Positions 1-64,000 of a stretch of DNA of 64,000 nucleotides are shown here, one piece after another. A model generated the notes under the pieces. The model saw nothing but the letters and a program-made list of their open reading frames with translations. It was not told where the DNA came from and made no database searches. The DNA is from Psychrobacillus sp. FSL H8-0483. GTDB lineage: Bacteria; Bacillota; Bacilli; Bacillales_A; Planococcaceae. How positions within the stretch are numbered: position 1 is the first letter of the stretch; each line of letters opens with the position of its first letter. The DNA lies in NCBI RefSeq assembly GCF_038637725.1, contig NZ_CP152052.1:1161501-1225500 (forward strand). Reading direction: 5' to 3'. The translations under genes and the position numbers were made by a program.

Positions 1-516
1 TAAAAGAACTTGCCCTCTTAAAGAAGGATCCCAAAGTGTTTCCCAGCTTTCAAAAGTTTGTCCATCGAGCAATGTAGGATTAAAAACAATTCCTACTGTT
101 CCCCAGAAATATGGGATCGAATATTTATTTTTGGGGTCAAATGATAAATCTAAAAAGTAAGGGTCAATATTTTTTAAGTTTGGAATCTTTGTATGATCAA
201 TCGAAAGAAGTAAATCTTTTTCCTTCATTTTCTCAATTGCGTATTCAGAAGGAATCGCAATATCATACGAAGTACCACCTTGCTCTATTTTCGTCATCAT
301 TGCTTCGTTTGAGTCAAATGTTTCATACACAACACGGTAGCCTGATTCTTCTTCAAACTGAGCAATCAAATCTGGATCGATGTATTCTCCCCAGTTAAAT
401 ATAGTTACCGTATCACTACCAGCCTTACCAGAGCTTTTATCCAAATAATCATTTACTATAAATAAAACGATACAAACGATCAAGATAGCTATCGACGCTC
501 TAAGTATGTCTTTCAT
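1..516 (-). CDS. potD: Spermidine/putrescine ABC transporter substrate-binding protein PotD (partial, C-terminus outside window)
   Basis: Extracytoplasmic polyamine receptor that delivers spermidine or putrescine to the PotBC permease. Only the first 172 codons are in the window. The frame reads through FNWGEYIDPDLIAQFEEE, then EQGGTSYDIAIPSEYA and YFWGTVGIVFNP, which are typical PotD segments of the periplasmic-binding-protein fold. The ATG at 516-514 overlaps the potC stop codon as ATGA, so the two are translationally coupled. The N-terminus (about residues 4-22) is a hydrophobic stretch with a single Cys at residue 15 inside it rather than at a clean lipobox. It may be a membrane anchor, or an unusual lipoprotein signal. 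It is the last gene of the potABCD operon. Confidence 0.9.
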   Translation of the reverse strand, partial: MKDILRASIAILIVCIVLFIVNDYLDKSSGKAGSDTVTIFNWGEYIDPDLIAQFEEESGYRVVYETFDSNEAMMTKIEQGGTSYDIAIPSEYAIEKMKEKDLLLSIDHTKIPNLKNIDPYFLDLSFDPKNKYSIPYFWGTVGIVFNPTLLDGQTFESWETLWDPSLRGQVLL

Positions 517-1316
517 TTTCGTACCCCCATTCCGATAGGGTTTTTCCCGCGTTGGCTTATAAAGTAATAACCCACAACGAGAACAAGTGTCACGATAAAG
601 ATTATGCCGGATAATGCATTAATCGTTAGAGTGATGCCTGCACGTGCCATCGAGTATATTTCAACAGAAAGTGTGCTAAAACCATTTCCTGTTACAAAAA
701 AGGTTACAGCAAAATCATCTAAGGAATACGTAAGTGCTAGAAAGAAACCTGCAAAAATTCCCGGTTTGATAAATGGAATAATAACGCGTGTTAATATATC
801 TCTTTTAGTAGCACCTAAATCAGCGGCCGCGTCTATTAATGAGCTATTCATTTCTTGCAGCTTAGGTAATACCATAAGCACAACGATTGGAATACTAAAA
901 GCAATATGTGAAATTAAAACGGATGCAAATCCAAGTTTCACTCCAATCATCGTAAATAAGATTAAGAAAGAAGCACCAATTACAACATCAGGACTTACGA
1001 TTAATACATTATTTAACGATAATATGGAATTACGTAGCGATTTGTTACGCATGTAAACGATACCGAGCGAACCAAATACTCCAATTATTGTAGATAGTAG
1101 TGCCGAAAGAAGCGCTACAATCACCGTATTAATAAGAATCATCATAAGTCGTGTATCCGAAAACACAGCAGCGTAATGTTCTAGCGTGAAAGATTCAAAA
1201 TCATTCATGCTGCCGCCACTATTGAAAGAGTAAAAGATTAAGTAAAAGATGGGTGCATACAAAATGACAAAAACAAGGACTAAGTACAGTTTTGCTGTTC
1301 TACTAGTTTTTTCCAT
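513..1316 (-). CDS. potC: Polyamine ABC transporter permease PotC
   Basis: Second inner-membrane permease subunit of the spermidine/putrescine importer. The 267-residue product has about six membrane segments. The ABC-permease EAA-type loop is seen near residues 160-180 as DAAADLGATKRDILTRVIIPF, which docks on the PotA ATPase. Length is normal for the family. The start overlaps the end of potB by 14 bp and the stop overlaps the potD start by 3 bp, as expected for a tightly coupled operon. PotB/PotC order and the neighbouring potA and potD make the assignment firm, although the exact polyamine preference cannot be read from the sequence. Confidence 0.92.
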   Translation of the reverse strand: MEKTSRTAKLYLVLVFVILYAPIFYLIFYSFNSGGSMNDFESFTLEHYAAVFSDTRLMMILINTVIVALLSALLSTIIGVFGSLGIVYMRNKSLRNSILSLNNVLIVSPDVVIGASFLILFTMIGVKLGFASVLISHIAFSIPIVVLMVLPKLQEMNSSLIDAAADLGATKRDILTRVIIPFIKPGIFAGFFLALTYSLDDFAVTFFVTGNGFSTLSVEIYSMARAGITLTINALSGIIFIVTLVLVVGYYFISQRGKNPIGMGVRK

Positions 1317-2124
1317 TAGAAGTAGCCCCCTTGTCTCTCTGACCAGTAATAATCATTATAATGACCATAAATATAATTAGGAACACGGCAATTGTTGAAC
1401 CCATTCCCCAGTTCTGAGTTACTAGAAATTGTTGCTCAATAGCAGTTCCTAGTGTAATTACTTTGTTCCCCGCAATTAATCGCGTAATCATAAATAGCGA
1501 AAGGGAAGGAATGAATACCGCTTGAATTCCAGCCTTAACCCCATTTACTGTTAAGGGGAAAATAACCTTTGAAAAGGTTGTCCAACTGGAAGCACCTAAA
1601 TCTCTACTCGCATCGATTAACGATGGGTTTAATTTATCAAGAGAGTTAAAGATAGGTAAGATCATAAATGGAATAAAAATATAAACAGATACAAAAATAA
1701 AACTAAAGTCTGTAAATAATATTTGTGTTTCCTTCATACCAAAAACATTTAAAAATGCATTAACCGGTCCGTACAATCCAAAAATTCCAATGAATGCATA
1801 CGTTTTTAAAAGTAAGTTAATCCAAGATGGAATGATGATAAGTAATAACCATAACTGTTTATGTCTTGTTTTTGTCAGTAGATAAGCAGTTGGGTATGCC
1901 ACAAATAATGAAAACAGAGTAATAAGAAATGCATACCAGAAAGAACTAAGAGTTAACTTTAAATAGACAGAAGTAAAGAAGTTTTTATAATTGTCTAATG
2001 TGAAATTACCGCTTAAATCGAAAAAAGAATAATAGGTGATCAAAGCAATTGGAGCAATTACAAAAAGAACAATCCAAACAAAATAAGGTATTAAATAAAA
2101 CCTCTTCGTATTTTTAGTTTGCAT
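1303..2124 (-). CDS. potB: Polyamine ABC transporter permease PotB
   Basis: First permease subunit of the polyamine importer, 273 residues, six predicted membrane helices. The EAA loop reads [20 protein letters not shown]. The start used here is the ATG at 2124-2122 (protein begins [10 protein letters not shown]). It follows a GGAGAAG Shine-Dalgarno lying inside the end of potA and overlaps the potA stop. An upstream in-frame start at 2178 would extend it 18 residues into potA and has no better ribosome site. The protein pairs with PotC to form the translocation channel. Confidence 0.92.
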
Positions 2125-3220
2125 AAGCGTCTTCTCCATAAGACTCAAGTCGCTTATCAAATTCTTCTTCTGTTTCATTTAGACGCATAACATGAATAGC
2201 TTCTGGGTCAAAGTCTAGCCCGATAAATTCTCCAACTTCTGCTTTTTTCGTAGAATGAACAAGCCATTCATTTCCTTCATCGTCATAAGTAGAGAGTTCG
2301 TAGTGAACTCCTCTAAATAACTGTGTATCTACTTTAACCTTCATTTTTCCATTCTCAACTGTAGTAATTTCTAAGTCTTCAGGGCGAATGACAACATCTA
2401 TTTTTTCATTTGGATTAAGCCCTTGATCGACACATTCGAATTCTTTTCCACCGATATGTATACGGAAGTCAGCTACCATTGTTCCGGAAACGATATTAGA
2501 TTCTCCAATAAAATCTGCAACAAATCGGTTAATTGGTTCATCGTAAATATCCATTGGAGTTCCACTTTGCTCGATATTACCAGCGTTTAAAACGAAGATT
2601 TCATCAGACATAGCCAGTGCTTCTTCTTGGTCATGTGTAACAAAAATAAAAGTCTTGCCAAGTCTTTGTTGAAGCTCGCGAAGCTCATATTGCATTTCAG
2701 AACGTAGTTTTAAGTCTAGAGCTGAAAGTGGCTCATCTAGTAAAATGATTTCAGGATCATTTACGATTGCGCGGGCAATTGCTACACGTTGTCTTTGACC
2801 ACCCGACATTTCGGCAATTTCTCTATTTTCATATCCACTTAAGTTGACAAACTTGAGTGCTTCTAAAACTTTTTGTTCAATCTCTTTTTTTCCTAATTTT
2901 TTTATACGAAGTCCAAATGCTATATTTTCAAAAACATTTAAGTGAGGAAATAAGGCATAGTCCTGAAATACTGTATTAACTTGTCTTTCGTTTGCGGGTA
3001 CATTATTAATTAATTTCCCATTGAAATATATGCTTCCACTAGATGGCTGCATAAAGCCTGCTATTAATCGCAAAATGGTCGTTTTTCCACAACCAGATGG
3101 TCCTAGTAAAGTGTAGAATTTACCACGTTCTAACTCAAAGTTAATATTTTTTAAAACAGTAGTTTCTTCGTCATAGTTTTTTGTCACATTCTCGAAACGA
3201 ATGATGGGTGTCTCTGTCAT
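2114..3220 (-). CDS. potA: Polyamine ABC transporter ATP-binding protein PotA
   Basis: Cytoplasmic ATPase that powers polyamine uptake, 368 residues. The nucleotide-binding domain (about residues 5-235) has Walker [11 protein letters not shown]-loop FQDYALFPH, signature MSGGQRQRV, Walker [12 protein letters not shown] and switch His in [11 protein letters not shown]-terminal TOBE-type regulatory domain (about 275-345) follows, usual for the PotA/MalK group. The first gene of potABCD; ATG is preceded by GGAGGT. About 215 bp separate it from the upstream XRE-cupin regulator gene, and that gap contains a family C inverted-repeat element, so the operon promoter or readthrough region is altered by this element. 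Confidence 0.95.
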
Positions 3221-3240
3221 AATAAACCTCCAATTTTTAT

Positions 3241-3372
3241 TTTAGGGCTCTGTTAAACGATCATGCGTGTAGTTACCTGCCGAAAATCCGGATTTTTGTA
3301 GGAACTATTTGCTAAATTCTCTTAGCGGCTAGAGGGACACTTTTTCAGTTCCCTCTAATTTAACAGAGCCTA
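3241..3372. repeat. Family C small inverted-repeat element (MITE-like), copy 1
   Basis: The segment is bounded by GGCTCTGTTAAA on the left and its reverse complement TTTAACAGAGCC on the right, with no coding capacity between. An internal stretch, GATTTTCGGCAGGTAAC read on the minus strand, is shared with the copy at 53.19-53.30 kb. It lies between potA and its regulator gene. No transposase is present in the window, so it would be non-autonomous. Confidence 0.65.
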
Positions 3373-3437
3373 TTTGATAAGTAAGTATCAGCTTTTTACA
3401 ATTATCTATCCATTCCACAAATCGCCTAACGCTCTTC

Positions 3438-3980
3438 TTATAAGTAAGAATTTGTAACGACATAAATTACTTGTGCATCTTCATCAGAACCATTTTGTAA
3501 TAGATGGTGATCGGATGCATCAAAATAGAGAGATTCCCCTTTAGAAGCAAAATAATGTTGTTTACCTAGTGTTAACTCCACTTTTCCTTGTAATACAAAT
3601 ATAAACGTTTGGGATAAGGAGGGCTCGAACTGTTTAAATTGTCCACCTGTTCCTAAAGAAATAAGTACTGGTTCCATTTCATTTTCATTTGATTCAGATA
3701 TGAGCCAGTGAAGTTTATATTTCTTTTCTACATCTACAAAAATCGTTTGTTCTTCTTTTTCATACACAACCTTTGTTCGAGCCTGTTCGTCATCAAAAAA
3801 GTCTTTTGGTTTAGAACCCAGCACATTTAAAATAGAAAAAAGCGTTTCAATGGAAGGTGAGTTAATATCTCTTTCTAATTGAGAAATAAATCCTTTACTT
3901 AAATCAGTTCTTTCACCTAATTCTTCTTGGGTTAATCCTTTTTCCAAACGTAATCTTTTAATTTTTTTGCCTATTTGCAT
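3438..3980 (-). CDS. XRE-family regulator with C-terminal cupin domain, probable polyamine-uptake regulator (PuuR-like)
   Basis: 180-residue regulator. Residues about 6-60 form an XRE helix-turn-helix (LRLEKGLTQEELGERTDLSKGFISQLERD split over the domain), and residues about 105-175 form a small beta-barrel cupin (FEPSLSQTFIFVLQGKVEL, ending ASDHHLLQNGS). This architecture is shared with PuuR-type regulators found next to potABCD in Bacillales and Listeria. Its location directly upstream of potA on the same strand suggests that it controls the transporter and may be the first gene of the operon. ATG is preceded by AGGAG. Direct repeats in its own promoter suggest autoregulation. The ligand is not visible from sequence. 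Confidence 0.85.
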   Translation of the reverse strand: MQIGKKIKRLRLEKGLTQEELGERTDLSKGFISQLERDINSPSIETLFSILNVLGSKPKDFFDDEQARTKVVYEKEEQTIFVDVEKKYKLHWLISESNENEMEPVLISLGTGGQFKQFEPSLSQTFIFVLQGKVELTLGKQHYFASKGESLYFDASDHHLLQNGSDEDAQVIYVVTNSYL

Positions 3981-4028
3981 AATTATAAGGCTCCTTCTAA
4001 ATAAGATGCAGAGCTATCTTATAAAATA

Positions 4029-4065
4029 AAGTTTATTTTAACACAACTTTAAGTTTACTTTAACA
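4029..4065 (-). promoter_or_regulatory. Direct-repeat operator candidate upstream of the XRE-cupin regulator
   Basis: Two near-identical 15-mers, AAGTTTATTTTAACA (4029-4043) and AAGTTTACTTTAACA (4051-4065), start 22 bp apart, about two helical turns. They lie about 50-85 bp upstream of the regulator start, next to an AT-rich TATAAG-like -10 on the minus strand. The arrangement is what an autoregulating XRE dimer pair would bind. Confidence 0.5.
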
Positions 4066-4176
4066 ACTTATATGAATTATTTTAAAAATATTTTTTCCAA
4101 TTGGATTTTTAACAGGGGACAGTTATTTGGGTGGTGCATAAACTAAATGTGGACGAAAGGAAAAGGGGAGAAATGA

Positions 4177-4629
4177 ATGCGCTTAAGAGAGGAGTTACCC
4201 GAGTTTTCTCGGACTACTCAATGGATGAATGGAAATGTAACAAAGTTGAATTTAATAGGAGAGGTTCCTATTCTAGTTCACTTTTGGTCAGTGAGTTGCC
4301 ATGTTTGTGAAGGGGCATTTAAAATCATTAATGATTGGAAAAGAATTTATGGTGATAAATTTAAGCTCGTTGGAGTGCATATGCCTAGGTCAAAAGAGGA
4401 TGTTAATAATCGCCTTATCCAAGCGAAGGCTTTTCAAATGAATATGACCAACCCAATCTGTCTAGATCATAATTTAGAGATTACACAAAAATATCAAAAT
4501 CGAGTAGTTCCAACTTATTATTTGTTTGATAAGCAAGGATTATTACGACATATCCAAATTGGAGAGCTTGGATTGAAAATGTTAGAAAAACGTTTAGTGC
4601 TTCTTATGAATGAATCAAAAAAATATTAG
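4177..4629 (+). CDS. TlpA-like thioredoxin-family protein
   Basis: 150-residue thioredoxin-fold protein. The redox motif is SCHVC, that is Cys-x-x-Cys, around residue 40 after VPILVHFWSVS. The cis-proline segment VVPTYYLFDKQG follows near residues 108-119. This matches the TlpA/ResA-like redoxin family. No signal peptide or lipobox is visible, so it probably acts in the cytoplasm, unlike ResA. ATG follows AGGGGAG with good spacing. It is a single gene between the pot regulator and ktrC, followed by a weak hairpin with AAGAAC/GTTCTT arms at about 4631-4653. The substrate is unknown. Confidence 0.8.
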   Translation: MRLREELPEFSRTTQWMNGNVTKLNLIGEVPILVHFWSVSCHVCEGAFKIINDWKRIYGDKFKLVGVHMPRSKEDVNNRLIQAKAFQMNMTNPICLDHNLEITQKYQNRVVPTYYLFDKQGLLRHIQIGELGLKMLEKRLVLLMNESKKY

Positions 4630-4730
4630 GAAGAACCATTTTTTTGTTCTTAATACTTCTACGGCAACTCTTCGCAGAAAGAACTAGGTTGTGTTAAACT
4701 AGGTGCATTGGATTTCTAGGAGGCTAGTGT

Positions 4731-5390
4731 ATGCATAAAGAATTTGTTGTAATTGGATTAGGTCGATTTGGAGGAAGTATTGTAAAAGAATTAGTCGATC
4801 AAGGCGCGGATGTAATGGCGATAGACAAAGTGTCTGAACGCGTAGACGCATTTGCTTCCATTGCACGGCAAGCAGTTGTAGCGGATACAACAGATGAATC
4901 TGTCTTGAAGTCTCTTGGTATTCGAAATTTTGAGCATGTGATTGTTGCTATTGGAGATGATATTCAATCCAGTATTTTAACTACTTTAATGCTAAAAGAA
5001 ATTGGCGTGAAGAAAATTACGGTGAAAGCACAAAATGATTATCATGAAAAAGTACTTCGTAAAATTGGTGCAGATAAAGTTGTACATCCCGAACGAGACA
5101 TGGGGATCCGTATCGCGAATAATATTATATCTAATAATGTACTTGACTACCTGGAACTTTCTGATGAGCATTCAATTATAGAAATAATAGCAAATGAGAA
5201 AATTGCAGGACACTCTATTATAAATTTAGATATACGTGCAACGTATGGAATTAATATTGTTGCAGTTAAACGAGGAAATAACATTATTGTCTCTCCACAA
5301 GCAGATGAAAAGCTTCAGTTAAACGATGTACTTATTATCATTGGGGCAGATGTAGATATTAATCGTTTCGAAAAGAAAGTGCTCTCCTAA
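4731..5390 (+). CDS. ktrC: Potassium uptake regulatory subunit KtrC (RCK/TrkA family)
   Basis: Cytoplasmic gating ring of a Ktr potassium transporter, partnering a KtrB/KtrD membrane subunit that is not in this window. The 219-residue protein has an RCK-N Rossmann domain with GLGRFGGSI at residues 9-17 and acidic AIDK after the second strand, and an RCK-C domain from about residue 135. Length matches KtrA/KtrC. The neighbouring rnjA, convergent and sharing a terminator, is the same arrangement as ktrC (ykqB)-rnjA in B. subtilis, which supports KtrC over KtrA. ATG has an AGGAGG ribosome site. By family knowledge it binds ATP/ADP and c-di-AMP. Confidence 0.92.
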   Translation: MHKEFVVIGLGRFGGSIVKELVDQGADVMAIDKVSERVDAFASIARQAVVADTTDESVLKSLGIRNFEHVIVAIGDDIQSSILTTLMLKEIGVKKITVKAQNDYHEKVLRKIGADKVVHPERDMGIRIANNIISNNVLDYLELSDEHSIIEIIANEKIAGHSIINLDIRATYGINIVAVKRGNNIIVSPQADEKLQLNDVLIIIGADVDINRFEKKVLS

Positions 5391-5392
5391 AG

Positions 5393-5432
5393 AAAAATGC
5401 CAGAAGGAACTATATTCCTCTGGCATTTTTTT
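5393..5432. terminator. Bidirectional terminator between ktrC and rnjA
   Basis: Stem AAAATGCCAGA / TCTGGCATTTT with an A tract on the left and a T tract on the right. It serves the two convergent genes. Confidence 0.9.
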
Positions 5433-5436
5433 ATTT

Positions 5437-7104
5437 TTATACTTCCATAATAATAGGTAATATCATCGGGCGACGCTTTGTTTTTTCATATAAATATGGG
5501 CTCAAAACATCTGTAATTTCATTTTTCAGCTCAGACCAATCAATTGGTTTATCTTGAAGTGTGAAACGTAGATGTTTATTTAACATTTGCTGTGCTTCAT
5601 TAATCATTGTACCGGATTCACGCATATAAACGAATCCGCGTGAGATAATATCTGGACCAGAAACTATTTTCTTTCTTTCCATGTCTGCACTCACAACGAC
5701 AATAACTAGCCCTTCTTCAGATAAAATACGACGATCTCTTAAAACGATATTACCAATATCGCCAATTCCACTTCCATCGATATATACATCTCCAGAAGGA
5801 ATACGACCTGCTACATGTGCCTCATTGGCACTTAGAGCAAGAACATCTCCATTCTCCATAATAAATGTATTGTCAGGAGCTACATCACAATCAACAGCTA
5901 GCTCTGTATGAATTTTTAACATACGGTACTCACCGTGAATTGGCATAAAGAATTTCGGTTTCATCAATCGGAGCATCAGTTTTTGTTCTTCTTGAGAACC
6001 ATGTCCAGAGGTATGGATATTATTCAAAGAACCATGTATTACTTCTGCTCCTGCACGGAATAGTAAGTTAATCGTACGATTAACGCTTGCTCTATTACCT
6101 GGGATTGGAGAAGAAGAAAAGACAACAGTATCTCCTGGTTGAATCTGAATTTGACGATGTGTACCATTTGCAATTCTGGACAGAGCTGCCATTGGTTCAC
6201 CTTGACTACCTGTACAAAGTATTAATACTTCGTTTGCAGGCAATCGATTTAGAGCACTCACATCAACAAATGTTTCTTTTGGAGCTGTAATATAACCAAG
6301 CTCACGTCCAATTGTAATGGCATTATCCATACTTCGACCAAATACAGCAATTTTACGATTGTGTTGTACTGCAGAATCTGTTACTTGTTGTAGTCTATGA
6401 ATATTAGATGCAAAAGTAGCAAAGATAATACGGCCATTTACTTTACGGAAAATGGAATCCATACTTTCTCCAACTTTGCGTTCAGACATGGTGAAATTAG
6501 GAATTTCCGCATTTGTACTATCTGAAAGTAAACATAGAACTCCATCACGACCAATTTCAGCCATTTTAGTTAAATTTGCTGGCTCTCCAACTGGTGTAAA
6601 ATCAAACTTGAAATCCCCAGTGTGAACAATATTACCTGGTGGTGTTTTAACAACAATCCCATAAGCATCAGGTATACTATGCGTAGTTCTAAAGAAACTC
6701 ACGGCTGTTTTTCTAAATTTAATCACATCAGCTTCTTCTATTACATGCATTTTCGTTTGTCGAAGTAAGCCATGTTCTTCTAATTTATTTCGTAATAAAC
6801 CAAGAGCTAGTTTACCACCATAAACGGGTACATTTAGTTGTTTAAGTAAGTATGGTATCCCACCAATATGATCTTCGTGACCATGCGTGATAAATAGCCC
6901 TTTAATTTTATCCACGTTTTTCACTAAGTAAGTGTAATCTGGAATAACATAGTCTATTCCTAATAGATCGTCTTCAGGAAATTTGATCCCTGCATCTATT
7001 AAAATAATCTCATCTTGAAATTGAACACCATAAGTGTTTTTGCCGATTTCGCCTAGTCCGCCGAGGGCGAAAACCGCAGTTTGATCATTTTTTACAAATT
7101 TCAT
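5437..7104 (-). CDS. rnjA: Ribonuclease J1
   Basis: 555-residue metallo-beta-lactamase/beta-CASP nuclease with endonuclease and 5'-3' exonuclease activity, central to mRNA turnover and 16S rRNA 5' maturation. The zinc site is HGHEDHIGG around residues 74-82, with further His/Asp ligands in HTGDFKFD. The beta-CASP part includes [13 protein letters not shown] and GRSMDNA, and the C-terminal part contains [10 protein letters not shown]. Full length compared with B. subtilis RNase J1. It begins 3 bp after the rpoY stop, so the two form the usual rpoY-rnjA operon. It ends against a shared terminator with ktrC. Confidence 0.97.
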
Positions 7105-7107
7105 AGG

Positions 7108-7317
7108 TTATATCTTCTCTACTTTAAAATTCGGGCTTGCTTGTTCGTACTCTAAATGACTACCTTCAAGCAACTGAATTAGTTCGATATTATATTTACG
7201 ATCTTTTAGCAGAGCACGGACATCACGCTCTGAATCTGCTTCAACGTATAGACTCTTAGTGTTTTCGCGAACTGGTACCTCTAGTGCATTTTCTTGATAA
7301 TAAACTTTAAAAATCAT
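7108..7317 (-). CDS. rpoY: DNA-dependent RNA polymerase auxiliary subunit epsilon (YkzG/RpoY)
   Basis: 69-residue small RNA polymerase subunit found in Firmicutes. The sequence [19 protein letters not shown], then [23 protein letters not shown], matches the family end to end. Start chosen at 7317, where ATG follows GGAGAG. An in-frame start 36 bp upstream lacks a ribosome site and would exceed the family's usual length. It is cotranscribed with rnjA. A TGATAATAT extended -10-like sequence about 45 bp upstream could be its own promoter, below the terminator that follows the small basic peptide gene. Confidence 0.93.
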
Positions 7318-7387
7318 TTTATACTCTCCTTTTTCACGTTCAAAATAAATCAATTCTCTTTATATTATCACGCTAGTTCTTTAAAAT

Positions 7388-7416
7388 AAAGAAAAGCCCT
7401 TCATTTTTTGAAGGGC
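7388..7416 (-). terminator. Terminator or attenuator after the small basic peptide gene
   Basis: Stem GCCCTTCA / TGAAGGGC (7396-7415). Read on the minus strand it is followed by TTTTC and a T-rich run, and there is no T run on the plus-strand side. It lies 8 bp after the stop of the 23-residue ORF and about 75 bp before rpoY. Confidence 0.7.
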
Positions 7417-7423
7417 ACTGAAT

Positions 7424-7495
7424 TTAAGCGATTGTTTTTTTTCTGAGTATTCCGCCGAGCCGTCTCAACCATTTTCTTTTAAGGCGTTTCAACAT
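7424..7495 (-). CDS. Putative 23-residue highly basic peptide (leader peptide or microprotein)
   Basis: The minus strand encodes MLKRLKRKWLRRLGGILRK plus KTIA, with 10 Lys/Arg in 23 residues and leucines spaced as in an amphipathic helix. I do not recognise it. Support comes from the signals around it: ATG is preceded at 7 nt by AAGGAGTG (7503-7510), a TTTACA-N17-TATACT promoter lies just upstream, and a hairpin terminator follows the stop. Two readings remain possible: a true small protein, or a leader peptide controlling readthrough into rpoY-rnjA. It is too short for standard gene calling. Confidence 0.5.
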   Translation of the reverse strand: MLKRLKRKWLRRLGGILRKKTIA

Positions 7496-7517
7496 GGCAC
7501 TTCACTCCTTATTACTT

Positions 7518-7546
7518 AGTATATACAAAATATTTTATTGTGTAAA
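7518..7546 (-). promoter_or_regulatory. SigA promoter for the small basic peptide (and possibly rpoY-rnjA)
   Basis: Minus strand: -35 TTTACA (7546-7541), 17-bp spacer, -10 TATACT (7523-7518). The predicted transcript starts just before the Shine-Dalgarno, leaving a very short leader. Confidence 0.65.
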
Positions 7547-7598
7547 GGATTCTTACTGAAAAGTCAAATAATTCGCATTTTAGATAGGGGATTTTTTT

Positions 7599-8372
7599 AT
7601 GGTGAATAAAGTGTTATTTTTCGATATTGATGGAACTATTTTAGATAGTAATAAAAACATTCCGATTGGTGTGGAAGAATCTATCGATAAAGCAAGAAGA
7701 AATGGCCATGAAGTGGTGATTGCAACCGGTAGGTCACCATTTACCGCACAATCTATTTTAGAACAACTAAAAATAGATTCTTTTATATGTTACAATGGGC
7801 AAATTGTCCAGTTTCAAGGGGAGATTATACATAAAGGGATAATCGATAAAAGCGAACTTCAGGATTTAACCGAATTTGCTACTGAACGAGAGCAACCATT
7901 AGTGTACATGGACAGTGATGAAATGGTTTCTAATTTACCTGATCATCATGATGTGGTGGAAAGTATTTCAACATTAAAAATAAAGTTTCCACGTAAGGGT
8001 GAAAATTTTTTTTTAACGAATGATATTCACCAAGCGCTTATTTTTTGTGATATAGAAGAACAAAAGGTATATGAACAAGCATTTCCGAAGTTAAAGTTCG
8101 TCCGTTGGCATCGAGTATCTTGTGACGTACTTCCTAAAGAAGTTTCCAAAGCAACCGGGATTGAAAAACTATTAACACATATACGGAAAACAAAGGAAGA
8201 CGCGGTAGCATTTGGTGATGGATTAAATGATGTAGAAATGCTTCAATATGTAGGTACTGGAGTAGCAATGGGTAACTCAGTACAGGAATTAAAAGAACAT
8301 GCTTCCTTTGTTACGGACCATGTATCAGAAAACGGATTAACAAATGCCATGAAGCATTTAAAGCTAATTTAA
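7599..8372 (+). CDS. HAD-superfamily Cof-type phosphatase (YkrA-like)
   Basis: 257-residue haloacid-dehalogenase phosphatase of the Cof (IIB cap) subfamily. Motif I is FFDIDGTILDSN at residues 7-18, motif II is VIATGRS around residue 40, and the C-terminal metal-binding motif is FGDGLNDVEML near residues 205-215. Family members dephosphorylate sugar phosphates or FMN-type substrates; the substrate here cannot be told. It corresponds by position to ykrA of B. subtilis. The stop is 11 bp before the next gene, a PfkB kinase, so the two probably form an operon. Confidence 0.88.
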   Translation: MVNKVLFFDIDGTILDSNKNIPIGVEESIDKARRNGHEVVIATGRSPFTAQSILEQLKIDSFICYNGQIVQFQGEIIHKGIIDKSELQDLTEFATEREQPLVYMDSDEMVSNLPDHHDVVESISTLKIKFPRKGENFFLTNDIHQALIFCDIEEQKVYEQAFPKLKFVRWHRVSCDVLPKEVSKATGIEKLLTHIRKTKEDAVAFGDGLNDVEMLQYVGTGVAMGNSVQELKEHASFVTDHVSENGLTNAMKHLKLI

Positions 8373-8383
8373 AGGAGTCTTTT

Positions 8384-9319
8384 ATGAACGAAATGACAAA
8401 CAAATCTATACTGATCTATGGTGATGCATTTGTAGATTATATAGCAAAGGACCAAAGAAACATGGAATTTACGATGTTTTTAGGTGGAGCTACAGTAAAT
8501 GTTGCAGCAGGAATTGCTAGACTAGGAGCGGCATCTTCTATTATTACTGTTTTAGGAGATGATGAAACTTCGGAGTTTGTAAAAAATGAGCTCGATTCCG
8601 AAGGGGTGGATTTAACATATGCTCAAGTCGTTCCTGAAAAGCGAGTAAGTGGGGTATATGTTCATTTAACGGAGGATAACGACCGAATCTTTCATTCGTA
8701 TGTGGATGAAACGCCTAATATTCAGGTTGATTTTTCTTCATTGAATAATGATGCATTCCAACAAGCCTCCGTTTTTCATTTTTGCTCAGGGACTTTATTT
8801 CACCCATCTGCACTTAAAACTACAAATGTAATTGTGGAGCAATTTAATCAAGCAAATGTTTTTTTGTCGTTTGATGCAAACATTCGACCATTAAGATGGG
8901 AAAGTGAAGAAGTTTGTAGAGACACTATTCGTTCATTTCTTCATTCTGTAGATTTATTGAAGCTAACAGATGAAGAACTTTTCTTTTTGACTGAAACAGA
9001 GTCATTAGAAGAAGGACTTAAGAAGCTTCGTCCATATCATATTCCGATTATCCTGGTTACTGTAGGAGAAAATGGTACTTTTGCAGTGATTGACGATGAA
9101 CTTATACATATTAAAGTGGAAAAAGTAGTACCAGTGGACACCACAGGAGCAGGAGATGCCTTTATGGCAGGTATTCTTTCAAGTATGTACTTAAAAGGAA
9201 AGCCAAAAACAAAAGAAGAATGGATTGACTACATTTCTTTTGGTAATAGACTTGGAGCAATCTGTGCGACAAAAATTGGAGCACTTTCTGCAATGCCAAG
9301 ATTATCGGATCTAGATTAA
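8384..9319 (+). CDS. PfkB-family carbohydrate kinase (fructokinase-like)
   Basis: 311-residue ribokinase-family sugar kinase. The N-terminal PfkB signature region is FLGGATVNVAAGIARLG (about residues 32-48). The C-terminal signature DTTGAGDAFMAG (about 249-260) carries the catalytic Asp in GAGD. Length is normal. It follows the HAD phosphatase by 11 bp with AAAGGAG as ribosome site. A phosphatase-kinase pair suggests sugar metabolism, with fructose the most likely substrate by family, but this is not proven. As I recall B. subtilis, this gene is not found between ykrA and def there. Confidence 0.85.
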   Translation: MNEMTNKSILIYGDAFVDYIAKDQRNMEFTMFLGGATVNVAAGIARLGAASSIITVLGDDETSEFVKNELDSEGVDLTYAQVVPEKRVSGVYVHLTEDNDRIFHSYVDETPNIQVDFSSLNNDAFQQASVFHFCSGTLFHPSALKTTNVIVEQFNQANVFLSFDANIRPLRWESEEVCRDTIRSFLHSVDLLKLTDEELFFLTETESLEEGLKKLRPYHIPIILVTVGENGTFAVIDDELIHIKVEKVVPVDTTGAGDAFMAGILSSMYLKGKPKTKEEWIDYISFGNRLGAICATKIGALSAMPRLSDLD

Positions 9320-9321
9320 AC

Positions 9322-9359
9322 AAAAACGGAGCCTATTGTTTACAATGGCTCCGTTTTTG
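9322..9359. terminator. Bidirectional terminator between the PfkB kinase and def
   Basis: Stem AAAAACGGAGCC / GGCTCCGTTTTT, with A and T tracts on both sides, between convergent genes. Confidence 0.9.
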
Positions 9360-9360
9360 T

Positions 9361-9918
9361 TTATTTTCTATCATAAGGAACTGCATCTGGAATTTCCGCA
9401 TAAGGATTTACTTTATTGATATGATCGTAAAACATAATCCCATTTAAATGGTCTAATTCATGTTGAAATGCAATAGCTGTTAGACCTTTTAAGCGTTTCT
9501 TAAAAGGAGTTCCATCTGGATGAAAGCCGGATGCTGTAATACGTGCATATCTAGGAACATATCCTTCAATTACTTCATCTACTGATAAACAGCCTTCGCC
9601 AGCAGAAATATACGTTTTTTCCACGGAGTGACTAATTATTTTGGGGTTTACAGCTACAAAACTAACTTCATTATCATCTTCATCAGTTAAATGAAGTGCG
9701 AACATTCTTTTTTCAGCGTTTACCTGTGGAGCAGCAATCCCAATACCAGGGCGTATTTTGTATTTCTCCACCAACTCATCGTCTTGACTATTTATTACAT
9801 ATTCTAATAAGTCATTAGCAAGTTTTTTATCATCTTCCGATAAAGGGAATGTCATTTCATGTGTTTTCTTACGTAGAGTGGGATGGCCATCTCTAATGAT
9901 ATCTTGCATTAAAATCAT
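9361..9918 (-). CDS. def: Peptide deformylase
   Basis: Removes the N-formyl group from nascent proteins. The 185-residue protein has all three metal-enzyme motifs: GIGIAAPQV (motif 1), EGCLSV with the Cys ligand (motif 2) and HELDHLNG with the two His ligands and catalytic Glu (motif 3). The insert before motif 1 is typical of the long type 2 deformylases of Gram-positives such as DefB (YkrB). Start chosen at 9918 (MILMQDIIRDGHP) because AAAGGACG precedes it and family members begin there. A start at 9969 would add 17 unsupported residues. Confidence 0.95.
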   Translation of the reverse strand: MILMQDIIRDGHPTLRKKTHEMTFPLSEDDKKLANDLLEYVINSQDDELVEKYKIRPGIGIAAPQVNAEKRMFALHLTDEDDNEVSFVAVNPKIISHSVEKTYISAGEGCLSVDEVIEGYVPRYARITASGFHPDGTPFKKRLKGLTAIAFQHELDHLNGIMFYDHINKVNPYAEIPDAVPYDRK

Positions 9919-10052
9919 TCTAATCGTCCTTTCGAATTTCATATTACTATTATAACGAATAATGAACATTTACTAAACAAAAAGAGAAAAATGGTCAGTT
10001 GATATTAACAACTAGAACTATTATAGTTGAAATGAATATAGGGGGTTAAGAA

Positions 10053-10700
10053 ATGAAAAAAATCAAATATTTTGTACTCGTATGCGTGGTTTTACTCCTT
10101 TCTGCATGTTCTTTAGGGGGAAAAACAGAAGAAAAATTGTCTAACATCCTATCGGAAACCTATGAATTAGAATCTGATTACAGAGATGTACAAAAGCTAT
10201 TAGCAGAAACAGAATTAAAAGAGCAAGCTAATTTTCAAAGTATGATGGAACTAACTAAAGATCAAAAGGAAGAATTAACTGTTCAGGTGGAGGAAACAGC
10301 TAAACTGTTGGAAGAAAGATTAGTATTAGTAGAAAAAGAAAAAGCTGCAATTAATCAAGCATCAGATAAATTGGCAGATATTAAAATACTAATTTCTGAG
10401 ACAAAAGAAGAATCAGAGAAAGCAAGCGTTGAACAAGTGGAAGAAGCATTAAAAAATAGATATGATGCATATGACAATTTAACAGTGCAATATACTACTC
10501 TTGCTGACTTACAAGAAAATTTATATAACATGTTAATAGAAGAAGATGTGGAAATAAGCTCTGTTCAAGAACAAGTGATGGAAGTGAATAAGCAAAATGA
10601 AGTAGTGCAACAATCGGTACAAAATTTTAATGATTTGACCGCTAAGCTTAATCAAGTGAAGGAAGAAGTTTTTACTTCTTTGCAAACAGAAAATAAGTAA
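10053..10700 (+). CDS. YkyA-family cell-wall-binding lipoprotein
   Basis: 215-residue lipoprotein. The signal peptide has a lipobox LLSAC with Cys about residue 19, then a mostly alpha-helical, Glu/Lys-rich body with strong coiled-coil character through about residue 205. This is the layout of YkyA, which lies at the same place between def and pdhA in B. subtilis. The function of the family is unclear; a role at the cell wall has been suggested from the domain name. ATG follows GGGGG at good spacing. Confidence 0.8.
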   Translation: MKKIKYFVLVCVVLLLSACSLGGKTEEKLSNILSETYELESDYRDVQKLLAETELKEQANFQSMMELTKDQKEELTVQVEETAKLLEERLVLVEKEKAAINQASDKLADIKILISETKEESEKASVEQVEEALKNRYDAYDNLTVQYTTLADLQENLYNMLIEEDVEISSVQEQVMEVNKQNEVVQQSVQNFNDLTAKLNQVKEEVFTSLQTENK

Positions 10701-10703
10701 GCG

Positions 10704-10731
10704 AAAAGCAGCCCTTTATGGTGCTGCTTTC
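10704..10731 (+). terminator. Terminator of ykyA, proximal copy
   Basis: Stem AAAGCAGC / GCTGCTTT around CCTTTATGGT. The T tract is poor here, as CAGC follows TTT. An almost identical hairpin with a full T tract lies at 11081-11111. Confidence 0.7.
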
Positions 10732-10855
10732 AGCTTGACGACAAAAGTATTTTTATACATTGTTATGAATAATAATATCGATAAGTATTCCTAAAGAGGT
10801 TACTTTATCTAATTAAAAGTAAAGATAGTGGATATCTATAAGAAATTGTTTATAA

Positions 10856-11030
10856 GGCAAGGACCACCACGAAGACTCTTGTGGGAACAGCTTGAGCTGA
10901 AGACCCCGCAGGAACGCTTGAGGAAGGAAGGCTAAGAATGCCGCGTCCTGCGGCAACACCTTCATGACCAACCTCGTGTTGGCCCGAGGCTGAAGCCAAG
11001 CCCACGGAAAGCGAAGTGGTAGTCCTTGCC
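10856..11030 (-). repeat. Family B repeat element with terminal inverted repeats, copy B1
   Basis: A 175-bp noncoding element with terminal inverted repeats GGCAAGGACCACCAC and GTGGTAGTCCTTGCC (14 of 15 match). It contains the family B core (CCGCAGGAACG, CCCACGGAAAGCG) that is widespread in Bacillales intergenic regions, and the internal hairpin module at 10927-10984. The 10701-11311 gap otherwise holds only the two copies of the ykyA terminator and the pdhA promoter. Confidence 0.7.
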
Positions 11031-11080
11031 GAATTTAATATAAAACTCTAGCCACAAAAATTGAGTTTGTCTACAGTCTG

Positions 11081-11111
11081 AAAGCAGCCCCTTTATGGTG
11101 CTGCTTTTTTT
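11081..11111 (+). terminator. Terminator, distal duplicate copy
   Basis: Stem AAAGCAGC / GCTGCTTT followed by TTTTTT. It is nearly identical to the hairpin right after ykyA, with 350 bp including element B1 between them. Confidence 0.8.
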
Positions 11112-11210
11112 ATGATTCTACTAATCTGATATAGTACAGACATAATTTATCTATAGTACAGAATTTAGTATTTCTAATATTCTTTCAAAAAAAACGTTTA
11201 TTTCATATGA

Positions 11211-11239
11211 TTGACCATAGATTTATTCTTGAGTATACT
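11211..11239 (+). promoter_or_regulatory. SigA promoter of the pdh operon
   Basis: TTGACC, 17-bp spacer, TATACT, about 70 bp upstream of the pdhA start. Confidence 0.75.
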
Positions 11240-11275
11240 AAGAGTGAAATGTTGTTGTATTACTTTATATGTTAA

Positions 11276-12424
<1,149 letters not shown>

Positions 12425-12427
12425 CCG

Positions 12428-13405
12428 ATGGCACAAATGACGATGATTCAAGCAATTACGGATGCACTCCGTACTGAGCTTAAAAATGATGAAAACGTTC
12501 TAGTTTTCGGTGAAGACGTTGGCGTTAACGGCGGTGTATTCCGTGCAACTGAAGGGTTACAAAAAGAATTCGGAGAAGACAGAGTATTCGATACACCTCT
12601 AGCTGAATCTGGTATTGGTGGATTAGCTGTTGGTCTATCATTACAAGGTTTCCGTCCAGTTCCTGAAATTCAGTTCTTTGGATTTGTATTTGAAGTAATG
12701 GATTCTATTGCTGGTCAACTTGCTCGTATGCGTTTCCGTACAGGTGGAGCATTTAATGCACCAGTAACTATTCGTTCTCCATTTGGTGGAGGCGTTCATA
12801 CTCCAGAAATGCATGCAGATAGTTTAGAGCTTTTAATGACTTCTACACCTGGTGTAAAAGTGGTTATTCCTTCTACACCTTACGATGCAAAAGGTTTATT
12901 AATCTCTGCGATACGAGATAATGACCCAGTAATTTATCTAGAGCATATGAAACTATACCGTTCTTTCCGTGGAGAAGTTCCAGAAGAAGAGTATACAATT
13001 CCTCTTGGAAAAGCTGATGTAAAACGTGAAGGATCAGATTTAACCATTATTGCATACGGTGCAATGGTGCATGAGAGTTTGAAAGCAGCAGAAGAGTTAG
13101 AAAAAGAAGGTCATTCGGTAGAAGTTGTGGATTTACGTACTATTCAACCGTTAGATATTGAAACGATTATCGCTTCAGTAGAAAAAACAAATCGTGCAAT
13201 TGTTGTACAAGAAGCGCAAAAACAAGCTGGTATAGCTGCAAACGTAGTAGCAGAGATTACAGAAAGAGCTATATTGAGTTTAGAAGCTCCTGTGCTACGT
13301 GTGACTGCTGCTGATACAGTATTCCCATTCTCTCAAGCAGAAACTGTTTGGTTACCTAATTCTAAGGATATAGTAGAAACAGCTAAAAAAGTTTTAACGT
13401 TCTAA
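12428..13405 (+). CDS. pdhB: Pyruvate dehydrogenase E1 component subunit beta
   Basis: Beta subunit of the E1 heterotetramer, 325 residues. It has the transketolase-type pyrimidine-binding domain ([17 protein letters not shown], about 28-44, with the conserved Glu that activates ThDP further on in [15 protein letters not shown]), and a C-terminal transketolase domain ([15 protein letters not shown], then [12 protein letters not shown]). Length is normal. ATG follows AAGGAG, which lies in the end of pdhA. Confidence 0.97.
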
Positions 13406-13436
13406 TTTTAAACTCACTATAGAAAGGGTGAAGACT

Positions 13437-14789
13437 ATGTCGTTTGAATTTCGATTACCGGATATCGGTGAGGGTATCCATGAAGGCGAAATCGTTAAAT
13501 GGTTTGTAAAAGCTGGTGATGAAGTACAAGAAGATGATATATTATGTGAAGTACAAAATGATAAAGCTGTTGTAGAAATTCCTTCTCCCGTAAAAGGAAA
13601 AGTAACGGAAGTATTAGTAGGTGAAGGAACAGTAGCAGTAGTGGGAGATATACTGATTAAGTTAGACGCTCCTGGATATGAGGACCTTAAGTTTAAAGGA
13701 GATCATAGCGAAGAAGAACAAACAGAAGCACAAGTTCAAGCAACTGCAGAAGCTGGTCAAAAGATCGAAAAAGAAGCTGTGGAAACGCCTAAACAATCCG
13801 AAGTTTCTAATGAAGCAGTGAAAAAAGAGTCCAAACAAGAACCTAAAGGGGACACACGTGTCGTAGCGATGCCTTCTGTTCGTAAATTTGCTCGTGAAAA
13901 CGAGGTAAATATTGCGGATGTAAACGGTTCAGGGAAAAATGGTCGAATTTTAAAAGCAGATATTGAATCATTCTTATCTGGTGGTCAAAAATCTGCCGAA
14001 GTTTCTGCTTCAGCAGAGGTTAAAGAAACAACAAACGAAACGAAGATAGAAGAAAAAACATCTGCACCAGTTCCATTAGAAGGTGAATTCCCAGAAACAA
14101 GGGAAAAACTATCTCCAATGCGTAAGGCAATTGCAAAAGCAATGGTACATTCCAAACATACTGCACCTCATGTAACACTAATGGATGAAGTAGATGTAAC
14201 AGAGCTAGTAGCACATCGTAAAAAGTTCAAAGATATTGCTGCTGAGAAAAACATTAAGTTAACATACTTACCTTATGTGGTAAAAGCGCTTGTGAGTGCA
14301 TTACGAGAGTTCCCGCAATTCAATACATCGTACGACGATGCAACGAATGAAGTAATTCAAAAACACTATTTTAACATTGGTATTGCAGCGGATACAGATA
14401 AAGGGCTATTAGTTCCTGTTATTAAAAATGCAGATCGCAAATCTGTGTTTGCTATTTCAGATGAAATTAATGCACTTGCAACTAAAGCACGTGATGGTAA
14501 ATTATCTTCTGCTGAAATGAAGGGCGCGTCTTGCTCTATAACGAATATTGGTTCAGCTGGAGGGCAATGGTTTACGCCAGTTATCAATCATCCAGAAGTT
14601 GCAATTCTAGGAATTGGTCGAATTTCAGAAAAACCAGTAATAAAAAATGGTGAAATTGTAGCGGCTCCTGTGTTAGCATTATCCTTGAGCTTTGATCATC
14701 GAATGATCGATGGCGCGACTGCGCAACATGCGTTGAACCATATGAAACGTTTGCTTAGCAGTCCAGAACTATTATTAATGGAGGCGTAA
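13437..14789 (+). CDS. pdhC: Pyruvate dehydrogenase E2 component, dihydrolipoamide acetyltransferase
   Basis: Core enzyme of the complex, 450 residues. An N-terminal lipoyl domain (1-80) carries the lipoylated Lys in QNDKAVVEI. It is followed by an Ala/Glu/Lys-rich flexible linker, a peripheral-subunit-binding domain ([16 protein letters not shown] to [10 protein letters not shown], about 141-177), a second linker, and the catalytic acyltransferase domain ending in the active-site motif [10 protein letters not shown]. Only one lipoyl domain is present, as in Bacillus. Start chosen at the ATG at 13437, because the GTG at 13428 is part of the AAAGGGTG ribosome site. Confidence 0.96.
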
Positions 14790-14793
14790 AAAA

Positions 14794-16206
14794 ATGGTAG
14801 TAGGAGATTTCCCGATTGAAACAGATACTTTAGTAATAGGTTCAGGTCCCGGAGGATATGTAGCTGCAATTCGTGCTGCACAAACAGGACAAAAAGTTGT
14901 AGTAGTTGAAAAAGAACATATAGGTGGAGTGTGCTTAAACGTAGGTTGTATTCCTTCCAAAGCATTGATTTCTGTTGGTCATCGTTTTGAACAAGCAAAG
15001 CATGCGGATGAAATGGGTATTACAGCAACTGACGTGAAAATTGACTTTACAAAATCTCAAGCTTTCAAAGATAGTGTTGTAAAAAAATTAACGAGTGGTG
15101 TTTCTGGTTTATTAAAAGGAAACAATATAGAGGTCGTTAGTGGAGAAGCTTATTTTGTTGATGCAAATACAGTTCGTGTAATGGACGAAAAGTCTGCACA
15201 AACATATACATTTAAACATGCGATTATCGCAACTGGATCACGTCCAGTAGAAATTCCGACGTTTAAATATACAAAGCGTGTAATTAACTCTACAGGTGCC
15301 TTAAGTTTATCTGAGATTCCAGAAAACTTGGTAGTTATTGGCGGCGGATACATTGGTACAGAGCTAGGTTCAGCGTTTGCTAACTTAGGTTCTAAAGTAA
15401 CAATTATCGAAGGTGGCGATGATATTTTAGCTGGTTTCGAAAAACAAATGACGACAATAGTTAAAAAAGGCCTGAAGAAAAAAGGCGTTGAAATTGCTGT
15501 TAAAGCATCTGCTAAAGGTGTAGAAGAATCTGATAATGGCGTAGTAGTTACATATGAAGTTGGCGGAGAAGAGAAAAAAGTAGAAGCTGATTACGTATTA
15601 GTAACTGTAGGTCGTCGTCCAAATACGGATGAAATCGGATTAGAAGAATTAGGTATTAAATTTGCAGAACGCGGATTAATCGAAGTAGACAAGCAATGTC
15701 GCACAAGCATTAACAATATTTTTGCAATCGGTGATGTTGTTGCAGGTCCTCAACTTGCACATAAAGCTTCATATGAAGGTAAAGTAGCTGCTGAAGTAAT
15801 TGCTGGACAAACTTCTGTTGTAGATTATTTAGCAATTCCTGCAGTTTGTTTCACAGATCCAGAATTAGCGACAGTTGGTTTATCAGAAGCGCAAGCGAAA
15901 GAACAAGGTTATGATGTTGCTGCTGGGAAATTCCCATTCGGAGCAAACGGTCGTGCACTTGCACTTAACGCTACAGAAGGTTTTGTGAAACTTGTTTCTC
16001 GTAAAGAAGACGGGTTACTTCTTGGAGCGCAAATCGTAGGGCAAGGAGCTTCTGATATGATCGCTGAACTTGGTTTAGCTATTGAAGCTGGTATGACTGT
16101 TGAAGATATCGCAATGACTATTCATGCTCACCCAACTTTAGGTGAAATTGCAATGGAAGCTGCGGAAGTAGTAATGGGTCATCCAATTCATATCCTTTCT
16201 AAATAA
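14794..16206 (+). CDS. pdhD: Dihydrolipoyl dehydrogenase (E3)
   Basis: FAD-dependent E3 enzyme that reoxidises lipoamide, 470 residues. FAD-binding [15 protein letters not shown] (about 15-29), redox disulfide [15 protein letters not shown] (about 43-57), NAD-binding [16 protein letters not shown], second FAD motif [18 protein letters not shown], and the C-terminal His-Glu pair in HAHPTLGE. Full length. The ribosome site GGAGG is in the last codons of pdhC. Last gene of the operon, followed by a strong terminator. Confidence 0.97.
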
Positions 16207-16213
16207 TATAAAT

Positions 16214-16263
16214 AAAAAACTACTTGTCGCTGAATACTCTTTCAGCGATCAAGTAGTTTTTTT
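16214..16263. terminator. Bidirectional terminator between pdhD and tetR
   Basis: Stem AAAAACTACTTG / CAAGTAGTTTTT with an inner stem TCGCTGAA / TTTCAGCGA. The right arm overlaps the last codons of the convergent tetR gene. Confidence 0.9.
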
Positions 16264-16856
16264 GTGTCTTCTGTCAAAAATGGAGTGGTCAAGCCAGCAA
16301 CTAATGAGTCAACACGATCAACTAGGAATTTTGCTAAATCACGATAATTAAAATTTGTTTTGCAAAGAACGATCAATTCTACATAACTTTTTGTTATCCC
16401 TTTTACTAACAAAATTAAATCTTTTAAATGCAAGGAGACCTTATCCCCGTAAGAACCGACAAGTAAGTTTTGTAGATGTTCATTTAGTTTCATGTCCATT
16501 TGAGTCATAACACTAAATAACTCGCGATTGTCAGGCTTTGTATTTTCTCTAAGTTGCATGAGAATAAAATCAGAGTATTTATCGATTTCTTCAAGTTGTA
16601 TACATAGGAACATTTGTAACTTTTCCTTTGCAGGTATATTCATTTCAAAAACAGTAGAAATTCTTTCGGATAGTCTTTCTGAAAATAATTCAAATATACT
16701 AATTAGAAGACTTTCTTTTGATTTGAAATATATATAAAATGCACCCTTAGAAATTCCACATGCTTCTGTTATTTCTTGTACAGAAGTTGTTTCAAAGCCA
16801 TTCTTTGCAATTAATTCGACTGCTTTTTCAATAATTAATATTTTTTTGTCAGGCAT
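16242..16856 (-). CDS. TetR-family transcriptional repressor of the adjacent RND efflux gene
   Basis: 204-residue regulator with an N-terminal TetR helix-turn-helix (about residues 5-50: VELIAKNGFETTSVQEITE, then GISKGAFYIYFKSKESLL) and a helical ligand-binding domain. It is divergently transcribed from the RND transporter gene, with a 14-bp-arm palindrome between them that overlaps both promoters. This is the usual layout for a local repressor that releases on binding the pump's substrate. The ligand is unknown. The ribosome site AGTAGG is moderate. Confidence 0.88.
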   Translation of the reverse strand: MPDKKILIIEKAVELIAKNGFETTSVQEITEACGISKGAFYIYFKSKESLLISIFELFSERLSERISTVFEMNIPAKEKLQMFLCIQLEEIDKYSDFILMQLRENTKPDNRELFSVMTQMDMKLNEHLQNLLVGSYGDKVSLHLKDLILLVKGITKSYVELIVLCKTNFNYRDLAKFLVDRVDSLVAGLTTPFLTEDTKKLLDR

Positions 16857-16879
16857 ATTAGGACCTACTTTCTTTTTAG

Positions 16880-16935
16880 TTGACTTATGACTGACTGGTC
16901 ATTTACTATTGTAAAGTAAAGTGACCAGCCAGTCA
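16880..16935. promoter_or_regulatory. TetR operator overlapping two divergent promoters
   Basis: Inverted repeat TGACTGACTGGTCA (16888-16901) and TGACCAGCCAGTCA (16922-16935), with one mismatch. Plus strand: TTGACT (16880) and TACTAT (16904) drive the RND gene. Minus strand: TTGACT, 17-bp spacer, TACAAT drive tetR. Each operator arm falls in a promoter, so a bound repressor should silence both genes. Confidence 0.8.
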
Positions 16936-16960
16936 AAATAAATAAACGTGGGGGAAAATA

Positions 16961-19900
16961 ATGAATTCCATAATTAATTTTGTTATGAAGAATAAATTAG
17001 CGGTATGGCTATTAACGTTAATCATTACTGTTACTGGTATTTATGCTGGAACACAAATGAAACTAGAAACAATTCCAGATATTACGATTCCAGTAGTTAC
17101 GGTTACGACAGTTTATCCTGGAGCGACACCGGAACAAGTGGCAAAGGATGTATCTGAGCCATTTGAAAAAGCTGTCAATAATCTAGAAGGTGTGAAAACT
17201 GTAAGTTCTACATCCTTTCAAAATGCATCTTCACTCCAAATTGAATTTGCATATGGAATTGATATGAAAGAAGCAGAAGCAGAAGTAAAAGCAGCTTTGG
17301 ACAATGTAGTAAAGCCTGATAACGTTCAAGATCCATCGATTGCAAGAATTAGTATGAACGCATTCCCAATTATTGCGTTAAGCGTTTCGAATAGCGAAAA
17401 AGATCTAGCTACGTTAACAGATGATGTCGAAAATGATATTGTTCCTCAAATAGCAGGAATTGAAGGTGTATCTTCTGTTGCTGTTTCTGGACAACAAGTA
17501 GAAGAAGTTAGTTTAGTTTTTGATCAAAAGAAAATGGCTCAAATTGGTTTAGATGAAGCAACTGTTAAAGCTATCATACAAGGTACAAATTTAACGATGC
17601 CTTTAGGATTATTCCAATTCTCTGAGGAAGAACAGTCAGTTGTAGTAGATGGGAAAGTTGCAACATTAGCAGATCTAGAAAACCTTCCAATTCCAGTAGT
17701 AAGTCCTACAGGAATGTCTTCTGTGACTCTAAAAGAGATAGCTAAAATTGAATTTATTGGTAAAGCAGAATCTATCTCACGTACAAATGGGCAAGAAGCG
17801 ATTGCTATTCAAATTGTAAAGGCACAAGATGCAAATACAGTAGATGTAGCAAATGCTGTGAAAGACATGATTCCGGATTTAGAGAAAGATTTTGATGGTT
17901 TAGATGTTGAGTTAACCTTGGATCAAGGAGAACCTATTGAGGCTTCTGTGGAAACAATGATGAGCAAAGCGTTATTTGGTGCACTATTTGCGGTAATTAT
18001 CATCTTATTGTTCTTACGTAACTTCAAGTCTACCATCATTTCCATTATTTCCATTCCGTTATCCATTTTAATCGCGTTTATTTTACTAAATCAAATGGAC
18101 ATAACACTGAATATGATGACTCTTGGAGCAATGACGGTAGCTATCGCACGTGTTATTGATGATTCTATAGTCGTTGTGGAAAATATTTATCGAAGAATGA
18201 ACTTGACGAGTGAAAAATTAACAGGCAAGGACTTAATTCGTGAAGCAACAAAAGAAATGTTTGTTCCAATTTTATCATCTACACTAGTTACTATTGCAGT
18301 ATTTTTACCTTTAGGATTAGTTAGTGGTATGGTTGGAGAATTATTTTTACCATTCGCATTAACCATGGTATTTGCATTACTTGCATCATTACTTGTAGCG
18401 GTTACAATCGTTCCGATGCTTGCTCATTCTTTATTCAAAAAGAATATGGAAAAAGGTCCAGGTTCTCATAAAGAAACGCAAGGAAAACTTGCTGCTGGTT
18501 ATAAAAAGTCCTTAAATTGGGCGTTAAACCACAAGGCGATTACTTCTATAGCTGCAGTTGTATTGCTAGTCGCAAGTTTGTTTCTGATTCCAATAGTAGG
18601 TGTCAGTTTCTTACCAGATGAAGAGCAAAAGTTAATGTATGTAACGTATACACCAGATGCTGGAGAAACATCCGATGATGTTAGTGCGAGTGTCGAACAA
18701 GTAGAAAACTACTTCTTAGAAAAAGAGAACGTTGATATTGTTCAAGTATCCATTGGTGGAGCAAATCCAATGGCCCCAGGAGCTTCTAACGGTTCCTTAA
18801 TGTACATCACATTTGATCCTGAAACGGAAGAATTTACGAAAGTAAAAGAAGATGTGATGAAAGAAATCCAATCATTTGATGTAAAAGGTGAATGGAAATC
18901 TCAAGACTTCTCGACAAGTGGTTCAAGTAATGGAGTCAGTTATTTTGTGTATGGAAATAATAAAAAAGAAATTGAACCAATTATAGAAGATATTGCATCT
19001 ATTTTAGAGGACAATAAAGATATCAAAGATGTGAATACAAGCTTATCTAAATCCTATAAAGAATATACTTTTGTAGTAGACCAAGATAAACTAACACAAT
19101 ACGGTTTAACAACAGCACAAATTGGGATGAAGTTAAATCCAAATGTGCAACGAGAAGTTCTAACGACGATTACGAAAGAAGATCAAACGTTTGATGTATA
19201 TATTGATAAAAAGATTGAAAAACAAACATCAGTAGAAGATTTATTAAAAGAAACAATAGCAACTCCACTTGGTATAGAAGTTCCAATTTCTGAACTGGTA
19301 CATGTAGAAGAAGGAACAAGTTCTGATACTGTAAATCGTCGAGAAGGAAAAATCTTTGCGAGTGTTTCTGGTACTTTAACTGCTAAAGATGTAGCAAAAA
19401 CTTCTAAAGCTATTCAAGCAGAAATCGATAAGTTAGATGTTCCAGCAGGTATAGAAATTAATACTTCTGGTGTAACAGCGGATATTACGGAGGCATTTAC
19501 GCAACTAGGTTTAGCCATGCTAGCAGCGATTGCGATTGTATATCTAATCCTTGTCATAACGTTTGGCGGAGGACTTGCACCGTTTGCGATTCTATTCTCA
19601 TTACCGTTCACAGCTATTGGGGCTTTAGTTGGATTAGCGATTGCGGGTGAAACACTAAGTGTATCTTCCATGCTTGGTCTATTAATGTTAATAGGGATTG
19701 TTGTCACAAATGCGATTGTATTAATTGATAGAGTAATTCATAAAGAAAAAGAAGGTCACTCAACTCGTGAAGCTATTCTTGAAGCTGGATCGACAAGACT
19801 TCGCCCAATCTTAATGACTGCACTTGCTACAATTGGGGCGCTAATACCGCTTGCAATTGGAGCAGAAGGTAGTGGCTTAATATCAAAAGGGTTGGGAATT

Positions 19901-20008
19901 ACTGTAATCGGCGGATTAATAAGTTCAACTTTACTTACATTAATAATCGTGCCAATGGTATATGAATTTTTTGCAAAGTTTAGAAGAAAAAAAGTCTCAA
20001 ATAACTAA
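16961..20008 (+). CDS. RND-family efflux transporter (SwrC/AcrB-like)
   Basis: Proton-driven multidrug or lipopeptide exporter, 1015 residues. First TM helix at about 10-30, large extracytoplasmic loop with porter subdomains (about 35-330), TM2-6, intracellular proton-relay region ARVIDDSIVVVENI (paired acidic residues), second large loop (about 560-830) and TM8-12. The architecture is that of the Gram-positive SwrC/YerP group of the AcrB family, which acts without an outer membrane channel. Known SwrC exports surfactin and confers resistance to it; the substrate here is inferred only. Controlled by the divergent TetR gene. It lies between pdhD and speA, where B. subtilis as I recall has no such gene, so it is probably an insertion. 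Confidence 0.9.
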   Translation: MNSIINFVMKNKLAVWLLTLIITVTGIYAGTQMKLETIPDITIPVVTVTTVYPGATPEQVAKDVSEPFEKAVNNLEGVKTVSSTSFQNASSLQIEFAYGIDMKEAEAEVKAALDNVVKPDNVQDPSIARISMNAFPIIALSVSNSEKDLATLTDDVENDIVPQIAGIEGVSSVAVSGQQVEEVSLVFDQKKMAQIGLDEATVKAIIQGTNLTMPLGLFQFSEEEQSVVVDGKVATLADLENLPIPVVSPTGMSSVTLKEIAKIEFIGKAESISRTNGQEAIAIQIVKAQDANTVDVANAVKDMIPDLEKDFDGLDVELTLDQGEPIEASVETMMSKALFGALFAVIIILLFLRNFKSTIISIISIPLSILIAFILLNQMDITLNMMTLGAMTVAIARVIDDSIVVVENIYRRMNLTSEKLTGKDLIREATKEMFVPILSSTLVTIAVFLPLGLVSGMVGELFLPFALTMVFALLASLLVAVTIVPMLAHSLFKKNMEKGPGSHKETQGKLAAGYKKSLNWALNHKAITSIAAVVLLVASLFLIPIVGVSFLPDEEQKLMYVTYTPDAGETSDDVSASVEQVENYFLEKENVDIVQVSIGGANPMAPGASNGSLMYITFDPETEEFTKVKEDVMKEIQSFDVKGEWKSQDFSTSGSSNGVSYFVYGNNKKEIEPIIEDIASILEDNKDIKDVNTSLSKSYKEYTFVVDQDKLTQYGLTTAQIGMKLNPNVQREVLTTITKEDQTFDVYIDKKIEKQTSVEDLLKETIATPLGIEVPISELVHVEEGTSSDTVNRREGKIFASVSGTLTAKDVAKTSKAIQAEIDKLDVPAGIEINTSGVTADITEAFTQLGLAMLAAIAIVYLILVITFGGGLAPFAILFSLPFTAIGALVGLAIAGETLSVSSMLGLLMLIGIVVTNAIVLIDRVIHKEKEGHSTREAILEAGSTRLRPILMTALATIGALIPLAIGAEGSGLISKGLGITVIGGLISSTLLTLIIVPMVYEFFAKFRRKKVSNN

Positions 20009-20020
20009 ATATACTGAGTG

Positions 20021-20055
20021 AACCGTGTAGAAATTTTCTACACGGTTTTCTTTTT
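20021..20055 (+). terminator. Terminator of the RND gene
   Basis: Stem AACCGTGTAGAA / TTCTACACGGTT followed by TTCTTTTT. Confidence 0.9.
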
Positions 20056-20094
20056 GACATGTTAGAATAGTTAGGAAAGGACATGGTGATCTAA

Positions 20095-20913
20095 TTGAAT
20101 CTTACAAAATGGACATTACTTGCTGTAATAATGCTTGTACTTTCAGCATGTGGTGTTACAGAAGAAAAACCAGTTGTACAAACGGAAACGGAAGAAATAA
20201 TAGAAGTTTCTAGCGAGAATTTGGAAGAAACAGTAGAAGTGATTGAAGAGAAACCCGTAGTGGAAGAGAAGCCGGAGATGCTTTATGAATTAAATGCAGC
20301 TAATTGGACATTCCAACCAATTGGGGAAGCTAATCCGAAGGTTGTATTACTTACAATCGATGATGCTCCAGATAAATATGCTCTTGAAATGGCTAAAACA
20401 TTAAAATCACTAAATGCACCTGCCATCTTCTTTGTAAATGGTCATTTCATTGATACAGAGGACGAAAAAGCGAATTTAAAAGAAATATACGATATGGGCT
20501 TTGCCATTGGTAATCATACGCAAACACATATTAATTTAAAAAATAGTTCAGAAGCGCAGCAACAAGAAGAGATACTAAAAGTAAATGAAACAGTAGAGGC
20601 TGTGATTGGGGAAAAACCAAAGTTCTTCCGAGCGCCATTCGGTCTAAATACAGATTTTAGCAAAGCACTTGTAAAACAAGAAGGCATGCTTCTGATGAAT
20701 TGGACGTACGGCTATGATTGGGAGAAACAATATATGGAAGCTAAAAGTTTAGCAGATATTATGGTCAATACGGAATATCTGACAAACGGGGCGAATCTCT
20801 TAATGCATGATCGTAAATGGACGGCAGAAGCTTTAACAGACATTGTAGAAGGTCTTCGTGCAAAAGGTTATGACTTTATTGATCCCCAGACAATTAAGGG
20901 AATAGAAGAATAA
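20095..20913 (+). CDS. Polysaccharide deacetylase lipoprotein (NodB domain)
   Basis: 272-residue surface lipoprotein. A signal peptide with lipobox LSAC (Cys about residue 19) is followed by a Glu/Val-rich linker with repeated EEKPVV segments, and a carbohydrate esterase 4 domain from about residue 85. CE4 motifs are visible: TIDDAP (the usual TFDDGP with Gly changed to Ala, both Asp kept), NHTQTH metal His pair, RAPFG, WTYGYDW and LLMHD. It probably deacetylates peptidoglycan or another cell-envelope glycan. The start is TTG at 20095; the nearer ATG at 20083 runs into a stop at once. AAAGGA lies about 13 bp upstream. Confidence 0.85.
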   Translation: MNLTKWTLLAVIMLVLSACGVTEEKPVVQTETEEIIEVSSENLEETVEVIEEKPVVEEKPEMLYELNAANWTFQPIGEANPKVVLLTIDDAPDKYALEMAKTLKSLNAPAIFFVNGHFIDTEDEKANLKEIYDMGFAIGNHTQTHINLKNSSEAQQQEEILKVNETVEAVIGEKPKFFRAPFGLNTDFSKALVKQEGMLLMNWTYGYDWEKQYMEAKSLADIMVNTEYLTNGANLLMHDRKWTAEALTDIVEGLRAKGYDFIDPQTIKGIEE

Positions 20914-20947
20914 ATTGTATTACCCCAAGTAGCTATGGAGAGCGACA

Positions 20948-21040
20948 GACGAACGACTACCACACGATTATCGGAAAAATGCGGAGGAAGCGACTTTGTC
21001 GCATCAAGAAATATCGATAATGGTGTAGAACTCGTTCAGT
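20948..21040. repeat. Long imperfect inverted repeat of unknown role
   Basis: The 325-bp gap after the deacetylase gene has arms at about 20948-20973 (ACACGATTATCG core) and 21015-21040 (CGATAATGGTGT core), plus GAACGA / TCGTTC pairing further out and an inner GCGAC-TTTG-TCGC loop. It would fold into one long stem. It could be a noncoding RNA or a repeat seen once in this window. Confidence 0.4.
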
Positions 21041-21140
21041 TCCAAGCACTCCAAAAAGCCCTATACATATAGTGCCTGGTGTGTTATCACCATTTTAGCA
21101 AGCAATTATTGGGTACTTTTGGTTAATCAACACGTGTGGT

Positions 21141-21179
21141 ATTACCTCTGTGATAATGCTCTTCACAGAGGTATTTTTT
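21141..21179 (+). terminator. Terminator hairpin upstream of lrgA
   Basis: Stem TACCTCTGTG / CACAGAGGTA followed by TTTTTT. It ends whatever is transcribed from the 20.9-21.1 kb region, or acts as a leader attenuator for lrgAB. Confidence 0.75.
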
Positions 21180-21277
21180 GAGGCGTGGATATCGTAACAT
21201 ATTAAGCGTAGAATGTTCCTGTTACTAGTTTATAGGAGGTGAAAACCTTTAAAAGATTACATTTTTTAAGATTATGT

Positions 21278-21655
21278 ATGGGAAAATATATTCGCATTGC
21301 ATTTCAAGTTATTATTCTTTATTTATTCTCCCTTGTAGGGTCTTTGATCGTACAAATATTACCTTTTAATTTTCCGGGAAGTATTATGGGTTTATTGATA
21401 CTTTTAGGTTGTTTATATGCAAAAATAATTCCTGTGAATCTAATTAAAGATGGAGCAGGGTTATTATTAGGACTCCTTGCATTATTTTTTGTTCCTGCAA
21501 CTGTTGGAGTAATGAATTATCCTGAATTCTTATCTTTCAATGGAATGCTCCTAGTCTTTACAATTATTGTAAGTACTATTTTGGCAATCATTGTATCAGG
21601 AAGAGTTTGTCAATATATAGAAGGGAAAGAATCGAAAGAGGAGTCTGTCTCATGA
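21278..21655 (+). CDS. CidA/LrgA-family holin-like protein
   Basis: Small integral membrane protein, about 125 residues, with four hydrophobic segments and the family signature LPFNFPGSIMGLLILL (PGSxxG). By family it is part of a holin/antiholin-like or metabolite-transport pair with the next gene (LrgB type). The start is uncertain. The ATG at 21278 fits family length but has only a weak ribosome site, while the strong AGGAGGTG at 21234-21241 contains the in-frame GTG at 21239 itself, which would add 13 residues. The stop overlaps the lrgB ATG. Confidence 0.82.
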   Translation: MGKYIRIAFQVIILYLFSLVGSLIVQILPFNFPGSIMGLLILLGCLYAKIIPVNLIKDGAGLLLGLLALFFVPATVGVMNYPEFLSFNGMLLVFTIIVSTILAIIVSGRVCQYIEGKESKEESVS

Positions 21656-22329
21656 GTGAAGTTACGATGATAGTAGGAACAATCTTTGTCTTTTTCGTTA
21701 TGAAAAAGGTGTATGCCCGATTTACAACCCCTCTACTTCTTCCAGTGTTAACCACAACAATAACGGTTATTATTTTATTACAAATTTTCGACGTTTCTTA
21801 TGACTCCTATATGAACGGAGCAAAATGGATTGATGCGATGCTTGGTCCAGCTGTTGTAAGTATGGCATATCCTTTATATGCACAAAGAGAAACAATAATA
21901 AAAAATAAGTTTTCTATTATAATCAGTGTCATAGTTGCAATGCTTTCAGGTTTAATCAGTGTGATTGTATTTGCGAAATTATTAAACTTCGATAATGAAT
22001 TGATCATATCTTTATTACCCAAATCTATTACTACACCAGTAGCCATGCAAATAACCGAATCGATTGGAGGTATTCCATCGTTAACTGCGGTTTTTGTTAT
22101 ATTGGCGGGTTTAACTGGGGCGTTAACTGGGCCTATCATATATAAAATTTGTCGTATTGAAAAAGTGATTAGTAAAGGAGTTTCGATGGGAAGTGCATCT
22201 CATGGAATTGGTGTAGCTAAACTATCAGAATATGGAGAGCAAGCATTGTCCATGGGTACTGTTTCCATGACATTAAGTGCGGTAGTAGGATCCTTTATAT
22301 GTCCTTTATTTGCTTTATTATTTACATGA
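21652..22329 (+). CDS. LrgB/CidB-family membrane protein
   Basis: 225-residue polytopic membrane protein with the LrgB core (LLPKSITTPVAMQITESIGG, split by its conserved Pro/Thr residues, and the C-terminal GSASHGIGVAKLSEYGEQ with SHGxGTA-like motif). It partners the upstream LrgA/CidA-like protein. In related bacteria such pairs affect pyruvate uptake, murein hydrolase activity and cell death. Start chosen at ATG 21652, which overlaps the upstream stop as ATGA and follows GAGGAG. No LytTR two-component regulator lies nearby. Confidence 0.87.
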   Translation: MSEVTMIVGTIFVFFVMKKVYARFTTPLLLPVLTTTITVIILLQIFDVSYDSYMNGAKWIDAMLGPAVVSMAYPLYAQRETIIKNKFSIIISVIVAMLSGLISVIVFAKLLNFDNELIISLLPKSITTPVAMQITESIGGIPSLTAVFVILAGLTGALTGPIIYKICRIEKVISKGVSMGSASHGIGVAKLSEYGEQALSMGTVSMTLSAVVGSFICPLFALLFT

Positions 22330-22330
22330 A

Positions 22331-22362
22331 AAAAGGAGAGATGGTAACATCTCTTCTTTTAT
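22331..22362 (+). terminator. Terminator of lrgAB
   Basis: Stem AAAAGGAGAGATG / CATCTCTTCTTTT with a 4-nt loop, starting 2 bp after the lrgB stop. Confidence 0.8.
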
Positions 22363-22370
22363 TGAAAGAT

Positions 22371-22676
22371 TAGAAAGTATATAATTTTCCGTTTCAGGCG
22401 GACGCTTTCCGCGGGGTTGAGCGATGAGCCATCACCTAAAAAGAGAGAAATGTGATATTCCCACAGAGTGTTTAAAAAGGAACGAAGGCTAAGAGCGCCA
22501 CCTCATGTGGCAACGCCTTCGTGACCAACATCCTGTTGGCCTCCGCTAGAGTCGCCACCTTCCACTACAATCAAGTAAATGTTTTCAAATCAATCATAAA
22601 AAAAGGACAACTAAAAGATAAGGTAGTATATAGTTTTTGAGTGCATAAAGTCACTGGTACTTTGAACGATAGGAAT
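22371..22676 (+). repeat. Family B repeat, copy B2, with shared flank (composite island 1, left part)
   Basis: Begins TAGAAAGTATATAATTTTCC, then the family B core GGCGGACGCTTTCCGCGGGG. It contains the internal hairpin module at 22483-22540 and continues into about 117 bp (22559-22676) that is nearly identical to 31201-31319. No coding sequence was accepted here. Confidence 0.75.
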
Positions 22677-22677
22677 A

Positions 22678-22789
22678 GAAGGCCCGCACGATGCGGGTCA
22701 GACAGTCGTTGCGAAATGTTCTTTTATTTTGCACGAGCTTTGCGCAGGAGCACCATGAAGTCGCGAACTTAGACTGTCCTCCTCTGAAG
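22678..22789. repeat. Small inverted-repeat segment inside composite island 1
   Basis: Bounded by GACAGTCGTTGCGA on the left and TCGCGAACTTAGACTGTC on the right. It replaces the left part of the family A element that is present in the other copies, so it looks like a separate insertion or deletion junction. Confidence 0.4.
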
Positions 22790-23041
22790 CTTTATGAGTT
22801 GGAAAGCATCTTTTCACTCATTATCCCAAAAGATCTAAACCTTATTCGTACTGTTGAAGGAGGGCGACGGACAGACAAACGCCATAAGATTACCAAGAAA
22901 AGAGAGGCTGGTCGTGACGTCAGTCACGACCAGCCTCTCTTAAAAATCAATCGGTAATGATATAGCAATAAGTCTGTCCAAAGACCCCCGAAAACGAGAC
23001 AAAACAGGTTTTGTCCTTAGAGGGCGCTTGCGCTTTTCTTA
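22790..23041 (-). repeat. Family A structured repeat, copy A1 (left end missing)
   Basis: About 252 bp closely matching 31503-31754. It carries a 15-17 bp perfect stem (GAGGCTGGTCGTGAC and its complement) that, read on the minus strand, is followed by TCTCTTTTC and so works as an intrinsic terminator. The element ends 1 bp after the speA stop codon. Confidence 0.75.
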
Positions 23042-23042
23042 C

Positions 23043-24500
23043 TTAATCTTCTTTAATAACATGAATCATTTCTAAAGTATCATCTTCTGGTCCTTGTACA
23101 GGTAGACCAGCTTTTATATTCATCTGAATATAATCGATGTTTCCTTGCGTAATTATTTCCCCGGGAATAAAAATAGGAATTCCAGGTGGATATACCATAA
23201 CGAATTCTGCGGAAATTCGTCCACTAGCATCTGACAAGGGAATTGATTCTGTTGCAGCGTAAAATGCATCACGAGGTGACATTGCAAGTTCTGGAATATC
23301 AGGTAAAGTAACGGATGGTTCAACAATTACAGCTTCAGATTCATGAGCTTCAACCATACGAGTAAGTGCGTTTACTAGTAAGTTTGTTTCTTTTTTGGAG
23401 TCCCCAAGTGTTATTAAACAAAGAATGTTATATAGATCAGAAAGTTCTACTTCAATATTAGCTTTTTCTCTCAGCCATATTTCTGCTTCATAGCCTGTCA
23501 TCCCTAAATTTTTCACACTAATTAATAATTTGGTTGGATCCATATCGAATGTTGCGGAAGAATGCAAAATTTCTTCGCCAACACATCGAATATGTGGAAT
23601 TTCATTTATACGTTTACGCGTATCCTTAGCAAGGTCAATGACATCACCGATTAAATCCTCACCGTGAATGGCTAATTGTCTTCTAGCTGTGTCTAAAGAG
23701 GCTAAAAGAGGATACGAGGTAGATGTTGTTGTAAGCATGGATAAAATGGATTGCACACGTTTAGTAGAAACAAGTCCATTCCTAACATTTAGAATAGAAC
23801 TTTGTGTCATAGAGCCACCTAATTTATGAACGGAAGTTGCAGCCATATCAGCTCCTGCTTCCATCGCTGAAATAGGAAGGGAATTATGAAAATGAATATG
23901 CACGCCATGTGCTTCATCCACTACTACTGGAATTCCTCTTTCGTGGGCAATGTCCACAATTTTCTTCAGGTCAGCTGCTAATCCGAAATAAGTAGGATTA
24001 ATAACTAATAATCCTTTTGCGTCAGGATGTTCATTTAATGCTTTTTCAACCGATTCTACTGAAATACCATGGGAAATACCTAATTCTACATCTACTTCTG
24101 GATGAATAAAAACAGGAATTGCCCCTGCAAAAACAATCGCAGACATTATTGATTTATGCACATTTCGTGGAACAAGTATTTTATCACCAGGACCACAAAT
24201 AGTAAGTATCATTGTCATAATAGCGCCGCTTGTCCCTTGTACAGAGAAAAACGTTTCATCAGCCCCGAATGCTTCGGCAGCCAATTGTTGAGCTTGTTTA
24301 ATGGCACCTTTAGGGGAATGTAAGTCATCTAAAGGGGCGATATTGATTAAATCTATGGAAAGTACATTATCTCCAACAAACTCTCGAAATGCAGGGTCCA
24401 TCCCTTTCCCTTTTTTATGCCCAGGAATATGAAACTGGATAGGATGACGGTTTCGATGCTTCAGTAGTGCATCGAACAATGGAGTTTCTAATTGTGACAA
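23043..24500 (-). CDS. speA: Arginine decarboxylase (SpeA), PLP-dependent Orn/Lys/Arg decarboxylase family
   Basis: Converts arginine to agmatine, the first step of polyamine synthesis in Bacillus. The 485-residue fold-type I enzyme begins MSQLETPLFDALLKHRNR and contains QFHIPGHKKG, the PLP-pocket segment VDEAHGVHIHFH and the PLP-lysine motif SVHKLGGS. It ends with GIPIFIPGEIIT and the C-terminal domain. The alignment by eye to B. subtilis SpeA is nearly end to end, and the position downstream of pdh is the same. A family A repeat supplies the terminator. It functionally complements the potABCD importer at the window start. Confidence 0.94.
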   Translation of the reverse strand: MSQLETPLFDALLKHRNRHPIQFHIPGHKKGKGMDPAFREFVGDNVLSIDLINIAPLDDLHSPKGAIKQAQQLAAEAFGADETFFSVQGTSGAIMTMILTICGPGDKILVPRNVHKSIMSAIVFAGAIPVFIHPEVDVELGISHGISVESVEKALNEHPDAKGLLVINPTYFGLAADLKKIVDIAHERGIPVVVDEAHGVHIHFHNSLPISAMEAGADMAATSVHKLGGSMTQSSILNVRNGLVSTKRVQSILSMLTTTSTSYPLLASLDTARRQLAIHGEDLIGDVIDLAKDTRKRINEIPHIRCVGEEILHSSATFDMDPTKLLISVKNLGMTGYEAEIWLREKANIEVELSDLYNILCLITLGDSKKETNLLVNALTRMVEAHESEAVIVEPSVTLPDIPELAMSPRDAFYAATESIPLSDASGRISAEFVMVYPPGIPIFIPGEIITQGNIDYIQMNIKAGLPVQGPEDDTLEMIHVIKED

Positions 24501-24638
24501 CGCTCATACCACCTCTAATATTTTTTTTTTAAAACAAATGAAATTATAGCACTTCGTTAATTCTATTACTATAAAAATCTTTGTGAATTGAATCATGATG
24601 CTAATTCTTTTACACTTAGAGCTATGGGAGGGATAGGG

Positions 24639-25598
24639 ATGATTTTTCAAACAAGGGTAACTGAATTATTGGGAATAAACTATCCAATTATTCAAGGGGG
24701 ACTTGCTTATTTAGCATATTCTGAATTATGTGCAGCTGTTTCGAATGCAGGTGGTCTAGGCCAAGTTACAGCCATGAGCTTGAAAACACCAGAAGAATTG
24801 CGAGAAGAAATACGTAAAGTCAGAGTACTTACAGATAAACCGTTCGGTGTAAATTTTGCTATAGGGCAAACGGGAAGAGCCTATGAGCATATGTTACAAG
24901 TAGCAATAGATGAAAAAGTACCTGTTATTTCCATGACCAGTGGAAATCCAGCACCTATTCTAGAAAAACTCAAAGGTACGCCCGTAAAGAAATTAGTGCT
25001 TGTAGCAGCTAAGCGCCAAGCACAAAAAGCGGAACAACTTGGAGCAGATGCTATAATGGTTGTTGGTCAAGAGGGTGGAGGTCATTTAGGTAGAGATGAT
25101 ATTGGAACGATCGTATTAATTCCACAAGTAGTAGATGCAGTATCGATTCCGGTGATTGCATCAGGAGGAATTGCTGACGGGAGAGGCTGGATGGCAGCTC
25201 ATGCACTTGGAGCCGAAGGAATTGAAATGGGCACTCGATTTATCGCTACAAAAGAATGCGTTCACGCCTCAGAAGCATATAAAAATGCTTTATTGTCTAG
25301 CGAAGAAACTGACACTACAGTAATTAAAAGAACCATTGGTGCTCCAGCAAGAGCGATTAAAAACAGCTGGACGGAAACAATTTTACGTATCGAAAAGGAA
25401 AAATCAACATATGATACTTTAAAGGATTTTGTTAGTGGTGAAGCAAATAAGCAGTTTATCTATGAGGGGAATATAGATAAAGGATTTGGATGGGCAGGGC
25501 AATCTGTCGGTTTAATCAAAGATGTGCCCTCTACAGAAGAGCTTATCAAACGAATGGTTTCTGAAGCGTTAGAAGTTCGAAAAAAATGGCAAGTATAG
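24639..25598 (+). CDS. Nitronate monooxygenase-like FMN enzyme (NPD/FabK family)
   Basis: 319-residue TIM-barrel flavoprotein of the 2-nitropropane dioxygenase family. The N-terminus FQTRVTELLGINYPIIQGG, the FMN-phosphate region GQEGGGHLGR and ASGGIADGRG, and the end segment EMGTRFIATKE are typical. Members oxidise alkyl nitronates, or in FabK act as enoyl-ACP reductase; no decisive residue separates these here, although FabK normally sits in fatty-acid clusters. Start chosen at ATG 24639 after GGGAGG. An upstream in-frame start at 24588 lacks a ribosome site. It probably forms an operon with yktA, 12 bp downstream. Confidence 0.82.
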   Translation: MIFQTRVTELLGINYPIIQGGLAYLAYSELCAAVSNAGGLGQVTAMSLKTPEELREEIRKVRVLTDKPFGVNFAIGQTGRAYEHMLQVAIDEKVPVISMTSGNPAPILEKLKGTPVKKLVLVAAKRQAQKAEQLGADAIMVVGQEGGGHLGRDDIGTIVLIPQVVDAVSIPVIASGGIADGRGWMAAHALGAEGIEMGTRFIATKECVHASEAYKNALLSSEETDTTVIKRTIGAPARAIKNSWTETILRIEKEKSTYDTLKDFVSGEANKQFIYEGNIDKGFGWAGQSVGLIKDVPSTEELIKRMVSEALEVRKKWQV

Positions 25599-25610
25599 GA
25601 GAGTATAAAA

Positions 25611-25880
25611 ATGGAATACACATATCCTTTTTCTTTAGATTGGTCTACAGATGAAATAGTAGATGTAGTACAATTTTTTGAAGTAATTGAAAATGCGTAC
25701 GAAAAGGGCGTTAAACGAGAAGAGTTACTAAAAAAATACAGACGCTTTAAAGAAATTGTTCCTTCTATTGCAGAAGAAAAAACATATTTCCGTGAGTTTG
25801 AAAAAGAAAGTGGTTACGCTAGCTACCCAATCGTAAAAAAGATGAAGGAACTAGAAGATAGCGCTATTATTAAAGCATAA
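25611..25880 (+). CDS. yktA: UPF0223 family protein YktA
   Basis: 89-residue cytoplasmic protein. The sequence SLDWSTDEIVDVVQFFEVIE then AYEKGVKREELLKKYRRFK and IVPSIAEEKTYFREFE is the UPF0223 signature throughout its length. Its function is unknown. The same neighbours (speA upstream, yktB downstream) occur in B. subtilis. A GGAGAG ribosome site lies 12 bp after the previous gene. Confidence 0.9.
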   Translation: MEYTYPFSLDWSTDEIVDVVQFFEVIENAYEKGVKREELLKKYRRFKEIVPSIAEEKTYFREFEKESGYASYPIVKKMKELEDSAIIKA

Positions 25881-25885
25881 CTAAT

Positions 25886-25925
25886 AAAACCACCTATAAC
25901 TACAAAGCTATAGGTGGTTTTATTT
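25886..25925. terminator. Bidirectional terminator between yktA and yktB
   Basis: Stem AAACCACCTATA / TATAGGTGGTTT between convergent genes. Confidence 0.9.
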
Positions 25926-26553
25926 ACTTCCGATTGATCATTGTTTTGTAAATAGGTAGAAGCTGTTCAAAAGTTTCTTCCGCAAGTTTAAAGAATTCAT
26001 TTTCCGTTAGCTTTACTACTTCTTCTCTGGCCATATGTCGACCTACTAAAAATTCTCCCTTTTTCACATCACGTAATCTTACTAATAATTGCTCCAACTC
26101 ATCGCCTTTTGCTTGTTTCAGAGGAGTTGCTTCAGGCTTCATATGATCTCCAGATACAATGAAGTCAGCTGGCAATTTTTTAAACAAACTTTTTTTCTTT
26201 AATAATCGTTCTGCTATGGCTACTTTATCAGGTGCTTCATAGATGACAGCTACAATGATAAAAAGATGACTTCCCCATAACCCAATTTGAAAATGTGGTA
26301 GTGCTTTATATCCTCTTTTATACGGAGCAAAAGCAACCCAACTGTCCTTTGGTGGATTAACGGAGCGTCGTGCATGTTTTGCTACATGTGGAAAGTATTC
26401 ATCCCCTAGTGCACTTGAAAAATAGAGACTATATTGTTTTCCTAGCTCCTCAAATTTTGGTCTGACATTTTTAATAAGTGCGGTCATCCTGTTTTCTAGA
26501 CCATCTATTTGAAATACATCAAAATCCTCGTCTTTCCAAAAAAAATTGCTCAT
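25924..26553 (-). CDS. yktB: UPF0637 / DUF1054 family protein YktB
   Basis: 209-residue soluble protein. It begins MSNFFWKDEDFDVFQIDGLE and contains HVAKHARRSVNPPKDSWVAF and PHFQIGLWGSHLF, the DUF1054 core. Structure-solved family members have no settled function. Start chosen at 26553, where GAAAGGAG precedes ATG. The in-frame upstream start at 26610 adds 19 residues without a ribosome site. Same position as in B. subtilis. Confidence 0.9.
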   Translation of the reverse strand: MSNFFWKDEDFDVFQIDGLENRMTALIKNVRPKFEELGKQYSLYFSSALGDEYFPHVAKHARRSVNPPKDSWVAFAPYKRGYKALPHFQIGLWGSHLFIIVAVIYEAPDKVAIAERLLKKKSLFKKLPADFIVSGDHMKPEATPLKQAKGDELEQLLVRLRDVKKGEFLVGRHMAREEVVKLTENEFFKLAEETFEQLLPIYKTMINRK

Positions 26554-26706
26554 ATGTAAACTCCTTTCACTTTCTATGTTTATTTTATCGGAAATATGGG
26601 TAAAAATCATGTAGGTAGTATTTTTCAGTCAACATAAGTTAGTTGATGGCATAAATTATATAAAACGTTCTGAATATTTAGTTATAATAAAAGGGAAGGG
26701 GTGTTA

Positions 26707-26907
26707 ATGATGAGACAGGTTGTGCAAATTATTCGCAAAAATGACGTGGAAAAAGAAAGAATTCAAACATTAAAATTGGAGTTGGATTACCAACTTGCTA
26801 CTTTATTTGACGCAATGAATAGTCAAAATGAAAAAGAGATAAAGGAATCAAAAATGCAGCTGATAGAAATACACAAACTTCTGGGGGAGCTAAATGCACT
26901 CGATTGA
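26707..26907 (+). CDS. Small YkzI-like protein
   Basis: 66-residue charged, helical protein beginning MMRQVVQIIRKNDVEKE and ending IHKLLGELNALD. It resembles YkzI of B. subtilis, which as I recall lies at the same place between yktB and the suhB homologue. Function unknown. ATG at 26707 follows AAGGGG; a start at the next ATG (26710) is equally possible. It ends before a terminator. Confidence 0.7.
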   Translation: MMRQVVQIIRKNDVEKERIQTLKLELDYQLATLFDAMNSQNEKEIKESKMQLIEIHKLLGELNALD

Positions 26908-26930
26908 AGATTTACCTTCTATAGAACCGT

Positions 26931-26969
26931 AAAACACCAGCTAATTAGAAAGACAGCGGGTGTTTTTTT
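26931..26969 (+). terminator. Terminator after the ykzI-like gene
   Basis: Stem AAAACACCAGCT / AGCGGGTGTTTT followed by a T run. Confidence 0.85.
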
Positions 26970-27008
26970 CTTTATACTAAAGGTAACGTTTTGGAAAGGA
27001 TGGTTGAA

Positions 27009-27800
27009 ATGAACATACATACTCTTGATAAATATGCGAAATCATTAATTAAAGAAGCAGCAAATAACATTAAATCTTCTTTCTCATCCACACTAATAAT
27101 TGAGTCGAAGTCAGAAGCGAATGATTTAGTAACAAATATTGATAAAGAAACCGAACAATATTTTATCAATCATATTAAAAGAGATCTACCGGATCATCGA
27201 ATATTTGGAGAAGAAGGATTTGGAGACGAGATCCATGATTTAAATGGATATGTATGGATGCTAGACCCAATAGACGGCACGATGAATTTTATTCATCAAA
27301 AAAAGAACTTTGCTATTTCTTTAGGAATTTACAAAGATGGTGTAGGGATTCTTGGTTATATTTACAATGTTATGGAAGATGATTTATTAAGTGCAACAAT
27401 AGGAGAAGGGGCTTTTTCAAACGATATCCGTATTCCTACAGTAGAAATTGCCAGTGTGGAACAATCTATTGTTGGAGTAAATGCTAGCTGGGTCATTCCG
27501 AATAAGCATATACAGCATGAAGGTATGATTAAACTTTTACAAACAGTGAGAGGGTCAAGATCTTATGGATCAGCTGCTATTGAGATTTCATATGTTGTTA
27601 CAGGTCGATTAGATGCATACATGTCGATGAGATTATCACCGTGGGATATTGCCGGAGGCATGGTGATTGCAAAGGAGGTAGGTGCAGTTGTGACTACACT
27701 GACTAACGAACCGATTAATTTATTGCAGCAAAACACCTTTATTATTTCAAAACCTGGCTTACACGAGCAATTATTATCCAATTATATCCAATTAAAATAA
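27009..27800 (+). CDS. Inositol monophosphatase family protein (SuhB/YktC-like)
   Basis: 263-residue Mg-dependent, Li-sensitive type phosphatase. Metal-site motifs: GEEGFG (about residue 70), DPIDGTMNF (about 88-96) and SPWDIAGGMVIAKE near 205-218. The B. subtilis homologue YktC hydrolyses myo-inositol phosphate, and the E. coli homologue SuhB also acts with ribosomal antitermination complexes. Start chosen at ATG 27009 after AAAGGATG; the in-frame TTG at 26991 precedes the ribosome site. Confidence 0.9.
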   Translation: MNIHTLDKYAKSLIKEAANNIKSSFSSTLIIESKSEANDLVTNIDKETEQYFINHIKRDLPDHRIFGEEGFGDEIHDLNGYVWMLDPIDGTMNFIHQKKNFAISLGIYKDGVGILGYIYNVMEDDLLSATIGEGAFSNDIRIPTVEIASVEQSIVGVNASWVIPNKHIQHEGMIKLLQTVRGSRSYGSAAIEISYVVTGRLDAYMSMRLSPWDIAGGMVIAKEVGAVVTTLTNEPINLLQQNTFIISKPGLHEQLLSNYIQLK

Positions 27801-27805
27801 AGGTC

Positions 27806-27830
27806 AAATTAGGTTGCTGTTTTTTAGAAT
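27806..27830. repeat. Fragment related to the left end of family C
   Basis: The 25-bp segment AAATTAGGTTG-C-TGTTTTTTAG matches, with one change, the start of the copy at 53.19 kb. No matching right end is present. Confidence 0.35.
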
Positions 27831-27843
27831 GTTTACAATGCCA

Positions 27844-27879
27844 AAATAAAAAAATTCAGCAAGTGATTACTTGCTGAAT
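27844..27879 (-). terminator. Terminator of the ylaF-like gene
   Basis: Stem ATTCAGCAAGT / ACTTGCTGAAT. On the minus strand it is followed by TTTTTTATTTT. Confidence 0.8.
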
Positions 27880-27884
27880 GTATA

Positions 27885-28070
27885 CTATAACAATCCTTGT
27901 TCACGCATTTTTTTCTTTGTCTTAAAACCAAATCCCATAACGACAAAAAGTAAAGCAAGAAACAGGAAAATTAGAGGAATATTGCGAAGTGCGATTGCGA
28001 TTCCAATAAGTGCCATCGATAAAATTGCACCAAAAGAATATAGAACAAAAATCCATTTTACATTACCCAA
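27885..28070 (-). CDS. YlaF-like small membrane protein (DUF5325)
   Basis: 61-residue protein with two transmembrane helices (about residues 5-25 and 31-50) and a basic tail FKTKKKMREQGLL that resembles YlaF of B. subtilis. The start is taken as TTG at 28070, because GGAGGT lies 7 bp ahead. The earlier in-frame TTG at 28085 is part of the ribosome site itself. It is divergent from typA, as in B. subtilis. Function unknown. Confidence 0.78.
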   Translation of the reverse strand: MGNVKWIFVLYSFGAILSMALIGIAIALRNIPLIFLFLALLFVVMGFGFKTKKKMREQGLL

Positions 28071-28124
28071 AATGATTACCTCCAAAAAAAATATTGAAAA
28101 ATATTATTACTTTAGTGCTACTTG

Positions 28125-28133
28125 TGATATAAT
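28125..28133 (+). promoter_or_regulatory. Extended -10 promoter of typA
   Basis: TGATATAAT (extended -10 TG-N-TATAAT) about 40 bp upstream of the typA start. No good -35 is visible at normal spacing. Confidence 0.55.
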
Positions 28134-28174
28134 AGCACAGTTATGGACTCGAAAAAAGAATATGGAGTGGAAAA

Positions 28175-30022
28175 ATGACAAATTTACGTCAAGATATAAG
28201 AAACATTGCAATTATAGCACACGTTGACCATGGGAAAACGACATTAGTTGACCAATTATTAAAACAATCAGGTACTTTCCGTTCAAATGAACACGTTGAA
28301 GAACGTGCGATGGACTCGAATGATATCGAGCGTGAACGCGGTATTACGATTTTAGCTAAAAATACAGCAGTAGACTATCATGGTACACGTATCAATATTC
28401 TTGATACGCCTGGACATGCTGACTTCGGCGGTGAAGTAGAACGTATTTTAAAAATGGTAGATGGAGTTTTATTAGTAGTAGATGCATATGAAGGTTGTAT
28501 GCCTCAAACACGTTTCGTATTGAAAAAAGCGTTAGAACAAAAATTAACTCCTATCGTTGTAGTAAACAAAGTAGATAAAGATTCAGCTCGTCCACTAGAA
28601 GTAGTAGATGAAGTTTTAGAATTATTCATAGAATTAGGTGCTGATGAAGACCAACTAGAATTCCCAGTTGTTTATGCTTCAGGTGTAAATGGTACTTCTT
28701 CACTAGATGCAGATCCTGCTAACCAAGAAGAAAACATGAAATCTCTATTCGAATTGGTTATTAAAGAAATCCCAGCACCAGTTGATAATTCAGAAGATCC
28801 ATTACAATTCCAAGTAGCATTACTTGACTATAATGATTATGTAGGTCGTATTGGTATTGGTCGTGTATTCCGCGGGACAGTTGAAGTAGGTCAACAGGTT
28901 TCTTTGATGAAACTAGATGGTAAAGTTAAAAACTATCGTGTAACAAAATTATTCGGTTTCTTCGGTTTAAAACGTGAAGAAATTCAATCGGCAAAGGCTG
29001 GAGATTTAATTGCAATTTCTGGTATGGAGGATATTAACGTAGGTGAAACAATTTGTCCTACAGATCATCCAGATGCTTTAACGCCATTACGTATTGATGA
29101 ACCAACATTACAAATGACATTCTTAACAAATAACTCACCATTCGCTGGTCGCGAAGGTAAATGGGTTACATCACGTAAAATTGAAGAGCGCCTTCGTTCT
29201 CAATTACAAACGGACGTATCTTTACGTGTTGATGATACAGAATCTCCAGATGCATGGGTAGTTTCAGGTCGCGGAGAGCTTCATTTGTCGATTTTAATCG
29301 AAAATATGCGTCGTGAAGGTTATGAATTACAAGTATCAAAACCAGAAGTAATTATTCGTGAAATTGAAGGTAAAAAATGTGAGCCAGTTGAACGAGTTCA
29401 AATTGATGTACCTGAAGATTGTGTAGGTGCGATCATTGAATCAATGGGTACACGTAAAGGTGAAATGGTTGATATGGTCAACAGTGGAAATGGCCAAGTT
29501 CGTTTAATCTTTATGGTACCAGCTCGTGGATTAATTGGTTACTCGACAGAATTCATGTCACTAACAAAAGGTTTTGGTATTATTAACCATACGTTCGATA
29601 GCTATCAGCCGGTAGTTGCAGGTCGTGTTGGTGGACGTCACCAAGGTGTACTTGTTTCTATGGAAACTGGTAAATCAACTACTTACGGTATGATGGGGAT
29701 TGAAGACCGCGGTACATTATTCGTAGAACCAGGTACTGAAATCTACGAAGGTATGATTGTTGGTGAAAATACTCGTGATGCTGATATCACTGTTAACATT
29801 ACAAAAATGAAACAAAAAACAAACATTCGTTCAGCTAACAAAGACCAAACGAACGTTATTAAAAAACCTCGTATCTTAAGTCTTGAAGAAGCATTAGAGT
29901 TCTTAGGTGATGACGAGTACCTAGAAGTAACGCCTGAATCAATTCGCTTACGCAAAAAGATTCTAGAGAAGAGTGAACGTGAACGTGTTACAAAGAAAAA
30001 GAAAAGTGCAGAACTTGAATAG
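28175..30022 (+). CDS. typA: Ribosome-associated translational GTPase TypA/BipA
   Basis: 615-residue translation-factor GTPase that helps 50S assembly under stress, notably cold. G motifs: AHVDHGKTT (G1), RGITI (G2), [11 protein letters not shown] (G3), VVNKVDKD (G4). Domain II, EF-G domain III and V-like parts and the BipA-specific C-terminal domain follow. Full length. ATG follows TGGAGTGG. The downstream ylaH-like gene starts 21 bp later, as in the ylaG-ylaH order of B. subtilis. Confidence 0.96.
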
Positions 30023-30043
30023 GAACTGAAAGGGTGAATAACC

Positions 30044-30376
30044 TTGGAGGAACAGCAATTCGTACTTGATAGAATGTCTAGTATTTCGCGTTTTATTTAC
30101 GAGACAATGCCATCATTCGATATAGCGGGTTATGTATTATTTTTAGTCATTTTTTTACTATCCTTACTTGTGTACAAGCTTGGATTTGCGAAAAAATTAC
30201 ATTTCAAACAAAACTTAGTCATTTATCTTTTCTTATTATTAGGATGTTTAATGTTGACATTTTTAGCGTTTTTCCTTCCGGTTGTAGAGGGATTAATCGT
30301 AGCAGCCTTAATTTTAATTGTTTATAAGATTCGATTACGACTCGAAAAAAGAAACAGCTCCACTACCTTAAGGTAG
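30044..30376 (+). CDS. YlaH-like membrane protein
   Basis: 110-residue protein with three predicted transmembrane segments (about residues 28-46, 56-76 and 80-98) and the core VYKLGFAKKLHFKQNLVIYLF followed by FFLPVVEGLIVAALILIVYKIRL, as in the YlaH family. Function unknown. The start is TTG at 30044 after GAAAGGGTG. The next in-frame ATG at 30074 has no better site. It probably shares the typA transcript and ends in a strong terminator. Confidence 0.8.
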   Translation: MEEQQFVLDRMSSISRFIYETMPSFDIAGYVLFLVIFLLSLLVYKLGFAKKLHFKQNLVIYLFLLLGCLMLTFLAFFLPVVEGLIVAALILIVYKIRLRLEKRNSSTTLR

Positions 30377-30392
30377 TGGAGTTGTTTTTTTA
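30353..30392 (+). terminator. Terminator of typA-ylaH
   Basis: Stem CTCCACTACCTT / AAGGTAGTGGAG overlapping the last ylaH codons, followed by TTGTTTTTTT. Confidence 0.9.
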
Positions 30393-30534
30393 TATGATTA
30401 GAAAGTATATAAAATCGATGTGCCTTGAACTCAGTGTTCATGGTAGTCGGAAGAATAAAAAACTATCATGGATTACATGCAAAACAAAGTTATTAATCTG
30501 ATAGCAAGAAATATATATTTTAAGCGAAATAAAG

Positions 30535-30660
30535 TATAGTTGATTCCCGCTATAGGCAGACGCTTTCCGCGGGGGGGGGAGCGAAAAGCCATCACCGCCT
30601 GCCGCTACTATCAACGTGATAAATGTTCGTATTTAATGACAAAGTACTATTTATGAAATT
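30535..30660 (+). repeat. Family B repeat, short form, copy B3
   Basis: Contains GATTCCCGCTATAGGC, AGACGCTTTCCGCGGGG and AAGCCATCACCGCC, then a tail TTTAATGACAAAGTACTATT. The same combination recurs at 62.72-62.85 kb. It lacks the hairpin module. Confidence 0.65.
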
Positions 30661-30676
30661 AACTCAAAACAGAACA

Positions 30677-31002
30677 TATGACAAAAAATAGTTAGCATAC
30701 AACTTATATAGTTGCAAAAGAGCTCCCGAAATTGCATCTCGGGAGCTTTCAACATAAGTAAGGATTAATCTATTCTCTCAATTATCCAAAACAGCACTTA
30801 CCTATTGCCTAAAGTTGCAGGAGGGTAACTTTAGGACGAAAGCCGCAAGATTATAGAAAAGGAGAGTAGAATCGTGATGCTCGTCACGATCCCACCCTCC
30901 TAAAAATTACTCGGTAATGATTTGGCTAAAGTCCATTCCAAAGCAATCTGGAAATTCTGCGAACAGGTTTGTACTTAAAGGGCACGATTAGCGCTTTTCT
31001 TA
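30677..31002 (-). repeat. Family A structured repeat, copy A3
   Basis: About 326 bp from TATGACAAAAAATAGTTAGC to GCGCTTTTCTTA. It holds two hairpins: GCTCCCGA / TCGGGAGC (30722-30749) and a central stem with ATCGTGA / TCACGAT. It shares layout with A2 but differs in sequence at paired positions. No gene abuts its right end; a family B copy follows. Confidence 0.7.
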
Positions 31003-31008
31003 TAGAAT

Positions 31009-31319
31009 AAGAAAGTATATAATTTTCCGTTCCATTAATCCAGTGTTTCAGATATTTTGGAGAAAAAGAAAGAATCAATACTACTGTTGATTTCCGTTAT
31101 AGGCGGACGCTTTCCGCGGGGTGAGCGATGAGCCATCACCGTAGCTCACGCGTCCGTTGTGATGTCTCATCTGTCTCAATCATCCCGCTGGAGGCGCCGC
31201 CTTCCACTACAATCAAGTAAAATGTTTTCAATTCAATCATAAAAGATAGGACAACTAAAAGATAAGGAAGTATATAGTTTTTGAGTGCATAAAGTCACTG
31301 GTACTTTGAACGATAGGAA
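31009..31319 (+). repeat. Family B repeat, copy B4, with shared flank (composite island 2, left part)
   Basis: Matches 22371-22676 at both ends, with the GGCGGACGCTTTCCGCGGGG core and the 31201-31319 flank. It differs in the middle, where the hairpin module is absent. Confidence 0.7.
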
Positions 31320-31427
31320 AATACAGAGGATTATATACAAGGTAAGGTAGACAGGATGGATCTGTTAGCTAGCAAGAATCTTTAAGAAGAGCAATTCTGC
31401 TAATTTTCTTCTACTGGTAAAAGAGTA

Positions 31428-31754
31428 TATGACCAAAAAATAGTTAGCATCTATTGTTTAGAAGAGTACTAGAGCACCCGAAATTGCATCTTTGGGTGCT
31501 TCCTTTATGAGTTGGAAAGCATCTTTTCACTCATTATCCAAAAAGATTTTAACCTTATTCGTACTGTTGAAGGAGGGCGACGGACAGACAAACGCCATAA
31601 GATTACCGAAAAAAGAGAGGCTGGTCGTGACGTCAGTCACGACCAGCCTCTCTTAAAAATCAATCGGTAATGATATAGCAATAGATCTGTCCAAAGACCT
31701 CCGAAAGCGAGACAAAACAGGTATTGCACTTAAAGGGCACTTGCGCTTTTCTTA
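31428..31754 (-). repeat. Family A structured repeat, copy A2 (complete)
   Basis: 327 bp. Hairpin 1 is GCACCCGA / TTTGGGTGC. The central stem of at least 17 bp (31614-31653 region) is followed on the minus strand by TCTCTTTTTTC, giving an intrinsic terminator. The element ends directly at the stop codon of the ylaI-like gene (31755-31757). The whole 30377-31754 gap consists of repeats; no gene was accepted in it. Confidence 0.75.
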
Positions 31755-31958
31755 TTAAAATTCATTTTCGATTAAACGGGAGCTTTTATAAAAGATAAAT
31801 TTTCCTGTTGCCAATCGTTTGTTTGTTTTTTCTTCTATACGGTCATGACATTCTTTGCACATATACGTATGAATAGGGCGATTTCTAAGTTTTTTTGCAA
31901 GCGGTAAGTCATCAGGAAGTTCGTCAATTCGTTCGCAAATGACACATTGGACTTTCAT
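31755..31958 (-). CDS. YlaI-like zinc-ribbon protein (DUF2197)
   Basis: 67-residue protein with CVIC at residues 5-8 and CKEC at about 34-37, forming a four-Cys zinc knuckle, and the family core PDDLPLAKKLRNRPIHTYMC. It resembles YlaI of B. subtilis. Function unknown. It starts 11 bp after the upstream gene on the same strand, with GGAGATG as ribosome site. Its stop codon is immediately followed by repeat A2, which supplies the terminator. Confidence 0.82.
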   Translation of the reverse strand: MKVQCVICERIDELPDDLPLAKKLRNRPIHTYMCKECHDRIEEKTNKRLATGKFIFYKSSRLIENEF

Positions 31959-31969
31959 ATAGACATCTC

Positions 31970-32467
31970 CTATTCTATGCGGAATGCTTTGACAAATTTG
32001 ATTGGATTATTAATATTTGAACCGTCTTTTTTTAACACATGAACTGGACCATCTTCTTTAAGAGGCTTCCCTTTATGACTAAATTTTAATAATAAAGAAT
32101 CTAATTCCTCGAATGGAATAGAATGCTCACCCTCGGTTGTTTCAATAATAAGGGAAGTAGCATCCTTTAAGGGTTCAGCGTTAAAAATAAATTGCTTTAA
32201 ATCTATACCAAATGTACTTGTTAATACTTTTGTACGTTCATATTTCTTTTCAGTTTTTAATGTTGGGGGGGTGGTTGAACCTTCAATAATTTCACGAGAC
32301 CAGTGAGCGGAAGTAACTTTTGCATATTCTTCTAGTTCATCCTTGTACTCGTATTCACCAGAAAAAAAATCATCTAAATCAATTTTACGATCATCAAAAA
32401 TCCAAACTGTAGGGTCAAGCGTTATATTAAATTTAACTGCACCTTTAATAGGGATAATAAATTCCAA
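31970..32467 (-). CDS. Conserved hypothetical protein, YlaL-like
   Basis: 165-residue soluble protein, MEFIIPIKGAVKFNITLDP then VWIFDDRKIDLDDFF, and near the C-terminus KEDGPVHVLKKDGS and NPIKFVKAFRIE. It resembles YlaL-type proteins of Bacillus, sometimes labelled peptidyl-prolyl isomerase without evidence I can confirm. The last 50 residues also recall the end of sulfite-oxidase-like folds. Function unknown. The start is TTG at 32467 with GGAGG ahead. It is probably cotranscribed with the ylaI-like gene. Confidence 0.7.
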   Translation of the reverse strand: MEFIIPIKGAVKFNITLDPTVWIFDDRKIDLDDFFSGEYEYKDELEEYAKVTSAHWSREIIEGSTTPPTLKTEKKYERTKVLTSTFGIDLKQFIFNAEPLKDATSLIIETTEGEHSIPFEELDSLLLKFSHKGKPLKEDGPVHVLKKDGSNINNPIKFVKAFRIE

Positions 32468-32644
32468 AGAAATTGCCTCCTCTAAACTATCTATTCAATA
32501 TTAGTATACCGTTAAAATGAAAAGTTCAAAAGAATATTTCATTATTTCGGTAAGTTGAAAAAGAGAATACTTGCAATTCTTCTAGGCAAAAGATACACTT
32601 TAGGGAGATGAAGAACGATAAATAATAATAATGGGGGCGTCCTC

Positions 32645-32926
32645 ATGGATACTAATATACAACTCTCGTATCAAGATAAAGCGCTGGAGCTTTTGAAAAA
32701 AGATGCGGAAAAGATTGCACAACTGATAAAAGTGCAAATGGATAACTTAACGATGCCTCAATGTCCTCTTTATGAAGAGGTTTTGGACACTCAAATGTTT
32801 GGATTATCGCGTGAAATAGATTTTGCGGTAAAACTTGGGCTTTTGGAGAGAAGTGAGGGGAAAGAAATAATTGCTTCACTTGAACAAGAATTGTCCGTTT
32901 TACATGATATCCACACAGAAAAATAA
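32645..32926 (+). CDS. ylaN: UPF0358 family protein YlaN
   Basis: 93-residue helical protein. [42 protein letters not shown] and [12 protein letters not shown] match YlaN throughout. In B. subtilis and S. aureus YlaN is linked to iron homeostasis through the Fur regulator. It precedes ftsW, as in B. subtilis. ATG follows GGGGGCG. A terminator separates it from ftsW. Confidence 0.92.
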
Positions 32927-32931
32927 ATATT

Positions 32932-32965
32932 AAACTCAAACAAAGCTAATGTTTGAGTTTTTTTT
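32932..32965 (+). terminator. Terminator of ylaN
   Basis: Stem AAACTCAAAC / GTTTGAGTTT followed by TTTTT. Confidence 0.85.
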
Positions 32966-32992
32966 CTATCTAAAGAAATTGAGGTTTTTACC

Positions 32993-34156
32993 ATGATTAC
33001 ATATTTAAAACGATATTTACGTAATTTTGATTATCCACTATTTTTTGTTTATTTGGCATTGTGCTTGTTTGGATTAGTCATGATTTATAGTGCTAGTATG
33101 GGTTGGTCAGTTATAAAGTATGGACGGGAACCTGATTATTTTTTTAATAAGCAAAAATTAAATTTGCTATTGGCTTTTCCAGCTTTCTTTTTGGCTTCTA
33201 TTTTTCCTTATAAGCATTATAAAAGCAGATTCATGATGCAACTTATGTTATTAGTCATGTTTTCCTTATTATTTCTAGTCCACATTATTGGATCTGGTGG
33301 AGAAAGTGGATCTCAAAGTTGGATTTATTTGGGCTTTGGAAATATTCAACCTTCTGAAATTGCTAAAATAATCATAGTGTTATATTTTGCAGGTATATTT
33401 ACAAAAAAACACGAGAATGGGACGTTAAATAAATTAAACGAGTCAGTTGGACCGCCTTTGGTGGTATTGTTTTTTGTATTTGTTTCCATCATGATGGAAA
33501 CAGATGTTGGAAATACACTGATTATTAGCTTTGTTGCAATTTCAGTAATAGCATCAAGTGGAATTAAATTTAAATCATTTGCTAAAATAATTGGTTTGAT
33601 AAGCATAGTAATAACAATGGGCTTGTTTGCTATTTATGTCATGAAAGATGCTTTACTTACACCCCATCGTAGAGGAAGGTTAGAAGCCTTTTTTAATCCA
33701 TTTGACTATGAACAAGGATATGGATATCAGATTGTAAATGGCTATATCGCGATAGGTTCGGGCGGTCTAAAAGGTTTAGGGTTGGGAAATTCTAATCAAA
33801 AATTCGGTTATTTACCTGAACCACATACAGATTTTATAATGGCAATTATTGCAGAAGAACTTGGTATTTTTGGTGTATTATTTGTTTTATGTGGTTTGTT
33901 TTTTATTGTGTTTAAAGCGATATCGATTGCTATATCTACGAGAGATCCTCAAGCTCGAATGATTGCCGCTGGTATTGGAAGTATCATTGGTTTTCAGACA
34001 TTTGTTAATTTAGGTGGAATGTTGGGGATTATTCCACTTACTGGAGTTCCTCTTCCCTTTATTAGTTATGGAGGAACTTCCGTCATCATTTTATCTGCTG
34101 CTATTGGAATATTAATGAATGTTTCCATGTTTGTGAAGCACGAGAAAACAAAATGA
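32993..34156 (+). CDS. ftsW: Peptidoglycan glycosyltransferase FtsW (SEDS family)
   Basis: 387-residue polytopic SEDS protein that polymerises lipid II at the division septum. About ten membrane segments. Characteristic parts are MIYSASMGWSV in TM1, FNPFDYEQGYGYQIVNGYIAIG, the large loop GLGLGNSNQKFGYLPEPHTDF with the catalytic-loop residues, and IIPLTGVPLPFISYGG at the end. The place between ylaN and pycA and the length favour FtsW over RodA or SpoVE, but paralogue discrimination is by context. Confidence 0.9.
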   Translation: MITYLKRYLRNFDYPLFFVYLALCLFGLVMIYSASMGWSVIKYGREPDYFFNKQKLNLLLAFPAFFLASIFPYKHYKSRFMMQLMLLVMFSLLFLVHIIGSGGESGSQSWIYLGFGNIQPSEIAKIIIVLYFAGIFTKKHENGTLNKLNESVGPPLVVLFFVFVSIMMETDVGNTLIISFVAISVIASSGIKFKSFAKIIGLISIVITMGLFAIYVMKDALLTPHRRGRLEAFFNPFDYEQGYGYQIVNGYIAIGSGGLKGLGLGNSNQKFGYLPEPHTDFIMAIIAEELGIFGVLFVLCGLFFIVFKAISIAISTRDPQARMIAAGIGSIIGFQTFVNLGGMLGIIPLTGVPLPFISYGGTSVIILSAAIGILMNVSMFVKHEKTK

Positions 34157-34172
34157 TAAGGGGTGTAATGGG

Positions 34173-37100
34173 ATGAATAATATTAAAAAAATAGTCGTGG
34201 CAAACAGAGGGGAAATTGCTATTCGAATTTTTCGTGCTTGTACCGAGTTAAACTTACGTACTGTAGCGATTTATTCAAGAGAAGATAGTGGTTCATTTCA
34301 TCGTTTCAAATCGGACGAGTCTTACTTAGTTGGAGAAGGTAAAAAGCCGATAGATGCTTATTTAGATATTGAGGATATCATTCGCATTGCCAAAGAAAGT
34401 AAGGCTGATGCTATTCATCCTGGTTACGGTTTTTTATCAGAAAATGTTGATTTTGCTAGAAGCTGCGAAGAAGAAGGAATTATTTTTATCGGTCCTACTT
34501 CCCAACACTTAGATATGTTTGGTGACAAAGTAAAAGCGCGTGATCAAGCGGTAAAAGCGGGAATTCCTGTCATACCGGGTAGCGACGGCCCAGTAGAAAG
34601 TATAGAAGAAGTTCGTAGCTTTGGAGCAGCTCATGGATATCCTTTGATGATTAAAGCTTCTTTAGGTGGCGGAGGCCGAGGAATGCGTGTGGTTCAAACG
34701 GAAGATGATTTAGAAAGTGCGTACGAACGTGCTAAATCAGAGGCCAAAGCTGCATTTGGATCGGACGAAGTATATGTGGAGCGATTTATATATCAACCAA
34801 AGCATATTGAAGTGCAAATACTAGGAGATATAGAAGGTAATTTAATTCACCTATATGAACGGGATTGTTCGATTCAAAGAAGACATCAAAAGGTTGTAGA
34901 AATTGCACCATCCAATTCTTTAAATGCTGAACTTCGAGATAAAATATGTCAAGCTGCTGTTAAATTAATGAAAAATGTTTCATACGTAAATGCTGGTACT
35001 GTAGAATTTTTAGTAACAGATCATGAATTTTTCTTTATTGAAGTAAATCCACGTATTCAAGTAGAGCATACGATTACAGAGATGATTACGGGTATTGACA
35101 TTGTACATGCACAAATTAAAATCGCGGATGGTATAACATTACCAAGTGAAGAAATGGGGATCCCTAGTCAAGAAAATATTCCATTGTTTGGATTTGCTAT
35201 ACAATCACGTGTCACTACCGAAGATCCTTTAAATCATTTTATGCCGGATACAGGAAAGCTGATGGTTTATCGATCAGGTGGAGGATTTGGGGTGCGTCTG
35301 GATGCAGGTAACGGATTTCAAGGTGCTGTAATTACACCTTATTATGATTCATTACTCGTAAAGGTTTCAACATGGGGTATGTCATTTAAAGAGGCTGCAG
35401 CTAAAATGAATCGAAACTTACAGGAATTTAGAATACGTGGAATTAAAACTAATATTCCTTTTTTAGAAAATGTAGTGAAACATCCAAGTTTCATTTCTGG
35501 AAAGTTTAATACAAGTTTTATTGATTCAACACCAGAGTTATTTCTATTTCCAAAAAGGAAAGATAGAGGAACCAAATTATTAAACTATATTGGCAATGTC
35601 ACTGTTAATGGTTTTCCGGGTATTGAGAAAAAGTCAAAACCAATATTTGGTGCTGCTAGAATGCCGAATTTTGATATATCTCAAGCACCTCCAGTTGGAA
35701 CAAAACAAATTTTAGAACAACAAGGTGTTGAAGGAGTTATTAAGTGGGTGAAAGAGCAGCAAGGTGTCCTACTAACAGATACAACATTCCGTGATGCCCA
35801 TCAATCACTATTAGCAACTCGAGTTCGTTCTCATGATATGTTTGAAATTGCCAATCAATCAGCTCAAGGTATGCATAATTTATTCTCTTATGAAATGTGG
35901 GGAGGGGCTACCTTTGATGTGGCGTATCGTTTCTTAAAGGAGAATCCTTGGGATCGATTAATAAAAATGCGTGAAATGATTCCAAATGTACTATTCCAAA
36001 TGTTATTCCGCGGGGCTAACGCAGTAGGATATAAAAACTATCCTGATAATGTTATTCGTGATTTTATTCAAGAATCTGCAGAAGCTGGTATCGATGTTTT
36101 CCGAATTTTTGATAGCTTAAACTGGATCAAAGGAATGGAAGTTGCAATTGACGCAACAAGACAATCAGGAAAAATAGCAGAAGCAGCTATTTGTTACACA
36201 GGAGACATTTTAGATGATTCTCGCACAAAATATACCGTTCAATACTATAAAGAGATGGCGAAAGAATTAGAGGCTGCAGGTGCGCATATTTTAGCGATTA
36301 AAGATATGGCTGGATTATTAAAACCGGAAGCAGCATATCGTTTAGTGAGTGAGCTTAAAAGCACAGTGGATATCCCAATTCATCTGCATACACATGATAC
36401 AAGTGGTAATGGAATTTTCACTTATGCAAAAGCGATTGAAGCAGGAGTAGATATTGTAGATACTGCATTAGGTTCCATGGCAGGACTAACTTCTCAACCT
36501 AGCGCTAGCAGTTTAAGTTATGCAATGAAAGGCTCCAATCGAGAAGTGATTGGGGATGTAAATGCATTTGAAAAAATTTCCTATTACTGGGAGGATGTTC
36601 GGAAGTATTATCAAGTTTTCGAAAGTGGCATGATGAGTCCACATACGGAAATATATGTCCATGAAATGCCAGGTGGTCAATATAGTAATCTTCAGCAACA
36701 AGCTAAAGCAGTAGGTTTAGGTGAGAGATGGGAAGAAGTAAAAGAAATGTACTCTCGTGTCAATTTACTATTTGGAGATGTTGTGAAAGTTACTCCTTCA
36801 TCTAAAGTGGTAGGAGATATGGCTTTATTCATGGTACAAAACAACTTGGATGAAATTTCTGTCATTACAAGAGGGAAAACGATTGACTTCCCAGACTCGG
36901 TTATAGAATTTTTTGAAGGTTATATTGGTCAGCCGTATGGTGGTTTTCCAGCAGAGCTTCAAAAAGTCATTTTAAAGGATCGCCAAGCTATTATTGTCCG
37001 ACCAGGTGAGTTATTAGAGCCAGTTGATTTCGAAGCTGTAAAAGAGTTGTTATTTCATAAATTTGAGCGTCCAGTTACTAGCCAAGAAATTCTAGCTTAT

Positions 37101-37613
37101 ACACTGTATCCAAAAGTATTTGAAGAATACAGTGAGACAGAAAAGAATTTTGGTGACGTTTCTGTTTTAGACACACCAACTTTCTTATACGGTTTGAGAC
37201 TTGGAGAAGAGATTGAGGTAGAGATTGAAGTAGGGAAAACATTGATTATTAAATTAGTTTCCATTAGTAATCCAACTCATGATGGAAATAGAATAATTTA
37301 TTTTGAATTAAATGGACAACCACGTGAAATTTCCATTCTCGATATGAATATTGAAGTAAGTCACATTGCTAAACCAAAAGCGGATGTGACGAATGAACGA
37401 CATATTGGAGCAACAATGCCAGGAACTGTATTGAAAGTTGCAGTTGCCACTGGAAGTAAGGTAAAAAGAGGGCAACATTTACTTATTACGGAAGCAATGA
37501 AAATGGAAACAACGGTACAAGCTCCGTTTAATGGTATTGTGAAAGAAATCTATGTTGTAGCTGGAGAAGCTATTGCAACGGGTGATCTACTAATTGAAAT
37601 GGATAAGGAATAA
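34173..37613 (+). CDS. pycA: Pyruvate carboxylase
   Basis: Anaplerotic enzyme making oxaloacetate from pyruvate and bicarbonate with ATP, 1146 residues. Biotin carboxylase domain (about 1-455) with KASLGGGGRGMR glycine-rich ATP loop and EVNPRIQVEHT. Carboxyltransferase domain (about 535-805) with TTFRDAHQSLLATRVR and HLHTHDTSGNG metal site. Allosteric/PYC-OADA domain to about 1020. C-terminal biotinyl domain with EAMKMETTV. Full length, with no interruption. AAGGGGTG precedes the start, 16 bp after ftsW, and a strong terminator follows. Confidence 0.97.
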   Translation: MNNIKKIVVANRGEIAIRIFRACTELNLRTVAIYSREDSGSFHRFKSDESYLVGEGKKPIDAYLDIEDIIRIAKESKADAIHPGYGFLSENVDFARSCEEEGIIFIGPTSQHLDMFGDKVKARDQAVKAGIPVIPGSDGPVESIEEVRSFGAAHGYPLMIKASLGGGGRGMRVVQTEDDLESAYERAKSEAKAAFGSDEVYVERFIYQPKHIEVQILGDIEGNLIHLYERDCSIQRRHQKVVEIAPSNSLNAELRDKICQAAVKLMKNVSYVNAGTVEFLVTDHEFFFIEVNPRIQVEHTITEMITGIDIVHAQIKIADGITLPSEEMGIPSQENIPLFGFAIQSRVTTEDPLNHFMPDTGKLMVYRSGGGFGVRLDAGNGFQGAVITPYYDSLLVKVSTWGMSFKEAAAKMNRNLQEFRIRGIKTNIPFLENVVKHPSFISGKFNTSFIDSTPELFLFPKRKDRGTKLLNYIGNVTVNGFPGIEKKSKPIFGAARMPNFDISQAPPVGTKQILEQQGVEGVIKWVKEQQGVLLTDTTFRDAHQSLLATRVRSHDMFEIANQSAQGMHNLFSYEMWGGATFDVAYRFLKENPWDRLIKMREMIPNVLFQMLFRGANAVGYKNYPDNVIRDFIQESAEAGIDVFRIFDSLNWIKGMEVAIDATRQSGKIAEAAICYTGDILDDSRTKYTVQYYKEMAKELEAAGAHILAIKDMAGLLKPEAAYRLVSELKSTVDIPIHLHTHDTSGNGIFTYAKAIEAGVDIVDTALGSMAGLTSQPSASSLSYAMKGSNREVIGDVNAFEKISYYWEDVRKYYQVFESGMMSPHTEIYVHEMPGGQYSNLQQQAKAVGLGERWEEVKEMYSRVNLLFGDVVKVTPSSKVVGDMALFMVQNNLDEISVITRGKTIDFPDSVIEFFEGYIGQPYGGFPAELQKVILKDRQAIIVRPGELLEPVDFEAVKELLFHKFERPVTSQEILAYTLYPKVFEEYSETEKNFGDVSVLDTPTFLYGLRLGEEIEVEIEVGKTLIIKLVSISNPTHDGNRIIYFELNGQPREISILDMNIEVSHIAKPKADVTNERHIGATMPGTVLKVAVATGSKVKRGQHLLITEAMKMETTVQAPFNGIVKEIYVVAGEAIATGDLLIEMDKE

Positions 37614-37652
37614 AAAAAGGCTGTTTGACAAATCATTGTCAAACAGCCTTTT
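37613..37652. terminator. Bidirectional terminator between pycA and ctaA
   Basis: Stem AAGGCTGTTTGAC / GTCAAACAGCCTT with A and T tracts, between convergent genes. Confidence 0.92.
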
Positions 37653-37653
37653 A

Positions 37654-38565
37654 TTATTTTCTTGTTTTACTACGGGATAATAATAAGATCATATAGCATA
37701 ATAATCCAAAAAGAAGTGAGATGACTAAGGAGTGTAATAATGCAACAAACAAATTAAGTTTTGTTAACACAACAAACATTCCTGATAAAACTTGAGTAGT
37801 TACGAGGACTAAAGAAATAATCCAGCCCCAATAAATGGCGCGTTGGTCTTTGTAATTTCTAATGACATGAATCGTGATAATTAATATCCAGATAAAAATT
37901 AAACCTGCAGCTGCTCGATGTCCCATTTGAATCCACTCGTATAAGTTCGTTGGAAGAGAGAACTCGTTATTACGGCATAATGGCCAATCGAGACATACTA
38001 AACTAGATTCAGTATGACGAACAAGAGCCCCAGTATAAATAACGAAATAAGAATATAATGTTACACCGATGGTATGAAATCTTAGTGTTTTACCGATATT
38101 AATTTTATCTGTATCAAACTTCCGATCAACCTCAAAGATTAATAAGGTTAATAAGAGTACAGCCGCAAATGAAATAAGTGAGATTCCAAAATGAAGTGCG
38201 AGAATAAAATCACCTTGTCCCCATTTCACTTGTGCAGCGCCAATAAGAGCTTGTAATACTAAAAAAAAGACAGCCATGAATGCTAAAAATTTTGTCTCAC
38301 GAACATGTCCTAACGCACGCCAAGCCCAAATAGCTAAAGCGAGTATTAATATACCAACAGCTCCTGTTACAAGGCGATGTGAGAATTCAATTAATACTTC
38401 CGCGGTAATTTCATCTGGTATTAGTTGACCATTACAACCTGGCCAATGCCTCCCGCAACCCATGCCACTGTCGGTTTTTGTAACAAGTGCTCCACCTAAG
38501 AGGATTAGAAGCATACCAACAGAAGAAGCAATAGCCAACCATTTTAAATATTTATGAATGTGCAA
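37654..38565 (-). CDS. ctaA: Heme A synthase (CtaA/COX15)
   Basis: Oxidises the heme O methyl group to formyl, giving heme A for cytochrome oxidase. The 303-residue protein has eight membrane segments, with heme-ligand His residues in EFSHRLVTG, LHFGIS, GHRAAAG and LLHSLV, and Cys pairs in the extracytoplasmic loops (GCGRHWPGCNG and CLDWPLC). Start taken as TTG at 38565 (leading to MHIHKYLKWL), near GGTGGAG and in agreement with family length. The longer ATG frame from 38670 adds 35 residues with an unlikely N-terminus. It is divergent from ctaB with candidate ResD boxes between. Confidence 0.92.
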   Translation of the reverse strand: MHIHKYLKWLAIASSVGMLLILLGGALVTKTDSGMGCGRHWPGCNGQLIPDEITAEVLIEFSHRLVTGAVGILILALAIWAWRALGHVRETKFLAFMAVFFLVLQALIGAAQVKWGQGDFILALHFGISLISFAAVLLLTLLIFEVDRKFDTDKINIGKTLRFHTIGVTLYSYFVIYTGALVRHTESSLVCLDWPLCRNNEFSLPTNLYEWIQMGHRAAAGLIFIWILIITIHVIRNYKDQRAIYWGWIISLVLVTTQVLSGMFVVLTKLNLFVALLHSLVISLLFGLLCYMILLLSRSKTRK

Positions 38566-38688
38566 TACTCCACCTACTTTATGTATATATTGCTCGTCTA
38601 TTAAAGACGGTATCTGCTTATAGATAATATCGAAACATGAAAGAAAATACAATGTAAAACGATTGAACACTTGTAGACGATAAGGTCA

Positions 38689-38730
38689 ATTCACAAATTG
38701 TTCATAAATTCGTGCTTGAACCTTCACAAA
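38689..38730 (-). promoter_or_regulatory. Candidate ResD-type boxes in the ctaA-ctaB intergenic region
   Basis: Minus strand TTTGTGAAT (38697-38689) and TTTGTGAAG (38730-38722), 33 bp apart. They resemble the TTTGTGAAT motif reported for ResD, which activates ctaA in B. subtilis. A TATAAT-like -10 for ctaB lies near 38846. The rest of the 38566-38891 gap shows nothing else clear. Confidence 0.4.
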
Positions 38731-38891
38731 TAGAAGCAAGAAATGATTTATTATTGATATGTTCTAACTATTTATAAAAAGTATATAGAACTTATTATTC
38801 GGAAATCTTTATTCTCTATAGAAATTTCAAAGTATTTTCGATATAGTATAATGTAGCGGAAAATGCTTACAACTTTGAAAGGAGGGGCAGC

Positions 38892-39815
38892 ATGTCAAAT
38901 GGTCATTCGATAACCGCAACTAACGAACCGAAAACAGATCCCGTTTCTACATCATTTTATAAGGACTTCTTATCACTTATTAAAATCGGGATAGTTAATT
39001 CAAATTTAGTTACGACGTTTACAGGTTTGTGGTTAGCTTTTCAATTTACTAACCGTAATTTTCTAAAGGAATTAGATTTAATATTCTTTACGCTCTTTGG
39101 AGCAGCACTTATTATAGCCGGCTCTGCAGCGATGAATAACTATATCGATCGTGATATTGACCCTGTCATGAAAAGTAAAAAGGGCAGACCAACAGTAACT
39201 GGAAGATTTACTCCAACAGCCGTGCTGATAACTTCTTTTGCATTATTGATTGTAGGTGAAATCTTTTTGTTTCTGGCTTCGCCTTCTGCGGGAGTTTGGG
39301 GACTTGCGGGAATCATTAGTTACGTTGTTTTATACTCTATGTGGTCGAAAAGAAGGCATGTCAGCAATACTATAGTTGGTAGTATTTCTGGTGCAATACC
39401 TCCAGTAATTGGATGGGCAGCAGTAGAACCAGGTTTAAGCTTAGGTGCATTGGCATTATTTTTAATAATGTTTGCTTGGCAGCCACCGCATTTTTATGCA
39501 CTTGCAATGAAGCGCACAGAAGAATATAGAGCAGCTAACATACCAATGTTACCTGTAGTTAAAGGATTTAAACGAACTAAGGTATCGATGCTTCTTTGGA
39601 TTTTACTATTGTTTCCATTACCATTTTTACTTATGGAACTAGGAGTTGCTTTTGTCGTATTAGGAACGGTGCTGAATATTGGCTGGTTATTACTATCGAT
39701 CAAAGGTTTCCGAGCAGAAGATGATATAAAATGGGCTACTCGTATGTTTATCTATTCGTTAAACTATATGACCATTCTTTTTGTATCAATGATTATCTTC
39801 TCCATTTTTATTTAA
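38892..39815 (+). CDS. ctaB: Protoheme IX farnesyltransferase (heme O synthase)
   Basis: UbiA-family prenyltransferase that adds farnesyl to heme B. The 307-residue protein has about nine membrane helices and the Asp-rich substrate motif NNYIDRDIDPVMKSKKGRP, plus the second region RTEEYRAANIPMLPVVKG. Length is normal. ATG follows AAAGGAGG. It is divergent from ctaA and precedes ctaC, as in B. subtilis. Confidence 0.95.
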   Translation: MSNGHSITATNEPKTDPVSTSFYKDFLSLIKIGIVNSNLVTTFTGLWLAFQFTNRNFLKELDLIFFTLFGAALIIAGSAAMNNYIDRDIDPVMKSKKGRPTVTGRFTPTAVLITSFALLIVGEIFLFLASPSAGVWGLAGIISYVVLYSMWSKRRHVSNTIVGSISGAIPPVIGWAAVEPGLSLGALALFLIMFAWQPPHFYALAMKRTEEYRAANIPMLPVVKGFKRTKVSMLLWILLLFPLPFLLMELGVAFVVLGTVLNIGWLLLSIKGFRAEDDIKWATRMFIYSLNYMTILFVSMIIFSIFI

Positions 39816-39914
39816 CTACTGGAATTCTTTCTTTAGTCAACAAGAATTCATATAGAAGAGAACCACAGTCCAATGAACATGAATACAATTATGAAAGAGG
39901 GGTTTGATTTAGCT

Positions 39915-40997
39915 ATGATGAAAGGGCTTAAAAAATGGCGACTTTTTTCACTTTTAGCAGCTCTTACGATTTTCTTGTCGGGTTGTGGCGAAGAATATTT
40001 ATCAACGCTTACACCTGCTGGACAAGTCGGTAGAGATCAATTTAATTTATTACTACTATCATCTGCTATTATGGCTTTAGTTATTATAGTCGTAGTAATT
40101 ATTTATGTAGTTGCTCTAGTGAAATTCCGTCGAACAAAAGTTGGAGAAAACGTTATTCCTAAACAAGTGGAAGGAAGTCATACACTGGAAGTTATTTGGA
40201 CAGCTATTCCAATTGTCCTATTATTAATACTTGCAGTTCCAACAGTAATGTATACTTATAAACATGCAGATGTTGCAGCAATGGATCATGTGGATGAAGA
40301 TGGAAACAAAACTGCTCTTACAATTAATGTAACTGCTAAACTTTATTGGTGGGAGTTTGAATACCCAGATTTAGGTATTGTAACTGCTCAAGAACTTGTT
40401 GTTCCTACTGGTGAAAAGGTTTACTTTAATCTAAAAGCAGCTGATGTGAAACATTCATTCTGGATCCCAACAGCTGGTGGTAAGATGGATACGAACGTAG
40501 AAAACGTAAACCAATTCTATCTAGAATTTGATAAAGAATCGGCTGGACTGAAAGATGGAGTATTTTACGGGAAATGTGCAGAGCTTTGTGGTCCTTCTCA
40601 TGCTTTAATGGATTTCAAAGTAAAAACACTTGATCGCAAAGACTTCAATTCTTGGGCAGAAGCAATGAAAACTACTGTACATACTGCAGAAGGTGATCTT
40701 GCTACACAAGGTGAAGAAATCTTTAATACAAGCTGTATCGCTTGTCATGCAACTTCTGGTGCTGGTTCTACTGGTGGAGTTGGGCCAAACTTAGCTGCAT
40801 TCGGTGATCGCAACCGTGTTGCTGGTTTCATGACTCACGATGAAGAAAGTTTGAAAAAATGGATTAATAATCCTCAAGAATATAAACCAGGTAACTTAAT
40901 GCCTCAGCCTGAAAAAATTAACAATGGCGAAAAATTTAGTGAAGAGCAGTTAGACGCTCTTGCAGAATATCTAATGGGACTTTCTGTTGAAAAATAA
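39915..40997 (+). CDS. ctaC: Cytochrome c oxidase subunit II with fused cytochrome c (caa3 type)
   Basis: 360-residue lipoprotein subunit that takes electrons through its own heme c and the CuA centre. Lipobox LSGC near residue 24, two membrane helices (about 45-70 and 92-112), CuA domain with the ligands in GKCAELCGPSHALMDF, and a C-terminal cytochrome c domain with CIACH heme motif and an axial Met in GNLMPQPE. This fusion defines the caa3 branch. Start chosen at ATG 39915, about 12 bp after AGAGGGG; the ATG at 39873 has no ribosome site and would push the signal peptide inward. Confidence 0.95.
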   Translation: MMKGLKKWRLFSLLAALTIFLSGCGEEYLSTLTPAGQVGRDQFNLLLLSSAIMALVIIVVVIIYVVALVKFRRTKVGENVIPKQVEGSHTLEVIWTAIPIVLLLILAVPTVMYTYKHADVAAMDHVDEDGNKTALTINVTAKLYWWEFEYPDLGIVTAQELVVPTGEKVYFNLKAADVKHSFWIPTAGGKMDTNVENVNQFYLEFDKESAGLKDGVFYGKCAELCGPSHALMDFKVKTLDRKDFNSWAEAMKTTVHTAEGDLATQGEEIFNTSCIACHATSGAGSTGGVGPNLAAFGDRNRVAGFMTHDEESLKKWINNPQEYKPGNLMPQPEKINNGEKFSEEQLDALAEYLMGLSVEK

Positions 40998-41030
40998 TTT
41001 CGACAGATAATTATGAGGGAGGTTAAAGTT

Positions 41031-42896
41031 GTGAGTTCTATCGCTAAGAAAAAAGGCTTTGGCGCAACTCTATGGGACTATTTAACGACAGTCGACCATA
41101 AAAAAATCGCTATCCTTTACCTTGCTGCCGGTGGTTTATTTTTCGTAATCGGTGGTATCGAGGCAATGCTAATTCGAATTCAATTAGCAAAACCGGATAA
41201 TGATTTTGTAAGTGCTGGACTATTTAATGAAATTATTACAATGCATGGTACAACCATGATTTTCCTTGCGGCCATGCCAATATTGTTTGGTTATATGAAT
41301 GCAGTTGTACCTTTACAAATTGGGGCTCGTGACGTTGCGTTCCCATTCTTAAATGCACTTGGTTTTTGGATGTTCCTTTTTGGAGGAATTTTCCTTAACT
41401 TATCATGGTTCTTAGGCGGAGCGCCTGATGCAGGATGGACTTCATACGCATCTTTATCTCTTGCATCACCAGGCCATGGGATTGACTTTTATGCACTAGG
41501 ACTTCAAATATCCGGTGCCGGTACATATATAGCCGGTATTAACTTTCTTGTAACGATTATTAATATGAGAGCTCCTGGTATGACATACATGCGTATGCCA
41601 TTAATGACATGGACAACATTTGTTGCAAGTGCGTTAATATTATTTGCTTTCCCACCACTTACTATCGGACTTTTCTTCATGATTTTTGACCGTATGTTTG
41701 GAGCAAATTTCTTTGATCATACAATGGGTGGAAATACAATTATTTGGGAGCATTTATTCTGGATATTTGGACATCCTGAAGTATATATTTTAATATTACC
41801 TGCTTTCGGTATATTCTCTGAGATTTTCTCTATATTCTCACGTAAACGCCTATTTGGATACTCATCCATGGTATTTGCAACTGTATTAATCGGTTTCTTA
41901 GGATTCATGGTTTGGGCTCACCATATGTTCACAGTTGGTTTAGGACCAACAGCTAATGCTATTTTCGCAGTTGCAACAATGGCAATTGCTGTTCCTACTG
42001 GTATGAAAATATTTAACTGGCTGCTTACGATTTGGGGAGGTAGTATTAAAGTTACGACACCGATGCTATACGCATTAGGGTTCATCCCTTCATTCGTAGC
42101 AGGTGGTGTAACTGGAGTTATGCAAGCTGCTGCTCCGCTAGACTACCAATTACATGATTCGTACTTTATCGTTGCCCATTTCCACTACGTAATCGTTGGT
42201 GGAGTAGTACTCGCTATTTTAGCAGCACTACACTTGTACTGGCCTTTAATGTTTAACCAAATGCTAAGTGAAAAACTTGGTAAATGGACGTTCTGGTTCT
42301 TCTTTATCGGATTCCATATGACGTTCTTTATCCAACATTTCTTAGGATTAATGGGTATGCCTCGTCGCGTATTTACGTTCGGAGCAGATCAAGGTTGGGA
42401 TCTATTTAACGCAATCAGTTCTTTCGGTGCTATTTTCATGGCAATCGGGGTTATTATTCTGGTTATTAATATTATTATCACTGTTGTTAAGAATGAAAAA
42501 GTTGGTAATGACCCTTGGGAAGATGGACGTACATTGGAGTGGGCAATTCCACAACCAGTTCCATTCTATAACTTTAAACAAACGCCACTTGTTCGTGGAC
42601 TTGACACTTTCTGGATTGAAAAACAAGAAGGTAATAAAGAAGGTATGACATATGCGGAACCACTTTCTGATATTCATATGCCAAATAACTCTTTTATTCC
42701 TTTTGTTATGACATTCGGTTTATTCGTAGCTGCTTTCGGTGCACTTTATAATGGCGAAAAAGATTGGGCTATTCCTGTTTTAGTTCTTGGCTTAGCTATT
42801 ACTTTAGCTTCTATGGCAGTTCGTTCACTAAAAGATGACCATGGATATCATATTCATAAAGAAGATTTAATGGATGATGAAGGGGGTAAAAAATAA
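41031..42896 (+). CDS. ctaD: Cytochrome c oxidase subunit I
   Basis: Catalytic heme-copper subunit, 621 residues, about 14 membrane helices. Heme a ligand in TMHGTTMIF, CuB ligand region WIFGHPEVYILILP (with the His-Tyr crosslink pair) and HDSYFIVAHFHYVIVGG for heme a3 and a. The start is GTG at 41031 after GGGAGGT; the earlier in-frame ATG at 41013 overlaps this ribosome site. Stop TAATG overlaps the ctaE start by one base. Confidence 0.96.
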   Translation: MSSIAKKKGFGATLWDYLTTVDHKKIAILYLAAGGLFFVIGGIEAMLIRIQLAKPDNDFVSAGLFNEIITMHGTTMIFLAAMPILFGYMNAVVPLQIGARDVAFPFLNALGFWMFLFGGIFLNLSWFLGGAPDAGWTSYASLSLASPGHGIDFYALGLQISGAGTYIAGINFLVTIINMRAPGMTYMRMPLMTWTTFVASALILFAFPPLTIGLFFMIFDRMFGANFFDHTMGGNTIIWEHLFWIFGHPEVYILILPAFGIFSEIFSIFSRKRLFGYSSMVFATVLIGFLGFMVWAHHMFTVGLGPTANAIFAVATMAIAVPTGMKIFNWLLTIWGGSIKVTTPMLYALGFIPSFVAGGVTGVMQAAAPLDYQLHDSYFIVAHFHYVIVGGVVLAILAALHLYWPLMFNQMLSEKLGKWTFWFFFIGFHMTFFIQHFLGLMGMPRRVFTFGADQGWDLFNAISSFGAIFMAIGVIILVINIIITVVKNEKVGNDPWEDGRTLEWAIPQPVPFYNFKQTPLVRGLDTFWIEKQEGNKEGMTYAEPLSDIHMPNNSFIPFVMTFGLFVAAFGALYNGEKDWAIPVLVLGLAITLASMAVRSLKDDHGYHIHKEDLMDDEGGKK

Positions 42897-43522
42897 TGGA
42901 CTTTAATAAAAAGTACACCCCACAATCTTGGCCAGATCACCCAGAACAGTCTACCCTTGAAGGTAAAAATAAATTTTTAGGTTTCTGGCTGTTTCTAGGT
43001 GGAGAAACTGTACTATTTGCGAGTTTGTTTGCAACGTATTTAGCGCTTAAAAACAAAGGTCCAAGTGGAATGGAATTCTCAACTAATACGTTATTTGAAT
43101 TACCCTTAGTGTTTGTTATGACGATGTTACTATTAACGTCTTCCTTAACAAGTGTATACGCGATGTTCCATATGAAAAATCATAACTTTAAAGGAATGCA
43201 AACTTGGTTAGCAATTACTGTAATCTTAGGATTAGCGTTCTTAGGTTTAGAAATTTATGAGTTTAATCACTATGTACATTTAGGTTTCACATATGGACAA
43301 AGTGCTTTTTCATCTTCATTCTTTACATTAGTTGGTACGCATGGTCTTCACGTTGTTATTGGTTTAGGCTGGATTATTTTATTAATTGTACGAAATGCAA
43401 AACGTGGATTTAGTTTATATAATGCACCAAAATACTATACTGCTTCTTTATACTGGCACTTCATCGATGTTGTGTGGGTATTCATCTTTACAGTAGTATA
43501 CTTGATGGGAGTTGTTGGTTAA
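42896..43522 (+). CDS. ctaE: Cytochrome c oxidase subunit III
   Basis: 208-residue, five-helix subunit III of the caa3 oxidase. Core motifs are GFWLFLGGETVLFASLFATY, then LVGTHGLHVVIGLGWI and YWHFIDVVWVFIF. It shares one base with the ctaD stop and is followed immediately by ctaF. The ribosome site is GGGGGT in the last ctaD codons. Confidence 0.95.
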   Translation: MDFNKKYTPQSWPDHPEQSTLEGKNKFLGFWLFLGGETVLFASLFATYLALKNKGPSGMEFSTNTLFELPLVFVMTMLLLTSSLTSVYAMFHMKNHNFKGMQTWLAITVILGLAFLGLEIYEFNHYVHLGFTYGQSAFSSSFFTLVGTHGLHVVIGLGWIILLIVRNAKRGFSLYNAPKYYTASLYWHFIDVVWVFIFTVVYLMGVVG

Positions 43523-43523
43523 C

Positions 43524-43859
43524 ATGTCACACGACGCTCAAGTCTATGTAAAATCACAAACAGAGTTTGAATATCTGAAAAGAAAAAGAAAGCAAGCTAT
43601 GCGTAGCCAAGTAACAACTTTTGCAATTATGATTTTCTTAACTCTAATTGCATTCTCTGCGGTAGCAGCTGATTTTTCTAAATACTTTATTGTTCCAATT
43701 ATTTTATTACTTGCTGGCATTCAAGTAGTATTACAACTTTACTACTTCATGCATATGAGTGAAAAAAATCATAGTTTCCCTGCATTTTTCTTATTTTTCG
43801 GGGCATTGATTGCATTTACTTTTGTATTAACATTCCTAACAATAGTATGGTGGCAATAA
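43524..43859 (+). CDS. ctaF: Cytochrome c oxidase subunit IV (CtaF)
   Basis: 111-residue subunit with three transmembrane helices, beginning MSHDAQVYVKSQTEFEYLKRKRK, with the Met/His-rich YFMHMSEKNHSFP segment before the last helix. Start chosen at ATG 43524, 2 bp after the ctaE stop; the frame is open 12 bp further up but without a better start. A terminator follows, so ctaG may have its own transcript. Confidence 0.93.
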   Translation: MSHDAQVYVKSQTEFEYLKRKRKQAMRSQVTTFAIMIFLTLIAFSAVAADFSKYFIVPIILLLAGIQVVLQLYYFMHMSEKNHSFPAFFLFFGALIAFTFVLTFLTIVWWQ

Positions 43860-43872
43860 TTGAATTGAAATA

Positions 43873-43908
43873 ACGAGGCTAAGTTAAATCTTAGTCTCGT
43901 TTTTTTTA
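43873..43908 (+). terminator. Terminator after ctaF
   Basis: Stem ACGAGGCTAAG / CTTAGTCTCGT followed by eight T. Confidence 0.9.
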
Positions 43909-44015
43909 AGGAATGAAAGATGATACAGGATATATTTGTCATAGTTCGTTCATTGATGTTCTTCGTAATGACCATTATAATGGAGGTAGCAACCTAAGAA
44001 GGAGCGAGGATACGT

Positions 44016-44927
44016 ATGCCTTTAAGTATATTTGGCTTCCAAGCATTGTGGAGCCCTGTTATGATAGGATTAGTAGTTTGCATTGCAATCTTATATTTTT
44101 TGATCACAGTAAAATGGAGAAGTGACTTTAAAGTATCAGAACCTTTAAAAAGAAAAGAAGCTGTTTACTTTTTAACAAGTTTAGTTCTTCTATATATAGT
44201 AAAAGGCTCTCCTATAGATTTAATGGCTCATATTATGTTTTCTGTACATATGACGCAAATGGCTCTTTTATTATTGTTAGTTCCGCCTCTATTGATGAAG
44301 GGGATTCCCTGGTGGGTTTGGAAAGTCGTCCTTGAATTACCGGTAATCCGAAAAGTTTTACCATTTGTAACTAAACCATTACTTGCTTTAATTGTGTTTA
44401 CAGGCCTTTTCTCTTTCTATCACATTCCGTTAATTTTTGATTATATTAAGATGAATGAGGTTCTTCACGGGACATATACGTTCTTGTTATTTTTATCTGC
44501 CATTTTTATGTGGTGGTCTATCGTCGACGTTATCGAATCAGAGAAGAAACTGCATGGTTTAAAGAAAATCGGTTTTATAATTGCGAGTGCGGTTTTAATT
44601 ACCCCAGCTTGTGCACTTATAATTTTTTCTGGACATGCAATGTATGCGACTTATACGAATGGTGACGTATGGTTGAAGGCTATGGAATTATGTGTACCTG
44701 CTAGTACTTTAGCAGGCTTGTCACTCTCAGGACCAGAACTATTTTCAAACATGGCTCCTGTAGAAGATCAGCAACTGGGTGGCATTATTATGAAAGTAAT
44801 TCAAGAAATTATTTATGCTGCATTTTTATTTTCTATCTTCTTTAAGTGGTTCAAAAATGAGCAAGACAATGCAGATGAAATTACTCAAAAAGCATTGGAT
44901 GATTTGAAACTTCAAGCTAAGCTTTAA
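44016..44927 (+). CDS. ctaG: Cytochrome c oxidase assembly factor CtaG
   Basis: 303-residue membrane protein with about seven helices, of the Bacillus CtaG family that is unrelated to mitochondrial Cox11. Core parts are SPIDLMAHIMFSVHMTQMALLLLLVPPLLMKG and PACALIIFSGHAMYATYT, with several conserved His. It is needed for CuA/CuB assembly of the caa3 oxidase in B. subtilis. ATG follows AAGGAGCGAGG. Genes are in the order of the B. subtilis cta cluster. Confidence 0.93.
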   Translation: MPLSIFGFQALWSPVMIGLVVCIAILYFLITVKWRSDFKVSEPLKRKEAVYFLTSLVLLYIVKGSPIDLMAHIMFSVHMTQMALLLLLVPPLLMKGIPWWVWKVVLELPVIRKVLPFVTKPLLALIVFTGLFSFYHIPLIFDYIKMNEVLHGTYTFLLFLSAIFMWWSIVDVIESEKKLHGLKKIGFIIASAVLITPACALIIFSGHAMYATYTNGDVWLKAMELCVPASTLAGLSLSGPELFSNMAPVEDQQLGGIIMKVIQEIIYAAFLFSIFFKWFKNEQDNADEITQKALDDLKLQAKL

Positions 44928-44960
44928 TAACTTATATTAATTTATTCGAGGAGAATGAGG

Positions 44961-45422
44961 ATGAGTTTACCTGTACTACCAACAATAAGTACGTTTTTTA
45001 TCGTATTGAGTGCTGTATTAGTAGCAATTGGATGGGCTTTTGTTAAACAAAGAAAAATTGAAGCTCATAAAAAAACTATGATTGCTGCAGCAATTTCTGC
45101 TTTAACTTTTTTCATTATCTATGTTTCTCGCACACTTTTTATCGGGAATACTGCATTCGGTGGACCAGATGATATTAAAGTTTATTATACGCTGTTTTTA
45201 ATTTTTCATATTACTTTAGCAACTACAGGAGCTGTATTCGGAGTTGTAACATTATATTTAGGCTATAAAGATAATATTAAAAAGCATCGTAAGATAGGTC
45301 CCATTACAAGCGTAATTTGGTTCTTTGTCGCAATTACAGGAGTAGCTGTTTACCTATTACTTTATGTATTTTATAAGGGTGGAGAAACAACGTCAGTTAT
45401 TAAGGCAATTATCGGTGGATAA
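44961..45422 (+). CDS. DUF420 membrane protein (CtaM/YozB-like oxidase assembly factor)
   Basis: 153-residue protein with about five membrane helices and conserved His in EAHKKTMIAAA, LIFHITLATTG and KKHRKIGPIT. These are the DUF420 signature. CtaM of S. aureus is needed for heme-A oxidase maturation, and YozB is the B. subtilis homologue located elsewhere. Placement right after ctaG fits this role. Start chosen at ATG 44961 after GAGGAG; an ATG 6 bp upstream is closer than ideal to that site. Confidence 0.85.
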   Translation: MSLPVLPTISTFFIVLSAVLVAIGWAFVKQRKIEAHKKTMIAAAISALTFFIIYVSRTLFIGNTAFGGPDDIKVYYTLFLIFHITLATTGAVFGVVTLYLGYKDNIKKHRKIGPITSVIWFFVAITGVAVYLLLYVFYKGGETTSVIKAIIGG

Positions 45423-45469
45423 ATAGAAATAAAAACCAACACATTTTTGTGTTGGTTTTTATTTCTATT
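45422..45469. terminator. Very long palindromic terminator after the DUF420 gene
   Basis: About 22 bp of perfect stem around a TTTT loop, with core AAAACCAACACA / TGTGTTGGTTTT and flanks AATAGAAAT / ATTTCTATT. Confidence 0.88.
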
Positions 45470-45683
45470 AAGGAAATTATAAGAGCTATCACTTGTAGAT
45501 AGAGCTTATGGTCAGAAAAATAGCTAGTCGGGAGCCTTCAACTTGAGTAAGAAAGAATCTATTCTTTCATTATCCAAAACAGCACTAGCCTGTTGCCTAA
45601 AGTTGCAGCAGGGCGACGGAAGTACAAAAGCCACAAGATTACAGAAAAAGGAGAGGAGGCTATCCAATAAGCCCATAAATTGA

Positions 45684-45726
45684 AGCAGGTGTAGAAAAAC
45701 GAGTCTTATTCTACACCTGTTTTTTG
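45684..45726 (+). terminator. Terminator hairpin in the A4 insertion
   Basis: Stem CAGGTGTAGAA / TTCTACACCTG followed by TTTTTTG. Confidence 0.7.
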
Positions 45727-45749
45727 TATACTTTTTATTAAAACTACTA

Positions 45750-45996
45750 TTTTTTGTAGGCAATTGATTGTAGTGGAAGACGGCGACTCCAGCGGGAATA
45801 GCAGATGTTTTCTGCACCGAAAGCGAAGCGGCAGGTGCATGAGCTGAAGGCCCCGCAGGAGCGAACAAAGGAACGAAGGCTAAGAACGCCACCTCGTGTG
45901 GCAACGCCTTCGTGACCAACATCGTGTTGGCCTGAGGAGACTGAAGCCATGCCCGCGGATAGCGTCCGTCTGGAACGGAAATCAATACATTGGAAA
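45750..45996 (-). repeat. Family B repeat, full-length copy B5, reverse orientation
   Basis: Read on the minus strand it begins GATTTCCGTTCCAGACGG and contains ACGCTATCCGCGGG, the hairpin module (45874-45931), then CTCCTGCGGGGCC, and ends with GTCGCCGTCTTCCACTACAA. It is the most complete family B copy in the window. Confidence 0.75.
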
Positions 45997-46146
45997 AGGG
46001 ACCATCTTTCAGTCACTATATGACTTCAAGGACAGCCCCTTATTCTAAAAATCGCGCCGTTATGATGTAGTTAAAGTCCATTGCAAAGCAATCCGGAAAC
46101 GTCTGCGAACAGGTATTGCACTTAAAGGGCGCTTGTGCTTTTCTTA

Positions 46147-47205
46147 TTATATTTTAAAGTTTAGTCTAATCATGCCTGCTTCTTTCGCAGTAATGCAAAT
46201 AATGACGATAAATGGACCTATTATAAAGCCAAGAAAACCAAACAGTTTAGCTCCTATGAACATGGCAATAAGTATAGCAAGTGGTGAAATACCCATTTGA
46301 GATCCCATTAATTTAGGCTCCACAGCTCTTCGGATAACTAATAAAATAATTGCTAAAACAGTGAGTTTGGTACCTAAAATGACGTCTCCTGTTAAGTAGT
46401 GATAGATAGCCCAAGGTGCTAAAACAGCAATAGATCCTAAAATAGGGATAATGTCAACGATCCAAATGACGATGGACATGATTATGGCATACTTTGGTGT
46501 GATAATAAATAATAATCCAATTAGGGAAGCACCTAAAATAATGAAACTAGCTAAAATTTGTGCTTTCATAAATCCAATAACTACCTTTTTAAGGCTAGAA
46601 GACATAAAAGTAACTTTTTCAGCTGAATCCTCTGATAGTAAGTAGAAAAACTTTGCTCGTAATTTTTCTAAATCCAGCATAAATAAAAATAGAGCAATAA
46701 TAAATACAATAAAGCTAATCAAGAAGTTTGGAATATTAGTTAGAAGAGCTGTAATGTTGGAATAACTAAGTAAATCAAGTAAAGCTTCTTTCATGCTTTC
46801 TAATGTAGAATCAAACTTACCTTGAATAGATGAGACAACTTCTTTCGGGAGACCTTCGGTATATTTAAATAAATTATTTTGAATATCAATCCATATTCCA
46901 GTTAAGTTATTTAAGTGAAATGGAATTACGTTGGACGTATATATTAGCTGACTAATAAGTTTAGTTATAACGAAATATAATAGTCCTGAAAGGATACTTA
47001 TAAAGAAAATAAAGTTTGCAATAACGGATGGTTTCCGTTTCCATTTAAATGTCTTTTGTGTAAATTTTACTACTGGTTCAATAATAATAGCAGTAAGTAG
47101 AGCTAATATAATTGGGACCGAAACAGGGAGAATAAAAATAGCAGTTAATAAAATGAATAGAACAAGCAATGCGTACTTTACATACTCTTTTTTGAACATT
47201 TTCAA
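46147..47205 (-). CDS. AI-2E-family transporter (YtvI/YdbI-type membrane protein)
   Basis: 352-residue polytopic protein with seven to eight helices, N-terminal pair (about 10-40), a long hydrophilic region about 80-150, and the C-terminal core IVIWIVDIIPILGSIAVLAPWAIYHY, then PKLMGSQMGISPLAILIAMFIGAKLFG. This is the AI-2E transporter family (PerM-like). Substrates are uncertain: some members export autoinducer-2, others are Na+/H+ antiporters or act in sporulation (YtvI). Its stop codon is immediately followed by repeat A4. Confidence 0.83.
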   Translation of the reverse strand: MKMFKKEYVKYALLVLFILLTAIFILPVSVPIILALLTAIIIEPVVKFTQKTFKWKRKPSVIANFIFFISILSGLLYFVITKLISQLIYTSNVIPFHLNNLTGIWIDIQNNLFKYTEGLPKEVVSSIQGKFDSTLESMKEALLDLLSYSNITALLTNIPNFLISFIVFIIALFLFMLDLEKLRAKFFYLLSEDSAEKVTFMSSSLKKVVIGFMKAQILASFIILGASLIGLLFIITPKYAIIMSIVIWIVDIIPILGSIAVLAPWAIYHYLTGDVILGTKLTVLAIILLVIRRAVEPKLMGSQMGISPLAILIAMFIGAKLFGFLGFIIGPFIVIICITAKEAGMIRLNFKI

Positions 47206-47274
47206 ACCAATTCTTATTCTCCTTTCTAGACCTTTTAAATTAGTATAGACAACATACTGTTTTTTGAACAGAAA

Positions 47275-47306
47275 AAACGTTAGAGAATATATTCTCTAAC
47301 GTTTAG
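47275..47306 (-). terminator. Terminator of the yugN-like gene
   Basis: Perfect palindrome AAACGTTAGAGAATA / TATTCTCTAACGTTT followed on the minus strand by TTTTC. Confidence 0.85.
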
Positions 47307-47315
47307 GCACTACAT

Positions 47316-47684
47316 TTATCGCGCATTAATTTCAAATGCATTTAAATCTGCTTTAACAGCTGAAAGTGTTTGTTCACATGATTTAAGCAAGTGATTCGGG
47401 AATACTTCGTTTTCACCATACTCGACACCGTGTGGAAAGTAGTGTTTACCGATTACTGGTTTTAATAGAGTGATATTTGCCTCGTGTGCCCCAACATCAC
47501 CATCTTTAGTAAAACCAAATACACGAAGATAAAATGTACCTTCTTTTATTTCATACTTTTTGTCATAAGTTACACGTTCGTAATCCCATTGACCAGCGCG
47601 AATCAAACCTTGCTTTTCCATAAGATCATCTAATAGATTAAGATCAATGACAGTGTTTTCTATACCAGTGTTTTCGAAATACAT
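47316..47684 (-). CDS. YugN-like family protein
   Basis: 122-residue soluble protein, MYFENTGIENTVIDLNLLDD, then GQWDYERVTYDKKYEIKEG and HYFPHGVEYGENEVFP. These match the YugN-like family, of unknown function. Start chosen at 47684 after GGAGGA; the frame's earlier start at 47708 precedes that site. It is a single gene between terminators. Confidence 0.85.
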   Translation of the reverse strand: MYFENTGIENTVIDLNLLDDLMEKQGLIRAGQWDYERVTYDKKYEIKEGTFYLRVFGFTKDGDVGAHEANITLLKPVIGKHYFPHGVEYGENEVFPNHLLKSCEQTLSAVKADLNAFEINAR

Positions 47685-47836
47685 TGAATTGTCCTCCTTC
47701 ACGTTCAAAATACCTTAGAATACGTTCCTATTAATATTAATTCAAATTTGAAAATGTTGCAATGGCAACATTGTGTAATTGCATAGAAGCTTGTTATACT
47801 AGTGAAAAAGAAGTGACAAGTCAGGAGTAAAATGAG

Positions 47837-48913
47837 ATGAAAAATCTATTTCGTATTTTAATTGCTGTTGCTATTGTACTAGTCATATTGATATATTTTG
47901 ATAACCCGGTTCAAGAGAATGAAATCATCACAGGGCCTAATAACTCTGGACAACTAATACCACAGAAAACACCGGATGTAGTAGAAGTCAATAATATTTT
48001 TTCGAAGCCTAAAAAAGGTATTTCTACTTTAATAGGCAAACCATCTCACGAATTAACTAGCTTGTTTGGTAAGCCAAATCGAATTGAACCATCCGCATAT
48101 GGGTACGATTGGTGGGTATATAATGATTCCTTTTCTTCATATAAGCTTTTTGGAGTAACAGGGGACATTGTAACACAAGCATTTTTGATCGGTAGTGATG
48201 TGGACGCTACTCCTTATAAGATTGGACAGTCGTTGGAAGAAATTTATCGTTTTACTATTGTGCAATCAGAAATAACAATGTCTATTGACGAAAACACATA
48301 TACTTTTTCGTTAAATGAACAAGATATTAACAACCGTATTTTAGTTCAATTCGATGACTTATTCGCGATGCTATATATTGATGAGAAAGATCAGCAGTTA
48401 GAGGCAGTTCGATTTACGGATGCTAAAACACTTCTCTTACATAAACCATATGACATTTTATATGAGGGAACAATTATTGAAACAAATGCACCTTCATCTT
48501 CATTGCAAGCTGAAATTGATAAAGCGAATGAAAGACAAATCGTAGAAATCACAAATGTATTTCGTTTTCGCCATGGTTTAAAAGTGTTAGAGTCTGATAA
48601 TACGTTACAAAAAATAGCTATTTCCCATAGTGAAGAAATGGCGAAAAATAATATCGTTACAAATGAGACATTCGAAGTTTCCAAATTTAGTGATATGTTA
48701 AAAGAATCGTCAATTGTTTTCGACCGTGCTGGAGGTAATACCGCGGCTTTTTATTTTGATGCGGGAGAGGCAGTAAATGGTTGGTTAAATTCTAAAGATC
48801 ATCGTGAGACTTTGTTAGGGAAATGGTATACCCATACAGGAGTAGGGGTATACGGTAATTACTACACACAAAATTTCATTGACCGACCTATGATAAAAGA
48901 AATTCAGGAATAA
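47837..48913 (+). CDS. YlbC-like CAP-domain secreted protein
   Basis: 358-residue protein with an N-terminal signal anchor (about residues 5-22). A CAP-associated N-terminal domain follows (about 55-190, with KPSHELTSLFGKPNRIEPSAYGYDW). The C-terminal CAP/SCP domain (about 235-350) has FRFRHGLKVLESDNTL, AISHSEEMAKNNIVTN and the DHRETLLGKWYTHTGVGVY end. Resembles YlbC of B. subtilis, found next to ylbF/ylbG. CAP domains bind or modify lipids and proteins; the role here is unknown. The stop is directly adjacent to the stop of the convergent aspartokinase-like gene, with no gap. Confidence 0.85.
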   Translation: MKNLFRILIAVAIVLVILIYFDNPVQENEIITGPNNSGQLIPQKTPDVVEVNNIFSKPKKGISTLIGKPSHELTSLFGKPNRIEPSAYGYDWWVYNDSFSSYKLFGVTGDIVTQAFLIGSDVDATPYKIGQSLEEIYRFTIVQSEITMSIDENTYTFSLNEQDINNRILVQFDDLFAMLYIDEKDQQLEAVRFTDAKTLLLHKPYDILYEGTIIETNAPSSSLQAEIDKANERQIVEITNVFRFRHGLKVLESDNTLQKIAISHSEEMAKNNIVTNETFEVSKFSDMLKESSIVFDRAGGNTAAFYFDAGEAVNGWLNSKDHRETLLGKWYTHTGVGVYGNYYTQNFIDRPMIKEIQE

Positions 48914-49645
48914 TTAATGAAATACAATTGTACCTTCTCTATCTTCATATAGGGATCGTATATGCAAAGGAACTTTGTGGAGGGCAGCAAATTTTGCTGC
49001 TCTTTTTTGTATTATTTCTACTGGTTCATTTATTTTATTTTGAAGTTCTTCATATGTCATAAAGGGTATTAACTCAACATTTTCATTTGTGAAAGGATCT
49101 GAAGTCATAACACCTGGTACATTTTTATAAAATTCAACAACTTTTGCGTTTAAGTAATGCCCATAAACGACAGCAGTTAAATCACTTCCACCTCTACCAA
49201 GAGTAGTAAAGGTTTGAGTCTTTTCTGAAACACCTTGAAATCCGGGTACTACGATACAATTAAAATTTTGGAATGCGGTTATGAAGCTACTTGTATTTAC
49301 TTTTTCTATCTGAGCATTTCCATAAGCTTCATTCGTAATAATACCTGCACTTTTTCCATATAAAATGGTTGCCAAAATTCCTTTACTCTTTAGTTCTGCA
49401 CATAAAACAGATGCAGAAATAAGTTCACCACATGCAGATAGTAAGTCTGTTTCAACGCCATTGGTCGAATTTGGAATAAGATCTAATAAGGTGTCTGTTG
49501 CGTAGTATTGCCCTCTTCTTCCCATGGCTGAAACAACAATTAATACTTTTTGATGAACACTAATTGCTTTTTGAATTCTTGCAATAACTAATTGTCTACT
49601 TGGTCGATCCTGCATTGCGATTCCGCCATACTTTTGCACAATCAT
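48914..49645 (-). CDS. Aspartokinase-like amino-acid kinase without ACT domains
   Basis: 243-residue amino-acid-kinase-fold protein, closest by eye to the catalytic half of DapG (aspartokinase I): VLIVVSAMGRRGQYYATDTLLDL, LLSACGELISASV, VPGFQGVSEK, TTLGRGGSDLTAVVYG and KNVPGVMTSDP. It stops at the end of the kinase domain (VPLHIRSL), so both regulatory ACT domains are absent. The canonical KFGGTS is KYGGIA, losing the Thr-Ser pair. It might therefore be an unregulated aspartokinase or have lost activity. It is divergent from a MurE-like ligase gene, with SigE-like -10 elements between, suggesting a joint role in diaminopimelate supply. Confidence 0.8.
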   Translation of the reverse strand: MIVQKYGGIAMQDRPSRQLVIARIQKAISVHQKVLIVVSAMGRRGQYYATDTLLDLIPNSTNGVETDLLSACGELISASVLCAELKSKGILATILYGKSAGIITNEAYGNAQIEKVNTSSFITAFQNFNCIVVPGFQGVSEKTQTFTTLGRGGSDLTAVVYGHYLNAKVVEFYKNVPGVMTSDPFTNENVELIPFMTYEELQNKINEPVEIIQKRAAKFAALHKVPLHIRSLYEDREGTIVFH

Positions 49646-49665
49646 AATTTATACCACTCTACTCG

Positions 49666-49694
49666 TGACATTTCAAACACTCCGTTCATACGAT
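49666..49694 (+). promoter_or_regulatory. SigE-like promoter candidate upstream of the MurE paralogue
   Basis: TGACATT (49666-49672), 14-bp spacer, CATACGAT (49687-49694). This matches the mother-cell SigE consensus (KMATATT - N14-15 - CATACANT) at 5 of 7 and 7 of 8 positions. Located about 60 bp before the predicted start. Confidence 0.4.
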
Positions 49695-49710
49695 ACAAGG
49701 AATTCAATTT

Positions 49711-49718
49711 ACTGTATG
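49711..49718 (-). promoter_or_regulatory. SigE-like -10 upstream of the aspartokinase-like gene
   Basis: Minus strand CATACAGT, a full match to the SigE -10 consensus CATACANT, about 65 bp upstream of the start. The -35 at the right distance is poor. Confidence 0.3.
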
Positions 49719-49753
49719 CGATTTTACAAGAATGGTGTAGGGAGTGAGCTACT

Positions 49754-51214
49754 ATTTATCGATTAAAAGAGCTTATGGATGGCTTAGATTATAAGATAAT
49801 TGGGGATTTAGATGTTTTAACGATAAACAGATTTATTGATCATTCAAAGCAAATAAAAAAAGGAGATGTATTTGTTTCCGAAACAAATAATCGTTCGTTT
49901 ATAGAAGAAGCAATTCAGCACGAAGCGATAGCGATCCTTACGTCATTTTTTATTCAAGACTGTATTGTTCCTCAGATTATCATACCAGCGGATATGTATC
50001 TTATGAAGGATAGAATCGCATATATGACATATGAATTGTATGGTAAACAAATAAAAACAGTTGGAATAACTGGAACAAATGGAAAAACTACGGTTGCTAC
50101 ATTTGTAGGACAATTACTAATGCAACAGAATAAATCGGTATGTGTTATTGGTACGCTAGGTGTATTTGTAAATGGTAAGAAAATAGAACAAAACTTTCGA
50201 AATAATACAACTTTACCGTTTTATGATTTTATTCAAGTAGTAAAATACTGTTCTGATCACCATGTAGAATTTATTGTATTAGAGGCCTCTTCTCAAGGTT
50301 TATTGGACAATCGATTAGGAAGTTATCCTATTGATATTGGAGTATTTTTAAATATAGGAAAAGACCATCTAGAGTTCCATGGGGGAATGGTTCCTTACAA
50401 AAAATCAAAGGAGTTACTTATTTCATTAGCAAAGCAGCTTGTTGTAAATGATAATGATGAGTGGTGTCGAACCGTAGCACAAAAAGCGTATTTACCAGTC
50501 ATTCGATTTGGAGAAAAACAGACAAATGACGTTATTTATTCAAAAGAAAATTATACGACGGAAATAGTGTCATATGAGCTAATAGTAAGAGGGAAAAAAT
50601 TACGAGTTAAGATGAGAAACAACGGTCATTACAATGGGATGAACTTAGCTGCAGCTGTAGCTACTTTGTTGGCTTTGGATTTTCCTTGTGAAGAAATACA
50701 GCCTGTAAAACTGCCTGCTGGGAGACTAGAACGTATTCCTAATAGCAGGGGAATAGAAGTGCTCATAGACTATGCGCATACCCCTGATGCACTAGAGGCC
50801 TGTTTATCTACAATTGTGTCTTATGCGAAAAAGAATGTTTATGTAGTGTTTGGATGTGGAGGCAATCGAGATAAGCAAAAAAGGAAATGGATGGGTGAGG
50901 TGGCAACAAGCTATGCAACAATAGCAATCGTAACATCTGACAATCCTAGAAACGAACATCCAGAAGATATCATCGCTGATATTGTGAAAGATTTAGATAG
51001 AAGGAAGGTACTTATTGAGACAGATCGTAGAGAAGCGATTAGGCTAGCTTTAAGCATCGGGAAAAACGGGGACGTTGTGTTAATTGCAGGAAAGGGACAT
51101 GAGCAAGAGCAAATAATGAATGGTCTTGTAGTCCCTTTTTCTGATCATCAGGTAGTTCTTAGTTATTTTGAAGAGCTAGGTGGTTCAATGACAAAAAATG
51201 ATCCTGTGGCATAA
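49754..51214 (+). CDS. MurE-like UDP-MurNAc-tripeptide ligase paralogue with meso-DAP signature
   Basis: Mur ligase of about 486 residues. ATP site VGITGTNGKTTVATF (about 106-120), LEASSQGL, NIGKDHLEFHG, LIDYAHTPDALEACL, then GCGGNRDKQKRKWM and the substrate-selecting motif TSDNPRNEHPEDII, where DNPR marks meso-diaminopimelate ligases (Lys ligases lack the Arg). All three Mur domains are present. The frame is open upstream of ATG 49775 to an ATT at 49754. GGAG lies 9 bp before this ATT, whereas ATG 49775 has no proper site, and (I/M)YRLKELMDGLDYKIIGD is the usual MurE N-terminus, so ATT is the likely start. It pairs with an aspartokinase-like gene. I infer a sporulation or cortex role. Confidence 0.85.
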   Translation: MYRLKELMDGLDYKIIGDLDVLTINRFIDHSKQIKKGDVFVSETNNRSFIEEAIQHEAIAILTSFFIQDCIVPQIIIPADMYLMKDRIAYMTYELYGKQIKTVGITGTNGKTTVATFVGQLLMQQNKSVCVIGTLGVFVNGKKIEQNFRNNTTLPFYDFIQVVKYCSDHHVEFIVLEASSQGLLDNRLGSYPIDIGVFLNIGKDHLEFHGGMVPYKKSKELLISLAKQLVVNDNDEWCRTVAQKAYLPVIRFGEKQTNDVIYSKENYTTEIVSYELIVRGKKLRVKMRNNGHYNGMNLAAAVATLLALDFPCEEIQPVKLPAGRLERIPNSRGIEVLIDYAHTPDALEACLSTIVSYAKKNVYVVFGCGGNRDKQKRKWMGEVATSYATIAIVTSDNPRNEHPEDIIADIVKDLDRRKVLIETDRREAIRLALSIGKNGDVVLIAGKGHEQEQIMNGLVVPFSDHQVVLSYFEELGGSMTKNDPVA

Positions 51215-51660
51215 GCAATTTTCTTTCCATCCGGCTGGGTTACAGTACATTCTAAAACTAATGTTTGACGTCCTTTATGTAAATATGAAGCTGTCGCAAT
51301 CAACGTTTTTTCTGTAGCAGCCTTAACGTAATGAATCGTCATATTTGTTGTAACAGCACCTTTTCCTTCCGGTTGAAGATCTTTGTTTACAAGGAATCCC
51401 ATTGCGTTATCTGTTAGCGTTGCAATGACTCCACCGTGAGGCATATGAAAGCTATTGTGGATAAGTGGGGTTACAGGTACCGTTACAACACAAATATCTT
51501 GTTCATATTGTGTATCCATATGAAAAATGGCATTTAAATAGGTGGGAGCAGCATTTTGTTGTTTATTTTGAATACCTTTCAGGAATTCTTTTAGTAAGCT
51601 CATTTCAACCTCTGATGCATTTTCAGTTACTTGAGTAAGCAGTGTTTTTAATTCATTCAT
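51163..51660 (-). CDS. PaaI-type hotdog thioesterase
   Basis: 165-residue single hotdog-fold protein. PLIHNSFHMPHGGVIATLTDNAMGFL carries the HGG-x(n)-D/N arrangement of PaaI-like acyl-CoA thioesterases, followed by TTNMTIHYVKAATEKTLIA and GRQTLVLECTVTQPDGKKIAYATGSFFV. Substrate unknown. Start chosen at 51660 after GGAG; the frame's earlier start at 51696 lies before it. The last 17 codons overlap the 3' end of the convergent MurE-like gene by 52 bp. Confidence 0.85.
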   Translation of the reverse strand: MNELKTLLTQVTENASEVEMSLLKEFLKGIQNKQQNAAPTYLNAIFHMDTQYEQDICVVTVPVTPLIHNSFHMPHGGVIATLTDNAMGFLVNKDLQPEGKGAVTTNMTIHYVKAATEKTLIATASYLHKGRQTLVLECTVTQPDGKKIAYATGSFFVIEPPSSSK

Positions 51661-51743
51661 AATTTTTCTCCTAACAATAAGATAATAGTTTAGCATTTAT
51701 TTCTGCATTTCTGTTATGATAAACAGGATTGGAGGTTTCACTT

Positions 51744-52193
51744 ATGATAATGACTAATGAATGGGCCACGATAATGGACCAGTCAGATATGCTATGTACA
51801 ATGGTTCTTTCCTCTGAACAATTTTACCAATACTTAGAAGCACATTGTGCTATATATACAAATCCGAATTTAGTTCGTGAAATAAATCATTTCACGAAAC
51901 TGAAAGATCAATATGAAGAGGTTCAGCGATTCGGAAAATATCATCCAGATTATTCGACAGTAATGAAGGATATTCGAGTAACAAAACGAAAACTGGATAT
52001 GATAGATGAAATAGCAACCTTAAGAGTTGCTGAAAACGAATTACAAGACTTACTAGATGAAGTAAGTTTGTTAATAGGTAAATCTGTTTCAGAAGGTGTT
52101 AAAGTACCTGTAAGCAATCCATTTTTTGCATCTAGTAACTCTAGCTGTGGAAGCGGCTGTGGTTCGGGTGGTTCTTGTTCTTGCTCTGCTTAA
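51744..52193 (+). CDS. ylbF: YlbF/RicF family protein
   Basis: 149-residue member of the YlbF/YmcA family. Helical core SSEQFYQYLEAHCAIYTNP to DEIATLRVAENELQDLLDEV, and a Cys/Gly/Ser-rich tail CGSGCGSGGSCSCSA. In B. subtilis RicF forms a complex with RicA (YmcA) and RicT (YaaT) that carries iron-sulfur clusters, directs RNase Y processing and affects sporulation, competence and biofilm. The tail cysteines fit cluster binding. Start chosen at ATG 51744 following GGAGG. Confidence 0.88.
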   Translation: MIMTNEWATIMDQSDMLCTMVLSSEQFYQYLEAHCAIYTNPNLVREINHFTKLKDQYEEVQRFGKYHPDYSTVMKDIRVTKRKLDMIDEIATLRVAENELQDLLDEVSLLIGKSVSEGVKVPVSNPFFASSNSSCGSGCGSGGSCSCSA

Positions 52194-52207
52194 TATGCGA
52201 GGAAAAT

Positions 52208-52242
52208 GAAGGATGTGTGCGTAATGCACACATCCTTTTTTA
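52208..52242. terminator. Bidirectional terminator between ylbF and the GDPD gene
   Basis: Stem AAGGATGTGTGC / GCACACATCCTT with a T tract. Confidence 0.9.
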
Positions 52243-53142
52243 ATCGAGTTTTAATGCATCGATTGCTAGGTCTGGTCGATCAGTGATGATACCTTTTGCG
52301 CCGTTCTGGATAAGCTTTTTCATCACCACTGGATCATTAATTGTCCAGTAATGAACAGGGATGTTTAGTGATGTTAAGAATTTAATAAAACCTGCAGTAT
52401 CTAATGGAAAAACATTTGATTTGACTGGAATTTGAAATACATCAGCCTTGGGATGATATAAATGCTTAAATTGACTACTATATGCTGTGTAAGCTTTTTT
52501 GACTTCTTTTTCCCCAGCCCCTAATGCAACTGCATTTTGTGCGTATAAGTTAAAACGGTCAATTTGTTCGTCATAAAAGCTCGTGACAACTACACGCTGA
52601 AAAGCTTGTTTTTCTTCTAAAAGTCTCCAAAGCTTAGAAGGCATTAAGCTACCTTCGTAAGTTTGAGGAGCATCTTTTATATCCATATTAATAAGCATTT
52701 GAGGATACAGTTCAAGAAGGTCACCTAATGTAATAATTTGCTCCCCACAATCTCTATAAGAGTACGAACCTTCTAAATCGGTAAAGTGATATCCTAAGTC
52801 TGCTTTTTTTAATTCTGCTAATGAATAATCTGCTACTTTACCATTAAAGTTTGTGACCCTATCTAAATCTTCATCATGAAATACAATAATTTCTTCATCT
52901 TTAGTTAACCTTAAATCAATTTCAAATCCATGGACACCTAATTTTGCTGCTTTTTCAAAAGCCGCAAGAGAGCATTCAGGTGCCAGTGCAGATCCACCGC
53001 GATGGGCTAGTATGATTGGATGCCCATATTCAAGTGCTTCTTTTGAAGACCGACTTTGTGGTTTAGAAAGTGCTTTTGTACTTGCCCAAGCAGCTCCAGC
53101 AGCTGCGGCAATAGCGAGTGCTACATTTGATTTTTTACCCAT
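52240..53142 (-). CDS. Glycerophosphodiester phosphodiesterase
   Basis: 300-residue GDPD TIM-barrel enzyme that splits glycerophosphodiesters to glycerol 3-phosphate and alcohol. Active-site segments ILAHRGGSALAPECSLAAF (HRG and E), VHGFEIDLRLTKDEEIIVFHDEDLDRVT (E, D and H) and YWTINDPVVMKKLIQNGAKGIITDRPD. An N-terminal hydrophobic, Ala-rich segment (about residues 6-20) suggests a weak membrane anchor or signal, so it may act outside the membrane on teichoic acid or lipid-derived substrates. GGAGGAT precedes the start. An insertion relative to the B. subtilis ylbF-ylbG order. Confidence 0.9.
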   Translation of the reverse strand: MGKKSNVALAIAAAAGAAWASTKALSKPQSRSSKEALEYGHPIILAHRGGSALAPECSLAAFEKAAKLGVHGFEIDLRLTKDEEIIVFHDEDLDRVTNFNGKVADYSLAELKKADLGYHFTDLEGSYSYRDCGEQIITLGDLLELYPQMLINMDIKDAPQTYEGSLMPSKLWRLLEEKQAFQRVVVTSFYDEQIDRFNLYAQNAVALGAGEKEVKKAYTAYSSQFKHLYHPKADVFQIPVKSNVFPLDTAGFIKFLTSLNIPVHYWTINDPVVMKKLIQNGAKGIITDRPDLAIDALKLD

Positions 53143-53188
53143 CTATTTATTTATCCTCCTTTTCATGAAAGCTTTCATTTAATTTATA

Positions 53189-53300
53189 GGCTCTGTTAAA
53201 TTAGGTTGTTGTTTTTTAGAAGCACCTATTTTGTGACGAAAACGGCGGAAAGCGAGAGGATTTTCGGCAGGTAACAACATGATCGTTTAACAGAGTCAAT
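53189..53300. repeat. Family C small inverted-repeat element, copy 2
   Basis: Left end AGGCTCTGTTAAATTAGG and right end CGTTTAACAGAGTC. It shares GATTTTCGGCAGGTAAC and ATGATCGTTTAACAGAG with copy 1 at 3.2 kb. The surrounding 53143-53449 gap has no gene; an imperfect -10 may serve ylbG. Confidence 0.6.
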
Positions 53301-53449
53301 TTATAAGAAAGAAACCTACGTAGTAATCGTCAAGTCTCCTAGCCTTGTCCTTTTATTATAGTTAAAGTACTCAAAACTGTCAGCTTGTTGTTGTTGCTAT
53401 CAATTTCCTCCATATGGTATTCTTGAAATGAAGAAATGAGGGGAAGCGT

Positions 53450-53722
53450 ATGACAGAAAGACAAGGATTAATTGTCTATGTGCATCATTTAAAACAAGCG
53501 AAATCTTTAAGAAAATACGGTCATGTCCATTATATTTCGAAAAAACAGAAATATGTTGTGTTATATTGTGATCAAGATCAGATTGAAACTGCTAAGCAAA
53601 AGATGAATAAACTTCCATTTGTTAAAGAAATTTTGGAATCCTATCGACCATTTCTTATTACAGAATTTGAAAATAGTAAACCAGACAAAGCAAAAGAATA
53701 CGATTACAAAATCGGCTTATAG
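53450..53722 (+). CDS. ylbG: UPF0298 family protein YlbG
   Basis: 90-residue cytoplasmic protein. [37 protein letters not shown] and [20 protein letters not shown] are split parts of the UPF0298 signature, which covers the full length. Function unknown. The same neighbours ylbF and rsmD are present as in B. subtilis. GAGGGGAAG precedes the start. Confidence 0.92.
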
Positions 53723-53733
53723 GTTAGTTTAGT

Positions 53734-54120
53734 CTATTGCAGCGGTGGTACTAAATGATTTAAACGTAATATGCCAATTATATACTGATAATATAATTGA
53801 GTATCCACAAAAGTGGAAGAGTGTTTAAGGTCAATTTGGATTGGTTTAATTTGTAACTCATTTAAAGTATCTTTAAATGACGTAAGTCTTTTTGTTTCCG
53901 GTTGAGTATTAGCTATTCCTTCTCGACATATATAAATCGGGAAAAAGTTAGCACTATTAACCGGCTTAAGTGCAATTGCAATAGAACAATATTCTTTTTC
54001 GCCGTTTTTAGAAGTGAAAATAAATGCATGGTGTATTCGATTTTTATTTACTCGAGCGAGTTCACAAAGTTCAAATATATCTCCGTAGCCTTCACCTAGT
54101 TCTATAAAACGTTGTATCAA
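53734..54120 (-). CDS. DUF7147-like conserved protein
   Basis: 128-residue soluble protein beginning (M)IQRFIELGEGYGDIFELCE and ending LYYQYIIGILRLNHLVPPLQ. It resembles a short Bacillales family, sometimes wrongly labelled methylthioribose kinase, found next to ylbG/rsmD. Function unknown. The start is taken as TTG at 54120, 8 bp after AAGGAAG; the longer frame from 54210 overlaps the divergent gene and is not supported. Middle part IFTSKNGEKEYCSIAIALKP is conserved in the family as I recall it. Confidence 0.7.
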   Translation of the reverse strand: MIQRFIELGEGYGDIFELCELARVNKNRIHHAFIFTSKNGEKEYCSIAIALKPVNSANFFPIYICREGIANTQPETKRLTSFKDTLNELQIKPIQIDLKHSSTFVDTQLYYQYIIGILRLNHLVPPLQ

Positions 54121-54172
54121 TGAAAACACTTCCTTTCCAATCCATCTTACCACTTTGTTGGAGGACAATTCT

Positions 54173-55591
54173 ATGAAAATTATTCTAAGTTTTTTATCTA
54201 TGTTACTCATTGTGACTAATAGTGTATTGCTATTATTTCAATATCACGTGTACTCTTCTGGGTTGGAAGATAGTGAGCAATCTTTCTTATATGAACAAGA
54301 AATTGAAATAAAATTAAAAAAGGATAAGCTCATGATCAGGCAACATTTTATGAATTTGCCTGAAGAAAAAATAAAGATCACCTGGCCTATTTCAAGTGAA
54401 AATAGGAGTTGTTACTTAGATACAAGTGAGAGCTGTAACCGATTGTCCGAAGATCTTATATCTTTTAAGGAAGGAGATACATCCAAACAAAGTATTTCCT
54501 ATGAAATACCTTTAATAGATGGATTACATGACGGAATCGTTTTATCAGGTTTTTTAGCTAAGCTTGAAAAGGGTGGAGTTTCATATACAACTCTCCACAT
54601 TACGGATGAATTAAAAAAAGGCGGTATGTGGGTTAGTGGTCTTCCAATAGTTGGAACCACTTCTTTAGATGAAATTGATTATTCACTCTTTTTCGGAGCA
54701 GGTAGTTTCACTGATTTGTATTGGCAAGAAGAATTACTACCAGTCAAATTTGAGAACGACAATTTCACTATTCACTCAAAAGAAGAACTCTCAGAAGATC
54801 TAAAGACACTTTTGACTGAGATGCAGCTGACAAATAGTGAACATATATCTGTCCTTTTTACGGAAAATAAATACAATATTAAATCTTCTCGAATTGCATT
54901 TGTTGAAAACAAGGATCTTGCTTCCATTCAACGAGAGTTAATTATTAAAAATGTACAATTACAATATGGATTAGTTGCTGAAAATTTAATAATGGCTGAG
55001 GTTATTAGTAGTTTCTTAACGGATTCTCCTATTGGATCTGAGAAATCGATCTGGATGTATGAAACCTTAACCAATTATTTTACGGAAGATCAGCTTTCTG
55101 ATTGGAAAAAAGTATTAATGGAAAACAAACAGTTAAGTGCCCAAAAATTGGATGGATTATTATCGGAAGTAATTGAATTGAAAACTTCCTTCTTTACTTT
55201 AAATGAACAATTTAAAGCAGATAAATATCCATTGCTCTTTGAGGATAATAGAACAGTGTACATTAATGATCAACAGCAAAAAGACGTAAAAGTACTGTTT
55301 AAAGATGGGAAAGTAATGTATGCTGCGGAACCATTGTTAACAGCATTAGGCTATACGTTGAAAGATACGGATAAAGGATTATATGTGCAAAATGCAATGA
55401 GAGCGTTTCGTTTTCCTATTAAGGAACCATTTTATGTATTAAACGACAAAAGATATGATGCAATGTCAGAACCATTTGAAAAAATCGGAGCAGATTTTTA
55501 TTTGGAAGAATCGTGGATGAATCGTTTGTTTTTAGTAGATATTGAAAAACAAGAAAAACGAATAAGTGTTACACAATCCGCTTCATTTTAA
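54173..55591 (+). CDS. Membrane-anchored extracytoplasmic protein of unknown function with C-terminal copper-amine-oxidase-N-like domain
   Basis: 472 residues. An N-terminal hydrophobic segment (about 3-24) anchors or exports it, and the rest is hydrophilic with beta-rich N-terminal half. The last 110 residues (VYINDQQQKDVKVLFKDGK, YAAEPLLTALGYTL, GLYVQNAMRAFRF) look like a copper-amine-oxidase N-terminal (stalk) repeat used by surface proteins. The middle (residues about 260-350, helical, IWMYETLTNYFTEDQLSDWKK) loosely recalls gluzincin C-terminal helices, but no HExxH is present. I do not recognise the family. GGAGGAC precedes ATG 54173. Divergent from the DUF7147 gene. Confidence 0.75.
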   Translation: MKIILSFLSMLLIVTNSVLLLFQYHVYSSGLEDSEQSFLYEQEIEIKLKKDKLMIRQHFMNLPEEKIKITWPISSENRSCYLDTSESCNRLSEDLISFKEGDTSKQSISYEIPLIDGLHDGIVLSGFLAKLEKGGVSYTTLHITDELKKGGMWVSGLPIVGTTSLDEIDYSLFFGAGSFTDLYWQEELLPVKFENDNFTIHSKEELSEDLKTLLTEMQLTNSEHISVLFTENKYNIKSSRIAFVENKDLASIQRELIIKNVQLQYGLVAENLIMAEVISSFLTDSPIGSEKSIWMYETLTNYFTEDQLSDWKKVLMENKQLSAQKLDGLLSEVIELKTSFFTLNEQFKADKYPLLFEDNRTVYINDQQQKDVKVLFKDGKVMYAAEPLLTALGYTLKDTDKGLYVQNAMRAFRFPIKEPFYVLNDKRYDAMSEPFEKIGADFYLEESWMNRLFLVDIEKQEKRISVTQSASF

Positions 55592-55860
55592 CTTTATTCA
55601 GCAGAAGTCTCCCGTTTCTATAAGTGGTGAAATGTATGCTAATGTTCTTCGATTTTACTGGTGTCTAAACACCTGCTGAATAGAGTAAAGCCTCTGTCGG
55701 ATGTCACAGATTTTGTAAAGGAGTTCACCTGGCAAGACAGGTGTTGCAAAATTTTGGCGCACGGTTTTCTGCGTCGAGTTTAACGCAGGAGCAGTTGTTT
55801 TTCCTGCGGGGCTGAACAAGGTGAAGCGGAAGAAAAACGCCAATGCGAATTTGATAACTA
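55592..55860. repeat. Structured noncoding segment before rsmD
   Basis: TATTCAGCAG (55595-55604) pairs with CTGCTGAATA (55673-55682), with GGTGTCTAAACACC inside the right arm. A second hairpin CACCTGGCAAGACAGGTG follows at 55726-55743, then a Gly/Cys-codon-like stretch TTCCTGCGGGGCTGAACAAG that resembles family B remnants. No gene was accepted; the frame from 55821 is the rsmD frame without a start site. Confidence 0.45.
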
Positions 55861-55871
55861 GGAGAAATAGT

Positions 55872-56923
<1,052 letters not shown>

Positions 56924-56925
<2 letters not shown>

Positions 56926-56951
56926 CCTTGCAAATTTTGCAAGGTTTTTTC
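56924..56951 (+). terminator. Terminator of rsmD-coaD
   Basis: Stem AACCTTGCAAA / TTTGCAAGGTT followed by TTTTC. Confidence 0.88.
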
Positions 56952-57022
56952 TTTGTCATAAAGGGGAAAGTTATGTTACAAGATAGTTACAGGTGCCTGG
57001 CACCAGTAACACTTTTGACATG

Positions 57023-57898
57023 TTAGAGGATGAAAAATATTGGTAGGATGAGCATGTTTAGGAAGCGAAATAGGATGTAATGTTTGATCGGAATTCCTGC
57101 TTTTTGCGCAAGAACAATAATTTGCATATGAATACTAAGTCCACTAAAAGCTATGATTATCGCTACTACAAAGGGTAATATTGTAGTTCCTGATAAAATT
57201 TCTCCTGCCAAACTAATGCCACCGGTCATTTCAAAAAAAGATGCAATTAGCACTAATACGAACGGAGAAATGGATGGTATTACTTCTTTTACGGATTCAA
57301 AAACAATAATACTTACTGTTGTGAAAAATATTACAGTTGTTCCAATTAGCAATAGTATTTGCGATGTTTCTCTAATGCTTTCCTGAAATGGTGAGATCGA
57401 TGCTTTTTTGACGTAATCATTCATTTGAATAGGCTTCGAAAAAATGATGAATACTAAAAGGAATGCCAAATTGACGAGATGGATAATAATTAACAATTTT
57501 AAACCCGCAATCTCGGCATTAAAAATTTCGATGCCAACAAAACCAATTACAAACATTGGGCTTGGAGCATGACAAATAGCTAATAACCAACTCGCATTTC
57601 GCTCGTTTAAGGTACCTATTTCCTTTAGGGAAGAAATAATAGCAGCTCCACTTGGAAAGCCTCCTAATGCAGTAAGAATGTATATATTCATATACAATTT
57701 GAACTTGTTGGTCGTGTTTAAAAAAGTTTTTTGTGATCGAATAAACATTTGGGTAATAACTAGATAAGGCAATAAGTAGGGAAGTAATGCTGTCGTGAAT
57801 ATTCGCATCCCTTCTACTGCACCTTTATGCGCTATACCCGGTTGTAAAAACAATAGTATAATAAGTGCCCAACTACCGATTGTAATAATCATATGCAT
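57023..57898 (-). CDS. YlbJ-like sporulation integral membrane protein (short form)
   Basis: 291-residue polytopic protein with about seven helices and nucleoside-recognition (Gate) features: LLPYLLPYLVITQMFI, then LGGFPSGAAIISSL and CHAPSPMFVIGFVG. It corresponds by place (coaD-ylbJ-ylbL, opposite strand) to YlbJ, a SigE-dependent spore cortex protein in B. subtilis. YlbJ there is about 400 residues as I recall, so this is a shorter form lacking about a quarter. Upstream on the minus strand, CCTACAAT (57936-57929) with AGACATT 13 bp before it is a SigE-like promoter candidate. AAGGGATG precedes the start. Confidence 0.78.
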   Translation of the reverse strand: MHMIITIGSWALIILLFLQPGIAHKGAVEGMRIFTTALLPYLLPYLVITQMFIRSQKTFLNTTNKFKLYMNIYILTALGGFPSGAAIISSLKEIGTLNERNASWLLAICHAPSPMFVIGFVGIEIFNAEIAGLKLLIIIHLVNLAFLLVFIIFSKPIQMNDYVKKASISPFQESIRETSQILLLIGTTVIFFTTVSIIVFESVKEVIPSISPFVLVLIASFFEMTGGISLAGEILSGTTILPFVVAIIIAFSGLSIHMQIIVLAQKAGIPIKHYILFRFLNMLILPIFFIL

Positions 57899-58120
57899 CC
57901 TATTTCATCCCTTATTTCTTGAGGGAAAATTGTAGGTTCCCTCATAGTTAATGTCTAGTCTCTAGTAAAAAGTCTTTCAAGCGCGATTGCCACTTCTGAT
58001 TACGTGTTAATCGTCACCAAAAAAGTGAGTTTTCCATTTTCCTGTTTATATATTTTGTCAGAAAAAAATGGAAGTGATAAACTAATACTTAATTGTATTT
58101 ATGAAAGAGAGGGATAACTT

Positions 58121-59167
58121 ATGAAGAAGAGAAAGCCATTAATCCTTCTTTTTGTTGTAGCACTTGTAGCTGCATTAGCCTTTTATCCAATGGAATCTTA
58201 TATTTCCAAGCCAGGCGGCGCTTACGAACTTACTCCATTCGTAGAAGTCGAAGGCGGAGATGAAGATGACGCCGGAACGATGAGCCTATTAACTATTGCA
58301 TTAGCAAAAGCAACTCCTCTTACTTATGCATATGCTAAAGTGGTGGATAATCAAAAAATCTATAAAGCAAATCAAATTCGTCAAGAAGATGAAGATGAAA
58401 AAGAATATAATGTTCGTCAATTAAAGCTTATGTCTGATTCTCAATTTAATGCTATTACAGTTGCTTTCAATCGAGCAAAAATGCCTTATACTGTGACAAA
58501 TAACGGAATATTTATTTTTAATGTCGTAGATGGTAGTGCAGCAGATAATGTGTTAGAACCTGGCGATAAGATATTAGAAATGGATAATACAAAAAAATTA
58601 ACCGAAGAAGCAATCAAAACGTACTTAGCAGACAAGCAAGCAGGTGACGTTATTCAATTAACAATTGAACGAGATGGCAAGGAACTTTCCAAAGAGGTTA
58701 CACTTAAAGCAATCCCCGGCGTTCAAGGGAAAGCAGGAATCGGTATTTCGTATACGGAGGATAAGTTAGTTGAAACAACTCCTGTAGTCCGTATTAACTC
58801 GGAAGAAATAGGAGGACCTTCTGCTGGCCTTATGTTTACATTAGAGATATTAAATCAATTGTTACCTGAAGATATTACAAAAGGATATAATATTGCTGGA
58901 ACTGGTGAGATGGAACCAGATGGAACAGTAGGGCGAATTGGCGGAATTGATTTAAAAGTAATTGCCGCGGACCGAAAAGGTATGGAAATAATGTTTGCCC
59001 CAGATGACGAAATAGACCCAGCCATACTTGCAAATAATCCGGATCTTACTTCGAACTATGAAGAAGCGGTAAAATCCGCAAAAAAAATAGGCACAAAAAT
59101 GAAAATTGTACCTGTAAAAACTATTGATGATGCTTTAGCTTATTTGGAACAACTAGATCCCAAATAA
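58121..59167 (+). CDS. ylbL: YlbL-family PDZ/Lon-type membrane protease
   Basis: 348-residue membrane-anchored serine protease. One N-terminal TM helix (about 6-24), PDZ domain in the middle (about 120-200: VVDGSAADNVLEPGDKILEMD) and a Lon S16 domain at the C-terminus with catalytic Ser in GGPSAGLMFTLEI and Lys in GGIDLKVIAADRKG. In B. subtilis YlbL (DdpA) degrades the SOS division inhibitor YneA. ylbK, which lies before it there, is missing here. Ribosome site AGAGAGGG. Confidence 0.93.
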   Translation: MKKRKPLILLFVVALVAALAFYPMESYISKPGGAYELTPFVEVEGGDEDDAGTMSLLTIALAKATPLTYAYAKVVDNQKIYKANQIRQEDEDEKEYNVRQLKLMSDSQFNAITVAFNRAKMPYTVTNNGIFIFNVVDGSAADNVLEPGDKILEMDNTKKLTEEAIKTYLADKQAGDVIQLTIERDGKELSKEVTLKAIPGVQGKAGIGISYTEDKLVETTPVVRINSEEIGGPSAGLMFTLEILNQLLPEDITKGYNIAGTGEMEPDGTVGRIGGIDLKVIAADRKGMEIMFAPDDEIDPAILANNPDLTSNYEEAVKSAKKIGTKMKIVPVKTIDDALAYLEQLDPK

Positions 59168-59170
59168 TTT

Positions 59171-60385
59171 TTATTGAAAAATTGGGATTTTACGAAAATC
59201 GCTTCCAACCATGCTTTGCCCGAAATCATTTTGTAAACCCAAATAATATAAATTTGCTGCTTTAATATCTAATTGAAGCAGCTTATTTTCTTTACTTGCG
59301 GCTACTCTACTTACAAGAGGGAGCTGCAAGTCTTTTTTTATTGATTGTAAATAAGCTTGCCCCTTTTTATTCATTGCTAGTGGTCTAATATAAGTGGGTA
59401 GGTCGATTTCCTGCAGCTGTTCCCATGTAAACTCTGTAAAAATATGCGTTAACATTCTTTGAATTCTCGTCCATGTAAATCGTTTAGACTTAATTTGCAG
59501 CATAAATGTATGGAAATTTTCACTTGTCATAGCGGCATTCCAAATGGCATTTTCCATTCCTTCCGTAACCTCTGCAAATTGAGCTAATCGTTCTTTATTA
59601 TGACGTAAAATTGTAAAGCGCAATAAAGGATAAAATCTATCCCAGCAACCGAATGCTTGGGCTGTGGTTTTCCACTCGTTTAATTCCTCTATACTTGTAC
59701 GTGGTAGAAAATGTTGAACGGCAGATAGTTCTTTTTCATCGAATAAAACTTTTCGTATTCCAGTTGCACTTGCAATAGTTTCAGAATGCTTAGCTTCGTC
59801 ATGGTAATTAGCAACGACGCGCTGGATTGTCTCCGGTTTGATTGCCGCGTTTAAATTATAAGCAGCTTCCATATAATGATAACCTAAAATATTATTTGGT
59901 TTAGATAAATCGACTAAAGGAACAGAAGCATCCGAAGCTACCACTTTATATGCTTCATTTAATGCTTTTGGATAACTAATTCCTTGTTTCATAAAATTTG
60001 AAATAGCTGTATTATAATCCGCTTTTTTTGCCAATAATAATTGATAGGTATGTTGAAATGCTTCTAAAGATCCTTCCTCGCTTCCAAAGCAAAAAGTCTC
60101 ACATTTTAAAGACTCCAATAAATAGATAGCGCCTTTTGCAAAATCACTGGCCTGGGCAGTTGCAAAAGCATAAGGTAACTCTATTATTAAATCAACACCA
60201 GCAGAGAGAGCCATTTTTGCTCGTGTCCATTTATCAACAAGGGCTGGTTCACCACGTTGGAGAAAGTTACCAGACATTACTGCTACAATAATGTCACTAT
60301 TAGTTTTCACGCTTGATTGTTGTAAGTGATGTAAATGTCCATTATGAAATGGGTTGTATTCTACTACTAATCCAGTGGCTTTCAT
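59171..60385 (-). CDS. tmcAL: tRNA(Met) cytidine acetate ligase TmcAL (YlbM)
   Basis: 404-residue enzyme that makes N4-acetylcytidine at the wobble base of elongator tRNA-Met, using acetate and ATP in Firmicutes. N-terminal nucleotidyltransferase part MKATGLVVEYNPFHNGHLHHLQ (HxGH equivalent in NGHLHH), SGNFLQRGEPALVDKWTRA, and KPNNILGYHYMEA. Full length compared with the B. subtilis protein of about 415 residues. Same place and strand as ylbM, divergent from ylbN. Confidence 0.93.
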   Translation of the reverse strand: MKATGLVVEYNPFHNGHLHHLQQSSVKTNSDIIVAVMSGNFLQRGEPALVDKWTRAKMALSAGVDLIIELPYAFATAQASDFAKGAIYLLESLKCETFCFGSEEGSLEAFQHTYQLLLAKKADYNTAISNFMKQGISYPKALNEAYKVVASDASVPLVDLSKPNNILGYHYMEAAYNLNAAIKPETIQRVVANYHDEAKHSETIASATGIRKVLFDEKELSAVQHFLPRTSIEELNEWKTTAQAFGCWDRFYPLLRFTILRHNKERLAQFAEVTEGMENAIWNAAMTSENFHTFMLQIKSKRFTWTRIQRMLTHIFTEFTWEQLQEIDLPTYIRPLAMNKKGQAYLQSIKKDLQLPLVSRVAASKENKLLQLDIKAANLYYLGLQNDFGQSMVGSDFRKIPIFQ

Positions 60386-60452
60386 CTTCGTATCAAATCC
60401 TTTCCCTTAATGAAAGTATAATGTTAAAATAATGTAGTGACAAGAAATTATC

Positions 60453-60481
60453 TTGACATCTAAAAATAGTCATTATATAAT
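60453..60481 (+). promoter_or_regulatory. Perfect-consensus SigA promoter of ylbN-rpmF
   Basis: TTGACA (60453-60458), 17-bp spacer, TATAAT (60476-60481), 29 bp before the ylbN start. Both hexamers and the spacing are ideal, as expected for a ribosomal-protein operon. Confidence 0.9.
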
Positions 60482-60510
60482 CAACTTTGTTGTCTTGAGG
60501 TGATAATCGT

Positions 60511-61056
60511 ATGAAATGGGTAATTCATCAGCTAGCTAAATATCGTGAGAACGGGATGACGTTAGATGAATTCGTTGTTCTCGAAAATGTGGAAAAACGA
60601 AACCATGACGTTCGAAACATTTCACCCGTTCATGTAAAAGGGCACTGCACGTTTGGTGCAGCGCAAATGACTTGTCATCTACAGCTTTCAGGGACTCTAA
60701 TATTGCCATGTGCTCGCACATGGGAAGATGTAGAATATCCTTTTGAGATTGAAACTGTTGAAGTATTCAACTGGTCTGAGACTGCATTAGCATTAGCATC
60801 CGCACAAACAAATGATAACTTTCATATAGTTGAAGGCGATGTTATTCATGTAGATCCGGTTCTAGAGGAGTTAGTCCTTTTAGAAATTCCAATGCAAGTG
60901 TATAAAGAAGGTGCAGACCAATTTAAACATGAAGGTGGAAACGGTTGGAGTTATACAACAGATGAAGATCTTAATGATTTGCAAGAAGATGACCAACCAA
61001 AATTGGATCCAAGACTTGCTGAATTAGCTAAGTATTTTGATCAAACAGACGAATAA
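60511..61056 (+). CDS. ylbN: YceD/DUF177 family protein (YlbN)
   Basis: 181-residue protein of the DUF177 family, almost always encoded just before rpmF. VHVKGHCTFGAAQMTCHLQLSGTL and PCARTWEDVEYPFEIE are the conserved core, with a partial Cys motif. C-terminal DPRLAELAKYFDQ. Homologues influence 23S rRNA processing or fatty acid regulation, but function here is not settled. GAGGTGAT precedes the start. 24 bp separate it from rpmF. Confidence 0.93.
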   Translation: MKWVIHQLAKYRENGMTLDEFVVLENVEKRNHDVRNISPVHVKGHCTFGAAQMTCHLQLSGTLILPCARTWEDVEYPFEIETVEVFNWSETALALASAQTNDNFHIVEGDVIHVDPVLEELVLLEIPMQVYKEGADQFKHEGGNGWSYTTDEDLNDLQEDDQPKLDPRLAELAKYFDQTDE

Positions 61057-61080
61057 TAGATCTGTAAGGAGGTGCCACCA

Positions 61081-61254
61081 ATGGCAGTACCAGCTAGAAG
61101 AACTTCTAAAACTGTAAAAAGAAAACGTCGTACACATTTTAAATTATCCGTACCTGGTATGGTTTCGTGTTCAAATTGTGGTGAAATGAAATTGGCTCAC
61201 CGTATTTGTAAATCATGCGGACAATACAAAGGGAAAGAAGTAGTAAGCAAATAA
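61081..61254 (+). CDS. rpmF: 50S ribosomal protein L32
   Basis: 57 residues, [19 protein letters not shown], with the zinc-binding pattern CSNCGEM...CKSCGQY (C+ type) near residues 29-47. Start chosen at ATG 61081, preceded by AAGGAGGTG; the frame's ATG at 61072 lies inside that site. C-terminal YKGKEVV. Confidence 0.97.
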
Positions 61255-61271
61255 TTCAGTATTTGTTTCTC

Positions 61272-61314
61272 AAAAGGCTACCAAAGAGACCATGGCTCTT
61301 CGGTAGCCTTTTTC
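61272..61314 (+). terminator. Terminator of ylbN-rpmF
   Basis: Stem AAAAGGCTACC / GGTAGCCTTTTT with an inner AAGAG / CTCTT pair. Confidence 0.88.
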
Positions 61315-61346
61315 TCTATATACACATTTAACAAGGGGTGGAATAC

Positions 61347-62108
61347 ATGGCTTATACTATTGAGAAAAAAGATGAAATAATTATTTTTGAAATAAATAGA
61401 CCTGCTATTCATAATGCGATAAATGGAGAAGTTTTAGAAGGATTTAGGAAATTCATACATACTGTGAAAACAGATAGAGCGATAAAATTAGCAGTCATTA
61501 CAGGAGCAGGTGAAAAATCATTTTGTTCGGGAGGGGACTTATCTGTTTTTCATAAATTAAAAACAGCAGTAGAGTCTTTTGAAATGTTAAGTGAAGCTGC
61601 AAAAGTTTTATATGATATAGCAACATTAGAAATTCCGACGCTTGCTTTAGTAAATGGAATTGCAATAGGTGGTGGTTGTGAAATTGCTACATTATGCGAT
61701 TACCGTTTAGTAAAGAAAGAAGCGAAATGTGGTTTCATTCAAGGTAAGTTAGCCATTACATCTGGATGGGGTGGTGGATCCTACTTATTTGAAAAAGGAA
61801 TGAGACATGACTATGCACTTCAAATGCTTACGGAAGCAGTGCCTTATGATGCTGCTCAGCTTGTATCCTTTGGTTGGGCAACTGACATTTTTGAGGGAGA
61901 TAAACAAGTTGCATTGCATAAGTTTATCGAAAAAATGATTATTCCTCACTCTACCGTATTAATAGCATATAAAAAGCTGGCTATCCGAAAATGGGAACAG
62001 TCGCAATTATACGAGAGAATAATGGATGAAGTTAAGGCATGTTCAATCCTTTGGGAGCAAGATGTACATCATGAAGCAGTCGAATTGTTTTTAGCAAAAA
62101 AGAAATAA
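61347..62108 (+). CDS. Enoyl-CoA hydratase/isomerase family protein
   Basis: 253-residue crotonase-fold protein. Oxyanion-hole segments GAGEKSFCSGGDLSVF and VNGIAIGGGCEIATLCDYRL. At the position of the usual catalytic Glu pair, the segment IQGKLAITSGWGGGSYLFEK lacks one Glu, so it may be a different crotonase such as 3-hydroxyisobutyryl-CoA hydrolase-like or a hydratase of unknown substrate. Start chosen at ATG 61347 after AAGGGGTG. It sits alone between rpmF and the RsfA-type regulator. Confidence 0.82.
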   Translation: MAYTIEKKDEIIIFEINRPAIHNAINGEVLEGFRKFIHTVKTDRAIKLAVITGAGEKSFCSGGDLSVFHKLKTAVESFEMLSEAAKVLYDIATLEIPTLALVNGIAIGGGCEIATLCDYRLVKKEAKCGFIQGKLAITSGWGGGSYLFEKGMRHDYALQMLTEAVPYDAAQLVSFGWATDIFEGDKQVALHKFIEKMIIPHSTVLIAYKKLAIRKWEQSQLYERIMDEVKACSILWEQDVHHEAVELFLAKKK

Positions 62109-62168
62109 AATGAGAGTCTATTTAGCCCTACTTTGCATATATTAGTAAAAAAGCAAAGGGTGAACTAA

Positions 62169-62597
62169 ATGAATGTTAAAATGAGAAAAGATAGTTGGAC
62201 TATAGAAGAAGACAATCTATTAAAAGAGCTAGTTTTGAAAAAGATTGAGCAAGGCCATACCCAAATTTCTGGTTTTCAGGAGGCAAGCATTTTATTAGGA
62301 CGCTCCAAACAAGCTTGTGCATTCCGCTGGAATAAAAATCTACGTTCTCAAATTTTCCGAAAAGAAGTATCTGCTTTTGAGGCAACATTAAAAGAAGATA
62401 CATCAAAAGATGATACAACAAAAGAATTGGTAGATTCTACTTCCCTTCAAAACCACTTGCAGTTAGCAATGCAAAGCTATGATGAAATGAGACAATCGTA
62501 CGATGAAATTTCTAATGCGTATAACTTATTGAAAAAAGATTACGAGGTATTAGTAAACTGGGCAAAGCAGGGCCTTACACACATTGAGCATAACTAA
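62169..62597 (+). CDS. RsfA-family sporulation transcription regulator (GerR/YlbO-like)
   Basis: 142-residue regulator. An N-terminal Myb/SANT-like DNA-binding domain (RKDSWTIEEDNLLKELVLKK, then GRSKQACAFRWNKNLR) and a C-terminal coiled coil (residues about 95-140, with repeated QSYDEMRQSYDEISNAYN). Matches the RsfA family; YlbO (GerR) of B. subtilis, which lies at the same place after rpmF, switches off SigE-dependent genes and activates others in the mother cell. AAAGGGTG precedes the start. Confidence 0.88.
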   Translation: MNVKMRKDSWTIEEDNLLKELVLKKIEQGHTQISGFQEASILLGRSKQACAFRWNKNLRSQIFRKEVSAFEATLKEDTSKDDTTKELVDSTSLQNHLQLAMQSYDEMRQSYDEISNAYNLLKKDYEVLVNWAKQGLTHIEHN

Positions 62598-62632
62598 AAA
62601 AGAAGTCTCTAGAAATAGAGGCTTCTTTTTTG
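62595..62632 (+). terminator. Terminator of the RsfA-type gene
   Basis: Stem AAAGAAGTCTCTA / TAGAGGCTTCTTT with one internal mismatch, followed by a T run. Confidence 0.85.
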
Positions 62633-62719
62633 TTGCAGAAATAGTTGGAAAAATGATTAGTTTAATTAATTTATTTATTAGGCGAATTAACTTCATAATT
62701 CCAATTTACATAAATAATA

Positions 62720-62850
62720 TTTGATTCCCGCTATAGGCGTACGCTTTCCGCGGGGTGAGCTATAAGCCATCACCGCCAGCCGCTTCAATCAACAAAGTGA
62801 AAAATGTTCGCATTTTAATGACAAAGTACTATTTATGAAATTTACTCAGG
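62720..62850 (+). repeat. Family B repeat, short form, copy B6
   Basis: GATTCCCGCTATAGGC, GTACGCTTTCCGCGGGG, AAGCCATCACCGCC and the tail TTTTAATGACAAAGTACTA. The same layout as copy B3 at 30.5 kb. Confidence 0.65.
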
Positions 62851-63125
62851 CTCTGTGAAACCAGGTTGTTGTTTTTTTAAACAATCATGTAGTTATGGCT
62901 GAAAATCCGCTCGCTTTCCGTGGACGAACTACCAAGCCACCTCGAGGAAACAAGGCCCATTCTGCGTCGAAGGGCGTAGGCGACAGATGCAAATCCGTTG
63001 CCACTTGGATGTGGTGAATGTAGGATTTGTTCCTTTAAGGCCGCTATTGGGTTTTGTCAGTCCGTTTTTCCGCAGGAGTCTCGCAGAATTTCGACACAAA
63101 ATATATTCATCAAGAGCCATTTGTT
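62851..63125. repeat. Degraded family C end joined to family B-like remnant
   Basis: Begins GGCTCTGTGAAACCAGGTTG (family C left end, with changes), then CGCTTTCCGTGGACGAAC, and near the end TTTTCCGCAGGAGTCTCGC. No right family C end is found. The open frame 62929-63120 lies wholly in this remnant and is not accepted as a gene. Confidence 0.5.
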
Positions 63126-63176
63126 AAAATGTAGATGAAGTGGAGTCACTATTTTGTTAGAAAATTTCATATTTAG

Positions 63177-63204
63177 TTGAAATCGCTTTCATTTTTCGTA
63201 TAGA
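63177..63204 (+). promoter_or_regulatory. Promoter with overlapping cre (CcpA) site
   Basis: TGAAATCGCTTTCA (63178-63191) fits the cre consensus TGWAANCGNTNWCA at every position. It overlaps the -35 (TTGAAA, 63177) and spacer of a promoter whose -10 is TATAGA (63199). A site there should block transcription when CcpA is active, as in glucose. Confidence 0.7.
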
Positions 63205-63248
63205 CTAATAGAGAAGGGGTTCACTTTTTGTAACAAGGGGGAAAAGAG

Positions 63249-64000
63249 ATGAAAAAGGTATTAATTGCAAACAGAGGAGAAATTGCCCGTCGAATAATTA
63301 AAACGTGTAAAAAGTTAAATATCGAGACGGTAGCAATCTATTCCGAGGCAGATCAGGATTTACCTTACGTGAAAGAAGCGGATTTTGCATTCTTAATTGG
63401 TCCAAGCCAAGTCCAACTATCGTATTTAAAAGCAGATGACATAATTGCACTTGCAAAAAGAGAACAGGTTGATGCTATTCATCCAGGATACGGTTTTTTA
63501 TCGGAAAATGCAGATTTTGCTCGAAAGGCGGAAGAAGAAGGTATTAAATTTATTGGTCCTAAGCCAATAACAATAGAGAAAATGGGAGATAAGATAGCTT
63601 CTAGACTTTCAATGCTGGAAGCAAATGTTCCGGTAGTTCCTGGAACAGAAGCAGGCTTAACGTCTTTAGAAGCTGCAAAAGAAGCTGCATTCACTATTGG
63701 ATATCCAGTAATGTTGAAAGCAAGTGCTGGGGGTGGTGGCATAGGGATGATTCGTTGTGATGATGAAGCCACATTAATCAAACACTTTGAATCCACTAAA
63801 ACACGTGCAAAATCATATTTTGGAAGTGATGTTGTATTTTTAGAGAAATATATTGAAGCATCCCGTCATATCGAAGTACAAATCTTTGGTGACTCTCAAG
63901 GAAATATTGTTCATTTGTTCGAAAGAAATTGTTCCGTTCAAAGGAGAAATCAAAAAGTGTTAGAAGAGTCGCCCTCTCCTAATTTTCCAGAGGAAGCTCG
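63249..64000 (+). CDS. Biotin carboxylase subunit of an acyl-CoA carboxylase (partial, C-terminus outside window)
   Basis: 250 codons of a biotin-carboxylase-fold protein, MKKVLIANRGEIARRIIKTC, then IHPGYGFLSENADFARKAEE, ATP-grasp KASAGGGGIGM and EKYIEASRHIEVQIFGD. ATG follows AAGGGGGAAAAG. It is either AccC of acetyl-CoA carboxylase or the BC subunit of a catabolic carboxylase such as methylcrotonyl- or propionyl-CoA carboxylase (YngH-like). The cre site over its promoter favours a catabolic, glucose-repressed enzyme. accB is not upstream, which also argues against housekeeping AccC. Confidence 0.88.
   Translation, partial: MKKVLIANRGEIARRIIKTCKKLNIETVAIYSEADQDLPYVKEADFAFLIGPSQVQLSYLKADDIIALAKREQVDAIHPGYGFLSENADFARKAEEEGIKFIGPKPITIEKMGDKIASRLSMLEANVPVVPGTEAGLTSLEAAKEAAFTIGYPVMLKASAGGGGIGMIRCDDEATLIKHFESTKTRAKSYFGSDVVFLEKYIEASRHIEVQIFGDSQGNIVHLFERNCSVQRRNQKVLEESPSPNFPEEA

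Follow-up and report, generated by a model that had tools for sequence, protein, structure and literature searches.

Why should a Psychrobacillus genome carry, back to back with a shortened aspartokinase-like gene, a MurE-type ligase with the motif of enzymes that add meso-diaminopimelate (DAP)? The region studied, hereafter the window, is a 64-kb stretch of a single 4.14-Mb contig (1161501-1225500). Of several possible explanations we favour, at a probability of roughly three in four, one in which this MurE would be the mother-cell DAP ligase for the spore cortex, with a DapG-like kinase, putatively free of feedback, feeding DAP and dipicolinate synthesis. A promoter of SigE/SigK type would switch MurE on, and the enzyme would add meso-DAP to UDP-MurNAc-Ala-Glu in the mother cell during sporulation. 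The spore cortex would then be built with DAP, and the growing cell would use another MurE, probably one adding L-ornithine in this Psychrobacillus. The divergent kinase, its regulatory half lost, would, free of feedback, drive flux from aspartate towards DAP and dipicolinate.

A separate DAP-adding activity was reportedly detected by biochemistry of the 1970s in sporulating Bacillus (now Lysinibacillus) sphaericus, and a title of 1974 announces a DAP peptidoglycan hydrolase in sporulating cells of the same species. We know of no gene that has been assigned to the DAP-adding activity.

The divergent gene pair and its intergenic region

The two genes diverge from a short intergenic region and are placed between a ylbC-type CAP gene and paaI-ylbF (Table 1). 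An earlier note, made from the sequence of the window, had described an ACT-less aspartokinase-like gene and a DNPR-bearing MurE back to back, in a context of ylbF, ylbJ and an RsfA regulator. Both genes and the context were found as described; YlbJ is divergent (88 bits with TIGR02871) and, like the RsfA-type regulator at 62169-62597 (69 bits with TIGR02894), scores under the cut-off of its model, with ytvI (306 bits with TIGR02872) above its own.

Table 1. Features of the kinase-MurE locus, in window positions
Feature	Position	Strand	Remarks
ylbC-type CAP protein gene	47837..48913	+	constant left neighbour of the locus
DapG-like aspartate kinase, catalytic domain alone (no ACT domains)	48914..49645	-	243 aa
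MurE promoter-like element, SigE/SigK type	49665..49695	+	GTGACATTT (49665-49673), -10 CATACGATA (49687-49695)
Kinase promoter-like element, SigK type	49710..49737	-	CACC-N15-CATACAGTA; CATACAGTA at 49718-49710
MurE ribosome-binding site AGGGAG, 5' of ATT	49739..49744	+	AGGGAG in 18/19, AGGAAG in 1/19 Psychrobacillus
MurE, spore type	49754..51214	+	486 codons from the probable ATT start; DNPR and GKGHE
MurE, ATG-based frame	49775-51214	+	479 aa
PaaI-type thioesterase gene	51163..51696	-	right neighbour in several genera
ylbF	51729..52193	+	constant right neighbour of the locus; PF06133

The window MurE passes TIGR01085 with 380 bits (cut-off 257), and its closest named protein, 97% identical, is from Psychrobacillus. 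TGTNGKTT, K212 and NTT or TT, which we take to be the P-loop, the carbamylated-lysine site and the UDP-MurNAc contacts, are invariant or nearly so across the MurE alignments. Both C-terminal elements looked for in a meso-DAP-adding MurE are present, DNPR at residues 389-392 and a G-x-x-x-E motif, GKGHE, at 439-443 (ATG-based numbering). The NCBIfam name 'DAP ligase' was rejected as substrate evidence, because model NF001126, with which the window MurE scores 395 bits (cut-off 373), accepts vegetative enzymes with DDPR (525 and 534 bits) just as it does the spore type.

The start of MurE is probably to be corrected from ATG 49775 to ATT 49754. In the window and 18 relatives, the ribosome-binding site is followed 9-10 nt on by an ATT at the same alignment position; the frame from this ATT encodes residues of the type I[YF]x[LI][KNE] with many silent changes, and the ATG is unconserved among the 19 Psychrobacillus, a combination that points to the ATT as the likely start. 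Gene callers would place the start at ATG 49775 or elsewhere; the ATT is kept in 19/19 Psychrobacillus.

These 19 genomes share a strongly conserved intergenic block with -10-like elements on both strands, as judged against what we take to be the SigE and SigK consensus sequences. The -10-like elements to which the earlier note had drawn attention are real, and CATAnnnTA on both strands is rare, being present in 18 of 5000 random stretches of 129 nt. All 19 Psychrobacillus carry a strict SigK-type pair of -35 and -10 on the strand of the kinase, compared with 8 of those 5000 stretches for a given strand; strict SigK-type matches number one per strand in the whole window. On the MurE strand CATACGATA (17 genomes) or CATAAAATA (2 genomes) stands behind GTGACATTT, with no strict SigK -35 found on this strand in the 19 genomes. 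Of 29 spore-type loci, 27 (18/18 in Psychrobacillus, 9/11 in others) have CATAnnnTA no more than 220 nt upstream, vs 356 of 5000 random stretches; within 150 nt upstream it is found in 11 of 14 genomes from 13 genera vs none of 13 vegetative or ornithine-type MurEs.

The kinase consists of an amino-acid-kinase domain (PF00696, 111 bits), and a domain search found no ACT domain in it. Its best NCBIfam model is the aspartate kinase NF006068, which we take to be DapG; the match of 252.6 bits (cut-off 474) spans the catalytic half of this 405-position model, from 3 to 245, and the protein ends there, short of the ACT regulatory domains and of a full-length score. The catalytic residues K5, S39, T50, E74 and R151-D155 are retained, in relatives as well, and the predicted fold (mean pLDDT 92) is closest to aspartate kinases, with a TM score of 0.90 to 5yei. 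The kinase and its relatives read GG[IVMW]A; the other aspartate kinases analysed here read GGTS.

In B. subtilis the operon order is spoVFA-spoVFB-asd-dapG-dapA, and DapG is aspartate kinase I, the enzyme inhibited by meso-DAP. The corresponding run in three genomes of the family (G000, G197 and G066) is DpaA-like, DpaB-like, asd, dapA, with no dapG between asd and dapA. The simplest reading of the sequences is that the kinase is a relocated DapG which has lost its regulatory half. It would resemble DapG in its catalytic half and differ from it in lacking the regulatory one and in its position.

Co-occurrence with sigF and decay at the site

The distribution of the pair was analysed in 200 genomes of the family from 19 genera. 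With the SigF model, 151 genomes gave matches at E 2.2e-80 or better and the other 49 at 1.1e-55 to 1.5e-49; the curated cut-off is passed by 27 of the 151. The spore-type MurE is present in 151/151 sigF-positive genomes, 149 by score (6.9e-72 or better) and two, G002 and G020, by reading the locus, where both carry MurE and kinase at the same site. By score it is found in 0/49 sigF-less genomes, where the best match (2.3e-64) is at the level of other MurEs. The gap in score is narrow at its weak end, lying between 6.9e-72 in a sigF-positive genome (G100) and 2.3e-64 in a sigF-negative one (G058). Both sigF and the spore-type MurE are largely fixed by genus, and because the sigF-less set is made up of six genera in their entirety, as far as sampled, plus three Chryseomicrobium, the contrast is mostly one between genera.

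A contrast within a genus is provided only by Chryseomicrobium. In the sigF-positive G020 both genes are readable, though divergent. In the three sigF-less genomes MurE is reduced to its last 112-115 residues' worth (G001, G038 and G054; in two frames in G038), with kinase remnants of 25, 115 and 115 residues, respectively, so that the loss of sigF and the loss of the pair go together within the genus. Two further sigF-less sites, in G070 and G008, retain ylbC and ylbF with no MurE between them, which brings the sigF-less sites read to five of the 49. For the 151 sigF-positive genomes, the DNA of 44 loci was read, a set in which twelve spore-forming genera are represented by one genome each and which also includes G020; MurE lies beside ylbC in every one, and ylbF follows wherever the stretch is long enough. 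The spore-type MurE is present together with the sporulation machinery and lost together with it, remnants persisting in three genomes.

The kinase is less constant. Short kinase frames of 237-318 aa occur in 73 of the 200 genomes, all of them sigF-positive, and in six spore-forming genera MurE has no kinase at the site. A short kinase-like frame in G028 was rejected, as it is LysC split over two frames.

Two other spore markers proved unsuitable: DpaA (TIGR02853) gave 0/200 matches above cut-off, with weak partial matches only, and SpoIIIAA (TIGR02858) likewise 0/200, spore formers included. Loss of SpoIIIAA and SpoIIIA genes in the family is described (PMC7924749), and PMC3533761 counts SpoIIIAA as absent from L. 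sphaericus C3-41 but regards that genome as unreliable. In this family, where both of these markers fail, the spore-type MurE serves as a marker of the capacity to sporulate.

Substrate motifs and a candidate MurE of the growing cell

Among 27 distinct spore-type MurEs the motif reads DNPR in 23, DNAR in 2, DNCR in 1 and DSPR in 1; DNAR or DNCR occurs in three genera and DSPR in one genome. The Arg is retained in 27/27 and the Asn in 26/27. Twelve vegetative MurEs from other genera, L196 and L197 among them, belong to the same ligase family and share its reaction type, but read DDPR in 12/12 and are encoded elsewhere in the genome. In the alignments DDPR is also the motif of the lysine ligase 4bub; a second lysine ligase, 4c12, has DNPA and the DAP ligase 1e8c has DNPR. 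Among solved structures 4c12 is the closest to the vegetative L196 of G063 (486 bits, the next 307). A maximum-likelihood tree of 45 MurEs separates a spore clade (98/95), with the G020 protein on a long branch, from a vegetative clade (100/99), an ornithine-type clade (100/100) and a fourth group (100/100).

What, then, serves the growing Psychrobacillus cell? Its genome encodes nine Mur-ligase middle domains, and a search of that genome with the window MurE returned one further match of MurE grade, a protein of 517 aa (4022822-4024375, minus strand), and two weak ones. The 517-aa protein is likewise a MurE by TIGR01085 (291 bits, cut-off 257); unlike the window MurE it has neither DNPR nor GKGHE, reads IDDHFAN for DYAHTP and falls into the separate 100/100 clade. 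A MurE of the lysine type (DDPR) was sought in this genome, and none was found. The earlier note had proposed reading the motif of the murE in the dcw cluster as a check that could refute its claim. The cluster, read by eye, runs from spoVD directly to mraY and murD with no murE; the only other MurE lacks DNPR, an outcome in favour of that claim.

Orthologues of the 517-aa MurE were found in 19/19 Psychrobacillus, 4/4 Chryseomicrobium and 1/177 of the other genomes in the family sample. Relatives at about 65% occur in Halobacillus, and at about 60% in Thalassobacillus, Neobacillus, Caldicellulosiruptor and Tissierellia-type taxa. A 58% relative in a genome of another genus (G183, contig C280, L235) may reflect either transfer or contamination, since that assembly is in about 640 contigs. 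The walls of Halobacillus and Chryseomicrobium presumably contain ornithine. For Psychrobacillus species, including Bacillus psychrotolerans, ornithine walls have been reported, as far as can be told from a title cited in PMC11376405. Together with the distribution over Psychrobacillus, Chryseomicrobium and Halobacillus, these reports suggest that the 517-aa MurE may add L-ornithine during growth; its relatives at about 60% in other taxa count against this. It is not the sole candidate in Chryseomicrobium, because a further MurE-like protein is present there. The earlier note had proposed a switch from Lys to DAP; for Psychrobacillus the lysine gives way to the reported ornithine, and the switch is probably one from Orn to DAP.

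Competing explanations and the Bacillus sphaericus activity

The proposal of the earlier note that this MurE paralogue is the sporulation DAP ligase finds its core supported by the 151/151 vs 0/49 distribution, by the decay at the site and by the Arg in 27/27 spore-type enzymes vs DDPR in 12/12 vegetative ones. Its placing of the kinase in the DAP branch fared less evenly: the catalytic domain without ACT domains agrees with it, and the absence of the kinase beside MurE in six spore-forming genera does not. Because of that absence the ligase can be regarded as independent of the kinase, and the role of the latter is less sure. It is conceivable, though in our view doubtful, that MurE is the spore enzyme and the kinase stands outside the DAP branch, either serving dipicolinate alone or being a poorly active relic that shares the intergenic region. 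The six genera would fit this, as would the change from GGTS to GG[IVMW]A and the unreached cut-offs of full-length aspartate kinase models; the retained catalytic residues, the confident aspartate-kinase fold, the conserved SigK-type element and the decay of the kinase along with MurE all argue against it.

That MurE is linked to sporulation but adds something other than meso-DAP, such as lysine or another diamino acid, we consider improbable. Specificity is not fixed by sequence alone, and the DNAR, DNCR and DSPR variants leave some room for such a substrate, but the invariant Arg and the near-invariant Asn align the spore type with 1e8c and set it apart from 4bub and 4c12. Least credible of all is a vegetative role for the window MurE, with another job for the 517-aa protein. 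No other protein encoded by this genome, indeed, carries the standard C-terminal MurE motifs; against this stand the ornithine reported for Psychrobacillus species, the promoter-like element of mother-cell type, and the sigF-less Chryseomicrobium, in which the 517-aa type is kept and the window-type gene survives as remnants alone. We thus return to a mother-cell DAP ligase as the preferred reading, accompanied in some genera by a kinase putatively freed of its brake; it would account for the gene arrangement, the distribution and the decay alike. Its extension to the whole family is, on balance, slightly favoured: each spore former's genome would hold two stem-peptide chemistries, that of a vegetative MurE, adding Orn in Psychrobacillus and Lys in the majority of genera, and that of a mother-cell DAP-MurE at a fixed locus, joined in half of the genera by a relocated DapG minus its DAP-sensing half, and this self-contained, feedback-free cortex branch would be discarded once sporulation is lost.

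The parallel with B. sphaericus lies in a separate DAP-adding step at sporulation, within the same family and in cells whose growth phase uses a different diamino acid, the activity here being predicted from genes. The differences are that here a gene, its fixed locus, promoter-like elements and a paired kinase are to hand, and that the amino acid of growth is probably Orn, not Lys. The locus therefore offers, family-wide, a concrete gene for the old activity; a search of the open-licence literature, which mostly excludes older and subscription journals, found no published account of this gene. The locus also shows how one cell could alter its wall chemistry in a single compartment, and deletion of one gene would make possible a direct test of effects on cortex, dipicolinate and spore resistance.

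Further Mur-ligase-like genes were observed in the family. One MurE-like group (L202, L204, L207, L211 and L233) reads DDLN or DDRN; several genera have it, as do some Psychrobacillus, but it is absent from the genome studied here. Two other stretches (L011, 3506-12425, and L018, 5394-6779), read by eye, encode a 723-aa Mur-ligase-domain protein and two shorter Mur-ligase-like proteins with ATP-grasp-like neighbours, and similar sets are present in G147 and G063.
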